In this document: one piece after another, positions 1 through 64,000 of the stretch
Layout of the letters: each line of letters opens with the position of its first letter
Numbering within the stretch: position 1 is the first letter of the stretch
Assembly: GCA_001771585.1 (NCBI GenBank)
Contig: MEUE01000003.1
Span: 434,001-498,000, forward strand
Source of the DNA: a candidate division WOR-1 bacterium RIFOXYB2_FULL_46_45
GTDB lineage: Bacteria > Margulisbacteria > WOR-1 > XYC2-FULL-46-14
Reading direction: 5' to 3'
Length of the DNA stretch: 64,000 nucleotides
The notes under the pieces: generated by a model
The model's database searches: none
The model's input: only the letters and a program-made list of their open reading frames with translations
Told to the model about the DNA's origin: nothing
Made by a program: the position numbers and the translations under genes

Positions 1-504
1 ATCCATGAAATTCATTTTGGCAAAGCCCCCCAGGAGCATACTGGGGGGATCCCCAACCAAAGTCGCGGCCCCCTGAAGATTGCTCGAGATCGCGATCGCG
101 ATCATCATGTTCACCGGACTTATTTTTAATCTTTTGGAGATAGAAAGCGCGATCGGGGCCACGATCAAGACCGTGGCGACATTCTCGACAAAGGCGGAGA
201 TGAAACTGGTCAAAATACAGACAAAAAAGATCGCCCAAACTACCCGGCCGGAGCGGTTGACAATCTTCTCCGCGATAAAAGCGGGAGCTTTGCTCTCCAT
301 AAAAATATCGGCGACAAAAAGCATCCCGACAAAGATCCCCATCACGTTCCAATTGACCTGGTTAAAGGCCTCCCGGGGAGAAAGGACTCCCAACAAAACC
401 AAAAGGCCTGCTCCGGCTATCGCAAAAAAAGTCCTTTTGGAGGGAAAAAAGACAAAAAGCAGGTAACAGGCGATAAAGATTGTTAAGGCGACAGAAGCGG
501 CCAT
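1..504 (-). CDS. Anion/Na+ permease of the ArsB/CitM/SLC13 type (C-terminal part outside window)
   Basis: The gene runs off the left edge, so only the first 168 codons are visible. The product starts with very hydrophobic helices and contains the segment ENVATVLIVAPIA followed later by SNLQGAATLVGDPPSMLLGG. Repeated N/T-V/A-A-T plus 'GDPP' loops of this kind are typical of the citrate/arsenite/sodium-dicarboxylate transporter superfamily (ArsB, CitM, NhaD). It would be an inner-membrane ion-coupled transporter, but the substrate cannot be told from this part. The ATG directly follows the stop codon of the upstream zinc-ribbon gene, so the two are probably co-transcribed. Confidence 0.75.
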   Translation of the reverse strand, partial: MAASVALTIFIACYLLFVFFPSKRTFFAIAGAGLLVLLGVLSPREAFNQVNWNVMGIFVGMLFVADIFMESKAPAFIAEKIVNRSGRVVWAIFFVCILTSFISAFVENVATVLIVAPIALSISKRLKISPVNMMIAIAISSNLQGAATLVGDPPSMLLGGFAKMNFMD

Positions 505-759
505 TTATTTTTTCCAGCGTTTCAATTTCGGAATGGTCATCTGAGCCAGATCGCGGGCTCTTGCCTCATCGATCCCCATTTTTTTGGCTATTTCAATATT
601 TTTTTCAATCTTCTGTTCAAGGGTTATCCCTTCGTCTTTAAACTTTCCGTTCTCAAAACAGAATTTGCAGTATTCGCTACTCTTTGATCCGTCGGCATTG
701 GTCCCTTTGTCGTAATCGGACCGAAGGGGCATACTGCATGATTGGCAAACCTGGTTCAT
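505..759 (-). CDS. Small zinc-ribbon protein (putative zinc ribbon domain family)
   Basis: This 84-residue protein begins with CQSCSMPL and continues with YCKFCFENGKF, giving two CxxC pairs about 25 residues apart that should bind one zinc ion. The second half is a charged helix ending in KRWKK. Length and motif order match the family known as 'putative zinc ribbon domain', whose role is unknown. A ribosome site AGGAG lies 7 bases before the ATG. It sits immediately upstream of the permease gene on the same strand. Confidence 0.8.
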   Translation of the reverse strand: MNQVCQSCSMPLRSDYDKGTNADGSKSSEYCKFCFENGKFKDEGITLEQKIEKNIEIAKKMGIDEARARDLAQMTIPKLKRWKK

Positions 760-792
760 AGCTGACTCCTCTTGGGGTTATTGTAGCACAAA

Positions 793-855
793 TGGAATAT
801 CAGTATACCAGAATATCGGTTGGCAGAATATCAGAGAATCAGAATATCAGAAATC
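793..855. repeat. Cluster of short AATATCAG repeats
   Basis: The stretch between the zinc-ribbon gene and the next ORF contains several copies of the unit AGAATATCAG or close variants. Similar units recur at 2754-2790, 3421-3446 and 5148-5185, always between genes of this accessory region. No spacing regularity of a CRISPR array is present. The rest of 760-973 shows no gene. Confidence 0.6.
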
Positions 856-973
856 AAAAAAAGACCGTTTCTGCCCCCCCCCAAAAAAAATATGGGGATT
901 TTAAATAATATGAAATTTTTTACAACATCTATCGATAAAATAGTACGAGGGCTCCAAAAAAGGAAGCTAAAAA

Positions 974-1573
974 ATGATTTATCGGGTACAAAATTTATTT
1001 TTAAGGACTGCACAAAATCTAATGGACAGCCAAACGGTGCGGCGGATATCAAAAAGAAATTTAAGAAGAGACTTAAATGATCTGTCTCTCGCCCTTTCAA
1101 AATATTTGCGCCTTCCCCGCCTGGAAAGGTTTCTCCTGCTCTCTTCCGATTCAACAATTTTTCGCCTCGATCCGATGCTGGCTTACGTGCTTATAATAAG
1201 GAACGAAATAGCCAAAAAAATGGCGAAAGAAGTGACCGCCGAACCAAACGCAGATCTCTTTAGAGGATTTGGCCCAAGACTAGCTGAAGGGCTGGCAAAG
1301 CTTCGCGTGACCAGCCAAAAATTTCTACTTAGAAAGGAAGCGCACACCTGGCTTAGGATTCTCATTTCCGATGCCCCGCTGCATACAATCATGGATGTTT
1401 TAATCGAAGAAGAAATCACAGGATCGGGATACGACTCTGTCGATCAGAAAGCACTCAATAATTCACAAAATTACAGCCGGACAAAATGTCTCGAGCTGAT
1501 TATAGAATCAAAAAATTCGCTTACCGCTTATCAATTATTTTTGAATTATTTGAAAAGGTTCCATAATGGATAG
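974..1573 (+). CDS. Hypothetical protein, 199 residues
   Basis: I do not recognise this protein. It is rich in basic and leucine-rich helical segments and has no signal peptide, no cysteine motif and no obvious enzyme motif. An AGGAAG ribosome site lies 8 bases before the ATG, which supports translation, and the reading frame is free of low-complexity sequence. It stands among decayed sequence: a broken coding stretch follows at 1650. It may therefore itself be a remnant of a larger gene. A shadow frame on the other strand was not preferred because it lacks a ribosome site. Confidence 0.5.
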   Translation: MIYRVQNLFLRTAQNLMDSQTVRRISKRNLRRDLNDLSLALSKYLRLPRLERFLLLSSDSTIFRLDPMLAYVLIIRNEIAKKMAKEVTAEPNADLFRGFGPRLAEGLAKLRVTSQKFLLRKEAHTWLRILISDAPLHTIMDVLIEEEITGSGYDSVDQKALNNSQNYSRTKCLELIIESKNSLTAYQLFLNYLKRFHNG

Positions 1574-1649
1574 TGCGGTTTTTGAAATCCGCCAACATAA
1601 AGATATAAATTCATGAGAACAGTCCTATTTAAAACAAACAGGCCCGTGT

Positions 1650-1970
1650 CAATTCCTTAACACCAAAAAACCGACTACCAAAATCTTTTTGCTCCGGCCC
1701 TAACAGCCGCAAACAGGCTGGAAAAATCCCTGGCGCAATCCACCGGGCTAACCGGGGAGCAGAAAAAAATGGTTGCCGATATTATATTTATCGGAGCAAA
1801 AATTGGAGTGTTTTCTTACCTCATAAAAACAGATGTTTGCCCCGCCAGCATTACGTCTTATCGCAAACAAATTAGAAGGAACGGACTATACACGAGAACA
1901 AGATTATTGTTTACAACAAGCGGAACAATCCGAGGTTTTGTCTGAAAAGATATTTGGACAAAATAGCTAG
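1650..1970 (+). pseudogene. Decayed coding remnant with a frameshift
   Basis: From about 1650 one frame reads as plausible protein (QNLFAPALTAANRLEK, then TGEQKKMVADIIFIGAKIG) and remains open to about 1840. From there another frame takes over (RLIANKLEGTDYTREQDY and on) until TAG at 1968-1970. No ATG, GTG or TTG start with a ribosome site precedes the first part, and a stop stands just upstream. The simplest reading is a gene that lost its 5' end and acquired a frameshift near 1830-1840. The family is not recognised. The remainder of 1574-2003 holds nothing else that I can support. Confidence 0.45.
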
Positions 1971-2003
1971 AAGAGAATCAGAAAAACAGATAATCGGAAC
2001 AAA

Positions 2004-2663
2004 TCACAAAACATTTTTAGGGGCCCGGGGGAATTCCGACCACTCCGCTTGGCCGCAATTTAAAAAAGCGCAAGGCAGTTCCTGCCCGGCAAAGAAAAGG
2101 GGATAGGGATCAAAGGAATTCTCGTAATCATAAATTTGTCCGCAAAAACTACCGTCTTGAGAAAAGCTGCCGAGGGCGACACAGGCACCAAAATGCAAAT
2201 GGTATTTTTGTGGGCTAAATCCTTCATAAAAAGCCATTATTTTTCCAATCGGTTCTCCACTATAAACAATATCTCCTTTCCTTAATTTATCTGTCGGATT
2301 AACATGGCCGTAGCCGGCGACCAGCATTGTGCCCCTGCGGTAAAATGCGTGAGCAATATAAATTTCCGAATACAAACTGGTTCTCCCGGGATGCAACAGC
2401 TCCAATACAATCCCATCAAGAACAGAATGAACAATCGTTTCCGGCGGAAGGCCAAGTACCGGCTTGGATTTGTCATTCTTGCTCCGATAGGCCATAAAAT
2501 CAAAGCCGTCATGCTCTCTTCCCCGATAACCGTTTATATTAACCCAACCGTCAAAGCCGGGGATATCTGAAGTATCTATGGGATGAGAAACGTCTCTTGC
2601 CTGCGACCAGCATTCCCATTGAGGCATTCTCTGCGCCATTTTATATTGCGGTGATATTCGCAT
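2004..2663 (-). CDS. M23/LytM-type metallopeptidase domain protein
   Basis: The protein carries the Zn-binding pattern of M23 peptidases: H51 and D55 (HDGFD), a YGH at 118-120, and HLHFG at 155-159. Between these lies the usual lysostaphin-like beta core, including 'VLDGIVLELLHPG' and 'GYGHVNPTDKLRKGD'. M23 enzymes cut glycyl bonds in peptidoglycan cross-links. No signal peptide is visible at the N terminus, which is odd for such an enzyme. Either the export signal is missing or the protein works inside the cell. An AAGG site stands close before the ATG. It is an isolated gene in the accessory region. Confidence 0.75.
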   Translation of the reverse strand: MRISPQYKMAQRMPQWECWSQARDVSHPIDTSDIPGFDGWVNINGYRGREHDGFDFMAYRSKNDKSKPVLGLPPETIVHSVLDGIVLELLHPGRTSLYSEIYIAHAFYRRGTMLVAGYGHVNPTDKLRKGDIVYSGEPIGKIMAFYEGFSPQKYHLHFGACVALGSFSQDGSFCGQIYDYENSFDPYPLFFAGQELPCAFLNCGQAEWSEFPRAPKNVL

Positions 2664-2717
2664 ACCTTTTTATCATGAATAAATTAAAAAAATTTCAAAG
2701 AAAAGGCTCCTACAATC

Positions 2718-2745
2718 AAACAAAAAACGTACCGTCAGCCGTTTT
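2718..2745. repeat. 28-bp exact repeat, copy 1
   Basis: These 28 bases, containing AACGTACCGTCAGCCGTTTT, recur exactly at 5089-5116. Both copies sit in intergenic sequence and are followed within 30 bases by ATCAG-type short repeats. AAAACG and CGTTTT arms flank the core, so a weak hairpin is possible. Confidence 0.75.
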
Positions 2746-2782
2746 AATGGTTATCAGAATATATAAATATCAGATAAGAATA

Positions 2783-3334
2783 TTATTCAACGACAAAACC
2801 GAATTTTCCCTTTGGCTTACTTTCCACTTCAATCAGCTTTCTAATTGCCTCAAAAACCTGCTGTATCTGCACTTCGTTCTTTTTAAGCCTTTTCTCAAAT
2901 TTATTTTCAAGCTGATCCACTTTTTGCGCTAAATCCTTATGCGTTGCCATGATTTTTCTTAATCTGACAAACGCCCGCATTATGGCGATATTGACCTGGA
3001 CGGCTCTCTCGCTTTTAAGAACAGAAGACAACATTGCAATTCCTTGTTCTGTAAAAACATATGGAAAATATCTCCGTCCTCCCTTCTTTGAGGTCACAAA
3101 TTGTGACCTCAAGTTTGATGTTCCAAATTGGAACTTCAAGTTTTTAAATTCCGCCTTATTTAATTGAAACATAAAGTCATCAGGAAAACGGCTCGTATTC
3201 CTTTTTACTGCTTGATTTAATGCTTTGGTTTCAACCCCATAAAGCTCGGCCAAATCCCTGTCCAACATTACCTTCTGTCCCCTAATCAAATAAATCTTGT
3301 TCTCGATCCTCTCAATAGGCACTAAATTTGTCAT
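2783..3334 (-). CDS. ORF6N domain DNA-binding protein, copy 1
   Basis: The N-terminal part ([19 protein letters not shown], then [20 protein letters not shown] and FPDDFMFQL) is the ORF6N domain found in phage antirepressor-like and mobile-element regulators. The middle holds a 9-residue tandem repeat (LKFQFGTSN / LRSQFVTSK) before [14 protein letters not shown]. The C terminus is a charged coiled coil ([17 protein letters not shown]). The start chosen is the internal ATG at 3334 because AAGGAGG lies 8 bases before it. A longer frame to 3367 has no such site. A second copy follows at 3488-4027. The role is unknown; DNA binding is inferred from the family. Confidence 0.85.
3090..3137. repeat. 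Two 21-bp palindromes with 27-bp period inside ORF6N copy 1
   Basis: At 3090-3110 there are 10-base arms (GAGGTCACAA / TTGTGACCTC) around one central base. At 3117-3137 there is a second 21-bp palindrome built the same way around TTCCAA-A-TTGGAA, with one arm mismatch. Each lies in one 9-codon unit of the tandem peptide repeat. Confidence 0.8.
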
Positions 3335-3487
3335 ATTATTATCCTCCTTATACGGGAGTACCAGCAATTTTGCCGCCTGATTTTAGGGTTTTGGGTGTGG
3401 ATGCCGGCCTGCCGGTCAGATGACCAGAATATCAGAATATCAGAAAAAAAGTGTTTGTCGCTGAAAGAGCAATAAGAACGCTTCAAG

Positions 3488-4027
3488 CTAAACAAACCCA
3501 TATTTTTTAGGCGGGGATTCCGGCGGCAGCATTAGTTTTTTGATGGCATCAAAAACAATCTGGATTTGGATCTCATCCTTTTCGAATCTTCTTTCAAACT
3601 TATTTTCAAGCTGATCCACTTTTTGCGCTAAATCTTTATGCGTTGCCATGATTTTTCTTAATCTGACAAATGCCCGCATTATGGCAATATTGACCTGGAC
3701 GGCTCTTTTACTTTTTAAAACAGAAGATAGCATGGCAACTCCTTGCTCTGTAAAAGCATAAGGGGAATACCTTCTGCCTCCTCGTTTTGAAGTCACAAAT
3801 TGTGACTTCAGGTTTGAGGTGACAATTTGGCACCTCAAAAATTCTTCTTTGGTAAGCCGGAACATAAAATCAGGAGGAAAGTTGTCCTTATTTCTATTAA
3901 CCTGCCTTTTTAAATACTTTGTCTCTACTCCATAAAGAATTGCTAGATCAAAATCAAGCATCACCTTTTGCCCTCTAATAAGATAAATTTTATTTTCAAT
4001 CCTCTCAATCGGCACTAAATTTGTCAT
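3488..4027 (-). CDS. ORF6N domain DNA-binding protein, copy 2
   Basis: This is a paralogue of the gene at 2783-3334. It shares the same N terminus through GQKVMLD, the same [14 protein letters not shown] core and the same coiled coil, and differs mainly in the DNA-contact segment ([17 protein letters not shown]) and at the C terminus. The 5' flank, including the AAGGAGG site and about 20 bases beyond, is also nearly identical in both copies, so the duplication included the promoter region. The start is again the internal ATG with the ribosome site. Divergence concentrated in the recognition part suggests that the two proteins bind different sites. Confidence 0.85.
3789..3836. repeat. Two 21-bp palindromes with 27-bp period inside ORF6N copy 2
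   Basis: At 3789-3809 the arms are GAAGTCACAA / TTGTGACTTC around one base. Relative to copy 1 the third base of the left arm and the matching base of the right arm changed together. At 3816-3836 there is a second inverted repeat with arms GAGGTG / CACCTC. The spacing of 27 bases is the same as in copy 1. Confidence 0.8.
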
Positions 4028-4135
4028 ATTATTATCCTCCTTATACAGGAATACCAGCAATTTTGCCGCCTGATTTTTGCGAATATTTTTTGATCATAAA
4101 TCGAGGGGTGTCGAAATTTCGGACAGTTTGGGCTA

Positions 4136-4171
4136 AATTAATACCCCACATTTAAATGTGGGGTATTAATT
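4136..4171. repeat. Perfect 36-bp palindrome
   Basis: The segment is its own reverse complement over 36 bases, with centre TTTAAA and arms containing TACCCCACA / TGTGGGGTA. A related 20-bp palindrome lies between dnaK and dnaJ (40785-40804). It stands between the ORF6N and DUF4145 genes, transcribed away from each other, so it cannot simply be a terminator of either. Confidence 0.85.
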
Positions 4172-4252
4172 CTTCCTCTAAGATCATATTTTGTGAACTT
4201 AGAGACATCATGCGCGATTTTTGCTGTAAAATTGATAAATCTTAATTACTCC

Positions 4253-4279
4253 TTAGCACTCCCATTGATTGAGTGCCAA
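4253..4279 (+). promoter_or_regulatory. CIRCE-like operator (HrcA site)
   Basis: TTAGCACTC (4253-4261), nine bases, then GAGTGCCAA (4271-4279). The CIRCE consensus is TTAGCACTC-N9-GAGTGCTAA, so there is a single mismatch. The perfect version is found in front of hrcA at 37598. The -35 box of the DUF4145 promoter lies within the spacer, so HrcA binding would block it. Confidence 0.85.
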
Positions 4280-4293
4280 TTATCTGATATAAT
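4265..4293 (+). promoter_or_regulatory. Sigma70-type promoter of the DUF4145 gene
   Basis: TTGATT (4265-4270), a 17-base spacer and TATAAT (4288-4293). It overlaps the CIRCE-like operator. Confidence 0.75.
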
Positions 4294-4320
4294 TTATGCA
4301 ATTAAAAAAAGGAGAAAGCC

Positions 4321-4920
4321 ATGAGCACAATCAATTGGGAACAATTGTCTAGCATTAGCTCGAGAAAATATGTATGTGGATATTGCAATAACCCCCTAGC
4401 CTCTAACAGAGGATATTTTGGGCATGACACAAATAGTCCCGTAATAAATAATACTTTTATTTACATCTGTCACCAATGTAATAAACCAACATTCTTTGAT
4501 ATCTCAGGGAACCAAACTCCTTGTACTACCTATGGTGAGGAAATAAATGATATTTCTTCCGAAGAAGTAGCACTTCTTTATAATGAGGCAAGGAATTGTA
4601 TGGGCCGTAGAGCTTATACTGCCGTTGTTCTCTGTTGTAGAAAGTTATTGATGAACATCGCTGTTTCAAAAGGGGCAAAAAAAGGACTGAGCTTTATTGA
4701 GTATGTAAAATATTTATCTGATCAAAACTATATTCCTCCTGATGCTAAAGACTGGGTTGATCACATTCGAAACAAAGGCAACGAAGCAAATCATGAAATT
4801 AGTATAATGAAAAAAGAAGACGCTGAAGATTTGATCAATTTTATTGGTACGCTGTTAAAAATAATCTATGAATTCCCCTCCGTTATCAAACAAAGAATAT
4901 CTGGAGCACAAAAACCATGA
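4321..4920 (+). CDS. DUF4145 domain protein with N-terminal zinc ribbon
   Basis: Residues 19-54 contain CGYC and CHQC, a four-cysteine zinc ribbon. Residues about 80-185 (EARNCMGRRAYTAVVLCCRK, then HIRNKGNEANHE) form the alpha-helical DUF4145 domain, which is often found in restriction or phage-defence loci and in regulators of unknown biochemistry. The ribosome site AAAGGAG is 6 bases before the ATG. The promoter carries a CIRCE-like HrcA operator, so induction by heat or protein stress is expected. The stop overlaps the start of a 57-codon gene (ATGA). The base composition is more AT-rich than that of the neighbouring operons, which hints at an accessory origin. Confidence 0.8.
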   Translation: MSTINWEQLSSISSRKYVCGYCNNPLASNRGYFGHDTNSPVINNTFIYICHQCNKPTFFDISGNQTPCTTYGEEINDISSEEVALLYNEARNCMGRRAYTAVVLCCRKLLMNIAVSKGAKKGLSFIEYVKYLSDQNYIPPDAKDWVDHIRNKGNEANHEISIMKKEDAEDLINFIGTLLKIIYEFPSVIKQRISGAQKP

Positions 4921-5090
4921 CATTTCAAAAACCAATTTGTTTTTTAATTTTTGGTATTTATACTATTACCATGATGGGCGATTCGATTATTAAACAAGTT
5001 CCTATGGAACTTGATGACGGGATTACCCCAATATTTGCAACAGCGGTATCAGGAACAACAACCTCTTTCTCTGTAAATTTTACTTTATAA
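4917..5090 (+). CDS. 57-residue hypothetical protein coupled to the DUF4145 gene
   Basis: The ATG overlaps the TGA of the DUF4145 gene (ATGA), a typical sign of translational coupling. The peptide starts with a hydrophobic stretch (ICFLIFGIYTITMM) and continues with a polar part ending in TSFSVNFTL. It could be a small membrane-anchored or exported partner; I do not recognise a family. If the operon reading is right, it shares the CIRCE-controlled promoter. Confidence 0.5.
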   Translation: MTFQKPICFLIFGIYTITMMGDSIIKQVPMELDDGITPIFATAVSGTTTSFSVNFTL

Positions 5091-5116
5091 ACAAAAAACG
5101 TACCGTCAGCCGTTTT
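5089..5116. repeat. 28-bp exact repeat, copy 2
   Basis: Identical to 2718-2745. It starts within the stop codon of the 57-residue gene and is followed by degenerate ATCAG repeats up to 5210. No gene is seen in 5091-5243. Confidence 0.75.
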
Positions 5117-5243
5117 GGAGCAAATCAGGAAACCAGTGGATCAGTTGGTAGAATATCAGGACACCAGAACATCAGGAATAATTCCCACTGATATCCTGAT
5201 CCCCTGATACCCTGCCTACTGATATCCTAATAACCCGATATTC

Positions 5244-8608
<3,365 letters not shown>

Positions 8609-8631
<23 letters not shown>

Positions 8632-8995
8632 CCAATATCTCCCCGTTCACGACCCGAAATCCTTTAGTCTCTCCGTCTAATAAAGAGTGTATTACATAAA
8701 CAGTATCCGGATCATGTGCCAGGCGAATGTCTTCATCAGACAACCGGGCGGGAGAATTCGGGTGGCTGTGGTAAACCGCGATCAGGCTTAAATTTTTAGC
8801 CCTGGCATCTTTGATGGCCCTAAACTGCTCTTTGGGATCAAAAGAAAAATGCTCTTCACTCTTATCAATATTAGTCATGCGAAATAATTCAGCAGCCGAT
8901 CCTTCTTTCCCAGCTAAATATCCGCAGGCCTCTAATGGAGCTTCCTCTTTTGCATGCTTTTTGATCTCTTCTATTATATTTTTTGAAATTTTCAT
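8609..8995 (-). CDS. JAMM/Mov34 metalloprotease, sulfur-carrier processing (HcyD/Mec+ type)
   Basis: The 128-residue protein carries the full JAMM signature: E22 in EACGYL, then H76, H78, S86 and D89 in HSHPNSPARLSDED. Known relatives are Mec+ of Mycobacterium, which releases cysteine from the CysO carrier, and HcyD of Wolinella, which trims the carrier tail and is needed for homocysteine formation. Genes for sulfite reductase, an E1-like enzyme, MetY and a ThiS fusion surround it. Its start overlaps the stop of the E1 gene (ATGA). It probably cleaves after the Gly-Gly of the ThiS domain and/or releases the amino acid product. Confidence 0.88.
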
Positions 8996-9789
8996 AGATC
9001 ACATGCCGCCTGCTCATAATCGATTAATTTAGTAATTGTCGGACTGTCGCCGCAAATCGGGCAGGTTTTTGATTTTTTAATCTTTACCGTCCGGTATTCC
9101 ATCTTTAAGGCGTCAAAAATCAGCAGGCGGTTCTCTAAAAGATCGCCAATCCCTATTATATATTTCAAGGCCTCCGCCGCCTGGATTGTGCCAAGCATGC
9201 CGGCAACTGCTCCCAAAATTCCCGCCTGCGAGCAGGTCGGAACCGCATTCTTTGGCGGAGGTTCCCTAAAAACACAACGATAGCAGGCATTGCCCGGTGT
9301 GCGCGTAAAAGTCTGTCCTTCAAAACGGAGGATCCCACCGTGAGAAAAGGCCTTTTTTTCGATCACACAGGCATCATTGATTAGAAATTTGATCGGAAAG
9401 TTGTCAGTACCGTCAACGATAAAATCATAATCTTTGATAATATCAATAATGTTGGTTGAGTTAAGCAATAATTGATGGGTGACAACTTTCACATCCGGAT
9501 TAATTGCTTCCATCTTTTCTTTGGCGGATAAAACTTTTTCTTTGTTTAAGTCTTTGGTAAAGTGGATGATCTGGCGCTGCAGATTAGTCAGGTCAACTCT
9601 ATCAAAATCAACTATACCGATTGTTCCGACCCCGGCCGCCGCCAGATACATTGCCGCGGGCGATCCCAATCCTCCGGCGCCGATTATTAAAACCTTGCCG
9701 GCCAGAAGTTTTTCCTGCCCAACCCCTCCGACATTTTTTAAAATAATATGACGGCTGTAACGCTCTATCTGTTCTTCACTTAATCCCAT
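8992..9789 (-). CDS. E1-like adenylyltransferase (MoeB/ThiF/HcyF family)
   Basis: The ATP-binding loop GAGGLGS is at residues 37-43, followed by DFDRVDLTNLQRQ. Zinc is held by CYRC and CPIC, and PTCSQAGILG carries the conserved cysteine. The family adenylates the C-terminal glycine of small ubiquitin-like carriers (ThiS, MoaD, CysO, HcyS) so that it can be turned into a thiocarboxylate. The location between metY and the JAMM gene points to service in cysteine/homocysteine synthesis rather than molybdopterin. It follows metY copy 2 without any gap. Confidence 0.9.
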   Translation of the reverse strand: MGLSEEQIERYSRHIILKNVGGVGQEKLLAGKVLIIGAGGLGSPAAMYLAAAGVGTIGIVDFDRVDLTNLQRQIIHFTKDLNKEKVLSAKEKMEAINPDVKVVTHQLLLNSTNIIDIIKDYDFIVDGTDNFPIKFLINDACVIEKKAFSHGGILRFEGQTFTRTPGNACYRCVFREPPPKNAVPTCSQAGILGAVAGMLGTIQAAEALKYIIGIGDLLENRLLIFDALKMEYRTVKIKKSKTCPICGDSPTITKLIDYEQAACDL

Positions 9790-11010
9790 TTATATTGCCT
9801 CCAATGCCTGCGAAAAATCGTCAATTATATCATCGGGATATTCGATCCCGACCGAAACGCGGATCAGATCATCAGATACTCCCATATTTTCCCGTTCTTT
9901 GTCATTAAACTCAACACAAAGAGTCGAAGCGGGATGAATAACCAGGGTCTTAGCGTCTCCAATATTAGCCAAATTATAGGCCAGCCGCAAGGAATCAATC
10001 GCCTTAAAGCATTGCCGCCTATCCTTTAGCCGAAAAGTCAGGAGCGAACCGAATTTCCCGTTAAATTGTTTTTTTGCCGGATTATGGAACCGGTTATCCG
10101 CAAGCCCCGGAAAACTAACCGCTTTAACTTTTGGATGCTTTTCTAAAAATTTCGCCAAGGCAAGGGCGTTTGAACAATGCCGCTCCATCCTCAAAGATAA
10201 GGTCTCAAGGCCAATGTCGGTTAAAAAAGCGGCATTGGGGGATAAACAGGCTCCAAAATCACGAAAGACCGCTTTTCTGGTTTTGATTAAAAACGAGAGC
10301 GCTCCGTACTTTTCATCTTTCCAGTCAAAATTACCGCAATCGATTATTACCCCTCCCAGCGAATTGCCGTGGCCGTTGATAAATTTTGAGGTTGAATGAA
10401 TAACAATATTCGCCCCAAAATCTTTTGGGCGGACAAGATACGGAGTCGTGACTGTGCTGTCCACAATTAATGGGACATTATTCTTTTTGGCGATTTTGGC
10501 GATCGCGGCAATATCCGGAACATCGATCTTGGGGTTGCCTATTGTTTCAATAAAGAAAGCTTTAGTGTTGTCTTTTATCGCGGATTCAAACTGCCCGGCA
10601 TCGGCCGGATCGACAAAGGCGGTATCTATCCCAAATTCCCTGATAGTCTTATCAAAGAACGAATATGTCCCGCCAAAAATTGAATTTCCGGCGACAACAT
10701 GATCGCCGTTCTTTGCCAAAGTCAGAACCGCGCAGGTTATCGCCGCCATACCGGAGGCGGCCACGATCGCTCCCAAACCATCCTCTAAAACCGCCAGCTT
10801 TTTTTCTAATATTTCCAATGTTGGATTTGAGATCCTGGTATAAATATTTCCGGCGGCCTCGCCGTTAAAAACTTCCGAGATCTCCTCCGAGCTGTTATAT
10901 TTAAACGCGGTAGTTTGATAAATTGGCATAGTAGTCGAGCGGCGGTTTTGCTCCGGCTTATTTTCCGCGTGAACCAAAAGCGTGTCGATATGATATTTTT
11001 TGTTTTTCAT
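9790..11010 (-). CDS. metY: O-acetylhomoserine sulfhydrylase-like PLP enzyme, copy 2
   Basis: Same family as the gene at 5244, with STSKFINGHGNSLGG as the PLP-lysine region and the C-terminal [10 protein letters not shown] segment. At 406 residues it is slightly shorter than copy 1. The two copies are clearly diverged, so different acceptors (O-acetylhomoserine, O-acetyl- or O-phosphoserine) or different sulfur donors (free sulfide, carrier thiocarboxylate) are possible. It lies between the thiS::cysK fusion (5-base gap) and the E1 gene (no gap). Confidence 0.87.
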   Translation of the reverse strand: MKNKKYHIDTLLVHAENKPEQNRRSTTMPIYQTTAFKYNSSEEISEVFNGEAAGNIYTRISNPTLEILEKKLAVLEDGLGAIVAASGMAAITCAVLTLAKNGDHVVAGNSIFGGTYSFFDKTIREFGIDTAFVDPADAGQFESAIKDNTKAFFIETIGNPKIDVPDIAAIAKIAKKNNVPLIVDSTVTTPYLVRPKDFGANIVIHSTSKFINGHGNSLGGVIIDCGNFDWKDEKYGALSFLIKTRKAVFRDFGACLSPNAAFLTDIGLETLSLRMERHCSNALALAKFLEKHPKVKAVSFPGLADNRFHNPAKKQFNGKFGSLLTFRLKDRRQCFKAIDSLRLAYNLANIGDAKTLVIHPASTLCVEFNDKERENMGVSDDLIRVSVGIEYPDDIIDDFSQALEAI

Positions 11011-11015
11011 TATAA

Positions 11016-12134
11016 TTACCCCGTAAAATACTGTGCCATGCTGAAATAGCGCTCGCCGGTGTCCGGAAAAACGGTGACCACCCGTTTTCCTTTGCCTAAT
11101 TTTTTCGCGACTTTTAAAGAAGCGGAGAGCGCCGCCCCCGCAGAAATGCCGGCAAAAACCCCCTCTTCTTTCGCCAGCCGCTTTGATCCGAAAAAAGCCT
11201 CGTCATCCTCAATTGTGATTATCTCGTCAATGATCTCGCGGTTTAAAATATCGGGGATAAAGCCGGCGCCAATCCCCTGAATTTTGTGCGGCCCGGGACT
11301 TTTGCCGGATAAGACCGCAGAAGTTGCCGGCTCAACCGCGACAATTAGAACTCCCGGTATTTTTTCTTTTAAAACTTCGCCGACTCCGGTAATGGTCCCT
11401 CCGGTGCCGACCCCGGCGACAAAGGCGTCAATTTGTCCTTCGGTCGCTTCCAAAATCTCTCGGGCAGTAACCTCGCGGTGTATTTTGGGATTGGCTTTAT
11501 TCTTAAATTGCTGCGGTATGAACGCCCCTTTGGTCTTTACCAAAAGCTGTTCGGCCCTTTTTATCGCCCCGGTCATCCCTTCCGCCGCCGGAGTTAAAAT
11601 AACTTCCGCCCCATAAGATTTGAGGATATAAATCCGCTCCAGGCTCATCGATTCGGGCATGGTCAAAATACATCTATATCCTTTGGCCGCTGAAATCAAA
11701 GCAAGCCCGATCCCGGTATTGCCGGAAGTCGGCTCAATAATTGTCCCGCCCGGTTTCAGCTCCCCGCTTTTTTCGGCATCCGTTATCATGGCCAGGGCAA
11801 CGCGGTCTTTGACCGATCCCCCCGGATTAGCGGCTTCAACCTTCGCCAAAATTTCCGCCATCTCCGGCCCTACTACATGATTAAGTTTCAAAAGCGGAGT
11901 TTTTCCGATTGTTTCGGAAATGTTTGAGGCAATTGCCCCTCCTCCCATAAAATAGACAAACTCAAGCCGGTCCCCTTCTTTAATCTCCAGATTATTATAT
12001 TTCTCTTTATCAACAACTTCCCCGTTTAATTCAACCGCCACTACCGCCGGCTTAATGTTGCGGTCATTCAAAATCTCGATCAATTTCTGCCCTTTTTTGA
12101 TCTCTTCTTCTTTTCCATTTATCGATATCTTCAT
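11016..12134 (-). CDS. ThiS-like sulfur carrier fused to cysteine synthase
   Basis: Residues 1-66 are a complete ThiS/CysO-type ubiquitin fold that ends in MGGG (64-66). The chain does not stop there but runs on as [16 protein letters not shown], the start of an O-acetylserine sulfhydrylase (CysK/CysM). PLP should bind K109 in GGSVKDR; TSGNTG and GTGGTITG are the phosphate-binding loops. A carrier must normally have a free C-terminal Gly to be thiocarboxylated, so cleavage after the glycines is required, probably by the JAMM protease of the same operon. An alternative is that the ThiS part acts only as a docking domain. The gene overlaps hemL by 4 bases. Confidence 0.9.
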
Positions 12135-13204
12135 ATTTTCCTCCTTGCATGCGCTGTTGAAATAAAATTCGCTTCATCTTTTGATGGCGCGAAATAAAAT
12201 CCCTTCTCTATCATCCGCCAGAAGAACCCGGCGTATTCCTTTCTATCATTAAATTTGAAACTAAACATCGAACCGACGCGGGAATACTCCATCTTCATCC
12301 CTTCGCAAAGATATCGGGTCTTTTCTTCCAAATCTTTATAAATTTTCTTGTCTTTTAATGTTTTTAAAACTTCGATTCCAGCCGCAACCGCGACCGGATT
12401 GCCGGATAAGGTTCCCGCCTGATAAACCAGCCCAAGCGGCGCCACCTGATCCATTAAACCTTTTCGCCCTCCAAAAGCCGCCAGAGGAAAACCTCCTCCG
12501 ATTATTTTTCCTAAACAGGTTAAGTCTGCTTTTACTTTATAAAGCTCCTGCGCGCCGCCATAAGCGACCCGAAATCCGGTAATTACTTCATCAAAAATTA
12601 AAATAATTTTATTTTTATCGCAAATCTTGCGCAACCCTTCTAAAAATCCTGATTTCGGAGCAATAACTCCGGAATTTCCAGCCACCGGCTCGACAATAAT
12701 TGCCGCAACTTTATCCGAAACTAAATTTTTAACCGAACCCAAATTGTTATATTCGGCTTCAAGATAATCTTGTTCCGACCAGCCGTGATAGCATTGCCTG
12801 AACTTAATCACTTTTTTCCTGCCGGTTAGGGCGAATGCCAATTTTAACGCCCCCATCACCGCTTCCGTTCCCGACGAAACAAAGCGTACTTTCTCAATCG
12901 AAGGAAAAGCACCGCAAATCATTTTTGCCAACTCGGTCTCTTTTTCCGTCGGCGCGCCAAAACTGCTCCCGTTTTTAACGGCGGCCGTAACCGCCGCTAC
13001 TACCTTAGGATGCGCGTGCCCAAGGATCAACGCCCCCCAGCTCATAACATAATCAATAAATTTTCTATTGTTCTGATCTCTGATCTCTGCCCCCTGACCC
13101 CTTTTTATAAATATCGGCTCTCCTCCGACCGCCCCAAAAGCACGGACAGGACTGTTGACCCCGCCGACTAAATATTTTTTTGCCTGTGCAAATCTTTGGT
13201 CCAT
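12131..13204 (-). CDS. hemL: Glutamate-1-semialdehyde 2,1-aminomutase, compact form
   Basis: The protein has [10 protein letters not shown] at the N terminus, [27 protein letters not shown] and the PLP lysine in [13 protein letters not shown]. It turns glutamate-1-semialdehyde into 5-aminolevulinate, the tetrapyrrole precursor. With 357 residues it is about 70 shorter than usual: a segment after CYHG is missing, and the C terminus stops right after the ISTAH region. It overlaps hemB by 37 bases and thiS::cysK by 4 bases, so the end is real and not a frameshift. Confidence 0.92.
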
Positions 13205-14025
13205 TGTCCGACCTCTTTGGAAAAATAGGTGATTATTAAATCCGCCCCAGCCCGCTTGATCGCCGATAAGGATTCCAAAATCATTCCTTTATTCCCGTAA
13301 AGCATAGCATATTCGCCGCTGACATTATAAGCGGCTATAGTAAAATTAAATTTTTGCTTGGCTTGAAAAATAATATCAAGATAAGCCAAAGCGGGTTTTA
13401 TCATTACAATATCCGCTCCTTCTTTTATTTCAACCGCGATTCTCTCCAATGCCTCGTCTGACCTCTGATAATCAAGTTGGTAAGCCCTGCGCTCTCCGAA
13501 AGCGGGAGCAGATTTTGCCGCTTCGCGGAATGGCCCGTAAAAACCGGAAGCGAACTTGGCGGAATAGGCCAAAATTTTTACTTTATTCCCCAAGGCTTCT
13601 CTTATCGCCCTAACCTGACCCTTCATCATTGCCGACGGCGCGACATAATCCGCCCCGGCCTCCGCATGCGATCTCGCGATTTTCACCAGGGCTTCCAAGG
13701 TATTCCCCGCTCTGCAATGGCCGTCTGTTGTGTACGCACACAAGCACACATCTGTCATAACAATCAATTTGGGAAAGCTCTTTTTAATTGCCCTGACCGC
13801 ATTCTGCACAACTCCGTCCTTAGCATACGCTTCCGATCCGTTCTCGTCCTTTCTCTTCGGCAGACCGAACAACAAGATATTATCTATCCCCAATTCAGTT
13901 AGTTCCGCCAATTCAAGCAACAAATTATCCGCCGACAAACGATAGATCCCCGGCATAGAGTCTATCTTTTGCCTCTGTTTATTTCCTGCGACAACAAAAT
14001 ACGGCATTATTAAATCTTTGATCAT
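13168..14025 (-). CDS. hemB: Delta-aminolevulinic acid dehydratase (porphobilinogen synthase), compact form
   Basis: The zinc site CLCAYTTDGHC and the two active lysines (in SAKFASGFYGP and VMIKPALAY) are all present. The enzyme joins two aminolevulinate molecules to porphobilinogen. It has 285 residues against the usual 320-335; the N-terminal arm that normally wraps the neighbouring subunit is absent, because the protein starts at IMPYFVV. The ATG overlaps the stop of cobA/hemD (ATGA). Confidence 0.93.
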   Translation of the reverse strand: MIKDLIMPYFVVAGNKQRQKIDSMPGIYRLSADNLLLELAELTELGIDNILLFGLPKRKDENGSEAYAKDGVVQNAVRAIKKSFPKLIVMTDVCLCAYTTDGHCRAGNTLEALVKIARSHAEAGADYVAPSAMMKGQVRAIREALGNKVKILAYSAKFASGFYGPFREAAKSAPAFGERRAYQLDYQRSDEALERIAVEIKEGADIVMIKPALAYLDIIFQAKQKFNFTIAAYNVSGEYAMLYGNKGMILESLSAIKRAGADLIITYFSKEVGQWTKDLHRQKNI

Positions 14026-15341
14026 TTATTAAAAACCCGCTTAACCTCTTTTCTGGTCACTTCTCCAATCCAAGAGATTTTAACCCTTTTTGGGATTGTT
14101 TTATAACGTTTCTTGAAATTTCTGACCGCCGACGGGCTGGTAAACATAATCTCGTCAAAAAAACTAACATCCAAATCGGGCAGGTTTTGGGGCATTACAT
14201 TATCATAAGCGACACAACTGACTACATGAGCCCCCAGTCTTGTAAGCTTCTCTTCCAAACCTTTATCCGCCAAATTAGAACGGGGCATAAAGACTAATTG
14301 CTGTTTAATGCCTTCCTTTTTTAATTCCTGGGACAAGCCATCGGCCGATTCGATTTTTGGCACTAAATCCGCTTTAACCCCGTAATTTTGCAGCGCGGAA
14401 GCGGTTGACCGGCCAACGGCAGCAATCTTAAGTCCGGCTAAACTCCTGGCATCTAAAGCTAAATTAAATAAGCGTTCAAAAAAGTATTGCACGCCATAAC
14501 GGCTGGAAAAGAGCAGCCAATTAAACATTTCCAAATTTTTAAGCCGATGGTCAAGCTGGCTGTAATCGGCTAAAGGTTTAATTTCGATCATCGGCAGATG
14601 AAAATATGTCCCGGGCAGGAAAAATTTTTCTCCTGAAAGTCCGGTAAATAAGATCCGCCGATTATTTTTGAACCAGTCGTATTTTTTATTGGCTCCGATT
14701 ATGATTATGGCTGGAGCCGGGATTTTTTGGGCTTTTTGGGCGATATCGGCCAGGCTGCCTTCCACTTTTTTTTGAAAAATGCTCCCGGCACAAGATACAA
14801 CCGTCACCGGCGTGCGGGGAGATTTTTTATTTTGCAGTAGTTTATCAACAATACTGCCCAGATTTTCAACTGCCATATAGAGGACAATTGAAGGCAATGC
14901 CGCAATTTTTTCCCAGTCAATAGTGCTTTGACCGGAAACTTCGTGGCCGGTTGCCAAAACCACGCTGGAAGCAAATCCCCGGGCAGTGAGAGGTGTTCCG
15001 GAATAGGCCGCCGCCGCGTTGCCGGCAGTGACTCCCGGCACGATCTCAAATTCTATGTTAGCCGCACGCAAAGCATTGATCTCCTCTTTCAAGCGACCGA
15101 AGATCGAGGGATCCCCGTTCTTTAACCGGGCTACCTTCTTCCCCTCTTTGGCCCTTTTCACCATGAGGTCCGGCGATCCGTCGGAGCGGCTCAGTTTTGC
15201 CGAAAGCCCCAAAAACAGGCCGGGATCAACCAGGTAATCATAGATGATGACCTCGGCCTGTTTTAAAATATTCAAGCCTCTGGCAGTTATAAGATCCGGT
15301 CTGCCCGGCCCCGCCCCTATTAAATAAACTTTTCCAGCCAT
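14022..15341 (-). CDS. Uroporphyrinogen-III C-methyltransferase / uroporphyrinogen-III synthase fusion
   Basis: Residues 1-220 are a SAM-dependent methyltransferase of the CobA/CysG-A type (VYLIGAGPGRPDLIT, RLKNGDPSIFGR, VPGVTAG). Residues about 225-439 match HemD, uroporphyrinogen-III synthase (AAVGRSTASAL, FTSPSAVRNF). The fusion converts hydroxymethylbilane to uroporphyrinogen III and then to precorrin-2, the siroheme precursor. The methyltransferase half is shortened between LSRSDG and KRAKEGK. The operon has no precorrin-2 dehydrogenase/ferrochelatase (SirC/Met8), so that step must be encoded elsewhere. It overlaps hemC by 22 bases. Confidence 0.9.
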   Translation of the reverse strand: MAGKVYLIGAGPGRPDLITARGLNILKQAEVIIYDYLVDPGLFLGLSAKLSRSDGSPDLMVKRAKEGKKVARLKNGDPSIFGRLKEEINALRAANIEFEIVPGVTAGNAAAAYSGTPLTARGFASSVVLATGHEVSGQSTIDWEKIAALPSIVLYMAVENLGSIVDKLLQNKKSPRTPVTVVSCAGSIFQKKVEGSLADIAQKAQKIPAPAIIIIGANKKYDWFKNNRRILFTGLSGEKFFLPGTYFHLPMIEIKPLADYSQLDHRLKNLEMFNWLLFSSRYGVQYFFERLFNLALDARSLAGLKIAAVGRSTASALQNYGVKADLVPKIESADGLSQELKKEGIKQQLVFMPRSNLADKGLEEKLTRLGAHVVSCVAYDNVMPQNLPDLDVSFFDEIMFTSPSAVRNFKKRYKTIPKRVKISWIGEVTRKEVKRVFNK

Positions 15342-15940
15342 TCTTTTATCTCCCCATCGTCTTTTCTTGCCTGGATCGCCAGCGATCCCTGCCCTTTGGC
15401 AGTTTCAAAATCTAATCTTTCCGCTATGCGATCGTCCAGCCTCAAGCGAACCAGCGCCGCCGCGGCAACAATGATCGCGTCATATTCCCCCCGATCCAAT
15501 TTGTCCAGCCTTTCGTCAATATTTCCGCGCAAATCCAAAATCTGTAAATCCGGCCGGATCAAGAAGGCCTGTTCTCTTCTCCTGCCGCTGCTGGTTCCTA
15601 TCTTTGCCCCTTTGGGCAATTCGGCAAGTTTCAAATTGTTTTTTGAAACCAACGCGTCGTCTTCATCAATAGACCGCATCGTAAAAATTAAGAGCCCGTC
15701 CTTGACCGTGTCAGGCAGATCCTTAGCCGAATGGACTGCTAAATCGATCTTATTTTCAAGCAAGGCGGCCTCGATCGCGCCGGTAAAATCTACCTGATCG
15801 GCCGGACTTAATTTATCTCTGTCGCCAGCAGTCTCAAAAATAACTATTTCATAATCCGCTTCCGGAAGCAGGCTTTTTGCCTCTTTTACCTGCGCCAGCG
15901 CTAAGCGACTGCCGCGGGTGCCAATTCTAATTTTCCGCAA
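15320..15940 (-). CDS. hemC: Porphobilinogen deaminase (hydroxymethylbilane synthase), truncated two-domain form
   Basis: Domains 1 and 2 are clear: RIGTRGSRLALAQ, HSAKDLP with the catalytic Asp, IGTSSGRRREQ, and RGNIDERLDKL, ending in GQGSLAIQARKD. The protein stops at residue 206, whereas the family has about 310. The missing third domain carries the cysteine that holds the dipyrromethane cofactor, and this protein contains no cysteine at all. The next gene begins 22 bases before its stop, so no third domain is hidden in another frame. Whether it can build the cofactor in another way is open. Confidence 0.88.
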   Translation of the reverse strand: MRKIRIGTRGSRLALAQVKEAKSLLPEADYEIVIFETAGDRDKLSPADQVDFTGAIEAALLENKIDLAVHSAKDLPDTVKDGLLIFTMRSIDEDDALVSKNNLKLAELPKGAKIGTSSGRRREQAFLIRPDLQILDLRGNIDERLDKLDRGEYDAIIVAAAALVRLRLDDRIAERLDFETAKGQGSLAIQARKDDGEIKEWLEKFI

Positions 15941-16680
15941 AATATTCTCACCTCTTCGTCAACTATTTCTTTGGCTTTTATCGCTTCAAATTTCCGTTCC
16001 AATAAATTGGCACTGATTTCTTCTTTAATGTCATTAATATTTAACAGTGTAACTCCGGGAACCAAAACCACTTTCGGATCAATGTCCCTGGGCACAGCCA
16101 GATCGATAATTATTAATGGTTTAATTCTTTTACCAATCTGATCTTTCTTTAAAATCAAATGCGGAGCGGAAGTCGAACTTATCACCAAATCCGCGTCTTT
16201 TATTTCCTGCGCCAGGCGATCAAAACGCACTGCCCGTCCACCAATGCTTTCCGCAAGCTTTTTCGCCCCGGCAAAAGTCCGGTTGGCTACCAGAACAAAA
16301 CTAAAATTCCTTTTCATTAAATTTTTTAAAACCACGCGGCTTACTTTGCCGGAACCGATCAAAACAATTTTTTTGTCCTTCTCTTCCAACAGCTTATCCG
16401 CCTGGGCGACTGCGGCTGATGCGATTGAGACATTGCCGCGGGAAATCCCTGTTTCCCTGCGCACCCTTGCGCCTACAGCCACTGCTTGAGCAAAAAGGTT
16501 TTTCAAGCCGATATCTTCGGCTTTGAGGCCCGCCCGTTTGACTTGCCCCAAAATCTCCCACTCCCCCAAAATCTGTGACTCCAACCCTGCCGCCACCCGA
16601 AACAGGTGCCTGACATTTTCAACCGAAGGCTCCTGATATAATTCAACCCGATTGCAAGTTCTCAAAAGCACCCCCTTCAT
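15901..16680 (-). CDS. hemA: Glutamyl-tRNA reductase, compact form
   Basis: The catalytic cysteine is C9 in RTCNRVE, followed by LESQILGEWEILGQVK, RETGISRGNVSIASAAV and a Rossmann loop VLIGSGKVS. The enzyme reduces glutamyl-tRNA to glutamate-1-semialdehyde. Only 259 residues are present against about 420. About 45 residues before TCNR, roughly 30 between the active-site segment and the LESQILGE block, and the C-terminal dimerisation domain are missing. The start overlaps the permease stop (ATGA) and the end overlaps hemC by 40 bases, so the short form is genuine. Confidence 0.9.
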   Translation of the reverse strand: MKGVLLRTCNRVELYQEPSVENVRHLFRVAAGLESQILGEWEILGQVKRAGLKAEDIGLKNLFAQAVAVGARVRRETGISRGNVSIASAAVAQADKLLEEKDKKIVLIGSGKVSRVVLKNLMKRNFSFVLVANRTFAGAKKLAESIGGRAVRFDRLAQEIKDADLVISSTSAPHLILKKDQIGKRIKPLIIIDLAVPRDIDPKVVLVPGVTLLNINDIKEEISANLLERKFEAIKAKEIVDEEVRIFCGKLELAPAAVA

Positions 16681-17633
16681 AAAAACACCTTTGTCAGAAA
16701 AAATCCTACGCTAAAAGAAATAATCGGCGTAATTGACCAGGTTAAAAATATTCTGCGGGTGGCTTTCTCATTAAAAATATGCCTTTCGTGTTTTACAACG
16801 CCGATCGCCATTACCGACAAGGCGCTAAGCTGCACCAAAGACTGGGGAATCCCCATAAGGGAGGCAAAAAGCAACAAGGTGGCCGTTACAACCCCAACCA
16901 AAGACGAAGAAATTAAACCTAAAGGAACAATTTCTTCGCCCAATGTTTTCATAATCCGTTTTCCTATAAAAAGACCGCCGGCGCCAAATAAAAGAGCCAC
17001 AACCGCCAATCCCAATATCGGATCAATTAGTCCGGCACCGGCAAGAGGACCGACCGCATTGGCAACATTGTTGGTTCCGGCCGCGAAGGCAATATAGCAG
17101 GAACTGGCAAAAGCCAGTGTTTTAAGGTTTTTATCTTTATTAAAAATATGCTGATAAAGCCACAAGTTATTGAGCCTGGGCGGATAAATTATCTTGTACA
17201 AAAAATAAGTAATGGCAAATCCCAGCACCGGCAAAATTATCCAAAAAGGAATAATTCGCCATAAAGTCGCGATTTCTATTCTGCCCAAAGCGAGGCCGAC
17301 TCCGGAAAGAGCAAAAACAGTAGTCCAGCTGGTTGACTCGGGAACCCGCAAAAGATTGGCAATTATTAATCCGGAAACCGCGGCCAGCAAAATCACCAAC
17401 ACAACATCAAAAGTTATATGCCCCGAAGGGATAATTTTTTCACCCAAGGTCTTCGCAACATTTTGCCCGGCCAATACAGCTCCCAAGAGGATAAAGACGG
17501 TAAACCAGATTACCGCCTTTTTATGATCGATCAACTTTGCCCCAAATAATGTGGCAAAAGAGGGAGCAAGATTGCTCGCTCCCATGCTCATTGCGAAAAT
17601 CAATACGCTAAATATTAATAAAACTACTTTCAG
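16677..17633 (-). CDS. PiT/CysP-family permease, probably for sulfate
   Basis: The protein has two inverted-repeat signatures of the PiT family (MGASNLAPSFATLFGAK and AGTNNVANAVGPLAGAG) and about ten membrane helices. Bacillus CysP, a sulfate permease, belongs to the same family, and the place between cysH and hemA in a sulfur operon suggests sulfate rather than phosphate. I set the start at CTG (17633), inside the cysH stop as C-TGA, with AAGGGAG 7 bases upstream. An in-frame TAA lies just before it, and the first normal start (TTG at 17603) would remove most of the first helix. Confidence 0.82.
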   Translation of the reverse strand: MKVVLLIFSVLIFAMSMGASNLAPSFATLFGAKLIDHKKAVIWFTVFILLGAVLAGQNVAKTLGEKIIPSGHITFDVVLVILLAAVSGLIIANLLRVPESTSWTTVFALSGVGLALGRIEIATLWRIIPFWIILPVLGFAITYFLYKIIYPPRLNNLWLYQHIFNKDKNLKTLAFASSCYIAFAAGTNNVANAVGPLAGAGLIDPILGLAVVALLFGAGGLFIGKRIMKTLGEEIVPLGLISSSLVGVVTATLLLFASLMGIPQSLVQLSALSVMAIGVVKHERHIFNEKATRRIFLTWSITPIISFSVGFFLTKVFL

Positions 17634-18355
17634 ATTCCATCTCCCTTAACATTTGTCAGCGGTCTGGTATGAATTCCGCATTCGCCGCCGCATTTTGATG
17701 TTCCGATCCAGCGTCCCGCTCTCTCGTTGTCCTCGCTGGTAATCTTTGTGCATGGTTCGCACCCCAACGATCTGTACCCTAATTTATAAAGAGGATTGAC
17801 CGGAATCTGATAAAGAGCCAGATATTGCCAAACTTCTCTCTCTTTCCAGATCAAGATCGGATTTAATTTAATCAGGTCTTTATCTCTCTCTTCAACTTCC
17901 CTAAAATCGGTCCTGGTTCTCCCCTCTGTGCAGCGAAGTCCGGTTACCCAGCAGGAAACTTTCATCTCTTCCACCGCCCGGCGGACCGGCTCAACCTTTA
18001 AAATGTCGCAGCACTTATCGGGATCAGTCTCATATAATTTATCCGGTATATCCGCTTCGTCATTGGCGTAAATTTTCAGCTCCGGATATCTAGCGACCTC
18101 GTCATTCATAAATTTTTTGGTCTCTTTCGGCTTAAACCTGGTCGTAACGATAAACCCCCTGATCTTGGGACTGACTTTCTTGGCAAGATCCCAAACAACC
18201 ACCGAATCTTTTCCCAGACTATTCGCGACAACCAACCCCTCCCCGTATCTTTTATATGCCTCATCAATTAATGCCAGAGACCTGTCAACCTTCTCCTTAA
18301 AATTTAAATTGTCAACTAAATACTTCAAATCATCTTTATTTTCTAGCAAACCCAT
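17630..18355 (-). CDS. cysH: APS/PAPS reductase
   Basis: The N-terminal SLGKDS loop binds the nucleotide. Cysteines C115-C116 (KCCDILK) and C199/C202 (GCEPC) form the 4Fe-4S site typical of enzymes that use adenosine 5'-phosphosulfate, and C226 in GGECGIH is the catalytic cysteine. The enzyme reduces activated sulfate to sulfite for the sulfite reductase of the same operon. AGGAGG lies 5 bases before the ATG. No ATP sulfurylase or APS kinase gene is seen in the window. Confidence 0.93.
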   Translation of the reverse strand: MGLLENKDDLKYLVDNLNFKEKVDRSLALIDEAYKRYGEGLVVANSLGKDSVVVWDLAKKVSPKIRGFIVTTRFKPKETKKFMNDEVARYPELKIYANDEADIPDKLYETDPDKCCDILKVEPVRRAVEEMKVSCWVTGLRCTEGRTRTDFREVEERDKDLIKLNPILIWKEREVWQYLALYQIPVNPLYKLGYRSLGCEPCTKITSEDNERAGRWIGTSKCGGECGIHTRPLTNVKGDGI

Positions 18356-18369
18356 TTTCTCCTCCTTAA

Positions 18370-18822
18370 TTATATTGAATAATCCAAATATTTTTTTGTC
18401 TTCGCGATATTTTTTTTCTGCCTTTCCTTCAAATTCTCAAAAGTGATATTGTCGACCTTTTCGGCAATCATCTTGCCAATATCACAAAAGACCTCGCGCA
18501 ATACGCAATTGCCGGAATAATTGCAGGGACTCGGCTTTGCCGCAAAAGCACAAGAGATCGGCTCTACCGGCCCGTCGACAAAACGGACAATTTGCCCTAA
18601 AGTGATCTGGGCCGGCTTGTGGGCCAGAACATATCCCCCATTTCTCCCGCGCAAGCTCTTTACGAACCGTCCCTTCTTAAGCTGTAACAATATTTGTTCC
18701 AAAAATTTATAAGGGATGTCCTGCCGCTTGGATATCTCATCCACACTCTGCGGCTTGTCGTAATACATAGCCAGATCCAAAACCGCCTTCAAGGCGTAAT
18801 CCCCTTTAAATGTTATCTTCAT
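18370..18822 (-). CDS. Rrf2-family transcriptional regulator, first gene of the sulfur operon
   Basis: The winged helix-turn-helix part (DYALKAVLDLAMYY, YKFLEQILLQLKKGRFVKS, RGRNGGYVLA) defines the Rrf2 family, which includes CymR and IscR. Four cysteines (C91, C100, C106, C113) could hold an Fe-S cluster as in IscR/NsrR, whereas CymR senses cysteine through CysK. It is the promoter-proximal gene, 14 bases before cysH, so it probably controls sulfate assimilation and itself. The signal (Fe-S status or cysteine level) cannot be told from the sequence. Confidence 0.9.
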   Translation of the reverse strand: MKITFKGDYALKAVLDLAMYYDKPQSVDEISKRQDIPYKFLEQILLQLKKGRFVKSLRGRNGGYVLAHKPAQITLGQIVRFVDGPVEPISCAFAAKPSPCNYSGNCVLREVFCDIGKMIAEKVDNITFENLKERQKKNIAKTKKYLDYSI

Positions 18823-18848
18823 TTTAATATCCTACTAACTATATCGGA

Positions 18849-18878
18849 ATAATAGCATATTATGCCATGGTCTGTCAA
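18849..18878 (-). promoter_or_regulatory. Promoter of the sulfur operon
   Basis: On the minus strand TTGACA (18873-18878), 18 bases, TATTAT (18849-18854). An imperfect inverted repeat (ATTCC...GGAT) covers 18829-18850, between the -10 box and the rrf2 start, and could be the site where the Rrf2 regulator represses its own operon. Confidence 0.7.
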
Positions 18879-18897
18879 GTCTTTGTTTTTGGGATTT

Positions 18898-19371
18898 TTA
18901 TTGTTCGATATTTGTGCCGCGACCGCAGAACATACTTAGCGCCCTACTCTCTTTCTCTTCCTTGGGCAGCACCAAAAACCCGCCTAATATAAAAAATACT
19001 CCGGCAGAAAAGGATGCATGAATAAAAAACAATTTCCTTGCAAAGGAATAATCGGAGAGAAAAAAATTTGCAAAGTTTAAGCCGACTATCAGTGATCCTC
19101 CAATAAGCCCCATAATCGGAGCCCGCTCCAACAACGGCCGGATCTGATTACCCAAGAGAGAGAACGATACGGCTAAATAGCAATCACTTTGCGAAATATC
19201 CTCTACCGCTCTTGAGACACTGCCAAGGACGGAGATCCTTCTGTTTTCCCACGCCAATTTTAAGCAGGGGAAATAGGTCTTTTTATCCGGGTCCCGAAGG
19301 TTTGCCCGGGCGACATATTTGAATGTCTCGGGATACGTGATCCTCATTTTTAACGTGCTGACGATGCTCAT
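18898..19371 (-). CDS. Hypothetical membrane protein, 157 residues
   Basis: I do not recognise the family. The first 75 residues are soluble and mixed. Two hydrophobic segments follow (IMGLIGGSLIVGLNFANFFL and LFFIHASFSAGVFFILGGFL), then a charged tail. This predicts a small inner-membrane protein with a cytoplasmic N-terminal domain. It is separated from rrf2 by the sulfur-operon promoter and is therefore not part of that operon. Confidence 0.65.
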   Translation of the reverse strand: MSIVSTLKMRITYPETFKYVARANLRDPDKKTYFPCLKLAWENRRISVLGSVSRAVEDISQSDCYLAVSFSLLGNQIRPLLERAPIMGLIGGSLIVGLNFANFFLSDYSFARKLFFIHASFSAGVFFILGGFLVLPKEEKESRALSMFCGRGTNIEQ

Positions 19372-19425
19372 ATGGCTTTCTCCTACATATATATCGTTAA
19401 AATGAGGGGTAAATTTCAGTTAAAG

Positions 19426-19617
19426 TCAGCCGCCGCCGACAAAAGAGACGATCTCCACCCTATCCCCATCCTTGAGCGCGGGATTTTCTCCGCGGGGAAT
19501 AATTGATCCGTTTAATTCGATCACCAGATTTTCGGGATGCAGATTGAGAACCGCAAGCAGTCCTGCTGTATCTTCTATATTATATGCGGATTCTTTGCCG
19601 TTAATTGTTAATCGCAT
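19426..19617 (-). CDS. thiS: Free-standing sulfur carrier protein ThiS
   Basis: The 63-residue beta-grasp protein ends in FVGGG, giving an exposed glycine tail for adenylation and thiocarboxylation. It donates sulfur to thiamine thiazole synthesis or another sulfur-transfer reaction. It overlaps the E1 gene thiF by 10 bases. Unlike the ThiS domain of the cysteine synthase fusion, it needs no processing beyond a possible loss of one glycine. Confidence 0.88.
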   Translation of the reverse strand: MRLTINGKESAYNIEDTAGLLAVLNLHPENLVIELNGSIIPRGENPALKDGDRVEIVSFVGGG

Positions 19618-20222
19618 AATTTATAAACCGCCCAGGCCTGATATGCCGCCGCGACCGAAACACGCGCACTGATCAATCCGGCGCCGCAGCCGCATTTGGA
19701 CCTTTCATCTCCTATCATAACAAAATCCGGCCTAATATATTTAATCTTTATGTCTTGAGGATCCCCATCCCCCGCCAAACCGGAGACCGCGACCACCTTG
19801 AACCCGTTCACAAGAAGGGTATTGACCAGCATCGCCTTCTGGTCGGCGCAATCGAAACATTCGGCCACCACTTCACAGTTCTTGAATTTTTCTATTATAT
19901 TATTAGGATTTAGTTTTTGTTTAGAAATTCGTATTTCGGATTTCGCCTGCCTGCCGGCAAGGCAGGGATTTATTTTCAGGAGGAGATTTTTCAAGGTTTC
20001 CACCTTCGCCTTGCCAATATCCTCCTGAAAATACTGCTGTCGGTTCAAATTGCTCGGTTCAATCACATCAAAATCAACCAAAACCAGGTTGTCGGCCCCC
20101 ATGCGGACCAGATTAATCGCAAGATTTGATCCCAGCCCGCCGCAACCGGCAATCCCGATCTTTTTGCCCTTGAGCTTCTCCCTAACCCCCTTGGTATTTC
20201 GTTCAAAAATCCCGTTGTCCAT
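19608..20222 (-). CDS. thiF: ThiF-type adenylyltransferase for ThiS
   Basis: The short ThiF form has GIAGCGGLGSN as ATP loop, DFDVIEPSNLNRQ as E1 motif, and a C-terminal KCGCGAG. I place the start at 20222 (MDNGIFERN) because TATAAT stands 6 bases upstream, which fits a leaderless transcript. The longer frame to 20282 would run into the divergent lipoprotein gene. A GC-rich palindromic element (19946-19966) encoding LAGRQA plus flanking EIRISKQ is inserted in frame after NPC. Together with thiS this is a second carrier/E1 pair next to the sulfur operon. Confidence 0.85.
   Translation of the reverse strand: MDNGIFERNTKGVREKLKGKKIGIAGCGGLGSNLAINLVRMGADNLVLVDFDVIEPSNLNRQQYFQEDIGKAKVETLKNLLLKINPCLAGRQAKSEIRISKQKLNPNNIIEKFKNCEVVAECFDCADQKAMLVNTLLVNGFKVVAVSGLAGDGDPQDIKIKYIRPDFVMIGDERSKCGCGAGLISARVSVAAAYQAWAVYKLCD
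19946..19966. repeat. GC-rich hairpin element inside thiF
   Basis: Arms CCTGCCT and AGGCAGG enclose GCCGGCA. It reads as part of the LAGRQA segment. The adjoining AT-rich piece also looks repeat-like, so the insertion is probably 50-60 bases in all. Confidence 0.65.
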
Positions 20223-20228
20223 TTTATT

Positions 20229-20234
20229 ATTATA
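20229..20234 (-). promoter_or_regulatory. -10 box of thiF (leaderless type)
   Basis: TATAAT on the minus strand, 6 bases before the ATG of thiF; no ribosome site is present. Confidence 0.6.
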
Positions 20235-20261
20235 TACTATAATCCCCGAGGAGGGATAAAT

Positions 20262-21671
20262 ATGAAAAATATCAAACATCAAACTTCAAAATCCAAAATA
20301 AATCCCAAAGCCCAAAGCCCAACTTCAAAATTTGGGATTTGGAAGTTTGTGGTTGGGATTTGTTTGGCAGTTGGGATTTTGCTGTTGGGATTTTCCGTTT
20401 TGATGGTTGGCTGCGGAAAGCAGGGGAGCGGATCCTCAACCAGCGGCTACACCATACTGGGGATTGTTCCAAACTCCCAGACCCAGGCGCTCTCAATCGG
20501 AGCCAAAGCGACCGCGGTTACACACATTGTCGCGGTTGATTCAAACGGACAGAAAACCCAGGCAACCTTAAGCTCCAACGGAAGCTTCAGCGTTCCGGTC
20601 ACCAAAGGATATCCTTATGCTTTGGGTTTTTATAATAAGAGTGGAACCGTTATCACCCTGCTTGGATACCTTAAACAAAAAGATGTGAATTGGGACTCTC
20701 TTCCGCTTATGAACCCCAGCGGAAGTTCAACCGATCTTGGAACGGTAACAGTCGAGGCAACCAGTCAGGAAGCTATTCCATCAATTAATCTGACCACCTT
20801 AATTAACCAAATGAGCATGGTTGACCAAACCACTGCCTCCTACTACGGGCAGATCGACGGACCAATGGCGGTTTTAACCAATGTGGATGTCGACGGCAAC
20901 GGGGTATTTGATTTTGAAGAAAACAAATCCTATCTTTTCTGGGCCGATATGCAGTTTACCACGACTTCCGAAATCCAAAGCATGTTGACCGATTATGCGG
21001 ATTATATTCCAACAGTAGCCTCTTACGTTTACCAGTTCATTTTCACCGAAGGGGGACAATCGACTGCGGGCAGACGCGCCACCATGACACCCCCCGGAAC
21101 CACCCTTGCTTCCCAAACCGGCGACGCAGCCGCCAACCGCACCGAATGGGTCTTCTCTTTCGGCGCCGGACTCGCTTCGCCAACCGCTCCTCCCAGCGGC
21201 ACCTATACTATTGAAGTTACAGGAGGCGTAGGCACCTACCGCCTCCAAAATTTCCAGCCAAGCCAGATATCTTATGTCGGCGCAACCAACGATATTATTT
21301 ATCCCGTCCTAAAAATAACCACGGATGAAGCGGGCTACATAACGCGCATATCCCATCAGTGGAAAATAAGGAAAAGCGGAGTTGCCCGCAACGCCACCGC
21401 CGAAGAGATCAAAACGGTAGAAGATACCCAGGTCAACACTTCGCGCGGGTTCTCCCACAGCAGTCCGTTTTTTAGTTTTAATTTCAGCGACGGGGCCTCC
21501 ACCAGCCCGTTAAATTTTTACAGGGATAATAGTTACACCGATATTACAACCGTAACCATCGACGATACCGCTTCAAGCTCCAGGCGGGTCTTATATTCTG
21601 ATGTAACATTAATTTCCGTAACTTATAATTTAACCTCAAGAACTGTTCACCGGTTTTGGTTTAGTAAATAA
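20262..21671 (+). CDS. Lipoprotein of unknown function, paralogue 1
   Basis: A long polar N-terminal stretch made of repeat-like sequence (20272-20345) is followed by a hydrophobic segment and the lipobox MVGC. The mature part begins GKQGSGSSTSGYTILG and is mostly beta-rich. DVDGNGVFDFEE at about residue 207 is a calcium-binding loop of EF-hand/dockerin type. The next gene is a clear paralogue with the same order of motifs. AGGAGG stands before the ATG. The protein is probably anchored in the outer or inner membrane; its task is unknown. Confidence 0.78.
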   Translation: MKNIKHQTSKSKINPKAQSPTSKFGIWKFVVGICLAVGILLLGFSVLMVGCGKQGSGSSTSGYTILGIVPNSQTQALSIGAKATAVTHIVAVDSNGQKTQATLSSNGSFSVPVTKGYPYALGFYNKSGTVITLLGYLKQKDVNWDSLPLMNPSGSSTDLGTVTVEATSQEAIPSINLTTLINQMSMVDQTTASYYGQIDGPMAVLTNVDVDGNGVFDFEENKSYLFWADMQFTTTSEIQSMLTDYADYIPTVASYVYQFIFTEGGQSTAGRRATMTPPGTTLASQTGDAAANRTEWVFSFGAGLASPTAPPSGTYTIEVTGGVGTYRLQNFQPSQISYVGATNDIIYPVLKITTDEAGYITRISHQWKIRKSGVARNATAEEIKTVEDTQVNTSRGFSHSSPFFSFNFSDGASTSPLNFYRDNSYTDITTVTIDDTASSSRRVLYSDVTLISVTYNLTSRTVHRFWFSK

Positions 21672-21684
21672 GGGGAGGAAAAAA

Positions 21685-23034
21685 ATGAAAAAGACACTTT
21701 CGATCGTTTTTGGTTCGCTTCTTGTGATACTGCTTCTGCTTGGGGTTGTCATCCACGGCTGCGGGAAGCAGGGCGGCGGATCCTCAACCGGCGGCTACAC
21801 AATTTTGGGAACTGTCCCCAACGCCCAGACCCTGGCGATGGGTATCGGGGCCAAAGCGACCGCGGTTACCCATATTGTCGCGATTGGAGCAAACGATTCG
21901 AAAACCATCGCGACCCTAGACACGACCACCGGTTCTTTTACCGTTCCCGTAACATCGGGCTATCCCTATGTCCTCGGTTTCTTCAACAAAAGCGGCGGCG
22001 CGATAACACTGCTGGGCTATCTTAAGAAGGCCGATGTGGCATGGGAATCTCTCCCTCTTATGAATCCGGTCGGCAGTTCGACCAATTTGGGAACGGTGAC
22101 GGTTGAAGCAAGCTCCGTTGAAGCAACCCCTTCAATTGATGTCACAACTTTAATCGGTCAGATGAATATGAACCTTGCAACCGCAAATCTCTACGGAGCA
22201 ATTGACGATCCCCTGACCGCACTAACCAACCTGGACATGGACGGGAACGGCGAATTTGATTTCCAGGAAAACAAGGACTATCTCTTCCAAATTTATGTCG
22301 GGATGAATACCAGCGGAGCGTATGTCACAGGAGAAATTGATGCCATGCTCTCGGACTACAATTCTAGCTATATTCCAAATCCCGGTTATTATCAATATGT
22401 TTTAGCCGCAAGAGGAGATTCTAAGACCGCCGGTACCGCCGGAACGATCAGTTTTCCGGAAGCGATTACCTCCGCCGGAGGAACAACTTATACCAGCGGA
22501 ACCGGAGCAGTCGGGAATGTAGATTCCAATGCCTGGTCGCTCTTCTTTAGCCTAGGGAGCAATCCGGCTACCTGGCCCGCCACCGCGCCGAACGGAACCT
22601 ACACTATGGAGGTCGGGACATCAATCTATACCGTTAAAAATTTCAAGGCGACCAATGTTTTGGCTTTGGGATCGAACAATAACATCATCTATCCGGTCTT
22701 CCACCTTGTCACCAACGAAGCCGGTTATATCACGACCGCGCAATACAAGTGGAAAAAACTTAACAATGGAACAATTGAAAACGCTACCGCCGCAGAGGTG
22801 CAAGCGATTATCGAAGATACCGCCAATGTTACGACCGGTTTCTCCCATACCAGCCCATTTATATCATTTTTCTCCGATGCGAACACTTTATATGGGAGCA
22901 TCATAAAATTCAGCCGCGACGGGACATCGGTTGATGTAAGTTCGATCGGAAACGTCAAGCCGGCAGACGTGCACCATATCCAGTTTTCTTATAACCTAAG
23001 CTCTCGGGTGGTCTGCAAGTTCGATATGCGGTAG
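21685..23034 (+). CDS. Lipoprotein of unknown function, paralogue 2
   Basis: A normal signal peptide (KKTLSIVFGSLLVILLLLGV) leads to a lipobox-like HGC. The mature protein repeats the plan of paralogue 1: GGYTILGTVPNAQT, AKATAVTHIVA, LLGYLKK, and a calcium-loop motif DMDGNGEFDFQE. The two genes are 13 bases apart and result from tandem duplication. The clean signal peptide here supports the view that the extra N-terminal stretch of paralogue 1 is an insertion. Confidence 0.8.
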   Translation: MKKTLSIVFGSLLVILLLLGVVIHGCGKQGGGSSTGGYTILGTVPNAQTLAMGIGAKATAVTHIVAIGANDSKTIATLDTTTGSFTVPVTSGYPYVLGFFNKSGGAITLLGYLKKADVAWESLPLMNPVGSSTNLGTVTVEASSVEATPSIDVTTLIGQMNMNLATANLYGAIDDPLTALTNLDMDGNGEFDFQENKDYLFQIYVGMNTSGAYVTGEIDAMLSDYNSSYIPNPGYYQYVLAARGDSKTAGTAGTISFPEAITSAGGTTYTSGTGAVGNVDSNAWSLFFSLGSNPATWPATAPNGTYTMEVGTSIYTVKNFKATNVLALGSNNNIIYPVFHLVTNEAGYITTAQYKWKKLNNGTIENATAAEVQAIIEDTANVTTGFSHTSPFISFFSDANTLYGSIIKFSRDGTSVDVSSIGNVKPADVHHIQFSYNLSSRVVCKFDMR

Positions 23035-23282
23035 AAGTTTTACCCTTTTAGTTCATTATAGGTAAAGCCGTAGTTTCTGGTTAGTCGGTCTTAGGTGGAA
23101 TACCGGCCGGCACAGCTCTGCCAAAGAATCTGCTGCCGAGCACTCCTCTTCGTTTTAACCATTGATTTCCCTCACAAGTATACATCGTTGGTTTTGGCCG
23201 TAAATTTCAGTTTAAAAAATAATAAAAAAATATAATACCCCAAAAAATGAAATTTTTTTAAGAAACGAGCGATATAATATAT
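23035..23282. other. Intergenic region, possibly structured
   Basis: No ORF is supported here. The part 23040-23160 is GC-richer than its surroundings and contains short inverted repeats such as GGCACAGCTCTGCC and CCGGCCGG, while 23190-23282 is AT-rich with the promoter of the next gene (TATAAT at 23273). A structured RNA is conceivable, but I could not match it to a riboswitch consensus. Confidence 0.3.
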
Positions 23283-26200
23283 ATGTCAAAAACTGGAGTT
23301 TCAGCGGCCTATCGTCGCCTAACACCTTTGCCGATTGCAAGAAAACCTTTCGGCAATAATATCGGAAAAACTTCTGTTCATGCCACACTGGGTTCGAGAA
23401 TAATATCCGTTAAAAGATCGGAAGATTATCCAATAGAAATAACCCGAGCAGAAGATTGGATAGAAGTTAAGGATGATATTATGGAAATTGAACAAGCGTG
23501 TTTTCACCAAAACTTAAGAGAAAGCGAGGCCTCTTTAAGCTCCGCCTTCAAAGACCCAAACAATATCTTCCTTGTCTTAAAAGACCATAAGGGAAAAATA
23601 ATTGCGTACAGCTATGGAACCCCCCTCGAAAAGGCGGAAGCCGTAAATACTAATGATCCGGAGTGCTATCGTCCAAAAACTCTTTACGTTCAAAGCTCTG
23701 CGGTTTTACCCGATTTTCAGGGCAAAGGGATCGGAAAACGGCTTAAACAAAAAATGGTTGAATGCGCAAGAGAACGCGGATACCATAACATAGCCGGACA
23801 TGCCCGGTCAGGCGCTTCTTTAAAAATAAACCTAAAACATGGAGCTAAGGTGGTAAAGGGCTTCAAAAACTGGGGAGGGACAGGAGAAACCTATTGTTAC
23901 TATTTTTTGCCTTTGGTAGAGATGGCCGGACGGCCCGCAATAAAACCCAAATATGCCAAAGCACCAAAGCTTAGACCCTGGATGCACTTGTATTCTCTGC
24001 TGGCTATGCCTTCAAAACTATTCTCTCATTTGTACCCGACACAAACAATTTGCAGGCTTTATAAAGCGGGCTTTATAAAAGAAGCGGAACTGCTTTTTGA
24101 AAGAACGTTGGCTGCAGCCGAAGAATTTAAATCGATGGGCGGGGACGGACGCTTCGTTTTCTCAAACATCGCAACCCAAATGTTAAGAGAAAGAGTTTTT
24201 GAAATAGCGGGCATTAGCGCGCATTCACTAATTGCGCGGGGGGTCGAAGAAGCCCCTGGATCAGAAAAATACATAATAGAACAGGGGTTCGGCGAATTTG
24301 AAGAAAACCATCGCTTTGAACGCCAGAATGCTTTTTTAAAAGAGCTGCAAACACTTTTGCGGCAAGAAAAATTTGAAAGCGCCATTGAAAGAATGTCTTT
24401 CGCCCCCACCCCCAAAGAATTTAACGATACAATTATTGCTTCAATAACAGGATCATCAATTCCGCAGAAAAAGAAGGCGGGCTTATTAGGCAGACTTGAG
24501 CTGCTCTTGCCGGGGGCATTTCTTGAGTTAGCCGAGGCTTTTCACCAAATAGGCTGCTTAAAAGAGAGTCAAAGATGCTTCCAAAAAGCCGCAAAAAGCC
24601 TAGAAAGAGAAAACCCCGTATCAAGTTTTGTCGATAGATTGCGAATTGCCTCATCAACCGAAAAACACCTCGGTTATGCGGCAGCCGAACCGGCATATCG
24701 GCAACTAAAAGATGAATATGAAACATGGGAACATGAAGACCACTTTTTCCTTCATTTATTCCACCTAACACAGGTTGTCGGAATTCAGCAGCAATACGGC
24801 ACTTCCTGCTTTGAAAACAATGGCCTTATTGAAAAAATTTTTCGGGGATTTGGATGGCGCTCAGACGATACAGAACTTGCCGGCGATTTTATTGCGATTA
24901 TAGATAAAGCCGGAAAAACAGAAGAATACCAAAAACGCTTCGGCGAACTTGACGAAAAGCATTCGGCCGCAATGGAAAATGAGGTCAAAAAATTGTCTTT
25001 TCACAAAGAAAGAGCGGCTTTTTTTCATACAATTGCCGTTCTGGCAAAACAATCACTGGAAACCGTAAAAGAGGCCGCAGACAGAATCAACGCAAGCTCT
25101 CCGTATAAAGAGGGGGAAGAGGAAGTAACCGCTGATGTAATTTCCGCAAAACTAACCGAGGAAGGAATGTATGAGGAAGCCCTTAAATACTTCAGACAAT
25201 ATTCTGGACCATCTCGGGATGAATTATTTCTATGGAAAATTATTGCGGCCGGCAACCCCGACCGGGCCTATCAATTATTTCTTGAGCACAGTGAAAAGAA
25301 AAATTTGCCTAATGAAGATTCTATCGTCTCGACTATAGCGGCAGAGATGCTAAAAAGAGGAGTGGAGTTAAAACAAATATTAACTATTATCGCCGGAAGA
25401 CACCCGACTGTTTACTTAAGCATAATGTCGGAATTAGCGTTTCTTGATCGTTTTGAAGAAGCCTGGCAAGTAGCCGAAAAAGTACGATACAAACATGGCT
25501 TTTCGTTACACCTGGCAAGAAACGTTCTGCATTTGGTTGAAAGAACCCTTGGTTCGGGAGGGCTTGTGCCGGAAAAAGCCGGTACAAACCATTTAGACCT
25601 TGTGGCAGATGATGCCCTGGAAGGATTGCCAAAAGACCTGGCAAAAAAAATAAAAAGGCATCCCGACTCTGCCCAAATCATAAGCCGTATTATGAGCCAA
25701 AATACCCGGACGGCAATCTCAGAGATACCAGAATATGTGGCGGCAAAAATAAAAGAACTTTTTGTTTTTGAAGAAAAAAAATTCAAAGAAGACGATCTGA
25801 TACGGCTATCAAATTTCTTAATGGCGGCGGAATCCATCAGCCGTTCACCCGTAATCTGTCAAAGACTAAGACAAATATCAGAAAAATACAAGGATTCGGG
25901 ACTTTTATGCAGATTAGCCGAAATGTCTTCTGTCTTTATGGAGCTTGGAGAAGAAGACCCTCTTAAAAATGAATTAGAAGCAATCGGTTTCAGGCGCGCA
26001 GACATTGCCGACTCCCACGGATTAAGGACTGCCCTGGCCAACATGAACCGATTCTTGGTCGAAAAATTAGCAGACAAGCTTGGGGTTAAAATTGACACAA
26101 AAGAAGTTGACAGGGAAAATCTTACATGGGATTTAACTAACCTTGTTAAATTGATGAGGACAATTGACACTCTTAAAGAAGAATTAAAACATCCGCAAAA

Positions 26201-27299
26201 ACTGGCCTTTGTTGTTGAACATGCGCTGGTGGGGGATTTTAAACAAGCGGTCGCCGCACTTGAACACAATATAAGATTAAGAAGAGAACTTTCCATAAAG
26301 GGAATCGATACTTCAACTTGGTTAAACTATTCGGCGGAAAGGGTTTTCCGAACAGAAGGATCGGCACAAATTGGAGTGGACCAGATAGCGGCAAAAAGAG
26401 AATTGGAAGAAAGCATAAAATCACTCTTTGGCTCTAATGACGAAAAAAGATACGGAGCTTTCGGAATGAAAAGCCCAAAAGAAGAGTATGTTGAGAGTGA
26501 ACACAGAAGAAGAGTGGGCCCTTACTTTTCAGAATTTTCCGGCTTCTTAAGCAGGCACGGGTTAAATTTTAGCAAGGGTGCTCTTGTTAAAAATGGCGGG
26601 GTAAAAGAAGAAGACCTTATTGCCGTCGCGCAATTTCTCCTTAAATTATCTGTAAGGTTTTCAAAAGGAGCTGTCTCGTCCGAAGCAAAAGTAATCGCTC
26701 AAACAGCCGGAAATCATTTACAGGGAATTGTTAATGAATTACAGGATTCTTCTCCCGCCCTCTCCCCTCAAATACTCCGGGTAAGAATGTGGAAACGAGT
26801 TCCTCAACAGGATTTATTTCAGGGCAATTTTACTGTCTGCTGTATAGCAATAGATGGAAAAGAAGGGAAAGGCGCAATAATCGATTATTTAATTGACGAA
26901 GGATTTAATATGATTGAAATTTTAAACAATAAGGGACAGGTGGTATCAAATGCCCTGCTTTGGCTGGCGGAGGATGAGAATGGAAAAATAACCCTTGTGA
27001 TAGATAATGTTGAGGTTGAACCCGGGCATAAAAAAGAAAAAACAAAAGAAGAAATCGCAAAAAATATTTTTGCTTTTTCCAAAGAGCTGAGCCGTGCCAT
27101 TGGAGCAGAACAAATAATAATTGGAACCGCATATAATGATGTTGAAATATCGGCACACGCAAAAGAACCGAAACAAAAAATAAAATTGAAGAAAATTGGC
27201 GGATCAATTGATAACCTCCCCTATTACCTGGATGTCTTTACTGGTTGGGTTGGAGATCTAGAACAATTACAAGAAAGCAACGCTCACAAAGTTGATTAA
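23283..27299 (+). CDS. Very large GNAT acetyltransferase - alpha-solenoid protein
   Basis: Residues about 45-215 form a GNAT N-acetyltransferase domain, with the acetyl-CoA loop QGKGIG at 146-151 and a preceding strand TLYVQSSAVLPD. About 800 residues of helical repeats follow, some TPR-like (LAEAFHQIGCLKESQRCFQKA; EEGMYEEALKYFRQY). The C-terminal part (about 1170-1320) has strands and a helix in the order expected for a second, degenerate GNAT fold (ALLWLAEDENGKITLVIDNVEVEPGH, then KELSRAIGAEQIII). It may acetylate a protein bound by the solenoid. TATAAT lies 4 bases before the ATG. No family name is known to me for the whole. Confidence 0.75.
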   Translation: MSKTGVSAAYRRLTPLPIARKPFGNNIGKTSVHATLGSRIISVKRSEDYPIEITRAEDWIEVKDDIMEIEQACFHQNLRESEASLSSAFKDPNNIFLVLKDHKGKIIAYSYGTPLEKAEAVNTNDPECYRPKTLYVQSSAVLPDFQGKGIGKRLKQKMVECARERGYHNIAGHARSGASLKINLKHGAKVVKGFKNWGGTGETYCYYFLPLVEMAGRPAIKPKYAKAPKLRPWMHLYSLLAMPSKLFSHLYPTQTICRLYKAGFIKEAELLFERTLAAAEEFKSMGGDGRFVFSNIATQMLRERVFEIAGISAHSLIARGVEEAPGSEKYIIEQGFGEFEENHRFERQNAFLKELQTLLRQEKFESAIERMSFAPTPKEFNDTIIASITGSSIPQKKKAGLLGRLELLLPGAFLELAEAFHQIGCLKESQRCFQKAAKSLERENPVSSFVDRLRIASSTEKHLGYAAAEPAYRQLKDEYETWEHEDHFFLHLFHLTQVVGIQQQYGTSCFENNGLIEKIFRGFGWRSDDTELAGDFIAIIDKAGKTEEYQKRFGELDEKHSAAMENEVKKLSFHKERAAFFHTIAVLAKQSLETVKEAADRINASSPYKEGEEEVTADVISAKLTEEGMYEEALKYFRQYSGPSRDELFLWKIIAAGNPDRAYQLFLEHSEKKNLPNEDSIVSTIAAEMLKRGVELKQILTIIAGRHPTVYLSIMSELAFLDRFEEAWQVAEKVRYKHGFSLHLARNVLHLVERTLGSGGLVPEKAGTNHLDLVADDALEGLPKDLAKKIKRHPDSAQIISRIMSQNTRTAISEIPEYVAAKIKELFVFEEKKFKEDDLIRLSNFLMAAESISRSPVICQRLRQISEKYKDSGLLCRLAEMSSVFMELGEEDPLKNELEAIGFRRADIADSHGLRTALANMNRFLVEKLADKLGVKIDTKEVDRENLTWDLTNLVKLMRTIDTLKEELKHPQKLAFVVEHALVGDFKQAVAALEHNIRLRRELSIKGIDTSTWLNYSAERVFRTEGSAQIGVDQIAAKRELEESIKSLFGSNDEKRYGAFGMKSPKEEYVESEHRRRVGPYFSEFSGFLSRHGLNFSKGALVKNGGVKEEDLIAVAQFLLKLSVRFSKGAVSSEAKVIAQTAGNHLQGIVNELQDSSPALSPQILRVRMWKRVPQQDLFQGNFTVCCIAIDGKEGKGAIIDYLIDEGFNMIEILNNKGQVVSNALLWLAEDENGKITLVIDNVEVEPGHKKEKTKEEIAKNIFAFSKELSRAIGAEQIIIGTAYNDVEISAHAKEPKQKIKLKKIGGSIDNLPYYLDVFTGWVGDLEQLQESNAHKVD

Positions 27300-27321
27300 A
27301 CACTATATCACTATCCCTTGT

Positions 27322-27327
27322 TATAAT
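27322..27327 (+). promoter_or_regulatory. -10 box of bioB (leaderless type)
   Basis: TATAAT, then 6 bases, then the ATG at 27334. No ribosome site is present between them. Confidence 0.65.
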
Positions 27328-27333
27328 AAAAGA

Positions 27334-28314
27334 ATGGACTGTCTCCAATTAGCAGAAGAATCAATCAAAAATAACGGAATTCCTAAAGAGTCCGCCCTTG
27401 CCATCATAAATACCTCCGATCGGGATACTTTTGAGCTTTTAGCCGCCGCCAATAAGATTCGACAACATTTCAAGGGGAACAAAATTAAACTCTGTGCCAT
27501 CGTAAATGCAAAGTCGGGTAAATGCTCCGAAAACTGCTCCTTCTGCGCCCAGTCCGCTCACCATAAAACCAATGTAGAGTCCTACCCTCTTATGGAAGCG
27601 GAAGAAATTGTAAAAAACGCCAAAGCGGCCGAAAAAAATATGGGGGCGACCTGCTTTTCAATTGTCACATCGGGGAAAGCGGTAAATAAAACAGAAGACA
27701 AACAAAAAATCGGTGAAGCCCTGGCAAAAATCAGCAGTGAAACCAATATGAACCGCTGTGTTTCTACCGGAACACTCGATAAAGAGACGATTCTGGAACT
27801 AAAAAAGCGGGGCTTAAAGCGCTTGCACCATAATTTAGAGACCGCTGAATCATATTTTGATAAAGTCTGCACAACTCATACTTATCAAGAAAGAATTGAT
27901 ACATTAAAAGCCGCAAAAGAGGCGGGAATCGAGATTTGCTGCGGGGGAATCTTTAATCTTGGCGAAAGTTTAGAACAGCGCATTGAATTGGCTTATGCAA
28001 TTAAAGAATTAGACCCGGTTTCAGTTCCAATAAATATCTTAAACCCGATCGAAGGGACCCCGGCGCATAAAAATTATAAGCCGATCTCTCCGTTGGAGGT
28101 CTTGCGCCTGATCGCGGCTTATCGTTTTATACTGCCGGATAAAGATATTGGACTTTTCGGCGGCCGGGAATTCGCTTTGCGGGAGCTACAACCGCTGATG
28201 TTTATCGCCGGAGCAAATGTGACCTTAGTCGGCAATTATTTGACTACCAAGGGGCAGGAAGCTCAAAAAGATCTGCGGATGATCAAGGATTTGGGTCTTG
28301 AAATTGCCAACTAA
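27334..28314 (+). CDS. bioB: Biotin synthase
   Basis: Radical-SAM enzyme that inserts sulfur into dethiobiotin. The radical-SAM cluster motif is CSENCSFC, with the second-cluster ligands later in the protein (NRCVSTG, EICCGGIF). The start is set at 27334 because a TATAAT box lies 6 bases upstream and the protein then begins like other BioB enzymes (MDCLQLAEES). The longer frame from 27292 overlaps the previous gene and has no ribosome site. It leads the group bioB - small coiled coil - bioF - bioD. Confidence 0.94.
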   Translation: MDCLQLAEESIKNNGIPKESALAIINTSDRDTFELLAAANKIRQHFKGNKIKLCAIVNAKSGKCSENCSFCAQSAHHKTNVESYPLMEAEEIVKNAKAAEKNMGATCFSIVTSGKAVNKTEDKQKIGEALAKISSETNMNRCVSTGTLDKETILELKKRGLKRLHHNLETAESYFDKVCTTHTYQERIDTLKAAKEAGIEICCGGIFNLGESLEQRIELAYAIKELDPVSVPINILNPIEGTPAHKNYKPISPLEVLRLIAAYRFILPDKDIGLFGGREFALRELQPLMFIAGANVTLVGNYLTTKGQEAQKDLRMIKDLGLEIAN

Positions 28315-28325
28315 GTTGGTATAAT
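28298..28325 (+). promoter_or_regulatory. Promoter of the small coiled-coil gene
   Basis: TTGAAA (28298-28303), 16 bases, TATAAT (28320-28325); the ATG follows after 9 bases. It starts within the last codons of bioB. Confidence 0.65.
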
Positions 28326-28334
28326 TATCGTGTT

Positions 28335-28601
28335 ATGGCGTTAACCAATAAAGATATAGAAAAACTTGTAGAAAAATTTAAAAGCGTCTTTACAACTAAA
28401 GAAGAATTTCAATTTTTAAAATCCGAATTCAAGGAATTAAAAAATGACGTCCTTAACAGTCATGATGAAATCATGAAAAAACTTAATGACATGTCAACCG
28501 ACAAGATTGTAATGATGGGACAATATCGCCGTCATGACACAACCATTGAAGACCACGAGATAAGAATCAAAAAAATAGAAGAGAAGGTTTTAGTCGCCTG
28601 A
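28335..28601 (+). CDS. Small coiled-coil protein, 88 residues
   Basis: The protein begins MALTNKDIEKLVEKFKSVF and is predicted to be one long coiled coil. A paralogue with the same start (MALTKKD) and the same end (KVLV) is encoded at 41958-42221. The function is unknown; such proteins may bind partner coiled coils or the cell envelope. It has its own promoter, and its stop overlaps the CTG proposed as start of bioF (C-TGA). Confidence 0.75.
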   Translation: MALTNKDIEKLVEKFKSVFTTKEEFQFLKSEFKELKNDVLNSHDEIMKKLNDMSTDKIVMMGQYRRHDTTIEDHEIRIKKIEEKVLVA

Positions 28602-29713
28602 AAGACTTTCTTCAAAAAGAACTAAACGCTCTTAAAGAAGCCGCTCTTATCCGGGATCCTAAGATTATAGAAAACACCGACGGCAGAATAATCACAATTG
28701 ATGGCAAAGAATATCTCAATTTCTGCTCCAACAATTATCTTGGCTTAACACATCACCCCAAAGTCATTGCCGCGGCGATAGAAGCGACCAAAAAATTCGG
28801 TGCCGGCGCCGGAGCGTCCCGGCTGATCACCGGAACGACCGTATTGCATCAACAGCTTGAAAAAAAACTGGCAAAATTAAAAGGAACAGAGGCCGCGATC
28901 GTTTTTCCAACCGGCTATATGGCCAATGTTGGGACAATTTCCGCTTTAGTCGATGAAAAAGACACTGTAATTATTGATCGTCTGAATCATGCCTCGATAA
29001 TTGACGCCTGCAAATTATCAAAAGCCAAATTACAGGTCTATCCGCATAAGGATATGAAGGCGCTGGAAAAAATCTTACAAAAATCGGGTAAATATCAAAA
29101 AAGATTAATTGTGACAGATCACGTATTCAGCATGGACGGAGATATTGCGCCAGTTGCCGAAATCGCCAAACTGGCGGAAAAATACGATGCTATGCTAATG
29201 ACCGATGACGCCCATTATACTGGGATATATGAAGGCGTAGGCGCAGGCATAGGCGTAGGTAAGGAAAAGGTAGAGGTAAGAATGGGAACGCTGTCAAAGG
29301 CGCTTGGAAGTTTGGGCGGCTTTGTCTGCGGATCAAAAGATTTGATTGATTATCTAAGGAACAAAGCCAGGAGCTTTATTTATACAACGGCATTGCCCCC
29401 GGCCAACTGCGCCGCGGCGATTGCCGCGATTGATCTTATTCTGGAAACAAGGCCAAAGCTTCTTAAAAATTTAGAAATAGGCCATTGGAAAACGCCGATT
29501 ATCCCAATAATCCTCGGTTCCGCCGAAAAAACTCTCGAGGCCTCTCAAAAATTATTCGACCAAGGGATTTTTGTCTCGGCAATTCGGCCGCCGACTGTGC
29601 CGAAGGGACAAGCGAGATTAAGGATAACGATAACCGCGCAACACACTAAGGAGGACTTAAAATGCCTGGCATCTTCATTACAGGAACTGATACCGCCTGC
29701 GGAAAAACAATAG
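28598..29713 (+). CDS. bioF: 8-amino-7-oxononanoate synthase
   Basis: PLP enzyme joining pimeloyl thioester and alanine in biotin synthesis. The body has FCSNNYLGL, GAGASRLITGT, DDAHYTG and K234 in MGTLSKALGS. The protein only has its normal N terminus if translation starts at CTG 28598, inside the TGA of the preceding gene. AGAAGG lies 10 bases before it, and between the nearest in-frame stop and that codon there is no ATG, GTG or TTG. A TTG at 28844 would delete 82 conserved residues. A glycine-rich insert (GVGAGIGVGK) follows the DDAH motif. Confidence 0.9.
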   Translation: MKDFLQKELNALKEAALIRDPKIIENTDGRIITIDGKEYLNFCSNNYLGLTHHPKVIAAAIEATKKFGAGAGASRLITGTTVLHQQLEKKLAKLKGTEAAIVFPTGYMANVGTISALVDEKDTVIIDRLNHASIIDACKLSKAKLQVYPHKDMKALEKILQKSGKYQKRLIVTDHVFSMDGDIAPVAEIAKLAEKYDAMLMTDDAHYTGIYEGVGAGIGVGKEKVEVRMGTLSKALGSLGGFVCGSKDLIDYLRNKARSFIYTTALPPANCAAAIAAIDLILETRPKLLKNLEIGHWKTPIIPIILGSAEKTLEASQKLFDQGIFVSAIRPPTVPKGQARLRITITAQHTKEDLKCLASSLQELIPPAEKQ

Positions 29714-30279
29714 TATCCGCGGCGCTTGTGAAATATTTCACAAGCCATGGGATAGATTGCGGCTACATGAAACCGATCTCGTGCGGGCCAAATTCCGATA
29801 ATGACGCGGTTTACCTTAAGAAGCTTTTGAATTTAAAAGACCCGCTTCCTCTCCTTAACCCAATCTCTCTCCCCCCTCCTCTCTCCCCGCTGGCTGCCGC
29901 CAGGAAAGCAAATAAGCCGCTAAAAAAACAAACTATCTTGAAAAAGATTTTGTCTTCCTATTCACTACTCACCACTCACTATTCACTACTTATCGTTGAA
30001 GGAGTCGGCGGAGCACTGGTACCAATAACAAAAGATTATATGGTTGCTGATTTGATAAAAGACCTGAAGATTCCGGCGATTATTGTCGCCCGAGCCGGGT
30101 TGGGGACTATCAATCATACTCTTTTGACGATTGAAGCATTACGCAGGCGCAAAATCAGGATTTTGGGCATCATTATGAACGGATATTCCGGAAAAGAATT
30201 ATCGGAAGAAACAAACGCGGAAATAATTAACGAAATCAGCGGGGTACCAATACTCGCAAAGTTAGATTACCGCTCGTAA
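29662..30279 (+). CDS. bioD: Dethiobiotin synthetase
   Basis: ATP-dependent carboxylase forming dethiobiotin. The P-loop GTDTACGKT, the KPISCG substrate loop and VEGVGG are present. It overlaps bioF by 52 bases, with AAGGAGG 7 bases before the ATG. A Ser/Leu/Tyr-rich piece (SSYSLLTTHYSLL) at 29946-29996 comes from a simple CACTATTCA-type repeat and seems to be an in-frame expansion before the VEGVGG strand. Confidence 0.92.
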   Translation: MPGIFITGTDTACGKTIVSAALVKYFTSHGIDCGYMKPISCGPNSDNDAVYLKKLLNLKDPLPLLNPISLPPPLSPLAAARKANKPLKKQTILKKILSSYSLLTTHYSLLIVEGVGGALVPITKDYMVADLIKDLKIPAIIVARAGLGTINHTLLTIEALRRRKIRILGIIMNGYSGKELSEETNAEIINEISGVPILAKLDYRS

Positions 30280-32411
30280 GCACCGATATCAACCACGCCT
30301 CCCCTAGGACGAGAGATCCCGTCTAAATCCGCCGATGGCATTCCTGTTGAGGTTCCCTGATCTATCCCGGCAGAACCGGAATTAAGATGGTAGTTTCCGG
30401 TTGCCCCCCAAGCCGGAGAAACAAAACTAGGAACGGCCTCAATATTATTTTCACAATTTGTTAAACTATTTAATTGAGCAACTGTCAAAGCTGATCCGCC
30501 GATCTCAATTTCATATGACGATGAAACCCGATCGAACAGATTATTATCTATTGTATAACTAGAAACATTTGAATCAATATATAAAGTTCCGGCCGCATTA
30601 GAAAAAATATTATTTCTTAAGGTCAGATTTATGTCCGATTTCTCATCGTACTGTATGGTACTTATATAATGATTCCTTTGAGGATTACAATGAAAAGTAT
30701 TATTTTGTATTATAAAAGTTTCTCCGGCCGGAGCACCGATAACCAAAGCGACCCAGGCAGCGGAAGTTGAATCTCCGTCCATCGTTCCATAAACAAGATT
30801 ATTCTCAACTGTCGTAGTCCCGGCCCACAACTTAATTCCGTCACAAGAATTATTAGCAACAATATTTTCATGAACGTATGCATTTCCGATTTTTAAATCA
30901 ATCCCATCTCCTCTATTATGCTCAAATAAGCAGTTTTTAACCTCAATTGGACCTGGCCCTTCCTCCAAACCAATACCATCCGGGCGGCTATAAGGATTAG
31001 TATTTGGATCGGCATCGTCATGCAACCCGTTCGTATTTCTCCAATAATGCCCGTTATATGACAGATCACAGCCGTCGATTATAATATTTTTCCATCCTCC
31101 GCCAGCCCCCATATCCGGAGAACCAATACCGCCAAAACCGCAATATTCTATTACACAATCCCGAATCGTAAACGTATCGACATCCTGGATATTGACGCCA
31201 AACTGGTCAACATGATGGATATAGAGATCTTCCAATGTAATATGGTCGCCGTTTCCCGCAATGCAATCCCTGACATAAACCTCTGTTCCGGATGCCGTCG
31301 GATCATGAGTAAACTCAATATTGTTGATGGTAATATAACTTTTGGAATTCAAATCTACTATTTGCCCCAATCCGGCACTTGAAGCGGAAGCCGCCGTATT
31401 TCTCGCCGCCAGAACCGGACGGTTACCGGTTTCCCCCTGAATGGTTATCGGTGATCCACTGGTTCCAGAATTTTGAGGAATCAATCGGTCGTCGTTGTAA
31501 TCAGTAATAATATAGGTGCCGCCTAAGATTATAAGGGTATCTCCCGCCTGAAGTTGCGAAACACCATATCCGGGAGTTGCCCAGGGGGTCGATTGGCTGC
31601 CATTTCCGGTTGAGTTTGATCCGGTCGTCGACACATAATAAGTATTTGCCGGAGCAGCGGCTAACCTGGTCACCGTTATAGTATAAGTAGTCGCGCTACC
31701 TCCGGTCGGAGTGATTGCAACCGTAATGGTATTGGACCCGACATTCAACCCTATTGATCCGGAAGTATTCCCAGAAGAAACAGCGGTACCGTTAACTGTT
31801 ATTGTCCCGCCATCTCCTGCCGCGGTCGGAGTAACATTGATTGAACTGACTCCGTTAGTTACGGTAGAAGTATAATCAACCACCGCCGTCGCAAAAGACG
31901 GCGAAAGCGTTCCGTTCGACAAAGTAAGACCGGTTAGATTATAGGTATAAGTAGGCGTAGGGGTTGGCGTTGGGCTTGGCGTAGATGCAGCCGATTCTCT
32001 GGTAACAACAATGCCGTAAGAAGTTGTCTGTCCGATATTGTTTTTTACATCAATTGAAATCGTATTCGCTCCAACTGCGAGAGTGATTGCCCCGGAAGCT
32101 GAACCGGAAGTGACGGCACTGCCGTTTACTTTGATTAAGCCACCGCTTCCCGAAGCGGTCGGAGTAACGGTAATATTTGAAATGCTGTTGCCAACCGTTA
32201 CGGCATAGTCGTAAACCGAAGAACTAAACACCGGACTCAATGTTCCCGACGACAAACTTAAAGAGGTTAAAATATACGATTGAGCCGGGGCACTTGGCAC
32301 AGTAGAAGGATCGGCTGCCGGAGACGAAGATGACGAAGGATTATTCGTCTTACCGCAACCGTAAGCAAATAATACTGTAAAAATCAATAGAATTAAGGCG
32401 GCCTTTCTCAT
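30267..32411 (-). CDS. Surface lipoprotein with two beta-sandwich domains and a right-handed beta-helix
   Basis: A signal peptide ends in the lipobox AYGC. Two cadherin-like beta-sandwich repeats follow (residues about 45-145 and 155-250; each has LTLSNGTLSPSF and ends TITVTR), joined by a PTPTPTPT linker. From about 255 on there are parallel beta-helix coils rich in N and I (NNIEFTH, VENNLVYG, IQNNTFHCN). The end SRPRGGVVDIGAYER is the 'choice-of-anchor Q' type tail. It probably binds or cleaves polysaccharide outside the cell. It converges with bioD and overlaps it by 13 bases. Confidence 0.85.
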   Translation of the reverse strand: MRKAALILLIFTVLFAYGCGKTNNPSSSSSPAADPSTVPSAPAQSYILTSLSLSSGTLSPVFSSSVYDYAVTVGNSISNITVTPTASGSGGLIKVNGSAVTSGSASGAITLAVGANTISIDVKNNIGQTTSYGIVVTRESAASTPSPTPTPTPTYTYNLTGLTLSNGTLSPSFATAVVDYTSTVTNGVSSINVTPTAAGDGGTITVNGTAVSSGNTSGSIGLNVGSNTITVAITPTGGSATTYTITVTRLAAAPANTYYVSTTGSNSTGNGSQSTPWATPGYGVSQLQAGDTLIILGGTYIITDYNDDRLIPQNSGTSGSPITIQGETGNRPVLAARNTAASASSAGLGQIVDLNSKSYITINNIEFTHDPTASGTEVYVRDCIAGNGDHITLEDLYIHHVDQFGVNIQDVDTFTIRDCVIEYCGFGGIGSPDMGAGGGWKNIIIDGCDLSYNGHYWRNTNGLHDDADPNTNPYSRPDGIGLEEGPGPIEVKNCLFEHNRGDGIDLKIGNAYVHENIVANNSCDGIKLWAGTTTVENNLVYGTMDGDSTSAAWVALVIGAPAGETFIIQNNTFHCNPQRNHYISTIQYDEKSDINLTLRNNIFSNAAGTLYIDSNVSSYTIDNNLFDRVSSSYEIEIGGSALTVAQLNSLTNCENNIEAVPSFVSPAWGATGNYHLNSGSAGIDQGTSTGMPSADLDGISRPRGGVVDIGAYER

Positions 32412-32467
32412 GTTTCCCTACTAATTTATCGCAAGAACCAAGCCAAAACTTGCAAAGAAATCATTTC

Positions 32468-32480
32468 TGTAATGATTACA
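32468..32480. promoter_or_regulatory. Inverted repeat TGTAAT-G-ATTACA
   Basis: A perfect 6+1+6 inverted repeat, followed 10 bases later by another GATTACA (32491-32497). It lies between the divergent lipoprotein and bioA genes and has the form of a repressor operator; a biotin repressor is one possibility. No equivalent is seen in front of bioB. Confidence 0.4.
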
Positions 32481-32601
32481 TCATTGCACTGATTACAAAA
32501 TTTGTCAATAAGCCCTCTTTTCTTCTATCCCAAAGACTGCCGGCTGTGTCTCTGTTTTACTCCTAACCTCCTCCTCCGAATTTTTCATGCTAAAATAAGA
32601 T

Positions 32602-33876
32602 ATGCAGCATCTCTGGCACCCCTTTACCCAAATGCGGGATTGGGTTGAAAATGAACAGATAATAATCGAAAAAGGAAAAGGATCGTACCTCTACGATACT
32701 AACGGCAAAAAATATCTGGACGGCGTCTCTTCACTCTGGGTAACCGTCCACGGACATCAAAAAAAAGAGATCGATCAAGCCATCAAAAAGCAGCTCGGCA
32801 AGATCGCCCACTCTACTCTCTTGGGGTTAGGCAACGTTCCCGCAATCAAGCTGGCGGAAGAATTGATAAAGATTGCGCCGAAGGGATTGAATAAGGTTTT
32901 CTTTTCGGATAATGGGTCGACGGCGGTGGAAATTGCGCTCAAAATCGCATATCAATACTGGGAAAACTCAAAGATCAAAGTGCAAAGTGCAAAGCCACAG
33001 CTTAAAAACAAAAACTACAAAACTAAATTCCTAAATCTTAAAAATGCCTATCACGGAGATACGATCGGCTCCGTTTCGGTCGGCGGGATTGATCTGTTCC
33101 ATCAAATCTACGGACCGTTGATACATAAGGCCATTCAAGCGGCGCCGGATGCCAAAGAAGTCGAAAAAATACTAAAGAAACGCCATCGCGAAATAGCCGC
33201 GATGATTGTTGAGCCGATGATCCAGGGAGCGGCGGGGATGCTGCTTCAACCCAAAGGATTTCTAAAGGCGGTTAGAAAGCTTTGTACTAAATATAATGTA
33301 CTGCTTATCTGTGATGAAGTCGCAACCGGCTTCGGGCGGACCGGAAAGATGTTTGCCTGCGAACACGAAGGGATCTCTCCGGATATAATGTGCGTCGCGA
33401 AGGGTTTGACCGGGGGATATCTGCCGGTTGCCGCGACTTTGACTACCGACAAGATATATAATGCTTTTCTCGGTCCGTACGAATCAAAAAAAACATTCTT
33501 TCACGGACACACTTATACCGGAAATCCGCTCGGCTGTGCCGCCGCTTTGGCAAATCTTAAGATTTTTAGGAAAGAAAAGACCATCCAAAAACTTCGGCCA
33601 AAGATTAAATTACTGCAAAAGGAACTCAAGAAATTTTATGATATTCCAATCGTCAAAGAAGTCCGCCAGTTGGGGATGATGGTCGGAATTGAATTGATTG
33701 ATTTCCCTTATGAAACCAGGATTGGTCACAAAGTTATTCTTGAGGCCAGGAAACGAGGACTGATCATCCGGCCGTTGGGGGATGTGATTGTCCTGATGCC
33801 GCCGTTGTCGGTTTCGATAAAAGAATTAAAAGAAATTCTAAAGATAACTTACGATTCTATAAACACGCTATCTTAG
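32602..33876 (+). CDS. bioA: Adenosylmethionine-8-amino-7-oxononanoate aminotransferase
   Basis: Class III aminotransferase of biotin synthesis: WHPFTQM at the start, SDNGSTAVEIALK, AYHGDTIG, DEVATGFGRTG and the PLP lysine in VAKGLTGGYLPV. It is separated from bioBFD by the beta-helix lipoprotein gene. A lysine-rich insert (SKIKVQSAKPQLKNKNYKT) at about 32965-33025 interrupts the usual sequence and derives from an AAAGTGC repeat. The 3' end overlaps the convergent BRO-N gene by 9 bases. A diverged copy of its last 38 codons lies at 34823. Confidence 0.94.
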   Translation: MQHLWHPFTQMRDWVENEQIIIEKGKGSYLYDTNGKKYLDGVSSLWVTVHGHQKKEIDQAIKKQLGKIAHSTLLGLGNVPAIKLAEELIKIAPKGLNKVFFSDNGSTAVEIALKIAYQYWENSKIKVQSAKPQLKNKNYKTKFLNLKNAYHGDTIGSVSVGGIDLFHQIYGPLIHKAIQAAPDAKEVEKILKKRHREIAAMIVEPMIQGAAGMLLQPKGFLKAVRKLCTKYNVLLICDEVATGFGRTGKMFACEHEGISPDIMCVAKGLTGGYLPVAATLTTDKIYNAFLGPYESKKTFFHGHTYTGNPLGCAAALANLKIFRKEKTIQKLRPKIKLLQKELKKFYDIPIVKEVRQLGMMVGIELIDFPYETRIGHKVILEARKRGLIIRPLGDVIVLMPPLSVSIKELKEILKITYDSINTLS

Positions 33877-34704
33877 CTTTTTACTTCGCTTTGACGGCTT
33901 CAAAAAATTCTCCGCTGAAACAATCGGCCGGCCGATCCGTTTTTCCAGCTGTTTCCTGGCACTGCCGGCAATATCGCCGCCCGCTTTTGCATCTTGCTTA
34001 AGTTTAGGGATACCTCTTGAATCTTCGGTGCGGTGAATTTCCGTTGTGGCACGTTCGCCAAGCATATTAAAAATAAGCTCAAAATCATCCATATGATCGC
34101 GCAGGTTTTCCCTTTTTAAGCCTTTTATTTTCTTATAATCGCTGGGCGTAACACCAAAAGTCGCCTTAGATATCTCCGCAGTCAGAATTTCGTAATCTTT
34201 TTGTTCTTTTGCTCCCCTCTTCTGCCATTCGTCGGTCAATTCTTCGCGTATGGCAATCCCACGCATCCTCTTTTCAATCCAGTCATCGGGATACCCTTTG
34301 GCTTTATATAACGCCCTGGTCCTTTTGGTCGCCAATTCCGGATCTTCTATCTCCTTAATCCGCTCATAGCCAACTTTTGCCAGCCAGCGCTTGAAGGGTT
34401 CCGCTTTTGGAGACGGAATTGATTGGATGATGCGAAAAACACTCTCTGTATTAGCACAGTCAGTTTCATATTTTTTGCCATCAGATGCCTTTATTTTGAG
34501 TCCGTGACAAAATGTCACGACCTCACTCCCCTCTTCTTTTAACCTTTGCTTTAATTTGCGCCAATATGCTCCCGCATCAACACTCTCTGTTAAGACTTCC
34601 ACTACATCAACAACCGAAAACCACCATTCATTATTATGAATGGTTTTCCTTATTTTCCGTTTCCTGAAAATTGCGATATGCGTGTTTTCTTGTTGATTGT
34701 CCAT
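33868..34704 (-). CDS. BRO-N domain protein (phage antirepressor / DinD-like)
   Basis: The N-terminal part (WWFSVVDVVEVLTESVDAG, YWRKLKQRL, then FRIIQSIPSPKAEPFKRWL) is a BRO-N domain as found in phage antirepressors and in DNA-damage inducible protein D. The C-terminal part (YKKIKGLKRENLRDHM, EIHRTEDSRG) matches the longer chromosomal forms. The function is unknown; DNA binding is likely. TATAAT is 7 bases before the ATG. It lies between bioA and remnants of bioA and DUF362 genes, so it may have arrived by recombination. Confidence 0.8.
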   Translation of the reverse strand: MDNQQENTHIAIFRKRKIRKTIHNNEWWFSVVDVVEVLTESVDAGAYWRKLKQRLKEEGSEVVTFCHGLKIKASDGKKYETDCANTESVFRIIQSIPSPKAEPFKRWLAKVGYERIKEIEDPELATKRTRALYKAKGYPDDWIEKRMRGIAIREELTDEWQKRGAKEQKDYEILTAEISKATFGVTPSDYKKIKGLKRENLRDHMDDFELIFNMLGERATTEIHRTEDSRGIPKLKQDAKAGGDIAGSARKQLEKRIGRPIVSAENFLKPSKRSKKLR

Positions 34705-34711
34705 ATGTTAT

Positions 34712-34717
34712 ATTATA
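34712..34717 (-). promoter_or_regulatory. -10 box of the BRO-N gene (leaderless type)
   Basis: TATAAT on the minus strand, 7 bases before the ATG at 34704. Confidence 0.55.
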
Positions 34718-34820
34718 CTCCGATTTTAGAAAACGCAACAAAGAGCGTTTTAGCTATCCAATTTCTCTTAACATTAATCGCATGCTCCGGGCACATCTCG
34801 GCACAGCAGAAACAGTAGAT
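34713..34820 (-). pseudogene. C-terminal relic of a DUF362 ferredoxin gene
   Basis: The 35 codons before TAA read CFCCAEMCPEHAINVKRNW and so on, closely matching the C terminus of the intact DUF362 gene at 36540-37553 (CFCCAEMCPEHAIEVRRNW). Everything upstream of the last cluster motif is gone. It ends two bases from a relic of bioA. Confidence 0.75.
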
Positions 34821-34822
34821 TA

Positions 34823-34945
34823 ATTATTCGCCCACTGGGGGATGTGATTGTCTTAATGCCGCCGTTGTCGGTGTCTATAGCAGAACTTAAGAAAATTATT
34901 GATATAACCTATAAAGCAATAAATGCGGTTAGCATACAGCGCTAA
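34823..34945 (+). pseudogene. C-terminal relic of a bioA-like gene
   Basis: The codons translate to IIRPLGDVIVLMPPLSVSI, identical over that part to bioA of this window, then diverge to the stop at 34943. The DNA is only partly identical, so it is an old paralogue and not a recent copy. Its 5' part is missing. Confidence 0.8.
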
Positions 34946-35574
34946 ACCGCCAACTTACTAATTTCCTCCTTTATTCCTCCCAAAAAAGATAAGAATCTCT
35001 GTCTCCCTGTTCGATCAATATCCAAAACATGGCAAAAATTATGGTTCTTAGGATCAGGAAGAGACAGTAATTCTAATGAAGTGATTGGCAACTCCTCGTA
35101 AAACCAAGGACGGCTCTCGCGGCCAGAGAGAATCCCTTCTTCCGTCCTTATATCTATCCCGCAAGCTTCTTCTATTATTTGCGGAAGAAAAACTTCCGGA
35201 TGCCGGCCTTCCATTAAAAACCTTAATAAATCGGCAGCCGCCGTAAACAGTCGTCCGGGATCGGAAAAATTAATACGGTGAAATGTTCGATCCCCCTCCG
35301 GCCGCCAACGAAAAAACGCATCAACAAAAACCTCTTCCGGTCTTATTGACAAACTTCCAAAAAAGATTCTACAAGGAGTTTCCCCCATCCTCTCTCCTCG
35401 CCATTCAACAATCTCCAGCCTTAAAAGTAAACTATCAGATTTTTTAGGATCATTAATTATAAGTTCCGCCCTAACCTTGGGGGGATTGTGAATATCTCTC
35501 CATGCACGCCTCACATAATATACTTGAGGAAACGCTCTTTTAAACTCATGAATCCCGGCAATTGCTTTTATCAT
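34942..35574 (-). CDS. Hypothetical protein, 210 residues
   Basis: I do not recognise this protein. It is soluble, with alternating strands and helices, several Trp/Phe-rich patches (FFRWRPEGDRTFHRINF) and no membrane segment or signal peptide. AAGGATG lies before the ATG, which supports the start. It precedes no other gene closely and is separated from the next unknown gene upstream by 56 bases, so both could form one unit. Confidence 0.6.
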   Translation of the reverse strand: MIKAIAGIHEFKRAFPQVYYVRRAWRDIHNPPKVRAELIINDPKKSDSLLLRLEIVEWRGERMGETPCRIFFGSLSIRPEEVFVDAFFRWRPEGDRTFHRINFSDPGRLFTAAADLLRFLMEGRHPEVFLPQIIEEACGIDIRTEEGILSGRESRPWFYEELPITSLELLSLPDPKNHNFCHVLDIDRTGRQRFLSFLGGIKEEISKLAV

Positions 35575-35630
35575 TTATAATCATCCTTATGGAAAATAGG
35601 AAGTTTCGTGTTATTTAAAATTCTTTTTCT

Positions 35631-36482
35631 CTATTGAGGCCGAACTCTAATAAACACTGGCTTAAAGCAAAAATATAGAGGATGATACTCCACAAAACGG
35701 GGAAGCAATCTTCCCTCATCTTCAATAAAGAAACCCCAAGAAGAAAAAGTGTCGCGAAAAGCTTCTATTGCGATATCCGATTGCTCATTGGTGGGGACGG
35801 AAAACTTTTGTCCCGAAGGAAGACCATAATTAATTAAATCAAGCGTCGCCATTAAATCACCTCTATCGAAACCTCTCCATAAACCAAAAAAGTGTTCGCC
35901 GTCTATTATCTGATAAACAACTCCCTCTGCACTGACTTCTTTAACAAAAAAATCACTTATCCAAGAAAGGTCTCGAGATTTCAATCCCTGCAATATTCCA
36001 AAAGCTTCAGGATCATAAGATCCGGCGAGCACATCAATCAGCTTTGCGCAGTTGCAGGGGTCTCCATGTTTTATACTATCTTCCGCCATTTCAACAGTCC
36101 GCAAACTGGCAGGATCATTATGTAAATCCTTCCTTAGGAATGCCCCAAAAGACAAATAAGGACTTCCAAGAAGCTCCTCTCTTGTTTCCCTGGTTGTTAA
36201 TTCGTTGGGCATTTCTGTCTTTTCCAATAAAGCCATCATTTTTCCAACTGCCATACATTCATGTTGGTCTCTGGAATAATGAAAAAAATCATGACAATTT
36301 TTAGCAAAATCTTCGGCTCTTCTCAACAATTCTTTTGTATTAACAACAAAGCCCGGGGAGTTTGGCCTATCGGTCATACCAAATCGGGATCTCAATTCTC
36401 TTCTGTCAAGTATGCGGCATCTGATTGTACGATCAGACACCCTATACTTTACCAGTTCCATTAAACTCACTATTCCTGCCAC
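35631..36482 (-). CDS. Hypothetical protein, 283 residues, GTG start
   Basis: The family is not recognised. The protein is soluble and shows a His/Cys-rich patch (NCHDFFHYSRDQHECM) that could bind a metal. The start is GTG at 36482, with AAGGAG 7 bases before it; a later ATG (MELVKYR) has no such site. It lies upstream of the 210-residue unknown gene on the same strand and downstream of the DUF362 gene. Confidence 0.6.
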   Translation of the reverse strand: MAGIVSLMELVKYRVSDRTIRCRILDRRELRSRFGMTDRPNSPGFVVNTKELLRRAEDFAKNCHDFFHYSRDQHECMAVGKMMALLEKTEMPNELTTRETREELLGSPYLSFGAFLRKDLHNDPASLRTVEMAEDSIKHGDPCNCAKLIDVLAGSYDPEAFGILQGLKSRDLSWISDFFVKEVSAEGVVYQIIDGEHFFGLWRGFDRGDLMATLDLINYGLPSGQKFSVPTNEQSDIAIEAFRDTFSSWGFFIEDEGRLLPRFVEYHPLYFCFKPVFIRVRPQ

Positions 36483-36539
36483 TTTTTACTCCTTCAATGC
36501 TCCTAATTGTATCGCATGATTGCGGCCAAAATTTCAGCT

Positions 36540-37553
36540 CTAATGCGCTCGGGCAAGACTAAAAACAACTTTTGCCAACCAATTTCTTCTTACCTCAATC
36601 GCATGCTCCGGACACATCTCGGCACAGCAAAAACAGCGGATGCACTTGTTATAATTAAACTTGGGATATTTAGAATGGTAAGAGATCGCCTCCGACTTGC
36701 AAACCTGGCCGCAGATTTTACAGCCGGTGCATTTTTTCTTATCAACCACCGGCTTTTCAAGCAGAATTGCCCTGATTATTTTCGGAATCTTCATCTCCGG
36801 CAGCAGCTTGATAAACTCAAAATCGGTCTTTTTGACCGCTTCCAGCAAGACCCGGTCCACCGCTTCCGCGTCTTTTGATGCGGCAATCAGGCCGATTTGT
36901 TTCGGCTTCCCCGAGTGCGGCCCTCCCACCCCCTCCATCCCCATCACCGCGTCAACAATATTCAGGGTCGGACGGACAACTTCGAGCAGATCAAGCAGCA
37001 TTAAATTAAAATCGGCACGGGTCGGGACTTTTACATGATACTCGGCCTTTAAAATTCCGGGGATACAGCCGAACATATTCTTGACCGCGCAGGTTATCCC
37101 GGTTAATTCATGGGTCTTGAATTTGGGAAGATTTATTATCACATCCGCGTCCAAAACCGCTTGCGCTATATTAAAACGCCGGCCGTTCAAACTTTGGATT
37201 GTTTTCTGTTGGTCAAAATAGACAAACGGAACATTTTCTTCATCACACACTTTCAGATATCCGCAAACCTCCGCCGCTTTTTTGGGGTTGGCAAACCCGG
37301 GACTGTCCCCGACCGACGGAATCCCTCCCGCTTCTTTTACCAATTTGATAACCGCCCGCACAAATTCCGGATGGGTCGTCACCGCTTTGTCCGGATGGTA
37401 GGCGCCGAGCATATTTACTTTGAGCAGAACCTTTTGGCCCGGTTTTACAAAAGACGACATGCCGCCGATTTGTACCAAAGCCTGGCGCAGGGAAGAGAGA
37501 AGTTCTTCGGCTTCATAAGTTGCGCATTTAGCCAACGAAATCCTTTCGCTCAT
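36540..37553 (-). CDS. DUF362 domain protein with two C-terminal 4Fe-4S clusters
   Basis: The N-terminal 270 residues match DUF362 (VLLKVNMLGAYHPDKAVTTHP, GDSPGF, INLPKFKTHELTG, MEGVGGPHSG). The C terminus has two ferredoxin motifs, CTGCKICGQVC and CIRCFCCAEMC. Such proteins are thought to be electron-transfer components of unknown partner. The start at 37553 is chosen because TATAAT stands 6 bases upstream; a longer frame has no initiation signal. It is transcribed away from hrcA, and the two promoters lie side by side. Confidence 0.85.
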   Translation of the reverse strand: MSERISLAKCATYEAEELLSSLRQALVQIGGMSSFVKPGQKVLLKVNMLGAYHPDKAVTTHPEFVRAVIKLVKEAGGIPSVGDSPGFANPKKAAEVCGYLKVCDEENVPFVYFDQQKTIQSLNGRRFNIAQAVLDADVIINLPKFKTHELTGITCAVKNMFGCIPGILKAEYHVKVPTRADFNLMLLDLLEVVRPTLNIVDAVMGMEGVGGPHSGKPKQIGLIAASKDAEAVDRVLLEAVKKTDFEFIKLLPEMKIPKIIRAILLEKPVVDKKKCTGCKICGQVCKSEAISYHSKYPKFNYNKCIRCFCCAEMCPEHAIEVRRNWLAKVVFSLARAH

Positions 37554-37559
37554 GCAAAT

Positions 37560-37565
37560 ATTATA
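37560..37565 (-). promoter_or_regulatory. -10 box of the DUF362 gene (leaderless type)
   Basis: TATAAT on the minus strand with 6 bases to the ATG at 37553. Confidence 0.65.
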
Positions 37566-37568
37566 GCA

Positions 37569-37598
37569 TTGACAACCCGCAAAACCCCATGCTACAAT
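37569..37598 (+). promoter_or_regulatory. Promoter of the hrcA-grpE-dnaK-dnaJ operon
   Basis: TTGACA (37569-37574), 18 bases, TACAAT (37593-37598). The last base of the -10 box is the first of the CIRCE operator. Confidence 0.85.
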
Positions 37599-37624
37599 TA
37601 GCACTCAAAGGGAGAGAGTGCTAA
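37598..37624 (+). promoter_or_regulatory. CIRCE operator, perfect consensus
   Basis: TTAGCACTC, nine bases, GAGTGCTAA, ending one base before the hrcA ATG. This is the binding site of HrcA and shows heat-shock control of this operon. Confidence 0.95.
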
Positions 37625-37625
37625 A

Positions 37626-38336
37626 ATGACACCGGAACTGAATAATCGAAAAAACCGCATATTAAAGGCGATCATCGACGACTATATCGACACCGCCATC
37701 CCGGTGGGATCGCGTACTATCTATAAAGAATACATCCAGGATTTCTCCCCCGCCACCATCAGGAATGAGATGGCCGATTTGGAAGAAGAAGGGCTGATTG
37801 AACAACCCCACACCTCCGCCGGGAGGATCCCAACCGACAGCGGCTACCGCCATTTTGTCGACAATATAATGAAAGCAAAACATCTCTCTATTAAAGAGAA
37901 AGAGCTGATCAAAGAGATCGCCTACAACATCAAGCAGGACTTTGACGACGCGCAGGATTCGATCTCACGGATGTTTTCGGAACTGCTCAATTATTTGACC
38001 GTCGTCGTATCTCACAAAAAACAGACCCCCACCACCTCCTATTCCGGAATGTCGCACATGATCAGGCAGCCGGAATTCAAAGATATCGAAAAGACACGGA
38101 AGATCATTGAACTTATCGAACACAAAGAATCCTTGACCGGACTGATCGACGATTACGCCAGGGAAAAAGAAGATTTTAACGTAAAAATAGGATCGGAGAA
38201 CAAAACCAGGGAATTCAAGGAGTATTCGGTCATCGTTACCAACATCAGGAACATTGAAATCGGCATCATCGGCCCGACCAGGATGTCCTATTCCAAAATC
38301 GCCGCTTTGTTCGATTTTTTAAATCAGGAGTTTTAA
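37626..38336 (+). CDS. hrcA: Heat-inducible transcription repressor HrcA, short form
   Basis: The winged-helix domain (PVGSRTIYKEY, SPATIRNEMADLEEEGLIEQPHTSAGRIPT) is well conserved, as is the end (GIIGPTRMSYSKIAALFDFL). The middle dimerisation/GAF-like part is reduced, giving 236 residues against about 340. It represses its own operon, and probably the DUF4145 gene at 4321, through CIRCE. grpE follows directly after the stop with no gap. Confidence 0.95.
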   Translation: MTPELNNRKNRILKAIIDDYIDTAIPVGSRTIYKEYIQDFSPATIRNEMADLEEEGLIEQPHTSAGRIPTDSGYRHFVDNIMKAKHLSIKEKELIKEIAYNIKQDFDDAQDSISRMFSELLNYLTVVVSHKKQTPTTSYSGMSHMIRQPEFKDIEKTRKIIELIEHKESLTGLIDDYAREKEDFNVKIGSENKTREFKEYSVIVTNIRNIEIGIIGPTRMSYSKIAALFDFLNQEF

Positions 38337-38873
38337 ATGAAACCGAAGCCGGAAGAGAAGATCGAAAAAAAAGAGATCAATATCGAGGAATTGCAAAAAA
38401 AATCCGAACATATTGAGCTTGACGAGACCAAAAACCGCCTATTGAGAGCTTTGGCCGACTTTGAAAATTACAAAAAACGGGTGCAGAATGAAAAAGAGGC
38501 ACTGGCCAAGTTCGCCAATGAAACACTGATCCTTGATATGCTCCCGATCCTGGATAATTTCGGCAGGGCACTGGCAGAGGCGGAAAAACAAGGCGGGCCT
38601 GCCTCGCCGCTGGCTCAGCAAGGCGGGCACGAAGAGATCATTAAGGGACTTCTTCTGGTAGAAAAGCAGATGGAAGATGCTTTAAAGAAGTTTGGGGTCT
38701 GCGAAGTTGAAGCCGAAGGTAAAATGTTTGATCCGCATTTTCATGAGGCAATCCAAAAGATTGAATCCGACAAACCGGAAAATACCATAATTGAGGTTAT
38801 GCAAAAAGGATACACGTTGAATGGAAGATTAATCCGACCGGCAATGGTAATAATTTCAAAAGGAGGCAAATAA
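38337..38873 (+). CDS. grpE: Nucleotide exchange factor GrpE
   Basis: It promotes ADP release from DnaK. A long N-terminal coiled coil is followed by [16 protein letters not shown] and the C-terminal beta domain ([27 protein letters not shown]). A segment reading PASPLAQQ, flanked by the 9-base direct repeats CAAGGCGGG (38589-38597 and 38619-38627), is inserted between the coiled coil and the next helix; its absence from usual GrpE suggests a repeat insertion in frame. Confidence 0.94.
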
Positions 38874-38874
38874 A

Positions 38875-40782
38875 ATGGGAAAAATAATCGGTATCGATTT
38901 GGGGACCACAAATTCCTGCGTGGCGGTGATCCAGGGAGGAGAACCGGTCGTCATTCCAAATTCGGAGGGGGGACGCACTACCCCGTCGGTCGTCTCGTTC
39001 CAAAAGGATGAGAGCAAAACGGTCGGCCAGGTGGCAAAAAGGCAGTCGGTCACCAATCCGGAACATACCGTTTTTTCGATAAAACGCTTCATGGGGCGAC
39101 TTTTTTCCGAGGTCAGTTCCGAATTAAAAGAGATCCCCTACAAAGTTAAATCGGGAAAAAACGGCGGCGCGATAGTTGAGGTCTGGGGGAAGGATTTCAC
39201 CCCACCCCAAATTTCGGCAATGGTTTTGCAGAAATTAAAGGCCTCGGCGGAAGAATTTTTGGGTTCAAAAGTAACCCAGGCAGTTATCACCGTTCCCGCC
39301 TACTTTAACGACAGCCAGCGGCAGGCGACCAAAGATGCCGGAGAGATCGCCGGACTTGAAGTTATGCGAATCATCAACGAGCCGACCGCCGCGGCGCTGG
39401 CTTATGGGCTGGATAAAAAGAAAAATGAAAAGATTGTGGTTTACGATCTGGGCGGAGGAACTTTTGACGTTTCGATTCTGGAGATCGGCGACGGAGTATT
39501 TGAAGTAAAATCGACCAACGGCGACACTCATCTGGGCGGCGACGATTTTGACCAAAAGATCATCAACTGGTTGATCGACGAATTCAAAAAGGATCAGGGG
39601 ATTGACCTCTCGAAAGACCGGATGGCAATCCAACGGTTGAAGGAATCGGCCGAAAAGGCAAAGATCGAATTATCTACCACCGTTGAATCGGAAATTAACC
39701 TTCCCTTTATAACCGCCGACCAATCCGGACCAAAACACCTGGTCGTAAAATTTACCCGCGCGAAATTGGAACAACTTTGCGCGGACCTTATTGAAAGATC
39801 GGTTGCCCCCTGCCGCCAGGCATTATCGGACGCGAAATTATCAACAAATGAGATTCATGAAGTGATTCTAGTCGGCGGAATGACCCGAATGCCCGCCGTG
39901 CAGGCAAAAGTAAAAGAAATTTTCGGCAAAGAGCCGCACAAGGGAGTTAACCCGGATGAAGTGGTCGCGATCGGGGCGGCAATCCAGGGAGGAGTTTTGG
40001 GAGGAGATGTAAAAGACCTGGTTCTTCTCGATGTTACTCCTCTGACCCTTGGAATAGAAACGATGGGGAGGGTCATGACCCAGTTGATCGAAAAAAACAC
40101 CACCATCCCAACCTCAAAATCACAGGTCTTCTCAACCGCCGCCGATGGACAGACTTCGGTTGAAATCCATGTCCTGCAGGGAGAGCGACCAATGGCGGCG
40201 GATAACCGAACCTTGGGACAATTTCATCTTGACGGAATTCCACCGGCACAAAGAGGAGTTCCTCAGATTGAAGTTACTTTTGATATCGATGCCAACGGAA
40301 TATTAAATGTTTCTGCGCACGATAAAGGAACCGGAAAAAAACAGAATATTACAATCACCGCTTCTTCCGGCCTGTCAAAAGCCGATATTGAAAAGATGAA
40401 AAAAGAGGCCGAAGCGCATGAGGCGGAAGACAAGACCAAAAAAGAAGAAGTGGAAACCAGAAACCAGGCCGACGGGCTCTCCTATACCGCTGAAAAGACC
40501 ATAAAGGATGCCGGAGAAAAAGTAAAGAAAGAGGACAAAGAAAAGATTGACGCGGAAATTAAGAATGTCCGTGAGGCGCTTAAAGGAACTGACCTCGCCA
40601 AGATCAAACAAGCGACCGAAACCTTGCAACAGGCGCTCTACAAGATCTCCGAGGAGCTGTATAAACAACAACAGGCTCAAGGACCGGCACAAGGACAGCC
40701 CGGACAACCGGAACAGGAGAAAAAAGAGGGAAAGACCGTTGACGCGGAATACGAGATGAAGGATGATAAAGACAAGAAGTAA
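38875..40782 (+). CDS. dnaK: Chaperone DnaK (Hsp70)
   Basis: Full-length Hsp70: ATPase signatures [26 protein letters not shown] and [14 protein letters not shown], the substrate domain and a helical lid, with a Q/G/P-rich tail ending in VDAEYE. It folds and refolds proteins in the cytoplasm with DnaJ and GrpE. AGGAGG lies 8 bases before the ATG. It is the third gene of the CIRCE-controlled operon. Confidence 0.97.
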
Positions 40783-40784
40783 TA

Positions 40785-40804
40785 CCCCATATTTAAATAT
40801 GGGG
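40785..40804 (+). promoter_or_regulatory. Perfect 20-bp hairpin covering the dnaJ ribosome site
   Basis: CCCCATATTTAAATATGGGG is fully self-complementary. The 3' GGGG, continuing GGGGAAG, is the only ribosome-site-like sequence before the dnaJ ATG (40813). In RNA it would be paired with CCCC. The AU-rich stem could open on heating. Confidence 0.55.
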
Positions 40805-40812
40805 AAGATGTA

Positions 40813-41922
40813 ATGCCAGCCAAAGACTATTATAGTATTCTTGGCGTATCAAAGAGCGCGTCACCGGACGAAATCAAAAAAGCATTTCGTTCCGCGGCGC
40901 GCAAGTACCATCCGGATGTAAATAAAGCTCCCGACGCGGCACAAAAATTCAAAGAATTGAACGAGGCCTACCAGGTCCTCTCTGATCCAAAAAAGAAACA
41001 ACAATACGATACCTTTGGTTCTGCCGGTCCGGGAGCGGGGGGCTTTGGCGGAGGCGGAGGAGGCTTTGATTTTAGCGGTTTTGATTTTGGAGGCGGAGGA
41101 GCGCAGGGGTTTGAAGGTTTCTCCGATATCTTTGAAACTTTCTTTGGCGGAACTCCGGGAAGAGGCCGGCGTTCATCCGGACAAGAACGGGGATCGGACC
41201 TGCGCTACGATCTGACAATTACACTAAAAGACGCGGCGACCGGGATAGAAGTCGAATTGGACATTTCGCATATGACCGCCTGTCAAACTTGCAAAGGTTC
41301 CGGAGCAAAACCGGGGAGCAAAGCGCAAAAATGTTCCACTTGCGGAGGCGCCGGACAAGTCCGGCAAGCCCAGCGGACTATTTTGGGAAGCTTCACATCA
41401 ATTGTCACCTGTCCGCAATGTCACGGACAGGGAGAAACCATCTCATCCCCCTGCCCCGCTTGCCATGGACAGGGGCGCAGTAAAACCTCGCATCGGGTAA
41501 AGGTAAAAGTACCGCCCGGAATTGACTCGGGACATCAGTTGAGAGTCGCCGGAGCCGGAAATGCCGGAGCAAAAAATGGAGCTCCCGGCGATCTATATGT
41601 TTTTATCACCGTCAAAGAAGACCCAAAATTCGAACGGGAAGGGGCCGATCTTTTATACAAAGTAAAAATTCCCTATGTGAAGGCGGTTTTGGGGGGAGAG
41701 ATCGAAGCGCCGACTCTAATTGACGGCCAGGCGGCGGTCAGGATCCCTCCCGGCACCGAGAACGGAACCACTTTCCGCCTAAAGGGAAAAGGGATGCCCA
41801 ATCTGCAACAGTACGGGCGGGGAGACCTCTACGTCCGGGTTGAGGTTGACATACCGCGGCATCTGGACGGCAAACAAGAAGAGCTCTTGCGGCAATTTGG
41901 GAAGCTGCGCGGGGAAGTTTGA
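40813..41922 (+). CDS. dnaJ: Chaperone protein DnaJ
   Basis: J domain with the HPD motif (YHPDVNK), a Gly/Phe-rich region, four CxxCxGxG zinc motifs ([32 protein letters not shown]) and the C-terminal substrate domain. It delivers substrates to DnaK. The ribosome site lies in the hairpin described at 40785. The stop codon overlaps the -35 box of the next promoter. Confidence 0.97.
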
Positions 41923-41948
41923 CAAAATAAATAATCGAGTGATATAAT
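41919..41948 (+). promoter_or_regulatory. Promoter of the second small coiled-coil gene
   Basis: TTGACA (41919-41924), 18 bases, TATAAT (41943-41948); the ATG follows after 9 bases, as in the paralogue at 28335. Confidence 0.75.
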
Positions 41949-41957
41949 AATTTCACT

Positions 41958-42221
41958 ATGGCATTAACTAAAAAAGACAGAGAAAATCTTCTAAGCGACT
42001 TTAAAGCCGTTTTCGCAACCAAAGATGACCTTCAAGAAGTCAAAGCAGAACTAAAAGAAGTCAAAGCAGAATTAAAAGAATTTAAAAATGATACCCTTAA
42101 CGGCCAGGATAAAATTCTCAAACAATTGAGTGACTTACGCACCGACAAGCTGATGCTTATCTCCCGCAATCGCGAGCACGAAGAGAGAATCGTTCGGCTG
42201 GAGCAAAAGGTGCTGGTTTAA
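41958..42221 (+). CDS. Small coiled-coil protein, 87 residues (paralogue of the gene at 28335)
   Basis: Same start (MALTKKDRENL) and end (KVLV) as the first copy, again preceded by its own TATAAT at 9 bases. The middle contains a 21-base tandem duplication that repeats the heptad-like unit EVKAELK, which lengthens the coiled coil by full turns. The function is unknown. Confidence 0.75.
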   Translation: MALTKKDRENLLSDFKAVFATKDDLQEVKAELKEVKAELKEFKNDTLNGQDKILKQLSDLRTDKLMLISRNREHEERIVRLEQKVLV

Positions 42222-42243
42222 GTTCCGATTCGCATGCTTTTAT

Positions 42244-42981
42244 ATGCAACGCTTTTTTATCGCGCCATCACAAATTAACAATAATATCGCGGAAATAACC
42301 GGCTCCGACGCCAGGCAAATCCAAAAAGTCCTGCGCAGTAAGATTGGCGATAAACTGATTGTTTGCGATGGAACGGAAAAAGCCTACGATGCCGAAATTT
42401 CCGCCATCAATAAAGGCACCGTATCTTTAAAGATTCTGCGGGAATTGAATGAGGAAACCGAATCGACCGCAAAAATTACTCTTGCCCAATGCCTGCCGAA
42501 GGGATCGAAGATGGATTTTATCATCCAAAAATCGGTTGAGCTGGGAGTGTTTGATATAATTCCCATCATATCTGAGAGATCGATTCCCAAGATCAGCGAT
42601 AAATCCGAGAAGAAACAGGAGCGCTGGCAGAAAATTGCGAAAGAAGCCGCCGAACAATCGGGACGTTTGATTATTCCTCAAGTTCATCCGATCCAATCGT
42701 TTGATGATCTTTTGAAATCATCGAATAAATATGATTTAAAAATGATCCCGTGGGAATTGGAAAAAGAAAACCGCCTTCGGGCGAAATTGCAAATGGTAGG
42801 GACAGGTCGCGACCTGTCCCTACTGATTATCGTTGGCCCCGAAGGCGGTTTTTCGCAAAATGAAATCAAATCCGCCAAATCCGCCGGATTTATCCCGATA
42901 ACATTGGGCAAAAGAATCCTCCGTACCGAAACTGCACCAATCGCGATATTATCAAATATCTTCTATGAACTTGATTCATGA
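42244..42981 (+). CDS. rsmE: 16S rRNA (uracil-1498-N3)-methyltransferase
   Basis: SPOUT-family enzyme methylating U1498 of 16S rRNA. The SAM-binding knot region is IIVGPEGGFSQNEI and LGKRILRTETAPI. The PUA-like N terminus (MQRFFI) is present. A 28-bp perfect palindrome at 42796-42823 is inserted in frame and encodes VGTGRDLSL just before the IVGPEGG strand. It overlaps mtaB by 4 bases (ATGA). Confidence 0.93.
   Translation: MQRFFIAPSQINNNIAEITGSDARQIQKVLRSKIGDKLIVCDGTEKAYDAEISAINKGTVSLKILRELNEETESTAKITLAQCLPKGSKMDFIIQKSVELGVFDIIPIISERSIPKISDKSEKKQERWQKIAKEAAEQSGRLIIPQVHPIQSFDDLLKSSNKYDLKMIPWELEKENRLRAKLQMVGTGRDLSLLIIVGPEGGFSQNEIKSAKSAGFIPITLGKRILRTETAPIAILSNIFYELDS
42796..42823. repeat. 28-bp perfect palindrome inside rsmE
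   Basis: GTAGGGACAGGTCG followed by its exact complement. It is of the same style as the sir element and keeps the reading frame. Confidence 0.85.
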
Positions 42982-44108
42982 AAAAAATAGCTTTTTACAC
43001 CCTCGGCTGCCGCGCAAACCAATATGAAACCGATGTGTTAAAACGGCAATTCCCCGATTGTGAAATCGTCGAACCCTTCAAAGAAAAAGCCGACGTCATT
43101 GTAATTAATTCCTGCGTCGTCACCCATGACGCCGAACGCAAATCCCGCCAGGCGATCCGCCGCGCCTTAAGAGAGGCAAAAGAGGTCTATTTAACCGGTT
43201 GTTATTCCAAATTAAACAAAGTAACAATTGACGGAGTTAAGATATTGGAAAAGAAAGAATGGAAAAACGCAAAAACAAGCAGGGTGCGCGCCAACTTGAT
43301 GATCGAGAACGGCTGCGAAAACTTTTGCGCCTATTGCATCGTCCCATACGTCCGCGGAAAAATCAGAAGCCGCAATCCAAAGGATGTTCTTTGCGAAGCG
43401 CAGGAGATGGTAAAAAACGGGGCTCGGGAGATTGTTTTGACCGGAATAAACCTGGGAGCATACCAACATTCTTTAATGGGTCTTATAAAAGAACTGGCAA
43501 AGATAAAAGAACTTCTGCGCATCCGCTTAAGTTCTATCGAACCAATGTATGTGACAGATGAATTGATTGAAACCGTCGCCAAAACCCCCAAAGCCTGCCG
43601 CTTTTTCCATATTCCGCTCCAATGCGGGGACGATCAACTCCTAAAATCGATGGGAAGAATCTATACCGCAAAAGAATACATAAATATAATCCATAAAATA
43701 AGAAAAGCAATCTCGGAATGCGGCATCTCTACGGATATAATAGTTGGACTCCCGGGAGAAGACGAAAAGGCCTTCAACAACACCGTAAAGCTCGTTAACG
43801 AGCTTAAGTTCTCAAACATGCATCTTTTCCCCTATTCCAAGAGAAATGGAACCAGGGCAGCTACTATGCCCAATCAGGTATATCCCAAGATTATTAAAAG
43901 AAGAATGCTAAAACTTCAAAAATTAAAAGAAAAATATTCAAATCAGTTTAGAAATAAATATATTGGGAAAGAAGTAGAGATTTTAGTTGAACAACCAGGA
44001 GAAGGATTGACAGATAACTTTATTAGAGTAAGATTTAAAGACATAAAAAATCGTACGGGAAAAATTAAAAAAATACCTTTATACTCGAATTCTATCTCAA
44101 ATCAATAA
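42978..44108 (+). CDS. mtaB: tRNA (N6-threonylcarbamoyladenosine(37)-C2)-methylthiotransferase
   Basis: Radical-SAM methylthiotransferase with the N-terminal UPF0004 domain cysteines (LGCRAN, NSCVV, TGCYSK) and the SAM cluster CENFCAYC. It forms ms2t6A in tRNA. At 376 residues it is somewhat short, but TRAM-like sequence is visible near the end (GKEVEILVEQPGEG). From about 43860 on the coding sequence is much more AT-rich than before, which may mark a recombination boundary. Start coupled to rsmE. Confidence 0.9.
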   Translation: MKKIAFYTLGCRANQYETDVLKRQFPDCEIVEPFKEKADVIVINSCVVTHDAERKSRQAIRRALREAKEVYLTGCYSKLNKVTIDGVKILEKKEWKNAKTSRVRANLMIENGCENFCAYCIVPYVRGKIRSRNPKDVLCEAQEMVKNGAREIVLTGINLGAYQHSLMGLIKELAKIKELLRIRLSSIEPMYVTDELIETVAKTPKACRFFHIPLQCGDDQLLKSMGRIYTAKEYINIIHKIRKAISECGISTDIIVGLPGEDEKAFNNTVKLVNELKFSNMHLFPYSKRNGTRAATMPNQVYPKIIKRRMLKLQKLKEKYSNQFRNKYIGKEVEILVEQPGEGLTDNFIRVRFKDIKNRTGKIKKIPLYSNSISNQ

Positions 44109-44230
44109 TCCCGAACGAATTCTAATGGGATGGTCTCAAATAAAAGTCTCAAATCCTCGAATTTAATCTCGAAGCTTGAAAGGGTTCGGGAAATGATTTT
44201 GGGGATTCGAGCTCTTAATTCGGGACCCAT
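44102..44230 (-). CDS. Possible small ORF, 42 residues
   Basis: On the minus strand an open frame without low complexity begins at ATG 44230 (MGPELRARIPK) and ends within the last codons of mtaB. No ribosome site or promoter is evident, and the frame stays open further upstream. The region also has repeated ATTCGA words and may be a structured non-coding piece. I list it only as a candidate. Confidence 0.2.
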   Translation of the reverse strand: MGPELRARIPKIISRTLSSFEIKFEDLRLLFETIPLEFVRDY

Positions 44231-44277
44231 CCTATTCGCATTGATTCGAGAAGTTGATTCGTGATTTACAAAAGAAT

Positions 44278-44334
44278 CGGGAGCCTAATCCCCTTAAAGT
44301 ATCCTTGTTCCCTTTAAGAAAATAAAGGCTCCCG
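44278..44334 (-). terminator. Long-stem terminator of the outer membrane protein gene
   Basis: CGGGAGCCT and AGGCTCCCG form a 9-bp stem, with an inner CTTAAAG/CTTTAAG pair, followed on the minus strand by ATTCTTTTG. It lies 6 bases after the stop of the gene at 44340. Confidence 0.6.
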
Positions 44335-44339
44335 AGTTC

Positions 44340-45053
44340 TTATAACGTAATTGCTTGGCCTACAGATATGGTCAACCCTTTTGCCGAACGAGGAGTTTTT
44401 GAATCTCCTGTTCTCAAGATTGAGTATCCAAGTTCCAGGCAGGTGTCACTGCCCAGACCGATGTTGCCGGCAATCCCGAAAGCGACCTGACCGCCGATGG
44501 AACCGGAAGTCTGCCCTGAGCGATAAACCAGATAGTTGATACCGCCTGACAGGTAGGACTTGATTCCACCCAGAAGGTCCGCGGGAAGATTGATGACGCC
44601 GTCAAGATAAATTGGAATACCTTTGAACGACACATCATTGGTATCATTCCCCGAAAACACTCCCAAGCCGAGCTTATACTTCACGGAATCCGCCGATAAA
44701 CCGACGATCGATCCCAATCCCAACGGATCGGGTAACACGATATTACCGCGGCCAAAAAGGATGGATTTATTCATCAAATAGCCAACGTTAATATCCGTAT
44801 TCAATCCCCATCCAAACAACCCGGACGAAGGAGCAGGAGCTACCCTTGCCGGTGGTGGCGGAGGAGGAACAGCAACCGGTGGCGGAGCGATCGGTCTTAT
44901 TGCTTTCGGCGCAACTTTTTTCGCCGGAACTTTCTTTACAACCTTTTTCTTAACGACTTTGGTTGTCTTTTTAACCGTCGCCGCGTCAGCCATCGGAGCC
45001 GCGATCGTCAATACAAATGCGAATACTGCGATTAATGCGATTAATTTCTTCAT
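44340..45053 (-). CDS. Exported outer-membrane beta-barrel-like protein with Lys/Pro-rich linker
   Basis: A signal peptide (KKLIALIAVFAFVLTIAAP) ending in ADA is followed by a Lys-rich stretch (KKTTKVVKKKVVKKV), a proline stretch with six consecutive prolines, and about 150 residues of Gly-rich alternating strands as in small outer-membrane barrels (LNTDINVGYLM, YLSGGINYLVY, GQVAFGIAGNIGLG). The basic linker may bind peptidoglycan or surface polymer. AGGAGG lies 9 bases before the ATG. This protein supports the view that the organism has an outer membrane. Confidence 0.75.
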   Translation of the reverse strand: MKKLIALIAVFAFVLTIAAPMADAATVKKTTKVVKKKVVKKVPAKKVAPKAIRPIAPPPVAVPPPPPPARVAPAPSSGLFGWGLNTDINVGYLMNKSILFGRGNIVLPDPLGLGSIVGLSADSVKYKLGLGVFSGNDTNDVSFKGIPIYLDGVINLPADLLGGIKSYLSGGINYLVYRSGQTSGSIGGQVAFGIAGNIGLGSDTCLELGYSILRTGDSKTPRSAKGLTISVGQAITL

Positions 45054-45106
45054 TATTATTTCACCTCCTGTTTTGCCTAATTGGCGTATGTTAGCTTACA
45101 TATATA

Positions 45107-45907
45107 TTAATTGGGTGTCAAGAGGGAATTTTGCGCTAGCGCCTCAAATTCGGCAAGGGAAAGGGTTTCCGGACGTCTTTTGGGATCAACTCCCGCCTTG
45201 TCCCAATCAATTCCGTATTCTTCAAGCGAATTGGAGAGAATTTTTCTCCGTTCTGAAAAAGCTCTTCTCACCATTTGCTGGTTAATACGATATAGGGGCC
45301 GGTCATAAAACTTCAGGACAATCACAGCCGAGGAGACCTCCGGCCAGGGATAAAAAGAACGCTTTGAGATTAATGAGTTTATTTCGGCGGCGGCATTGTT
45401 CTGGATAAAGACCGCGAAAGAACCGTAGCTTTTTGTTCCCGGTTTGGCGGTAATCCGCTCCGCCACCTCTTTTTGGACCGTTAAAACCGCCAGCGACACT
45501 CTCCCCCTCCACCCTTCTATCAGCTTTTCGACGATCGGAGCGGTTATGTAATACGGCAGGTTTCCCGCCACTTTGAATTTTAAAAGATCGGAGGGCGGAT
45601 CCCATTCCAAAATGCTCGCCCGGATAATTTCAACATTCTTCCATGCAGCCAAAACTTTTTTTGAGATTAAAACCATGTCCGGATCGGTATCGATCGCGAT
45701 AATCTTTTTCGCGCGCTTGGCGAGCTCTCCCGTCAAAACTCCCAGCCCCGAACCGATTTCAATTACAATATCGTCGGAATTTAATTCGGCCGCGGCAACA
45801 ATTCTCTCCAGAACTTGCGGATCAACCAGAAAATTCTGCCCCAGCCGCTTCTTTGGAAAAAGGTTGTAGGAGGCAAGCAGTTCCCTGGTTATTTTATACA
45901 AAGACAT
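45107..45907 (-). CDS. rsmA: 16S rRNA (adenine-1518/1519-N6)-dimethyltransferase
   Basis: KsgA family: KRLGQNFLVD at the start, the SAM loop EIGSGLGVLT, the catalytic NLPYYI and the C-terminal helical domain. It dimethylates two adenines in the 3' end of 16S rRNA. It is the last gene of the minus-strand group pilT-lipA-aminotransferase-pdxA-rsmA and overlaps pdxA by 19 bases. Confidence 0.94.
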   Translation of the reverse strand: MSLYKITRELLASYNLFPKKRLGQNFLVDPQVLERIVAAAELNSDDIVIEIGSGLGVLTGELAKRAKKIIAIDTDPDMVLISKKVLAAWKNVEIIRASILEWDPPSDLLKFKVAGNLPYYITAPIVEKLIEGWRGRVSLAVLTVQKEVAERITAKPGTKSYGSFAVFIQNNAAAEINSLISKRSFYPWPEVSSAVIVLKFYDRPLYRINQQMVRRAFSERRKILSNSLEEYGIDWDKAGVDPKRRPETLSLAEFEALAQNSLLTPN

Positions 45908-46785
45908 TCCGCAACCTTTATGGCCCGTATTAAAGAAGAGGGATCGGCCATGTTTTTACCGGCAATGTCAAAGCCGGTCCCGTGGTCGACCGAAGTCCTG
46001 ATAATCGGAAGCCCGATCGTAACGTTTACCGCCTTGTTGAAAGCCAAAAGTTTTATGGGGATCAACCCCTGGTCGTGGTACATGGCGACGACAAGATCGT
46101 ACTTGCCGTTTTTAGCCGCGTTAAAAAGCGTGTCTGCCGGAAACGGCCCTTCAACGCTTATTCCCAATTTTCGCGCCGCGGCAATCGCCGGAATAATTTT
46201 TCGCTTCTCTTCGTCTCCCAAAAGCCCTTTCTCCCCCGCGTGCGGATTAAGCCCCGCCACCGCGATCCGCGCGGATTTGCGGGCCCGGTGCGCCAGTTTG
46301 ATCACGTTTAATATTCTTTCTTTGGTTATTTTTTTTGAAACCTGATTGAGAGGAATGTGGGTGGTGGCCAGAACAACCCAAAACGGGTCGGCGACAAACA
46401 TCATCGCGTAATTTTTGGTCCTGGTCCTCTTCGCGAAAAATTCGGTGTGGCCGGCAAAACGATAGCCGGCTTTGTTTATTGCCGCTTTACTGATCGGAGC
46501 GGTAGCAATCGCCGAAATTTCTTTCTTCAGCGCCAGCTCTACCGCTTTTTCTAAATATTCCATTGAGGCGCGCCCGGGAGACCAGCGGGGATTAGAAATA
46601 TCCATCACATTGATTACGCCGCGGACAAATTTCGCTTCGGAAACTTTTTTGATCTTATTGACGCGGGGTCCAAGCAGGGCGGCGGAACCGATAACAAAAG
46701 CGTGAAGCTTTGAATTTTGTAACGCCTTAACACAAATCTCGGGACCAATCCCGGTCGGGTCCCCCATTGTAACCGCTACGACCAT
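45889..46785 (-). CDS. pdxA: 4-hydroxythreonine-4-phosphate dehydrogenase
   Basis: PdxA-type enzyme of pyridoxal phosphate synthesis: VTMGDPTGIGPE at the start, metal ligands in AGHTEF, MYHDQG and RTSVDHG. The length of 298 is a little below the usual 320-330. It overlaps both neighbours. Some relatives act in other pathways (PdxA2), and no other pyridoxine genes are nearby, so the pathway assignment rests on family alone. Confidence 0.9.
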   Translation of the reverse strand: MVVAVTMGDPTGIGPEICVKALQNSKLHAFVIGSAALLGPRVNKIKKVSEAKFVRGVINVMDISNPRWSPGRASMEYLEKAVELALKKEISAIATAPISKAAINKAGYRFAGHTEFFAKRTRTKNYAMMFVADPFWVVLATTHIPLNQVSKKITKERILNVIKLAHRARKSARIAVAGLNPHAGEKGLLGDEEKRKIIPAIAAARKLGISVEGPFPADTLFNAAKNGKYDLVVAMYHDQGLIPIKLLAFNKAVNVTIGLPIIRTSVDHGTGFDIAGKNMADPSSLIRAIKVAECLCIK

Positions 46786-47945
46786 CTGATTCCCGCTTTT
46801 TCCATTCGGGATAAAGCGGCAGAAATCCTCTCTTTGGAATCAACCAATGCAAAGCGGACATAGCCCTCTCCCAAATCGCCAAAAGCCGGGCCGGGGGCAA
46901 CTACAATCCCGGTCTTTTCAAGCAGACGCATAGAGAAAGAGGTGGAATCAAATCCGGAGGGAACCGGAACCCAGACATACATGCTGGCGGACGGTTTTTG
47001 CGTTTTGCAGCCAAGTTTATTCAAACCGTCAACCATAATATCTCTTCTTTCCTGATAGATTCGGCGCGTCCTCTCCAAATAATCGCCGGAGAGGTTCATG
47101 GCACAGACCGCCGCTTTTTGCACCGCGGAAAAAAGGCCGTAATCAAGATTAGTTTTTATTTTCTTAAGCGTGGCGATCAATTTAAGATTCCCAACCACAA
47201 AACCGACCCTCCAGCCGGCCATCCCGAAAGTCTTGGACAAAGTATGAAATTCGATGCAGACCTCTTCCGCTCCGGGAATTGATAGACAAGAGATCGGTTT
47301 TTTTCCTTCAAAATAAATTTCGGCATAGGCAAAATCGTGCACTAAAATGATTTTATGTTTTTTGGCAAAGGCGACCGCTTTTTCAAAAAAAGCGCGGTCG
47401 GCCGTAGCCGCGGTCGGATTGGTCGGATAACTTAAAAATAAAATTTTGGCCTTGCGCGCGACTTCCGGATCGATCTCATCAAGGTTCGGAAGAAAACCGG
47501 TTCCGGATGAAGTCGGAAGGACATAGGGTTCTCCTCCCGCCAGAATCGTCCCTCTAAAATGGGCCGGATAAGCGGGCATGGGGACTAAAGTCATATCTCC
47601 CGGATTGACAAAAGCAAGGGCAAAGTGGACCAGCCCCTCTTTTGATCCGATCAGGGGAATAATTCCGCTTTCAAAATCAACTTTGATCCCGTATTGTTTT
47701 TTACACCAAGAGACAACCGCGGCCCTGAATTCGTCGCAGCCGTCAAAAGTGGGATAGCGGCTGTTGGAGGGCTCCCTTATCGCTGAAATAAGCGCTTCAA
47801 TCACTTCGGGGGGGGGAGGAACATCGGGATTCCCCATCCCCAGGTCGATCAGATCGGCCCCTTTTTTATATTCGATCGCCTTCAGGCGATCGAGTTCGGC
47901 AAAAACATACGGGGGCAAATTTTTTAATCGCTGAGCTTCTTCCAT
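46776..47945 (-). CDS. Class I/II aminotransferase, LL-diaminopimelate aminotransferase-like
   Basis: Fold-type I PLP enzyme with LIDLGMGNPD, SYPTNPTAA, HDFAYAEIYF and the PLP lysine in TLSKTFGMAGWR. The closest match I know is the group that includes DapL and AlaA/AlaC-like alanine or glutamate transaminases. The neighbours do not decide the substrate. It overlaps pdxA by 10 bases and lipA by 22 bases. Confidence 0.85.
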   Translation of the reverse strand: MEEAQRLKNLPPYVFAELDRLKAIEYKKGADLIDLGMGNPDVPPPPEVIEALISAIREPSNSRYPTFDGCDEFRAAVVSWCKKQYGIKVDFESGIIPLIGSKEGLVHFALAFVNPGDMTLVPMPAYPAHFRGTILAGGEPYVLPTSSGTGFLPNLDEIDPEVARKAKILFLSYPTNPTAATADRAFFEKAVAFAKKHKIILVHDFAYAEIYFEGKKPISCLSIPGAEEVCIEFHTLSKTFGMAGWRVGFVVGNLKLIATLKKIKTNLDYGLFSAVQKAAVCAMNLSGDYLERTRRIYQERRDIMVDGLNKLGCKTQKPSASMYVWVPVPSGFDSTSFSMRLLEKTGIVVAPGPAFGDLGEGYVRFALVDSKERISAALSRMEKAGIRWS

Positions 47946-48760
47946 GTCTCCTCCGCGTGAAAACTGGACCGGACAAAAGGACCGGCTTCTACCTTTTTTA
48001 TCCCTAGACTTTCGCCGTAAACTTTATATTCCATAAATTTTTCCGGCGCTACAAACCTTTTCGGCTTTGGATGCAGGCGGGAAGGCGGAAGGTATTGTCC
48101 GATCGTCACCATGTCCAAACCTGTCTTATTTAACCTCAAAATAAGGTTAAATACATCCTCATCCTCTTCTCCCAATCCTACCATGAAACCGGACTTGGCG
48201 CAAATTCCGCTCTTTTTGACCCTCAAAAGCAATTCAAGCGAGCGTTCAAAGACCGCCTGCGGCCTAATTGACCGATAAAGAGAGGGAATCGTTTCCACGT
48301 TGTGGTTTATAACGAGGGGAGAAGCGTCAATGACTTTTTGTAACGCGGCTTCGTCTCCCTGAAAATCCGGGATCAAAACTTCAACTTTTTTTCCGGAAAG
48401 CGCCGTAATCACCCGGGCAAATTGTTCGGCACCAAAATCGGGGAGATCGTCGCGCGTGACCGAAGTTACAACCACATAATCAAGACCCAGTTTTAAAACG
48501 GCCTCACGGATCTTTTCCGGCTCGTCCGGATCAACCGGCTGCGGCGCTCCCTTCCCCACCCCGCAAAAAGCGCACGACCTGGTGCAGACCTTTCCAAGGA
48601 TCATAAAAGTGAGGGTGTTTTTGGAGAAACATTCTCCGATGTTGGGGCATTTGGCCGATTCGCAGACGGTGTGGATTGCAGGATCCCCAAGAAGAGCGCG
48701 GATTTTATTTATGCTTTGGGACTTGGGCGCTTTCTTTATCAGATAATCGGGAAGAGCCAT
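47924..48760 (-). CDS. lipA: Lipoyl synthase
   Basis: Radical-SAM enzyme that inserts two sulfurs into octanoyl groups of lipoyl domains. The auxiliary cluster motif CESAKCPNIGEC and the radical-SAM motif CTRSCAFC are both present, as is the C-terminal RSSFHAEE. The ATG overlaps the stop of pilT by one base (TAATG). Confidence 0.95.
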   Translation of the reverse strand: MALPDYLIKKAPKSQSINKIRALLGDPAIHTVCESAKCPNIGECFSKNTLTFMILGKVCTRSCAFCGVGKGAPQPVDPDEPEKIREAVLKLGLDYVVVTSVTRDDLPDFGAEQFARVITALSGKKVEVLIPDFQGDEAALQKVIDASPLVINHNVETIPSLYRSIRPQAVFERSLELLLRVKKSGICAKSGFMVGLGEEDEDVFNLILRLNKTGLDMVTIGQYLPPSRLHPKPKRFVAPEKFMEYKVYGESLGIKKVEAGPFVRSSFHAEETWKKLSD

Positions 48761-49806
48761 TAAAGCCGGCGCTGCATCTGTTCGGCGTTAAACGCGCGGT
48801 TCAAGGCCTCGTCCTTCTCGATCAGCCCATTCTTAAACAAATCCAGCAGGACCGAATCCATGCTCTGCATCCCGTGCTCTTTTCCGATTTCGATCATCGA
48901 ATAGAGCTCCTGGGTGGTCGATTTGCGGATAATGTTCCTGACCGCCGCGTTCGCGACCATAATTTCAATCGCCGGAACAACCCCCTTCCCGCTTTTGGCC
49001 GGAATCAGCTGCTGCGCCACCACCGCCCGCAGGGCCAGAGACAATTGCAAACGGATCTGCGCCTGCTGGTGGGGCGGAAAAACATCGATGATGCGATCGA
49101 TCGATTGCGGTGCGTCCGGAGTATGGAGCGTTGAGATGACCAAATGGCCGGTCTCGGCCGCGGTCAAAGCAATTTGGACCGTTTCCAGGTCGCGCATTTC
49201 CCCAACCAGGATCACGTCCGGATCCTGTCTCAAAACCCGTTTCAAGGCGGAGGAAAAAGAAAAAGTATCAATGCCGACTTCCCGCTGTTCAATTATCGCT
49301 TTTTTGTGGCGATGGATATACTCGATCGGATCTTCAATCGTGATGATGTGGCAGGCGCGGGAAGTATTGATCTTATCGATCATGCAGGCCTGGGTGGTTG
49401 ATTTTCCGGAACCGGTCGGACCGGTAACCAGGATCAGCCCTTTTCTCTCTTCACAAAACTTGTCGATCACCGGAGGGAGATGCAATTGGTCGCGCGCGGG
49501 GACATGTTTCGGGATCCTTCTGATCGCACAGCCGACGTTGCCGCGCTCATAATGCAAGTTGACCCTGAAGCGGGAATTTTCCACCTCATACGCGAAGTCC
49601 AGTTCTTTTTCTTCTTCAAAGGCCTTGCGCTGTTTTTCGTTGACCATCGAAAAAGAAAGATTGGCTACTTCCGCGGCACTCAAAAGCTGGTTTCCGAAAG
49701 GGGCCATTTCCTGCGAAACCCGGTAAACCGGAGGACTGTCGATTATCAAATGAAGATCCGAAGCCTCCATCTTTTCCATCTGTTTCAAAAGTGAAATTAT
49801 TTCCAT
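48760..49806 (-). CDS. pilT: Twitching-motility / pilus retraction ATPase
   Basis: Secretion ATPase of the PilT group: Walker A GPTGSGKSTT, Asp and His boxes (IEDPIEYIH, GHLVISTLHT) and the PilT-type AIRxxP-like C-terminal region is replaced by EIMVANAAVRNIIR. It drives retraction of type IV pili at the inner membrane. The start is 49806 (MEIISLL), with GAGGTG five bases before it. A divergent prepilin peptidase gene lies 36 bases away, which fits a pilus system. Confidence 0.93.
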   Translation of the reverse strand: MEIISLLKQMEKMEASDLHLIIDSPPVYRVSQEMAPFGNQLLSAAEVANLSFSMVNEKQRKAFEEEKELDFAYEVENSRFRVNLHYERGNVGCAIRRIPKHVPARDQLHLPPVIDKFCEERKGLILVTGPTGSGKSTTQACMIDKINTSRACHIITIEDPIEYIHRHKKAIIEQREVGIDTFSFSSALKRVLRQDPDVILVGEMRDLETVQIALTAAETGHLVISTLHTPDAPQSIDRIIDVFPPHQQAQIRLQLSLALRAVVAQQLIPAKSGKGVVPAIEIMVANAAVRNIIRKSTTQELYSMIEIGKEHGMQSMDSVLLDLFKNGLIEKDEALNRAFNAEQMQRRL

Positions 49807-49828
49807 AGACACACCTCTTTGAATACTA

Positions 49829-49834
49829 TATAAT
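49829..49834 (+). promoter_or_regulatory. -10 box of the prepilin peptidase gene
   Basis: TATAAT, 8 bases before the ATG at 49843, in the short divergent gap to pilT. Confidence 0.55.
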
Positions 49835-49842
49835 TTCACACA

Positions 49843-50568
49843 ATGCTTGTCAATCTGCTGGTTTTTGCGCTGGGCGCGATGCTCGGGAGTTTCCTGAACG
49901 TCTGCATCTACCGCCTACCCCGGGAAGAATCGGTTATCTTCCCCGCCTCGCACTGCCCAAAATGCGGTAGAAATATTCTCCCGCTTGATAATATCCCGGT
50001 CTTAAGCTGGCTGATCCTCGGCGGAAAATGCCGCTTTTGCAAAGAGAAAATCTCGGCCCGTTATCCCCTGGTTGAATTGATAACCGCCGTTTCAATTTTC
50101 CTGCTTTACCAAAAATTCGGATTGACCTCCGATTTGTTTTTCTTTTCGGTTTTTGCCTCCGTCTTAATTGTCGGCTTTTTTACGGACTTGGCCGAACAAA
50201 TTATCCCCGACGAAATAGTGATCGTCGGCTTGATTGCGGGATTTTCGCGCGCCCTTTTGAACGGCTCTTTTTTTGATTCCCTTTTTGGAGCGGCTTCCGG
50301 CTTTGCTGTTTTTTTTATAATTGAAAAGCTCGCGAAAATTATTTTTAAAAAAGAGGGGCTCGGTTTTGGGGACGTAAAACTGGCGGCGATGCTGGGAGCT
50401 TTTTTAGGCGCGGCCGGATTCTGGCACACCTTTGTTGCCGCCTATGTGCTTGGGGCGATTGTTTCGGTCTTTTTGCTGGTTTTAAAAATAAAAAAAATGG
50501 GGGATTATATACCCTTCGGCCCTTTTTTGATTATTGGCGCCCTTTTGGTCCTTGCGATTGGATGGTAA
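49843..50568 (+). CDS. pilD: Prepilin peptidase / N-methyltransferase
   Basis: Integral membrane aspartyl protease that processes type IV prepilins. The cytoplasmic zinc loop has CPKC and CRFC. The catalytic aspartates lie in FTDLAEQIIPDE and GLGFGDVKL. About seven to eight membrane helices are visible, and the length of 241 is typical of a full bifunctional enzyme. It is divergent from pilT. Confidence 0.95.
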   Translation: MLVNLLVFALGAMLGSFLNVCIYRLPREESVIFPASHCPKCGRNILPLDNIPVLSWLILGGKCRFCKEKISARYPLVELITAVSIFLLYQKFGLTSDLFFFSVFASVLIVGFFTDLAEQIIPDEIVIVGLIAGFSRALLNGSFFDSLFGAASGFAVFFIIEKLAKIIFKKEGLGFGDVKLAAMLGAFLGAAGFWHTFVAAYVLGAIVSVFLLVLKIKKMGDYIPFGPFLIIGALLVLAIGW

Positions 50569-50581
50569 AAAAGATATAATT

Positions 50582-50845
50582 ATGAAGTTCAATATTTGGA
50601 TGGTTGTTGTTGTATTTGTTTTAACGGGACTGGCTTACGGAATAAAGTCCGATCTTGATTCTTTAGGCAGGCTTAAAGAAAAAACCGCTCGGCTTAAAGT
50701 TAATTTTGAAGTTGAGGTTAAAAAACAGGCGGAACTAAAGGATTTGTTGGTTAGGCTCGATAATAAAGATTTTATCGAAGCCCTGTCCCGGGAGAAACTG
50801 AATCTGGTCAAAAAGGGGGAGACAGCTTACAAAATATGCCGCTAG
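50582..50845 (+). CDS. Septum formation initiator protein (FtsB/DivIC type)
   Basis: A single N-terminal membrane helix (IWMVVVVFVLTGLAYGI) is followed by a coiled coil (LGRLKEKTARLKVNFEVEV) and a short C-terminal part ending near KGETAYKI, the order of FtsB/DivIC proteins of the divisome. I start at ATG 50582. The next gene encodes an S1 protein, as divIC is followed by yabR in Bacillus, which supports the assignment. Confidence 0.85.
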   Translation: MKFNIWMVVVVFVLTGLAYGIKSDLDSLGRLKEKTARLKVNFEVEVKKQAELKDLLVRLDNKDFIEALSREKLNLVKKGETAYKICR

Positions 50846-51261
50846 ATATCGGCTCCGAAGTGGAAGGAAAAGTTACCGGGATCGCCAATTTTGGAGCTTT
50901 CATTGAACTCCCCGAAAAACATGTCGGTTTGGTCCACATCTCCCAGGTCTCCGATAACTACGTCACCAACATCAACGAACATTTGAAAGTCGGCGATCTG
51001 GTCAAGGTCAAGATTATGGGGATGGCAAAGGGCGACAAGTACGACCTTTCAATAAAACAAGTAGGGAAAGAGGGCCAGTCCCAGCCGATCCCAATGATGC
51101 GTCCGAGGAGAAACGACCGGGCGGAACGTCCCGCTTTCGGTACTTTTGAAGACAAGATCAACCAATTCTTGAAACAGAGCGACGAACGGCTGCTCGACCT
51201 TAAGAAAAATATTGAGGGGAAGCAGGGGATCCGGAAACGCAAGAAAAAGATCAAAGAATAA
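50836..51261 (+). CDS. S1 domain RNA-binding protein (YabR/GSP13-like)
   Basis: Residues 3-75 are one S1 domain (GSEVEGKVTGIANFGAFIEL, LVHISQVSDNYV, VGDLVKVKIM). A basic linker and a helical tail rich in Lys follow (KKNIEGKQGIRKRKKKIKE). Such proteins bind mRNA or the ribosome. The gene overlaps the ftsB/divIC gene by 10 bases. Confidence 0.9.
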   Translation: MPLDIGSEVEGKVTGIANFGAFIELPEKHVGLVHISQVSDNYVTNINEHLKVGDLVKVKIMGMAKGDKYDLSIKQVGKEGQSQPIPMMRPRRNDRAERPAFGTFEDKINQFLKQSDERLLDLKKNIEGKQGIRKRKKKIKE

Positions 51262-51267
51262 AACTCT

Positions 51268-51354
51268 GCCTGGGTGGTGGAATTGGCAGACACAAGGGAC
51301 TTAAAATCCCTCGGGACTAATTATCCCGTGCCGGTTCGACTCCGGCCCCAGGCA
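51268..51354 (+). tRNA. tRNA-Leu (anticodon UAA)
   Basis: Acceptor stem GCCTGGG/CCCAGGC, D arm with GTGGAATTGGCAGAC, anticodon loop CTTAAAA giving UAA, a long variable arm (CGGGACTAATTATCCCG) as in class II tRNAs, and T loop GGTTCGACTCC. The discriminator base is A; the CCA end is not encoded. Confidence 0.97.
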
Positions 51355-51373
51355 TTCCCCTTAATTCTTATCC

Positions 51374-51976
51374 TTATCCTTTCAGTCCCTTCTCTCTCAA
51401 TTTACAACTATCACACACCCCGCACGGTTTGGCGCTACCTTCGTAGCACGACCAGGTCTTATCGATAGGAACGCCGAGTTTTTTAGCCAGCTGAACGATT
51501 TGCGCTTTGGTTTTTTTGATGAGCGGCGCGGAAACTTTAATTCCGCAATCCCTCGCCCCTGCTTTGATTAAATTTTGAAATGCCCTTACAAATTCCGGCC
51601 GGCAATCGGGATAGCCGGAATAATCGATCGCGTTGGCACCGTAAAAAATCGCTTCCGCTCCGATCGCTTCGGCATAAGATAAAGCGAAACTTAGGAATAT
51701 TGTGTTTCTGGCTGGAACATAGGTCGGCGGAATCCCTTTTGCTTTTTTCTTGTGTCTTGGATCAAGCAGAGAACTGCCTTTCCAGGGTAGCTTTATCTGT
51801 ACGACGCGGTACGCAACCGATACGCGCTTCGCCGCCGCCACCGCATAACGAATTTCTTTCCGGTGTTTCTGTCCGTAGTCAAAAATCAGAGCGTGGCATT
51901 GATATCCTTTACCAATCGCGTAGTAGAGGGTTGTCGTCGAATCCAGCCCGCCGGAGAGAAGAAGGATAGCTTTCAT
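51374..51976 (-). CDS. queC: 7-cyano-7-deazaguanine synthase
   Basis: QueC makes preQ0 for queuosine synthesis. The PP-loop SGGLDSTT and the C-terminal zinc cysteines (SCYEGSAKPCGVCDSC) are present. The length of 200 is slightly compact. The ATG overlaps the stop of the upstream exported-protein gene (ATGA), although no functional link to it is known. No queD, queE or queF lies in the window. Confidence 0.94.
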   Translation of the reverse strand: MKAILLLSGGLDSTTTLYYAIGKGYQCHALIFDYGQKHRKEIRYAVAAAKRVSVAYRVVQIKLPWKGSSLLDPRHKKKAKGIPPTYVPARNTIFLSFALSYAEAIGAEAIFYGANAIDYSGYPDCRPEFVRAFQNLIKAGARDCGIKVSAPLIKKTKAQIVQLAKKLGVPIDKTWSCYEGSAKPCGVCDSCKLREKGLKG

Positions 51977-52560
51977 GTCGTCCCATCATAATTTGCCAAC
52001 CAAAACACTTTGAACTTTCTTGTCGGATTGCTTTTTTCCTCTATTATTGAAAACAAAACAACATTAGACAAGCCGGCAGGCAGATTAAAATTATTCTTAC
52101 CCTGGTTTTTTACTTTAAATGTCTCCCAGTTGTTGCCAAAATAAATACGCGGTTCAACCGCAAATCGAAAATTATCGTTTAAATTTATCTCAAAAAAATC
52201 TGATTCTTTATAAGAAATCGACCCCACCAAAAACTCCGACAAGTGCAAAGAATCATCCGCGTATCCGTTTTCAAGCACACATCTATAACTGCTTGGATTA
52301 ATATGAGTAACCACATATACTTCTTCCGGGGGATAATTTTTTTCATGAACTCTTAAATTTACTATTCCATCAATTTTATTTTTTATTACCTTCTCTATTC
52401 CCGTGGTTATAGAATCATCTAAACAAGGATCAACGCAAAGCTTATGATATTTCCACTTGATTTTCAAAAGATCGTTGATGCCGACAGAAGAGATTGGAGC
52501 CGTAAGGAACAAGAACAATGAAGCAAGGATCATAAATGCTATTGTTGTTTTTCTCTTCAT
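51973..52560 (-). CDS. Exported hypothetical protein, 195 residues
   Basis: A signal peptide is visible (TIAFMILASLFLFLTAPIS). The mature part is beta-rich with two cysteines near the N terminus (CVDPC) and one more inside (YRCV), and I do not recognise it. A run of G before the ATG (AGGGGGGG) acts as the ribosome site. It lies 7 bases after the L,D-transpeptidase-like gene, so the two probably form one envelope-related unit. Confidence 0.65.
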   Translation of the reverse strand: MKRKTTIAFMILASLFLFLTAPISSVGINDLLKIKWKYHKLCVDPCLDDSITTGIEKVIKNKIDGIVNLRVHEKNYPPEEVYVVTHINPSSYRCVLENGYADDSLHLSEFLVGSISYKESDFFEINLNDNFRFAVEPRIYFGNNWETFKVKNQGKNNFNLPAGLSNVVLFSIIEEKSNPTRKFKVFWLANYDGTT

Positions 52561-52567
52561 CCCCCCC

Positions 52568-53512
52568 CTACCTTACTATCACTTCTCCAACATTATAAGC
52601 ATCTTTTCTGCTTTTTATTAGAAAAGCATATATTTCCGTCCATTTTGCTTTGTCTGTTACCGTTATACAACCAGCAGATCTGGATCCAACATGCAAAAAT
52701 CGAGCTCCCTTATGGCTTATCCGAAACCATGTTTTTGCATACCTGGAATATTCCAAATAATATCTGCCAAGATCATGAGGCTCGGAAGGGATTTCTAGAT
52801 CGTATTTACCAAAAGGGATAGGATCATTTTTGTCCACAACCGCATTATACGTTCCCAACCCCAAGACAGTAAGTTTTCCAGCATTTTGATCTAAAAACAG
52901 CTTCGCCGAACCACGATGCGCACCTTTGCGGGACAAATAAGATTTACCCTCTTCGTTCAAGCAGACATTTGCGTTCTTCCTTTTGAAAGCCCCTTCTAAA
53001 ACAACAAAATATTCACGATTATCTTCTACCCTTAACAACTCAACCTTTAATAATTGCGGCAAAGCAATTACCTCTTTGTTTTCTAGTTTCACCTTCAACC
53101 ATCCTTTTGATTTTACATCCGAAACATAGCGAATGGTCGATTCGTAAGATATTTCCAAGTCAAAAGTGATTATCGCGATTTTGCCTTTTTCTCTGCCAAC
53201 ACCCTTAATCGATACCTTTATTTCTTTTTGAACGGTTCCTTCTTTTATTTTTATGCTGGTTTTCCCTGCCCCAAAATCAACATGGCGCTCCCTAATCTCT
53301 CTCACTTCAGCAATAATTGGAAGGGTCAGGGCTTTCTTTTTTAAGGTTCTTTGGAAAATTATCTTATCAAAAGACTTGCTGCTCCCTCGAGGAAGAGCAA
53401 TGTTAATTTCGGCAGTTTGTTTTTCTATTTGCAAAACAATTTTTAACTCCCTGCCAAGATTATCTCCTGTATATTTAACTCCCTTCAGTTTTAACAACAA
53501 ATAATATGACAT
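52568..53512 (-). CDS. Protein with C-terminal L,D-transpeptidase-like active site
   Basis: The C-terminal 100 residues contain PFGKYDLEIP, then HKGARFLHVGSRSAGCITVTD, which resembles the H...S-x-GC motif of YkuD-type L,D-transpeptidases and the related Tlde1 fold. The first 200 residues are beta-rich and unknown. No signal peptide is seen, which is unusual for a peptidoglycan enzyme; it could be delivered by another route or act on another substrate. AGGGGG lies 8 bases before the ATG. Confidence 0.55.
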   Translation of the reverse strand: MSYYLLLKLKGVKYTGDNLGRELKIVLQIEKQTAEINIALPRGSSKSFDKIIFQRTLKKKALTLPIIAEVREIRERHVDFGAGKTSIKIKEGTVQKEIKVSIKGVGREKGKIAIITFDLEISYESTIRYVSDVKSKGWLKVKLENKEVIALPQLLKVELLRVEDNREYFVVLEGAFKRKNANVCLNEEGKSYLSRKGAHRGSAKLFLDQNAGKLTVLGLGTYNAVVDKNDPIPFGKYDLEIPSEPHDLGRYYLEYSRYAKTWFRISHKGARFLHVGSRSAGCITVTDKAKWTEIYAFLIKSRKDAYNVGEVIVR

Positions 53513-53532
53513 ATATTTAGCCCCCTATTGAA

Positions 53533-53913
53533 TTATTCGGGATCAGCAATTAATTTAAAGATTTTCTTGGCTATTTGAAGGCTTTTTTCGGCTTCTTCTT
53601 TGCTAATCTTGTCACCCGTTGGATACCTTAATTGAGGATATAAATCCTGTAAAAATGAAAGCTCTTCCAGCGGGTCGTTAAGATTTTTATTTTTTTCAAC
53701 AAGCTTAAAAAGTTCTTTTAAGTCATGAATAAAGGGAAATTCTCGGTTGTTTTTTAATAAAAACCACTTAAATATTTTTTCAATGGCCTGATGAGAGTGA
53801 TAAACGGAAATATGGTAATTGTCGGATTTTTTTAACAGTAGCTCGGCTGATTCCAAATCATCTTTGGCGTAACCAAGCCATTCTTCTTGAATTAAGGATT
53901 TCTCACTTTTCAT
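53533..53913 (-). CDS. HEPN domain protein of a HEPN/MNT pair
   Basis: Helical protein with the HEPN core (YAKDDLESAELLLKKSDNYH, SVYHSHQAIEKIFKWFLLKN, HDLKELFKLV) and the terminal LRYPTGD. It is encoded directly after a minimal nucleotidyltransferase gene, overlapping it by 11 bases. Pairs of this kind act as toxin-antitoxin modules in which the nucleotidyltransferase modifies the HEPN ribonuclease. This copy lacks an obvious R-x4-H ribonuclease motif, so it may be of the non-catalytic type. Confidence 0.85.
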   Translation of the reverse strand: MKSEKSLIQEEWLGYAKDDLESAELLLKKSDNYHISVYHSHQAIEKIFKWFLLKNNREFPFIHDLKELFKLVEKNKNLNDPLEELSFLQDLYPQLRYPTGDKISKEEAEKSLQIAKKIFKLIADPE

Positions 53914-54217
53914 ATACTTTTACGCCTTTATGAGAAATTTCATATTGAACTGTTCCCCAAATATCCTTCCTCCTGTGAAACAGACCCTTGTTCAATAAAA
54001 GCATATCGATGGGCATCCCGATATCAAACAATTCTTTTCTGACCATAAACAACTCTTTGTGTTTGTCCTTAACATTGTCTTTAATGATGCAAACATCCAA
54101 ATCACTGTTTTCTTTTGTTTTTCCCGAGACATAACTGCCGAACAGGTAAATCTGGTCCGGTTGAACTATTTTTTTTATTGTTTCTACCACTTGATTTACT
54201 TTTTCTTCTGTAACCAT
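53903..54217 (-). CDS. MNT nucleotidyltransferase of a HEPN/MNT pair
   Basis: Minimal nucleotidyltransferase with the GSYVSGKTKENSDLD motif, in which the aspartates bind metal. The length of 104 is typical. It is the probable antitoxin that transfers nucleotides to the HEPN partner encoded next to it. AAGGGG stands 11 bases before the ATG. Confidence 0.87.
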   Translation of the reverse strand: MVTEEKVNQVVETIKKIVQPDQIYLFGSYVSGKTKENSDLDVCIIKDNVKDKHKELFMVRKELFDIGMPIDMLLLNKGLFHRRKDIWGTVQYEISHKGVKVYEK

Positions 54218-54303
54218 TTATTGCTCTACCCCTTGCTTTTAGTATAACACCGCTAAAAACAAAATTCTATGAAATTTTTGGTTTCGCATCACGAAATAAT
54301 ATC

Positions 54304-55071
54304 ATGATCACGACAACAACTCTTTATACCGTAAGGCACGGTTTATCAGAAAACAATATCGAGCAGGGCAGAAAGATTCTCTTGCCCGGACTAATCCAAA
54401 CCGTCAGTAAGGCATTAGGCTCCAATGCTGCGGTTTTACTGACCGAACTACTTGACCAAGTTATTAGAGAAAAATCCTCCAAGTATCCCCTGGCAGACAG
54501 AAATGTAGCATTAGGGAAAGAACGCTTTGCTCAAGCATATTTAACCGGAGAAAAACTTTCAAACCTTGATATTAATCCGGAAATTATACTTGCTTCAACC
54601 TACTTGAGAGCAAAGCAAACAGCAGGAGAAATTCAAAACGGGTATCAGACTGCAACCAAAAGAAGGGTACCCATCACATATCATGAGTTTTTGACAGAAA
54701 GATATGTCGGTGACCACTTTGGCTATCCATTTGATTATTATAAATATCTTTTCCCTGAAAGCTACCTCCAATACTTAAAAGAAGGGGAACTTATTTATCG
54801 TCCCCCAAACGGAGAAAGCAAACAAGACGTTTGGGATAGAATAAAAGGAAATCTTGAACGAACTCTAATGCCTTTTTCGGGAAAAGTAATTTTGATAGTA
54901 GGACATGAATGCGTTAATTTGTGCATACATTCAGTATTAACCGGAACAGATTTTGGCAAACTACTGGCAGCAGATGTTAAAATACCAAATCTTGGAATAT
55001 ACGGTTACACAAATAATGAAAATACCGGCTGGGAAGAGATTCTGGGGTTTAATGGGAAGATGATCTTATAA
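54304..55071 (+). CDS. Histidine phosphatase family protein
   Basis: The RHG motif (YTVRHGLSENN) with the phospho-accepting histidine, a second Arg in TYLRAKQTAGEI, and the late GHECVN histidine place it in the phosphoglycerate-mutase-like phosphatase family. The insert of about 50 residues between the first motif and TYLRAKQ is longer than usual. The substrate is unknown. It converges with purA and overlaps its end by 23 bases. Confidence 0.85.
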   Translation: MITTTTLYTVRHGLSENNIEQGRKILLPGLIQTVSKALGSNAAVLLTELLDQVIREKSSKYPLADRNVALGKERFAQAYLTGEKLSNLDINPEIILASTYLRAKQTAGEIQNGYQTATKRRVPITYHEFLTERYVGDHFGYPFDYYKYLFPESYLQYLKEGELIYRPPNGESKQDVWDRIKGNLERTLMPFSGKVILIVGHECVNLCIHSVLTGTDFGKLLAADVKIPNLGIYGYTNNENTGWEEILGFNGKMIL

Positions 55072-56335
55072 TCTGCTCTCGCTCCGCCCCCACCGAGACC
55101 ATCGAAATTTTGCACTCCGCCAGCTCGGACAGCTTATCCAGATATTTTTTACAGTTTTTGGGAAGATCCTTATATGATTTTGCTTTTGAAATATCTTCCT
55201 TCCATCCGGGCAGTTCTTCGTAAGACGGCTTGCATTTTTCCAGATGATCCAGGTCGCAGGGAAAATCCATGACTTTTTTGCCTTCATACTCATACGCGGT
55301 GCAGACCAAAATCTTATCCAGTCCGGAGAGGACATCAATCTTTGTAACCGCCAGCTCGGTTAACCCATTGATCCTGGCCGAATGGCGCATCACTACCCCG
55401 TCAAACCAACCGCAACGGCGCGGCCGGCCGGTGGTGGCCCCGTATTCCCCGCCTTTTTCCCGCAGTTCTTCCCCCTCTTTCCCTTCAATCTCGGTCGGAA
55501 AAGGTCCCCCTCCCACTCTGGTCACATACGCTTTTACAACGCCAATTATACGGCTGACGGAATTCGGAGGAACCCCCGCCCCGGAACAAGCCCCGCCGGA
55601 GATCGGGTTGGAAGAGGTAACATAAGGATAGGTTCCGTGATCAACATCGAGCATTGTCCCCTGCGCCCCCTCCAAAAGAATCTTTTTCTTGTCTTTGATC
55701 GACTGGTTAATCAACGAAGTAGAGCTCTCTACCGCGTATTTTTTTATCTTCGAAGCATATCCGAGATATTCTTCCATAATCTTTTCCAAATCATAAGAGA
55801 CACTGCCGCCGTAAAATTTATTGATCTGGAAGGACTTCTCTTCTATGTTCCAAATCAATTTTTCTCTCAGCTCTTTTTGATTATACAAATCACAAACACG
55901 GATTCCGCGGCGATTGAATTTGTCGACATAGCACGGTCCGATCCCGCGCGAGGTGGTTCCGATCCGACCGGCCTCTTTCTTCCCCTCCTGCGCCGAATCC
56001 AGATCGCAATGGTATTGAAAAATAAGATGTGCCTGTGAAGAAATTTTCAGGTTGTCGGTCGCGATCCCCTCTTTTTGGAGCGACTCAAGCTCTTTTAATA
56101 GAACCTTAAGGTCAATCACAACGCCATTGCCGATGACGCAGGTAACTTTGGGATAAAAAATGCCGGAAGGGATCAGATGAAGCTTAAATGTTTTGTCGCC
56201 GATAACCACCGTGTGACCGGCATTGTTCCCGCCCTGGTAGCGGACCACCATGTCCATATCGGACGACAAAAGATCGGTAATTTTCCCTTTGCCTTCATCT
56301 CCCCACTGGGTGCCGACTATAATTGTTGCGCTCAC
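55049..56335 (-). CDS. purA: Adenylosuccinate synthetase
   Basis: GTP-dependent ligase of AMP synthesis: GTQWGDEGKGKITDLL at the start, GAQGTMLDVDHGTYPYVTSS in the middle and VSVGAEREQII near the end. The start codon is GTG at 56335. There is no clear ribosome site before it, but a weak -10 box (TAAACT) stands 8 bases upstream, so a leaderless transcript is possible. The exported hydrolase is divergent from it. Confidence 0.97.
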   Translation of the reverse strand: MSATIIVGTQWGDEGKGKITDLLSSDMDMVVRYQGGNNAGHTVVIGDKTFKLHLIPSGIFYPKVTCVIGNGVVIDLKVLLKELESLQKEGIATDNLKISSQAHLIFQYHCDLDSAQEGKKEAGRIGTTSRGIGPCYVDKFNRRGIRVCDLYNQKELREKLIWNIEEKSFQINKFYGGSVSYDLEKIMEEYLGYASKIKKYAVESSTSLINQSIKDKKKILLEGAQGTMLDVDHGTYPYVTSSNPISGGACSGAGVPPNSVSRIIGVVKAYVTRVGGGPFPTEIEGKEGEELREKGGEYGATTGRPRRCGWFDGVVMRHSARINGLTELAVTKIDVLSGLDKILVCTAYEYEGKKVMDFPCDLDHLEKCKPSYEELPGWKEDISKAKSYKDLPKNCKKYLDKLSELAECKISMVSVGAEREQIIRSSSH

Positions 56336-56375
56336 AACTTTTTAGTTTATCATTTTACCTCTTATCTTTCAATGT

Positions 56376-56381
56376 TATAAT
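56376..56381 (+). promoter_or_regulatory. -10 box of the exported hydrolase gene (leaderless type)
   Basis: TATAAT, then 7 bases, then the ATG at 56389. Confidence 0.6.
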
Positions 56382-56388
56382 GTAACTT

Positions 56389-57753
56389 ATGAGGAAAATT
56401 TTGATCTTTTTGGCCGTAGTAATCGCGCTGGGGTCAGCGGCGGCGGCCGATTGGGAGCTCTCTGCCCCCATAAATTCCTATTCGATAAAAACTTACGAAA
56501 TCGATAACATCGCCGTTGATGAGATTTATTATACCTGCAGTACCTTCCAAAAAAAACCGGTTCAGATCTTTGGCTATTATTGCCGGCCAAAGAATAAGTC
56601 CAACCTTCCGGCCATCGCCATCATCCACGGCGGAGGAGGATACGCCAAACTGCCGACTACTCTTAATTTTGCCAAACACGGCTACGCGGTCCTGACGATT
56701 GATCTTCCCGGAAAGGGGACTTTGCGTTCGGACAAATCAAGATCGACCGGTCCCGACATGGATGTCCCTACCCTTTTAAGGGTTTCGCCCGACCCAAGCT
56801 ACAATTATCTCTATCACGCGGTGCGGGCGGCTCGAGGAACCATCTCTTTTTTGGAAAGCCGTGCGGAAGTTGATAAAACCAAAATAGGGATGCTGGGGCT
56901 GTCGTGGGGAGGCGTGATTACTCTGATTGTAAACGGAGTCGACAAAAGACTGGCTTCGGCAATTCCGGTCTTTGGATCGGGATATCTGGACCAGGGTTCA
57001 ACCTGGCAGGGGAGATTTGACCAGTGGATGTCGGACGCGGACAAAAAAACTTACAACCGGCGCTTTGACGCAAAAAACTATCTGAAAAGCCAGCACGCTC
57101 CGGTTCTTTATATGACCGGTTCAAACGACCATTGCTTCTATATCCCGAATTTTATAAAAAGCTATCGGAATATGCCTCCGGGACAGGCGACTTTAACGAT
57201 CTACCCGAACGGAAAACATACCGTGAACGCCGCAATGCTGAACACCTTTCTGCATTGGTTCAATGTAACGCTTAAGAAGACCGAACCGCCGTTTTCAAAA
57301 ATTACGATTGAAAAAATAAAAAATCAAAAAGGCTTTCTTATGCTCAAACTCTCCCATGACGGCACTCTCTACTATTCAAAATCGGGGGTAGACCGCTGGA
57401 CGGTAAAAAAGTGGCTTCCGATCAATTCGTCCGGCGGCTGGGTTAAAATCCCCAAGGAATTGCTCTCTCCCGAAATTATCTTCTTTGCAGGAGTAAGGGA
57501 CGGGCGGGGAGTCCTGGTCACTACCCCGATTTACGCCTTGATGCATTTTAAATTAAGCGACGGAAGAACAATCTACGCATTGACCCCGCCGGTTGAGGAG
57601 ATCGAATACCACCGCATCTCACCCCAGACCTGGGAAGAAATTCTCGGGCAAAAATGCGATATCCCGGGAGATTCTTTTTTATTGGCAAATTTGACGCGGG
57701 TCGGGGCTAAAGTCGTAAATAAGAAAAGCTACTATTATATTAAACTGCCTTAA
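56389..57753 (+). CDS. Exported alpha/beta hydrolase (acetyl-xylan esterase/dienelactone hydrolase-like)
   Basis: A signal peptide ([17 protein letters not shown]) is followed by an alpha/beta-hydrolase domain: oxyanion HGGGGY, nucleophile Ser in GLSWGG, Asp in TGSNDHCF and His in NGKHTV. The last 150 residues form a beta domain. It probably hydrolyses an ester of a polysaccharide or other polymer in the periplasm. PhoPQ-related proteins have a similar plan. The 3' end overlaps the convergent aspS by 14 bases. Confidence 0.82.
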
Positions 57754-59488
57754 TATGTATCTCTTTTAACTGTTTGGGGTCAACCACGTCCGGAGCGCCG
57801 GTTAGGGGACAGATCGCGGATTGGGTTTTGGGGAAGGCGATTACATCGCGGATAGAATCCATCCCGGCCAGCATCATGACTAAACGATCAAGGCCAAGGG
57901 CAATTCCGCCGTGCGGAGGAGCTCCGTACTCCAATGCCTCAAGTAAAAATCCAAAACGCCGTTTGGCCTCTTCTTCCGAAAAGCCCAACAGCTTAAATAT
58001 TTTTCTTTGAATATCCATCCGATGGATACGGATCGATCCTCCCCCCAGCTCCACCCCGTTTAAGACAAAATCATAGGCCTGCGCCTTTATGGCGCGGGGA
58101 TCCTTGGCAAAGCGCTCTTCAATATCATCCCAGCTCCCGTGCGGCGCAGTGAAGGGATGGTGACGGGAGACAAAGCGTTTTTCGGTTTCCGAATATTCAA
58201 ACAATGGAAAATCGGTTACCCATAAGAAATGAAATTCGTCTTTCTTGATTAAATTTAACTTGTTGCCCAGCTCAAGCCGCACCGCGGCCAAAACCTGATT
58301 GGCAACCTCAAACTTGTCGGCCGCAAAGAAGAGGACATCGCCGGTTTCGGCCTTTAATGCTTTTAGGATTTCGTCCAGTTCCTCTTTTTTAAGAAATTTA
58401 GCGATCGGCGACTTTACGGAATCCGCTTCAACCACCAGCCACGCCAGCCCTTTGGCTCCGAATGATTTTGCCAGCACCTCCAGCTTGTCCAAATCGGTGC
58501 GGGAAAACGTTGAAGCCCCTTTGGCATTGATTGCTTTAACAATTCCGCCGCTTTCGACGACGGAACGGAAGACCTTGAATTCGACATTTTTAACTAAATC
58601 CGAGATGTCGACTAATTCCAGCCCAAAGCGGGTATCCGGCTTATCGCAGCCGTAGCGGAGCATCGCCTCTTCCCAGCTAAAACGCTTGATTGGCAAAGAA
58701 ATTTTATCTACCGTCTGCTTCATCAACCCTTCGATCATATTGATGATGTCGTTTTCTTCCACAAAAGACATTTCGATATCAAGCTGGGTGAATTCGAGCT
58801 GGCGGTCGGCCCGCAAATCTTCGTCGCGGAAACAGCGGGCAACCTGGTAATATTTCTCCATCCCGGCAACCATCAATAATTGTTTGAATAATTGCGGCGA
58901 TTGCGGCAGGGCGTAGAATTTCCCCGGGTTCAAACGGGCCGGGACCAAAAAGTCCCTCGCCCCTTCGGGGGTCGATTTGGTTAAGAAAGGCGTTTCAATC
59001 TCCAAAAAACCTTCCTTATCCAAATAATTGGACATCGCTTTGATGATTTTATGGCGAAAGATCAGATTTTCGCGCATCTTGTCTTTGCGCAAGTCGATAT
59101 AACGATACTTTAAACGAAGCATTTCATCCGGCTCGGCCGTTGAATCGGCAATTTCAAAGGGCGGGGTCTTGGAAGTGTTTAAAATCTCCAGGTTTTCGGC
59201 GACAACTTCTATTTCACCGGTCGGAATTTTTTTGTTGACCGCTTCAGCAGCTCTTTCGGTAACTTTTCCGGAAATAAATACGACATATTCGGGGCGGAGG
59301 CTCTCCGCGATCTTATGCAATTCCTTGTTGTCGACATTAAAGACGACCTGGACCAGCCCCGACCGGTCGCGCAGGTCGATAAAGATCAGGCCGCCGTGGT
59401 CGCGGCGGCGGTGGATCCAGCCGGCCAAGACGACAGTCTGCCCGATATGAGATTTGTGAAGTTCTCCGTTGTTATGGGTGCGGCGCAT
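57740..59488 (-). CDS. aspS: Aspartyl-tRNA synthetase
   Basis: Class IIb synthetase of bacterial length (582): an OB-fold anticodon domain ([23 protein letters not shown]), motif 2 ([21 protein letters not shown]), the bacterial insert (GAD domain) and motif 3 ([13 protein letters not shown]). It could be the Asp/Asx-specific form; the sequence does not decide. TATAAT lies 6 bases before the ATG. Confidence 0.97.
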
Positions 59489-59494
59489 AGGTTA

Positions 59495-59500
59495 ATTATA
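59495..59500 (-). promoter_or_regulatory. -10 box of aspS (leaderless type)
   Basis: TATAAT on the minus strand, 6 bases before the ATG at 59488. Confidence 0.65.
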
Positions 59501-59513
59501 GCAGATAAAGAAA

Positions 59514-60383
59514 TTAAGCTCCATTAAGATGGTAAGCAAAACCCATTCTAACCCCTAAACTTGGAAGATCATAAATTTGGCCGTGAGGGCGGACAAATAA
59601 AGGTGCGGCCCCGTTACTTAAATGCATCCCTAAAACCGTATCCCAAAGTCGGCTCTCACCATCATTGTCTTTTAAGCTGTAATAATTATCCCAGAATAGT
59701 AAATACTGTTCTCCGTTTGATATCCCCTGCTGATCAATGTTATAAAAAACATCCCCCTTCCAAACTCCCAACAAACGACTGCCAGGACAGGGTTTTAGAC
59801 TACACTTCCCAACTTTATTTAAAAGATAATCTCCCGCTCTAAACGGCCGGGTAAAAGCGATAACATCTCCGACTTTGTCGGTTTTTTTGGCTTCCTCCGC
59901 AACCGCCATGACCATAAGTTGCGATAAGCTCTTCCGTTGACCATGAAAATCCCCCCTATATCCCTGCCCGCTAACCGATTCTTCAACCACCACCCAGGGA
60001 CAAACCCAAACATTCGCTTCAGACGGGCGGGTTGTTACAAAACTTTCGTCTCCGGTCAATTCCTGATGGGTAGAAGGAAATTCTCTTACAATATCGCAAA
60101 GAACAAGTTTTACAATATTGATCATCGCCACCGGATTGCCAAAATCATTACCAAGAAACCCCAGTAAAACGCTCATTGGATCATAACCTAATCTTGAATC
60201 AACGTCTTTTTCGGTGGTTTTCATTCGCGGATCTTCTCGTTTGATAGGACTGTTATATAAACCGGCAATGCTTTGATGTGAAATTGCGGAAAGATGACCG
60301 GCGGCAAAAACAGAAAAGGTGGTCGGAGAGACTCCCGCTTTTTTACTTGCAACATTAATAGATAAAAGAGGTTTAGCTCTCAT
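59514..60383 (-). CDS. Hypothetical protein, 289 residues
   Basis: Not recognised. It is soluble, without signal peptide, and begins with a low-complexity Ser/Ala-rich stretch (SINVASKKAGVSPTTF) similar in style to the N terminus of the large acetyltransferase at 23283. The rest has mixed strands and helices with several Cys and Trp (CPWVVVEE, GVWKGDVFYNID). A TAAAAT box is 7 bases before the ATG. It lies downstream of another unknown gene with a 5-base gap. Confidence 0.6.
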   Translation of the reverse strand: MRAKPLLSINVASKKAGVSPTTFSVFAAGHLSAISHQSIAGLYNSPIKREDPRMKTTEKDVDSRLGYDPMSVLLGFLGNDFGNPVAMINIVKLVLCDIVREFPSTHQELTGDESFVTTRPSEANVWVCPWVVVEESVSGQGYRGDFHGQRKSLSQLMVMAVAEEAKKTDKVGDVIAFTRPFRAGDYLLNKVGKCSLKPCPGSRLLGVWKGDVFYNIDQQGISNGEQYLLFWDNYYSLKDNDGESRLWDTVLGMHLSNGAAPLFVRPHGQIYDLPSLGVRMGFAYHLNGA

Positions 60384-60388
60384 TTGTT

Positions 60389-60910
60389 CTATTTTACTAC
60401 AAACCCTTCCAATTGCCGGCAGGTCAATTGGGCCGCTTTACAATTGTCCACCAAAATATCGGCTTCTTGAAGTTGCCTTGCTACTCTTTTTGCCATTTCA
60501 GCCATGATCTCCTTTTTGGGCTTTTCATTGTTGTCGGATATTGAAAGCAGGTCCCCTTCCCTCTCCAAAAAACCCAAAAAATTATCGGCGCTTTCAACCG
60601 CCGCCCGCGCCGCTTTACAATGAGATTCCGCCATCTTGTTGCAATCACCCAAAACCTCTTTTTCCAAAATCTTGGGTCTCAGGTTCTCCCGGTCGTCCAA
60701 ACGGCATTCTTCCGATTTTCCCTTCCCCTGGCATACCCTCACCTTGGTCATCCCCGTTGCCAGGTAGACATCGTAATAAACCCGTTTATTCCCTTCCCGT
60801 GTTTTTATTGAGACCGCCTTCGGAGCTTTAGGGGAATATCTTGCCGTATACCCCTGAAATTCACGGCTGTTTAGCGGAGCAAGCGATTGCAAAAAATAGT
60901 TGTCCGACAT
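60389..60910 (-). CDS. Hypothetical protein, 173 residues
   Basis: Not recognised. The N-terminal half is basic and beta-rich, the C-terminal half helical with six cysteines at rather regular distances (CRLDD, GDCNK, SHCKAA, DNCKAA, LTCRQL). No signal peptide is seen. TATAAT stands 4 bases before the ATG. It is probably co-transcribed with the gene at 59514. Confidence 0.55.
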   Translation of the reverse strand: MSDNYFLQSLAPLNSREFQGYTARYSPKAPKAVSIKTREGNKRVYYDVYLATGMTKVRVCQGKGKSEECRLDDRENLRPKILEKEVLGDCNKMAESHCKAARAAVESADNFLGFLEREGDLLSISDNNEKPKKEIMAEMAKRVARQLQEADILVDNCKAAQLTCRQLEGFVVK

Positions 60911-60944
60911 CTTAATTATATATCCGCCAATGAATCAAGAAATT

Positions 60945-61871
60945 TCAGATAATTTTGGCCAACGCGAGAAGTTCGGGGATCGTCCTGCAATTGGTAATTT
61001 GCCTTCTTAGTTCGTGGGTGTTCCTGAATTCCTTCAAATACCACATGGCGGTCTTTTTCATCTGTCCCAGCTTCCCGGTCGGCCGGGTCTTTTTATATTT
61101 TTCAAGGTAAGCAAGATGGCGGCGCATAACATTTTTCTTTTCTTCCGGATCCGGCGTTTCCCCGCTGAAAAACCACGGGTTCCCCAGCGCCCCCCTCGCC
61201 ACCAAGACCCCGTCGCAGCCGGTTTCATTAAGCATCTTATGCATCAGCTCCCGATTTAGAATATCTCCCGAACCAAAGAGCGGAATTTTAACCGCCGCTT
61301 TGGCCTTTTTAATCGCTTCGTAATTGACTGTGCCGGAATACCCCTGTTTCATGGTGCGGCCATGGACAAACAAAGCGGAAGCCCCCGCCTTTTCGCAATT
61401 TTTAACGTTAGCGATAAATTCCTTTTCGTCGTAGCGGTCAAAACCGATCCGCAATTTGACGGTGATTGGAAGAGAAAGGTTTGATGAAAGCTTTTCGATG
61501 ATTTTAAATAAATTAGTCGGGTTTTTGGCAAAGTAGGCACCGCATTTTTTCTTCAAGATCTTCTTGGCCGGGCAGGCGGCGTTGATATCCAAAAAAACCG
61601 GCTCAACCATGGTCAAGAGGAGCTTGGCCGCTTCCAGCATCTGATCTGGATTTGATCCTAAAAGCTGTGCGGCGATCGGCTTATCGTCGGGGTGGGTCTT
61701 TAAGATGTCACGTTTTGGGTCTTGTTGGTGAAGAAGGGCGTTGGCATCGACCATCTCGTAAAAGCAGAATTTTGCTCCGTGCTCCCGCGCGATCAGGCGG
61801 AAAGAGAGGTCGGAACAGCCCGAGAGGGGAGCTAAGAAAGTATTACCGAATTCTTGCCAAAACTTCTTCAA
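60945..61871 (-). CDS. dus: tRNA-dihydrouridine synthase
   Basis: FMN enzyme that reduces uridines of tRNA: LAPLSGCSDLSFR at the start, DINAACPAKKI with the catalytic cysteine, LRIGFD and HGRTMKQGYSG. The start is taken at TTG 61871, with AGGAAG 9 bases before it and the protein then beginning directly before the conserved core. A longer frame from 61916 lies wholly within hisS. It overlaps hisS by 29 bases. Confidence 0.88.
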   Translation of the reverse strand: MKKFWQEFGNTFLAPLSGCSDLSFRLIAREHGAKFCFYEMVDANALLHQQDPKRDILKTHPDDKPIAAQLLGSNPDQMLEAAKLLLTMVEPVFLDINAACPAKKILKKKCGAYFAKNPTNLFKIIEKLSSNLSLPITVKLRIGFDRYDEKEFIANVKNCEKAGASALFVHGRTMKQGYSGTVNYEAIKKAKAAVKIPLFGSGDILNRELMHKMLNETGCDGVLVARGALGNPWFFSGETPDPEEKKNVMRRHLAYLEKYKKTRPTGKLGQMKKTAMWYLKEFRNTHELRRQITNCRTIPELLALAKII

Positions 61872-63102
61872 AGGTAATTTCTTCCTGCGAGTTTGCCTGC
61901 ATATCACGCAGTACAACTATATTCTTTTTCAACTCATCATCGCCAAGGATCAAAACATATTTTGCCCCAATGGCATTGGCAATCTTTAATTGGGCTTTGA
62001 GCTTTTTATCCTGATAATCCATATCGGCCGAAATCCCCGCTTCACGAGCTTTTTGTAGATATTCGACTGCTTTTGATTTCGCTTCTTCCCCCAGCGGAGC
62101 GATATATAATTGTACATTAGCTTTTAGTTTTGCGTTTTGATCTTTGAGCTTCATAATCTCCACCAATCTCTCCATCCCAATCGCAAACCCAACCGCTGGA
62201 ACGGAAGATCCGCCAAAATCTTCCACCAAATTATCGTACCGCCCTCCCCCACAGACCGCGTTCTGGGCGCCGAGCGAACTTGAAATCACCTCATAAGTCG
62301 TTTTGGTGTAATAATCCAAGCCGCGGACCAATCTTTTGTTTATTTTGTAATTAACAGATAGAGAATCCAGGATAGATTTTAATTTTTCAAAGTGATCTTT
62401 GCAATCGGCACAGAGATAATCACTATCACCTATTTTCTGAAGTATTTCATTAGTAATGTTCTGACATGTGGGTTTTTTGCAATCTAAAATTCTCAATGGA
62501 TTTTTTTTGTACCTTATATGGCAATCTTCGCACATCTGCACAATAAACCCTTTAAGATAGGCTCTTAAGCGAGAATCAAACCTAGGACGACATTCTTTAC
62601 AGCCAACCGAATTAAGGTCTACTTCTAAATCAGTTAGTCCTAAATCTTTAAAGATAGAAACCGCCAAAAGAATTGTTTCGGCATCCAATGCCGGATCGGC
62701 TGATCCAAAGGCCTCAATCCCAACTTGATGGAATTGGCGGTAACGTCCCGCTTGAGGGCGCTCATAACGGAACATCGGCCCAAAATAATACAATTTTGTA
62801 ATTTTATCTTTGGAGATTAGATTGTGTTCAAGGCAGGCACGGACAATCGGGGCGGTCCCTTCCGGCCGCAAGACCACGTTGCGGTTCCCTTTGTCGGTAA
62901 AAGAATACATCTCCTTGGAGACGATATCGGTCGATTGGCCGACCGCGCGGGCAAAAAGCTCGGTCATCTCCATAATCGGAGTCCTTATTTCCTGATAGTT
63001 GAATTGTTGGAATTTTTTGGAGCAGGCCGCTTCTATTTTCTGCCAGAGCGGCGCCTCTTCCGGCAAAATATCCTTCATTCCGCGCAGGGATTGGTATTTC
63101 AT
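61843..63102 (-). CDS. hisS: Histidyl-tRNA synthetase
   Basis: Class II synthetase with motif 2 (FRYERPQAGRYRQFHQ), the histidine motifs LVRGLDYYTKTTYEV and GGGRYDNLVEDFGG, and the C-terminal anticodon domain. TATAAT is 6 bases before the ATG. The first codons are repeated in a broken copy at the right edge of the window. Confidence 0.97.
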   Translation of the reverse strand: MKYQSLRGMKDILPEEAPLWQKIEAACSKKFQQFNYQEIRTPIMEMTELFARAVGQSTDIVSKEMYSFTDKGNRNVVLRPEGTAPIVRACLEHNLISKDKITKLYYFGPMFRYERPQAGRYRQFHQVGIEAFGSADPALDAETILLAVSIFKDLGLTDLEVDLNSVGCKECRPRFDSRLRAYLKGFIVQMCEDCHIRYKKNPLRILDCKKPTCQNITNEILQKIGDSDYLCADCKDHFEKLKSILDSLSVNYKINKRLVRGLDYYTKTTYEVISSSLGAQNAVCGGGRYDNLVEDFGGSSVPAVGFAIGMERLVEIMKLKDQNAKLKANVQLYIAPLGEEAKSKAVEYLQKAREAGISADMDYQDKKLKAQLKIANAIGAKYVLILGDDELKKNIVVLRDMQANSQEEITFEEVLARIR

Positions 63103-63108
63103 GCTGAA

Positions 63109-63114
63109 ATTATA
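63109..63114 (-). promoter_or_regulatory. -10 box of hisS (leaderless type)
   Basis: TATAAT on the minus strand, 6 bases before the ATG at 63102. Confidence 0.65.
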
Positions 63115-63159
63115 GCATAGAAGTGAAATTATTAACTATTTCTTACGATAATAAAGCAT

Positions 63160-63960
63160 ATGACAATATGCGGGCTAATTCCAAAAACACAAAGGATAAC
63201 CCTAAAACAATTCGATGCAGTACTAATGCATACCCAAAGATGCAGCCGCGACAATCAAGAGTTTTTTGGTAAATACAAACAAAAAACAACCGGGGAATTC
63301 ATATTACACATAAGAAGGGGATGGCAAAATGCCGCGCCAAACAATAACCAAAGAAGGGTTTTTCATACACACCGGTTCTTCGACAGCAAGGCAACAGAAA
63401 TGGATGTTTTTTCTTTTCTCACTGTAAAAACAAACCGGGAAATGCTTATAAGCTGCCCGGACTCCAGCCATGTATATACAAAAAAATACTTCGGCAGAAA
63501 CCTGCCCGTCGCGAATTTTCTTGCCAGGATCAGGAAAATGTTCCTTGAAAAAGAAAAAGGCGTCTTATATGAAGAGGATGGAACCTATGATCCGCGTTTT
63601 GAGGATATGCCGGAAAACCACCGGCTCTACACCTACGAAGCAGACTCAATACATTTTGCGCTGCAAATATTTGCTCAAATTCTCCATGTTAGTCCGACCA
63701 ATCTTGGAGAATTTTTAGAAAAATGCGGGGTAGAAACAAAAAAATACAACTCAAAAGGGCAGAACATCATAACCTGCCCTCCTAAACCCCAAACAGAGTT
63801 AATAAAGAGAGAATTCGGATTATTTTCAACTTCTTCCGAAACATGGTACGAAACCATGAGAACAAAATGGAGGCCTTATTGCGGAATTTATGGCGGCGGG
63901 ATTAGTCCTCAGTTAGCGGCCCGCTTCGCTTCAAGCAACTCAGTCAGACAGCCTTTCTAA
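63160..63960 (+). CDS. Unknown protein with a JAMM-like motif, 266 residues
   Basis: Not assigned to a known family. Residues about 68-82 read FHTHRFFDSKATEMD, which fits H-x-H-x7-(S/T)-x2-D, the zinc pattern of JAMM proteases with Thr instead of Ser; an upstream Glu is available (TGEFIL). The following MLISCPDSSHVY also suits that fold. The C-terminal half is unknown, and no signal peptide is seen. No clear ribosome site precedes the ATG. It lies between hisS and a broken hisS start. Confidence 0.55.
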   Translation: MTICGLIPKTQRITLKQFDAVLMHTQRCSRDNQEFFGKYKQKTTGEFILHIRRGWQNAAPNNNQRRVFHTHRFFDSKATEMDVFSFLTVKTNREMLISCPDSSHVYTKKYFGRNLPVANFLARIRKMFLEKEKGVLYEEDGTYDPRFEDMPENHRLYTYEADSIHFALQIFAQILHVSPTNLGEFLEKCGVETKKYNSKGQNIITCPPKPQTELIKREFGLFSTSSETWYETMRTKWRPYCGIYGGGISPQLAARFASSNSVRQPF

Positions 63961-63967
63961 GGCTTCT

Positions 63968-64000
63968 CTAATAATCGTGCATTCCGCGCAGGGACTGGTA
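63968..64000 (-). pseudogene. Broken 5' end of a second hisS copy (edge of window)
   Basis: On the minus strand the last codons read YQSLRGMHDY and then TAG. hisS begins MKYQSLRGMKDI. So the first eight codons of hisS are duplicated here and the frame ends soon after. The upstream part lies outside the window. Confidence 0.6.

Follow-up and report, generated by a model that had tools for sequence, protein, structure and literature searches.

A DUF4145 gene placed under a CIRCE operator is described here as a real and unusual arrangement that is seen in one genome. CIRCE is among the most conserved of bacterial operators and is nearly confined to chaperone genes. Within the window (the whole 64,000-nucleotide stretch analysed, C3:434001-498000 of a 1.70 Mb genome in four contigs), a CIRCE site lies 41 bp upstream of a 199-codon gene (4321..4920, + strand). 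Pfam, alignment and model assign to its product a four-cysteine zinc ribbon (C19, C22, C50, C53) and a DUF4145/HEPN-like helical domain (residues 80-195).

The operator occupies 4253..4279 (+ strand) and reads TTAGCACTC-CCATTGATT-GAGTGCCAA. By pattern scanning with the CIRCE consensus TTAGCACTC-N9-GAGTGCTAA, it was identified as a predicted HrcA binding site whose sole deviation is a T>C change in the right arm (GAGTGCCAA), in agreement with the original prediction of a CIRCE one base off consensus. Exactly three CIRCE-like sites with up to three mismatches exist in the whole genome: a perfect copy before groES-groEL, another perfect copy before hrcA-grpE-dnaK-dnaJ, and the one-mismatch copy before the DUF4145 gene. 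From base composition, 0.0015 sites with at most one mismatch are expected by chance in 1.7 Mb. In addition, a reversed control pattern gave no match with two or fewer mismatches in 95 related genomes, 68 of which were matched by the true pattern. The same one-base arm variant is present at the genuine hrcA operators of three genomes of the same order (L096-L098). Functional Mycoplasma CIRCE sites have at most two mismatches (PMC5138195), and the present site falls within a limit of about that number. Furthermore, HrcA is encoded in the same genome (hrcA from 37626), with matches to Pfam HrcA and to TIGR00331 (215 bits against a cut-off of 197). Since a match of this quality greatly exceeds chance and the genome encodes the repressor, 4253-4279 is taken as a predicted operator that is real in this statistical sense.

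The position of the operator differs from that found at the chaperone operons. Promoter comparison places a -35 box, TTGATT (4265..4270, + strand), inside CIRCE, and an extended -10 box, TGA-TATAAT (4285..4293, + strand; TATAAT at 4288-4293), 8 bp downstream of it. With a 17 bp spacer and TATAAT preceded by TG, the promoter scores 10 of 12 matches, so that a clear promoter with its -35 box enclosed by the operator is found where one had been claimed. A Shine-Dalgarno-like AGGAG (4310..4314, + strand) stands 6 nt before the ATG at 4321. At the groESL and hrcA promoters, TTGACA ... TACAAT is followed immediately by TAGCACTC, and CIRCE covers the transcription start and leader; the perfect reference site of this kind in the window (37598..37624, + strand, by pattern scan) directly follows TTGACA/TACAAT and precedes hrcA-grpE-dnaK-dnaJ, with the hrcA start at 37626. 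Whether CIRCE lies over the -35 box or after the -10 box, RNA polymerase would be blocked from either position. Outside the CIRCE arms, the sequences before the DUF4145 gene and before the chaperone operons are unrelated. These differing flanks, together with the different placement, rule out copying from a chaperone promoter, and the DUF4145-gene CIRCE therefore arose or arrived independently.

The rarity of CIRCE outside chaperone genes, also part of the original prediction, is upheld by the annotated CIRCE loci of related genomes, 45 of 46 of which precede groESL or hrcA/grpE/dnaK. The single exception (L101 in genome G008) has no recognisable chaperone. The search that had been proposed as a check, for CIRCE before DUF4145 genes elsewhere, showed no operator near the gene in more than 40 loci from phages, plasmids and genomes. 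Import of CIRCE together with the gene from phages is likewise unsupported, since no homologous locus examined carries the operator. With none at the other DUF4145 loci and nearly all CIRCE sites at chaperone operons, the arrangement is therefore, as read from sequence, one case, in one genome, of a mobile defence-type gene captured by predicted HrcA control.

Comparison with known CIRCE targets clarifies what is unusual about the locus. Like the class I heat-shock operons (groESL, hrcA-grpE-dnaK-dnaJ), it has the same operator laid on a promoter in a genome with HrcA, but it differs from them in its non-chaperone cargo, in having the operator over the -35 box rather than after the -10 box, and in that the site is seen in a single genome. 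Non-chaperone targets have been described in the secretion effector gene wcw_0502 of Chlamydiota, with HrcA ChIP (PMC12038028), and in rpoH of Geobacter (PMC545781). The DUF4145 gene resembles both in that CIRCE precedes a non-chaperone gene, whereas its product is unrelated to theirs; moreover, the wcw_0502 site is kept across its relatives, and the present one is seen in one genome.

The identification of the product as a DUF4145 zinc-ribbon protein holds. The DUF4145 family (PF13643) was matched in Pfam over residues 88-174 (E 1.6e-12; 47.8 bits against a gathering cut-off of 23.1). In an alignment with 16 homologues that are 32-53% identical to it, the zinc-ribbon cysteines C19, C22, C50 and C53 are invariant across all 17 sequences, as are Y87, E89, R91, R107, K108, R150, G153 and H158. 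An earlier study assigned DUF4145 to the HEPN superfamily and noted zinc-ribbon fusions and restriction-modification neighbours (Anantharaman et al., 2013, PMC3710099); the present protein shares such a fusion. Its AlphaFold model, of moderate confidence (pLDDT 68), combines N-terminal strands with a C-terminal helical bundle, and the best Foldseek neighbours are nearly all HEPN proteins, among them MntA-HepT (HepT toxins), Csx1-Crn2 and TM0613 (E 0.03-0.5). For this query of pLDDT 68, the HEPN matches have probabilities of up to 1.00 and a best E of 0.027, with none reaching E 0.001. Altogether, the Pfam match, the predicted helical bundle with HEPN neighbours and the invariant R150 and H158 link the protein to the HEPN/DUF4145 family, from which it differs in having R150-x7-H158 instead of the Rx4-6H motif, with both residues invariant in 17 of 17 sequences. 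Because the R-to-H spacing of seven is one residue longer than the motif allows, RNase activity is plausible rather than established. For PDB 9y9c, a 24-chain DUF4145 assembly that is a distant match (E 5e-7), no literature was found.

The relatives of the gene point to phage defence. The PADLOC profile of PD-T7-4 was matched by all 17 aligned sequences; for the DUF4145 protein itself, the match extends over residues 12-184 of 199 and profile positions 9-179 of 211 (E 3.2e-8). PHROG 1305 was also matched (E 2e-24). PD-T7-4, a single-gene system, was obtained in E. coli by experimental selection for phage defence; it often overlaps an integrase gene (Vassallo et al., 2022, PMC9519451). The DUF4145 gene resembles it in the profile match over most of its length and in being a small single gene in mobile surroundings; on the other hand, it is divergent in sequence, belongs to a host of another phylum, lies under CIRCE and has a defence role that is predicted. 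Most of the 17 aligned sequences occur in phages, prophages or plasmids, and the closest homologues come from phages, phage-like plasmids or other plasmids, mostly at 40-53% identity. Several phage homologues sit before terminase genes, and an Ornithinibacillus homologue lies 193 bp before hsdM. A four-sequence profile scan of named genomes returned only four loci, all in Bacilli. The earlier idea of a stress or defence pair is thus retained in part: the PD-T7-4 and HEPN links, the phage and plasmid context and hsdM argue for defence, while the pair is lost with its unsupported 57-codon partner. No defence link was found in the literature combining CIRCE with phage or toxin-antitoxin systems. 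Adjoining the DUF4145 gene on the minus strand is a tandem pair of ORF6N-domain genes that resemble each other (2783-3367 and 3488-4060) and match the PADLOC candidate defence family PDC-S05 with E values down to 6e-63.

The gene was probably acquired from elsewhere and sits in a slot of variable content on a contig that is genuinely chromosomal. It is absent from all eight other same-order genomes examined, so that the refuting condition of the original prediction, loss of the site in close relatives retaining the gene, meets no such relative among them. Genome G001, from the same family, keeps the flanking sulfhydrylase-like gene, one ORF6N gene (in the same place) and a zinc-ribbon gene, but has unrelated ORFs in the slot corresponding to the DUF4145 gene. 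The gene looks foreign in both codon usage and AT content: its GC is 34-36%, whereas values beyond 5.2 kb are mostly 41-52%, and it has a codon score of -0.03, below that of native genes (0.12 +/- 0.10 for 57-codon pieces). As a separate observation on this region, the palindrome AATACCCCACATTTAAATGTGGGGTATT (4140-4168 and 40783-40806) recurs, slightly altered, at about a dozen genomic positions; one copy separates the ORF6N gene from the divergent DUF4145 gene, and another lies between dnaK and dnaJ.

With slightly better than even confidence, we favour an acquired HEPN-type defence or dormancy effector that is repressed by HrcA and released together with the chaperones when GroEL is occupied. 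HrcA requires free GroE to be active (PMC3842655). While GroEL is free, HrcA would sit on CIRCE over the -35 box and block RNA polymerase; once GroEL is taken up with misfolded protein, owing to heat, other proteotoxic stress or possibly phage assembly, HrcA would become inactive, and the DUF4145 protein would be made together with GroESL and DnaK. It would then act as an effector of the HEPN type, encoded by a single gene in the manner of PD-T7-4: the zinc ribbon may sense a target, either nucleic acid or protein, or dock on it, while RNA may be cleaved or bound by the HEPN-like helical domain, which would slow translation. Accordingly worded, the DUF4145 protein is probably made when the proteins of the cell are in trouble. 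The analysis shows the operator and its uniqueness, the promoter, the presence of the regulator, the domain make-up, the foreign origin and the mobile relatives with links to defence; HrcA binding, induction, RNase activity and the defence role are all steps that we infer. Points against this explanation are the occurrence in one genome, the placement of CIRCE over the -35 box, the lack of CIRCE near the other DUF4145 loci examined, the R150-x7-H158 spacing, and the moderate confidence of the model (pLDDT 68), for which no structural match reached E 0.001.

The wider meaning suggested by this CIRCE-wired defence-family gene is that acquired immunity genes can come under the control of protein-folding stress, so that a potentially toxic product stays switched off as long as the cell is not in difficulty. 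It leads to the prediction that GroEL occupation by phage should induce the DUF4145 gene. A bolder version, which we hold to be improbable, makes the heat-shock repressor of the host an infection sensor: a phage drawing GroEL for its assembly would inactivate HrcA and switch the effector on. If true, the trigger of immunity would be the occupation of a chaperone and not a phage molecule. No literature report was found of an HrcA response to GroEL titration by phage.

The strongest competitor, credible although clearly less likely, keeps HrcA control and gives the product the role of a stress or protein-quality factor, for instance one that turns over RNA or damps translation in heat-shocked cells, and assigns it no anti-phage role. 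The almost purely chaperone content of CIRCE regulons elsewhere (the 45 of 46 sites above) is in its favour, as is the proposal (PMC3710099) that certain HEPN proteins slow translation in stressed cells, yet the close homologues are found mostly in a mobile or defence context, all of them match the PD-T7-4 profile, and no homologue examined is under CIRCE. We regard as quite unlikely that CIRCE is a coincidence or relic, with the repeat bound by another regulator or left unbound and the gene driven by its strong extended -10 promoter. The confinement to a single genome, the unusual position over the -35 box, the recent acquisition of the gene and its CIRCE-free relatives would all fit such an account; against it stand the chance rate of about 0.0015 per genome, calculated before any promoter position is required, and the fact that genuine hrcA operators in the order tolerate the same mismatch.

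The downstream ORF of 57 codons (4917..5090, + strand) is a doubtful gene and is left out of the system. Its start overlaps the DUF4145 stop (ATGA), a possible ribosome site, GGAG, lies 10 nt before it, and its codon score falls between coding and non-coding. The coupled small hydrophobic partner of the original prediction finds no support in homology: searches of its own genome, phages and plasmids gave no homologue, on which ground a conserved partner is rejected, and homologous DUF4145 loci carry no related overlapping ORF, the one present in phage KC5a being unrelated. A co-induced toxin-antitoxin or effector-partner pair, to which the overlap, the ribosome site and the intermediate codon score would be suited, is consequently very improbable, given this lack of homologues or of a conserved small partner and given that about 3% of shuffled sequences contain an ORF of this length.

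Several further observations were made on CIRCE in other genomes. At the exceptional locus of the same-order genome (G008:C58:3184), the one-mismatch CIRCE has no recognisable chaperone gene on either flank, and about 43 bp from it there is an ORF of 43 codons that begins with a signal-like stretch. In one family of the order, groESL is preceded by two CIRCE copies about 62 bp apart (L088, L089 and L090 in G002, G007 and G005, respectively), the upstream copy having one to three mismatches. In viral contigs, CIRCE stands before groES at 20 sites and also precedes about 22 Hsp20 genes. About 22 viral contigs carry CIRCE, perfect or as the one-base variant, in most cases 20-35 bp upstream of an Hsp20 gene of phage-like type (L116, L125, L137, L143, L147, L158, L166, L170, L181, L190, L192, L208, L225, L226, L231, L234, L250, L263 and L266, among others); one such Hsp20 matches Pfam HSP20 with E 6e-17. 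Phage genes seem, from the viral contigs with CIRCE, to have been placed under host HrcA. Literature linking cyanophage, CIRCE and hsp20 together was not found.

The repressor itself also deserves mention. HrcA of the host genome (37626-38336) has only 236 aa, and its match to the Pfam HrcA C-terminal profile begins only at position 87. A relative in the same family has an HrcA with 81% identity. The HrcA match is continuous in the host and in same-order genomes, and consists of two pieces with a long gap in other HrcAs of the phylum. The order seems to have a shortened HrcA without a middle part.

Follow-up and report, generated by a model that had tools for sequence, protein, structure and literature searches.

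A ThiS–cysteine synthase fusion as a putative pro-carrier for JAMM maturation in bacterial sulfate-assimilation clusters

A sulfur carrier fused to cysteine synthase heads a sulfate-assimilation cluster

The window analyzed here is a 64,000-nucleotide stretch of the genome of a candidate division WOR-1 bacterium. Its minus strand carries a sulfate-assimilation cluster headed by a gene that joins a ThiS-type carrier to a cysteine synthase, followed by genes for MetY, a rhodanese-less E1, a JAMM protease, a sulfite reductase–TusA protein (SiR-TusA) and a second MetY (Table 1). The JAMM gene, initially placed four reading frames downstream of the fusion, is actually the third gene after it, behind those for MetY and E1. 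At its start the fusion gene shares 4 bases with the end of hemL, and at its other end 5 bases separate it from MetY1. The plus-strand frame at the position of the fusion contains many stops. Both the hemL-hemA order and the PiT-type permease are conserved in the clusters of relatives. A carrier role in the thi pathway fits the separate ThiS of the window, which has a Gly-Gly end and its own thiF, and not the fusion.

Table 1. Features of the sulfate-assimilation cluster and contrasting thiamin-type genes, in order of decreasing coordinate
Feature	Position	Strand	Basis
ThiF (family 2) of the thiamin-type ThiS (contrast)	19608..20282	minus	NF006395, TIGR02354 above cut-off
Separate thiamin-type ThiS, ends ...FVGGG* (contrast; outside the system)	19426..19617	minus	
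Rrf2-family regulator	18370..18822	minus	Pfam
PiT-type permease and PAPS/APS reductase CysH	16677..18355	minus	CysH: Pfam, NCBIfam; permease: sequence reading
hemL, hemB, cobA-hemD, hemC, hemA (siroheme supply), directly upstream of the fusion	12131..16680	minus	names from sequence reading
ThiS-CysK fusion gene, 372 aa, ATG start	11016..12134	minus	ORF, Pfam, NCBIfam
ThiS part (ubiquitin-like sulfur carrier), residues 1-66	11937..12134	minus	PF02597 5-66, TIGR01683 3-66
Gly64-Gly65-Gly66 junction GGAGGAGGG, predicted cleavage after Gly66	11937..11945	minus	50/50 fusions; pLDDT
Linker AIASN, residues 67-71	11922..11936	minus	length and sequence unconserved in relatives
CysK-type cysteine synthase part, residues 72-367	11034..11921	minus	TIGR01139 above cut-off
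MetY1, O-acetylhomoserine sulfhydrylase-like	9790..11010	minus	TIGR01326 above cut-off
E1-like ThiF/MoeB adenylyltransferase without rhodanese	8992..9789	minus	Pfam, NCBIfam
JAMM metalloprotease, HcyD-like, 128 aa	8609..8995	minus	PF14464 E 4e-23
Sulfite/nitrite-reductase-type hemoprotein fused to TusA/SirA domain (SiR-TusA)	6520..8631	minus	Pfam, NCBIfam
MetY2, ordinary homocysteine synthase	5244..6518	minus	NF006096 above cut-off

The preliminary description of the gene as ThiS joined through GGG-Ala to cysteine synthase is borne out, with both domains complete in Pfam (ThiS, residues 5-66, E 6e-11; PALP, 72-358, E 4e-71) and in NCBIfam (TIGR01683 thiS, 3-66; TIGR01139 cysK, 72-367, each above its curated cut-off). 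The ThiS part ends in MGGG, and Ala67 is the first of 306 residues that follow the GGG at 64-66, five of which separate ThiS from CysK. The PLP lysine of the synthase lies within SVKDR (residues 107-111). In the predicted structure, ThiS and CysK form two ordered parts, and the MGGGA junction (63-67), with pLDDT values below 50, is predicted to be flexible. A PDB fold search, which bears on the CysK part, listed CysK-family structures in its top 50. The synthase scores 440 bits against TIGR01139, above the cut-off, compared with 296 bits against the CysM-type model TIGR01138, whose cut-off is 394. No other close CysK homologue is present in the genome, where the next match (31% identity) is at an ordinary threonine synthase; a serine acetyltransferase gene, cysE, is present.

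The signatures of the neighboring enzymes are intact. The JAMM protein retains E22, H76-S-H78, S86 and D89 (HxHx7SxxD), and its nearest solved structures are 2kks, 2kcq and JAMM1 (5lda/5ld9). The E1 comprises 265 amino acids and ends after its ThiF domain, with CxxC pairs at 169 and 243 and a putative active-site Cys 186 in TCS. MetY1 matches the solved MetY structure 3ri6, which to judge by its citation is the Wolinella enzyme, with 326 bits versus 286 for MetY2, and MetY2 scores higher on ordinary enzymes. Judged from its sequence, MetY1 is likely to be a homocysteine synthase that uses a carrier thiocarboxylate.

The fusion recurs in several phyla

Whole-genome protein searches covered 74 genomes of the window's phylum, 384 of Omnitrophota, 248 of Elusimicrobiota and 296 of Nitrospirota, and a DNA pattern scan was added for a genome collection representing 84,980 species. 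Together they yielded 50 distinct fusions, distributed among Omnitrophota (22), Nitrospirota (13), Margulisbacteria/Saganbacteria (10), Elusimicrobiota (3) and Zixibacteria (1), with one unassigned; L007 and L115 are identical and were counted once. A further fusion from Sumerlaeota (L177) is cut by a contig end and stands outside the 50. The DNA pattern demanded MGGG and is thus biased, whereas the protein searches are free of this requirement, and every fusion they recovered also has GGG. No fusion appeared among the ten best matches listed in a plasmid search. We found no published ThiS–cysteine synthase fusion in the open-access literature, to which the search was confined.

Unfused neighbors can differ from the fused genes by just a few bases around the stop, as would be expected of a missed stop or an assembly frameshift. 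Such an artefact is nonetheless already refuted by 50 distinct proteins from independent assemblies with widely varying linker lengths, and we give it practically no weight. Chance or assembly error was also rejected on the ground that the same architecture is found in five named phyla.

The GGG motif is constrained as protein sequence

An alignment of the 50 fusions reveals that GGG is identical in all of them, although their ThiS parts average 47% pairwise identity; besides GGG, only a few residues of the fold are invariant. From GGG to the conserved LIGxTP of CysK, neither length nor sequence is maintained, and lengths differ widely; the exception is a PFSDR-like motif in one group, mainly Omnitrophota. 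Each of the three glycine codons shows synonymous variation, so the constraint acts on the protein and not on a DNA signal, and the idea that GGG is a mere by-product of a ribosome-binding site was rejected on the same evidence.

The sequence GGAGG occurs within the glycine codons of 93 of 134 unfused carriers versus 22 of 50 fusions (p 0.002). This difference is expected if GGAGG serves ribosome binding of the next gene, and in unfused carriers it probably doubles as such a site. In these genes, the GGAGG is often found a few bases ahead of the next gene. Given how common it is there, and given an ATG right behind GGG in some Omnitrophota fusions, separate CysK might be made by internal initiation at GGAGG, with the fused product as a by-product. 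We regard this as very unlikely, since fewer than half of the fusions carry GGAGG, several fusions, including those of G047, G049 and G057 (L004, L007, L013), have no ATG, GTG or TTG within 16 codons past GGG, and the C-terminus of the carrier would stay unfreed. Internal initiation was accordingly rejected after a check of the codons and of the possible starts.

Fused and split forms interchange, and separate carriers bear tails

A maximum-likelihood tree built from 94 CysK sequences requires 18 changes between the fused and the unfused state (17-19 across bootstrap trees), and at least 8 of these are forced by well supported branches. In the sister genus G073, whose CysK is 84% identical, the pair is split by a stop (...MGGGLL*) ahead of a separate CysK gene. 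Such repeated switching is most easily understood if both forms ultimately yield the same two proteins.

Among standalone carriers in JAMM clusters of the window's phylum, 23 of 24 have a tail of 1 to about 40 residues after GGG, the sole exception being that of G005. In contrast, only 5 of 22 thiamin-type ThiS proteins of the same phylum are tailed, while 17 end at GGG or AGG (Fisher p 3e-7, with related genomes treated as independent). With those five tailed members, the thiamin-type proteins are an imperfect control. Nitrospira carriers usually have a tail of exactly one residue. Tail lengths from 0 to about 300 thus form a continuum, of which the fusion is one end.

The G073 cluster holds two carriers, one with the tail LL before CysK and one with the tail QYNER beside the JAMM gene (L073, 9948-10169 and 13620-13865). 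Short tails after GGG are also seen in the thiamin-type ThiS proteins of L356, L361, L364, L371 and L373, with no JAMM detected within 1.5 kb.

A short JAMM accompanies tailed and fused carriers

Of the genomes with a fusion, 42 of 47 encode a short JAMM scoring over the Pfam cut-off, as do 30 of 32 whose separate carrier is tailed. The figure is 8 of 30 for arbitrarily chosen genomes used for comparison and 0 of 8 for genomes that have the orthologous CysK and no adjacent ThiS (ThiS being sought beside CysK only); these counts treat related genomes as independent. The HxHx7SxxD signature is kept in 103 of 103 neighboring JAMM proteins. Clusters with JAMM also hold tailless carriers (G005), and thus the protease probably has another role, such as adduct hydrolysis. 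Its presence alone does not prove that the fusion is cut.

Five fused genomes, all drafts of unstated completeness, are without a JAMM over the cut-off (G083, G086, G089, G427, G334). They would suit a fusion that is never cut, its ThiS part serving as a docking or regulatory domain or persisting as a relic and its CysK working in fused form with free sulfide. A precedent for fused carrier-like domains appears in an earlier survey, which describes some ThiF proteins with a fused N-terminal ubiquitin-like domain that co-occur with a separate ThiS (PMC1779556). We nonetheless consider permanent fusion improbable. A docking domain would need no C-terminal GGG, yet this motif is kept in every fusion beside a free-running linker, and most such clusters, with their E1, JAMM and acceptor, would have no visible carrier. 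The closest analogue, mycobacterial MoaX, is inactive unless cut after Gly82 by a protease not identified in that work (PMC4326299).

A second, longer JAMM family of about 200 amino acids occurs in most genomes of the phylum independently of the cluster (G000:C3:111347-111655). Clusters in Nitrospirota commonly run in the order ThiS, CysK, E1, a threonine-synthase-like (ThrC-like) enzyme, a second E1 and JAMM (L103-L213, e.g. L104, L188), and thus have two different E1 enzymes per visible carrier.

A proposed maturation pathway and its known counterparts

We consider it quite likely that the fusion is a pro-carrier that would be matured by the JAMM of the cluster and then loaded with sulfur for MetY1. 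The steps that we infer from the gene content are as follows. The HcyD-like JAMM would cut after Gly66, the second and the third Gly of the GGG both being possible sites. The products would be a ThiS-type carrier whose Gly-Gly end is free and an ordinary CysK that keeps a short stub at its N-terminus. Once freed, the carrier would be adenylated by the E1 and converted to a thiocarboxylate by sulfide that the SiR-TusA protein supplies. MetY1 would use this thiocarboxylate to make homocysteine, with CysK as a possible second user. The same JAMM may also release homocysteine from the carrier adduct. CysK would be a passenger simply because its gene comes next and the two genes are closely coupled. 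Given a JAMM that trims tails, losing the thiS/cysK stop would cost little, and hence fusion and fission would recur.

The nearest known counterpart is the HcyS system of Wolinella, in which the JAMM protein HcyD trims one residue from HcyS, as reportedly described by Krishnamoorthy and Begley (2011). Both combine in one cluster a ThiS-type carrier extended beyond Gly-Gly, a JAMM protein, here with its zinc signature, a rhodanese-less E1, MetY and sulfate/sulfite reduction (for the HcyS/HcyD pathway, see PMC6225789 and PMC5764234). What follows Gly-Gly is an entire cysteine synthase here and one residue there, and many relatives of the present cluster have a threonine-synthase-like enzyme in place of MetY. 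For the present cluster, HcyS-type cleavage, thiocarboxylate formation at the last Gly and transfer to acetylhomoserine are putative.

Fusions with a similar layout are known for molybdopterin synthase. DrJAMM cuts the Deinococcus MoaD-MoaE protein (DR2607) and leaves a C-terminal Gly (PMC8832034). Like MoaD-MoaE and MoaX, the present protein has an N-terminal ubiquitin-like carrier, an internal Gly-Gly and a C-terminal enzyme in a genome that encodes a JAMM. Cleavage after Gly is needed for function in those proteins, and comparative evidence argues for such a cut here. Unlike in MoaD-MoaE, where the passenger is the partner of the carrier, CysK is probably not an obligate client.

In the CysO-CysM-Mec+ system of Mycobacterium tuberculosis, a ubiquitin-like carrier, a JAMM and a cysteine synthase are likewise encoded together, and Mec+ frees the product from the CysO-cysteine adduct (PMC3227635). 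Its genes are separate, the synthase is of the O-phosphoserine-using CysM type and the E1, MoeZ, has a rhodanese domain, whereas the present genes are fused, the synthase is CysK-type in a genome with cysE, and the E1 lacks rhodanese. The cluster also resembles the class 4e operons described by Iyer, Burroughs and Aravind (2006, PMC1779556), which include ThiS/MoaD-like, JAB, rhodanese-less E1, SirA and sulfate assimilation genes. The relevant part of that survey reports ThiS fused to sulfite reductase in Actinobacteria and no cysteine synthase fusion.

A broader parallel can be drawn with ubiquitin itself, although the proteases differ and the function here is that of a sulfur carrier. In eukaryotic ubiquitin–ribosomal protein fusions, a proteolytic cut after Gly-Gly sets ubiquitin free from a passenger that is unrelated to it and is produced in the same amount. 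If the proposed cut occurs, JAMM maturation of ubiquitin-like carriers would extend from the trimming of one residue or the separation of carrier and partner to the release of a complete enzyme, through a fusion that was gained or lost repeatedly across several phyla. The carriers offer a natural series of zero, one, few, forty and three hundred extra residues in which to study cut-site choice by a de-ubiquitinase-like protease.

The client of the carrier is probably not CysK alone

The preliminary description considered the fusion a self-delivered carrier made together with its acceptor enzyme. Its first part, that the JAMM frees the Gly tail, gains support from the invariant GGG, the dispensable linker, repeated fusion and fission, the tails of separate carriers, and the co-occurrence and co-loss of JAMM. 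Its second part, with the fused CysK as acceptor, would mean that carrier and client are made 1:1 and that sulfur is handed to CysK, as mycobacterial CysM takes sulfur from CysO-COSH before Mec+ releases cysteine (PMC3227635). ThiS and CysK do adjoin or fuse across the surveyed phyla, and the cluster is without MetY1 in most fused Saganbacteria. We find this second part doubtful, though with a real chance of being correct. The synthase is CysK-type (TIGR01139) and not CysM-type, such that, with cysE in the genome, the ordinary acetylserine/sulfide route is available.

The distribution of neighboring genes also bears on the client. The position of MetY1 in most fused relatives is occupied by a threonine-synthase-like PLP enzyme, the ordinary threonine synthase usually being encoded elsewhere in the genome, and this ThrC-like enzyme thus substitutes where MetY1 is missing. 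Within one set it was found in 19 of 20 fused and 16 of 16 split genomes, and in none of the 8 genomes in which the orthologous CysK stays without adjacent ThiS or short JAMM. Furthermore, the lineage of G060 and G061, which a quick CysK tree nests among the fused Saganbacteria, has a cluster that lacks ThiS, E1, JAMM and the ThrC-like enzyme but has kept CysK. From this pattern of co-loss and co-retention it follows that the carrier module accompanies MetY1 or the ThrC-like enzyme, and hence homocysteine synthesis, and that CysK can manage without it. CysK as the sole client is weakened accordingly, and the enzyme may instead be a second client.

The ThrC-like enzyme is a candidate thiocarboxylate-dependent homocysteine synthase, and the finding points to an enzyme of this activity that is as yet unassigned; at least one more homocysteine pathway has been said to await discovery (PMC5764234). 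Somewhat more speculatively, and with less than even confidence, we propose that the system is a bacterial counterpart of the ubiquitin–ribosomal protein fusions. The carrier would have evolved repeatedly as a cleavable leader of an unrelated enzyme encoded beside it, with JAMM making the stop dispensable, and its client in most of these phyla would be an undescribed ThrC-like thiocarboxylate-dependent homocysteine synthase, probably using O-phosphohomoserine.

The ThrC-like enzyme has an N-terminal CRECGREYP motif, and in four phyla its gene lies between those for ThiS-CysK and for E1/JAMM (L072:12419-13645 (+); L338-L347). The last residues of the SiR-TusA protein are KEGGN; the GG end is absent in the single relative compared (G057), and several relatives encode TusA on its own. 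Elsewhere in the window, two closely similar minus-strand ORFs with a common start sequence lie in tandem at 2783-3367 and 3488-4060, resembling a duplication. Two paralogous ORFs at 20262-21671 and 21685-23034, also in tandem, look like lipoproteins and share a start that resembles a lipobox, GCGKQG.
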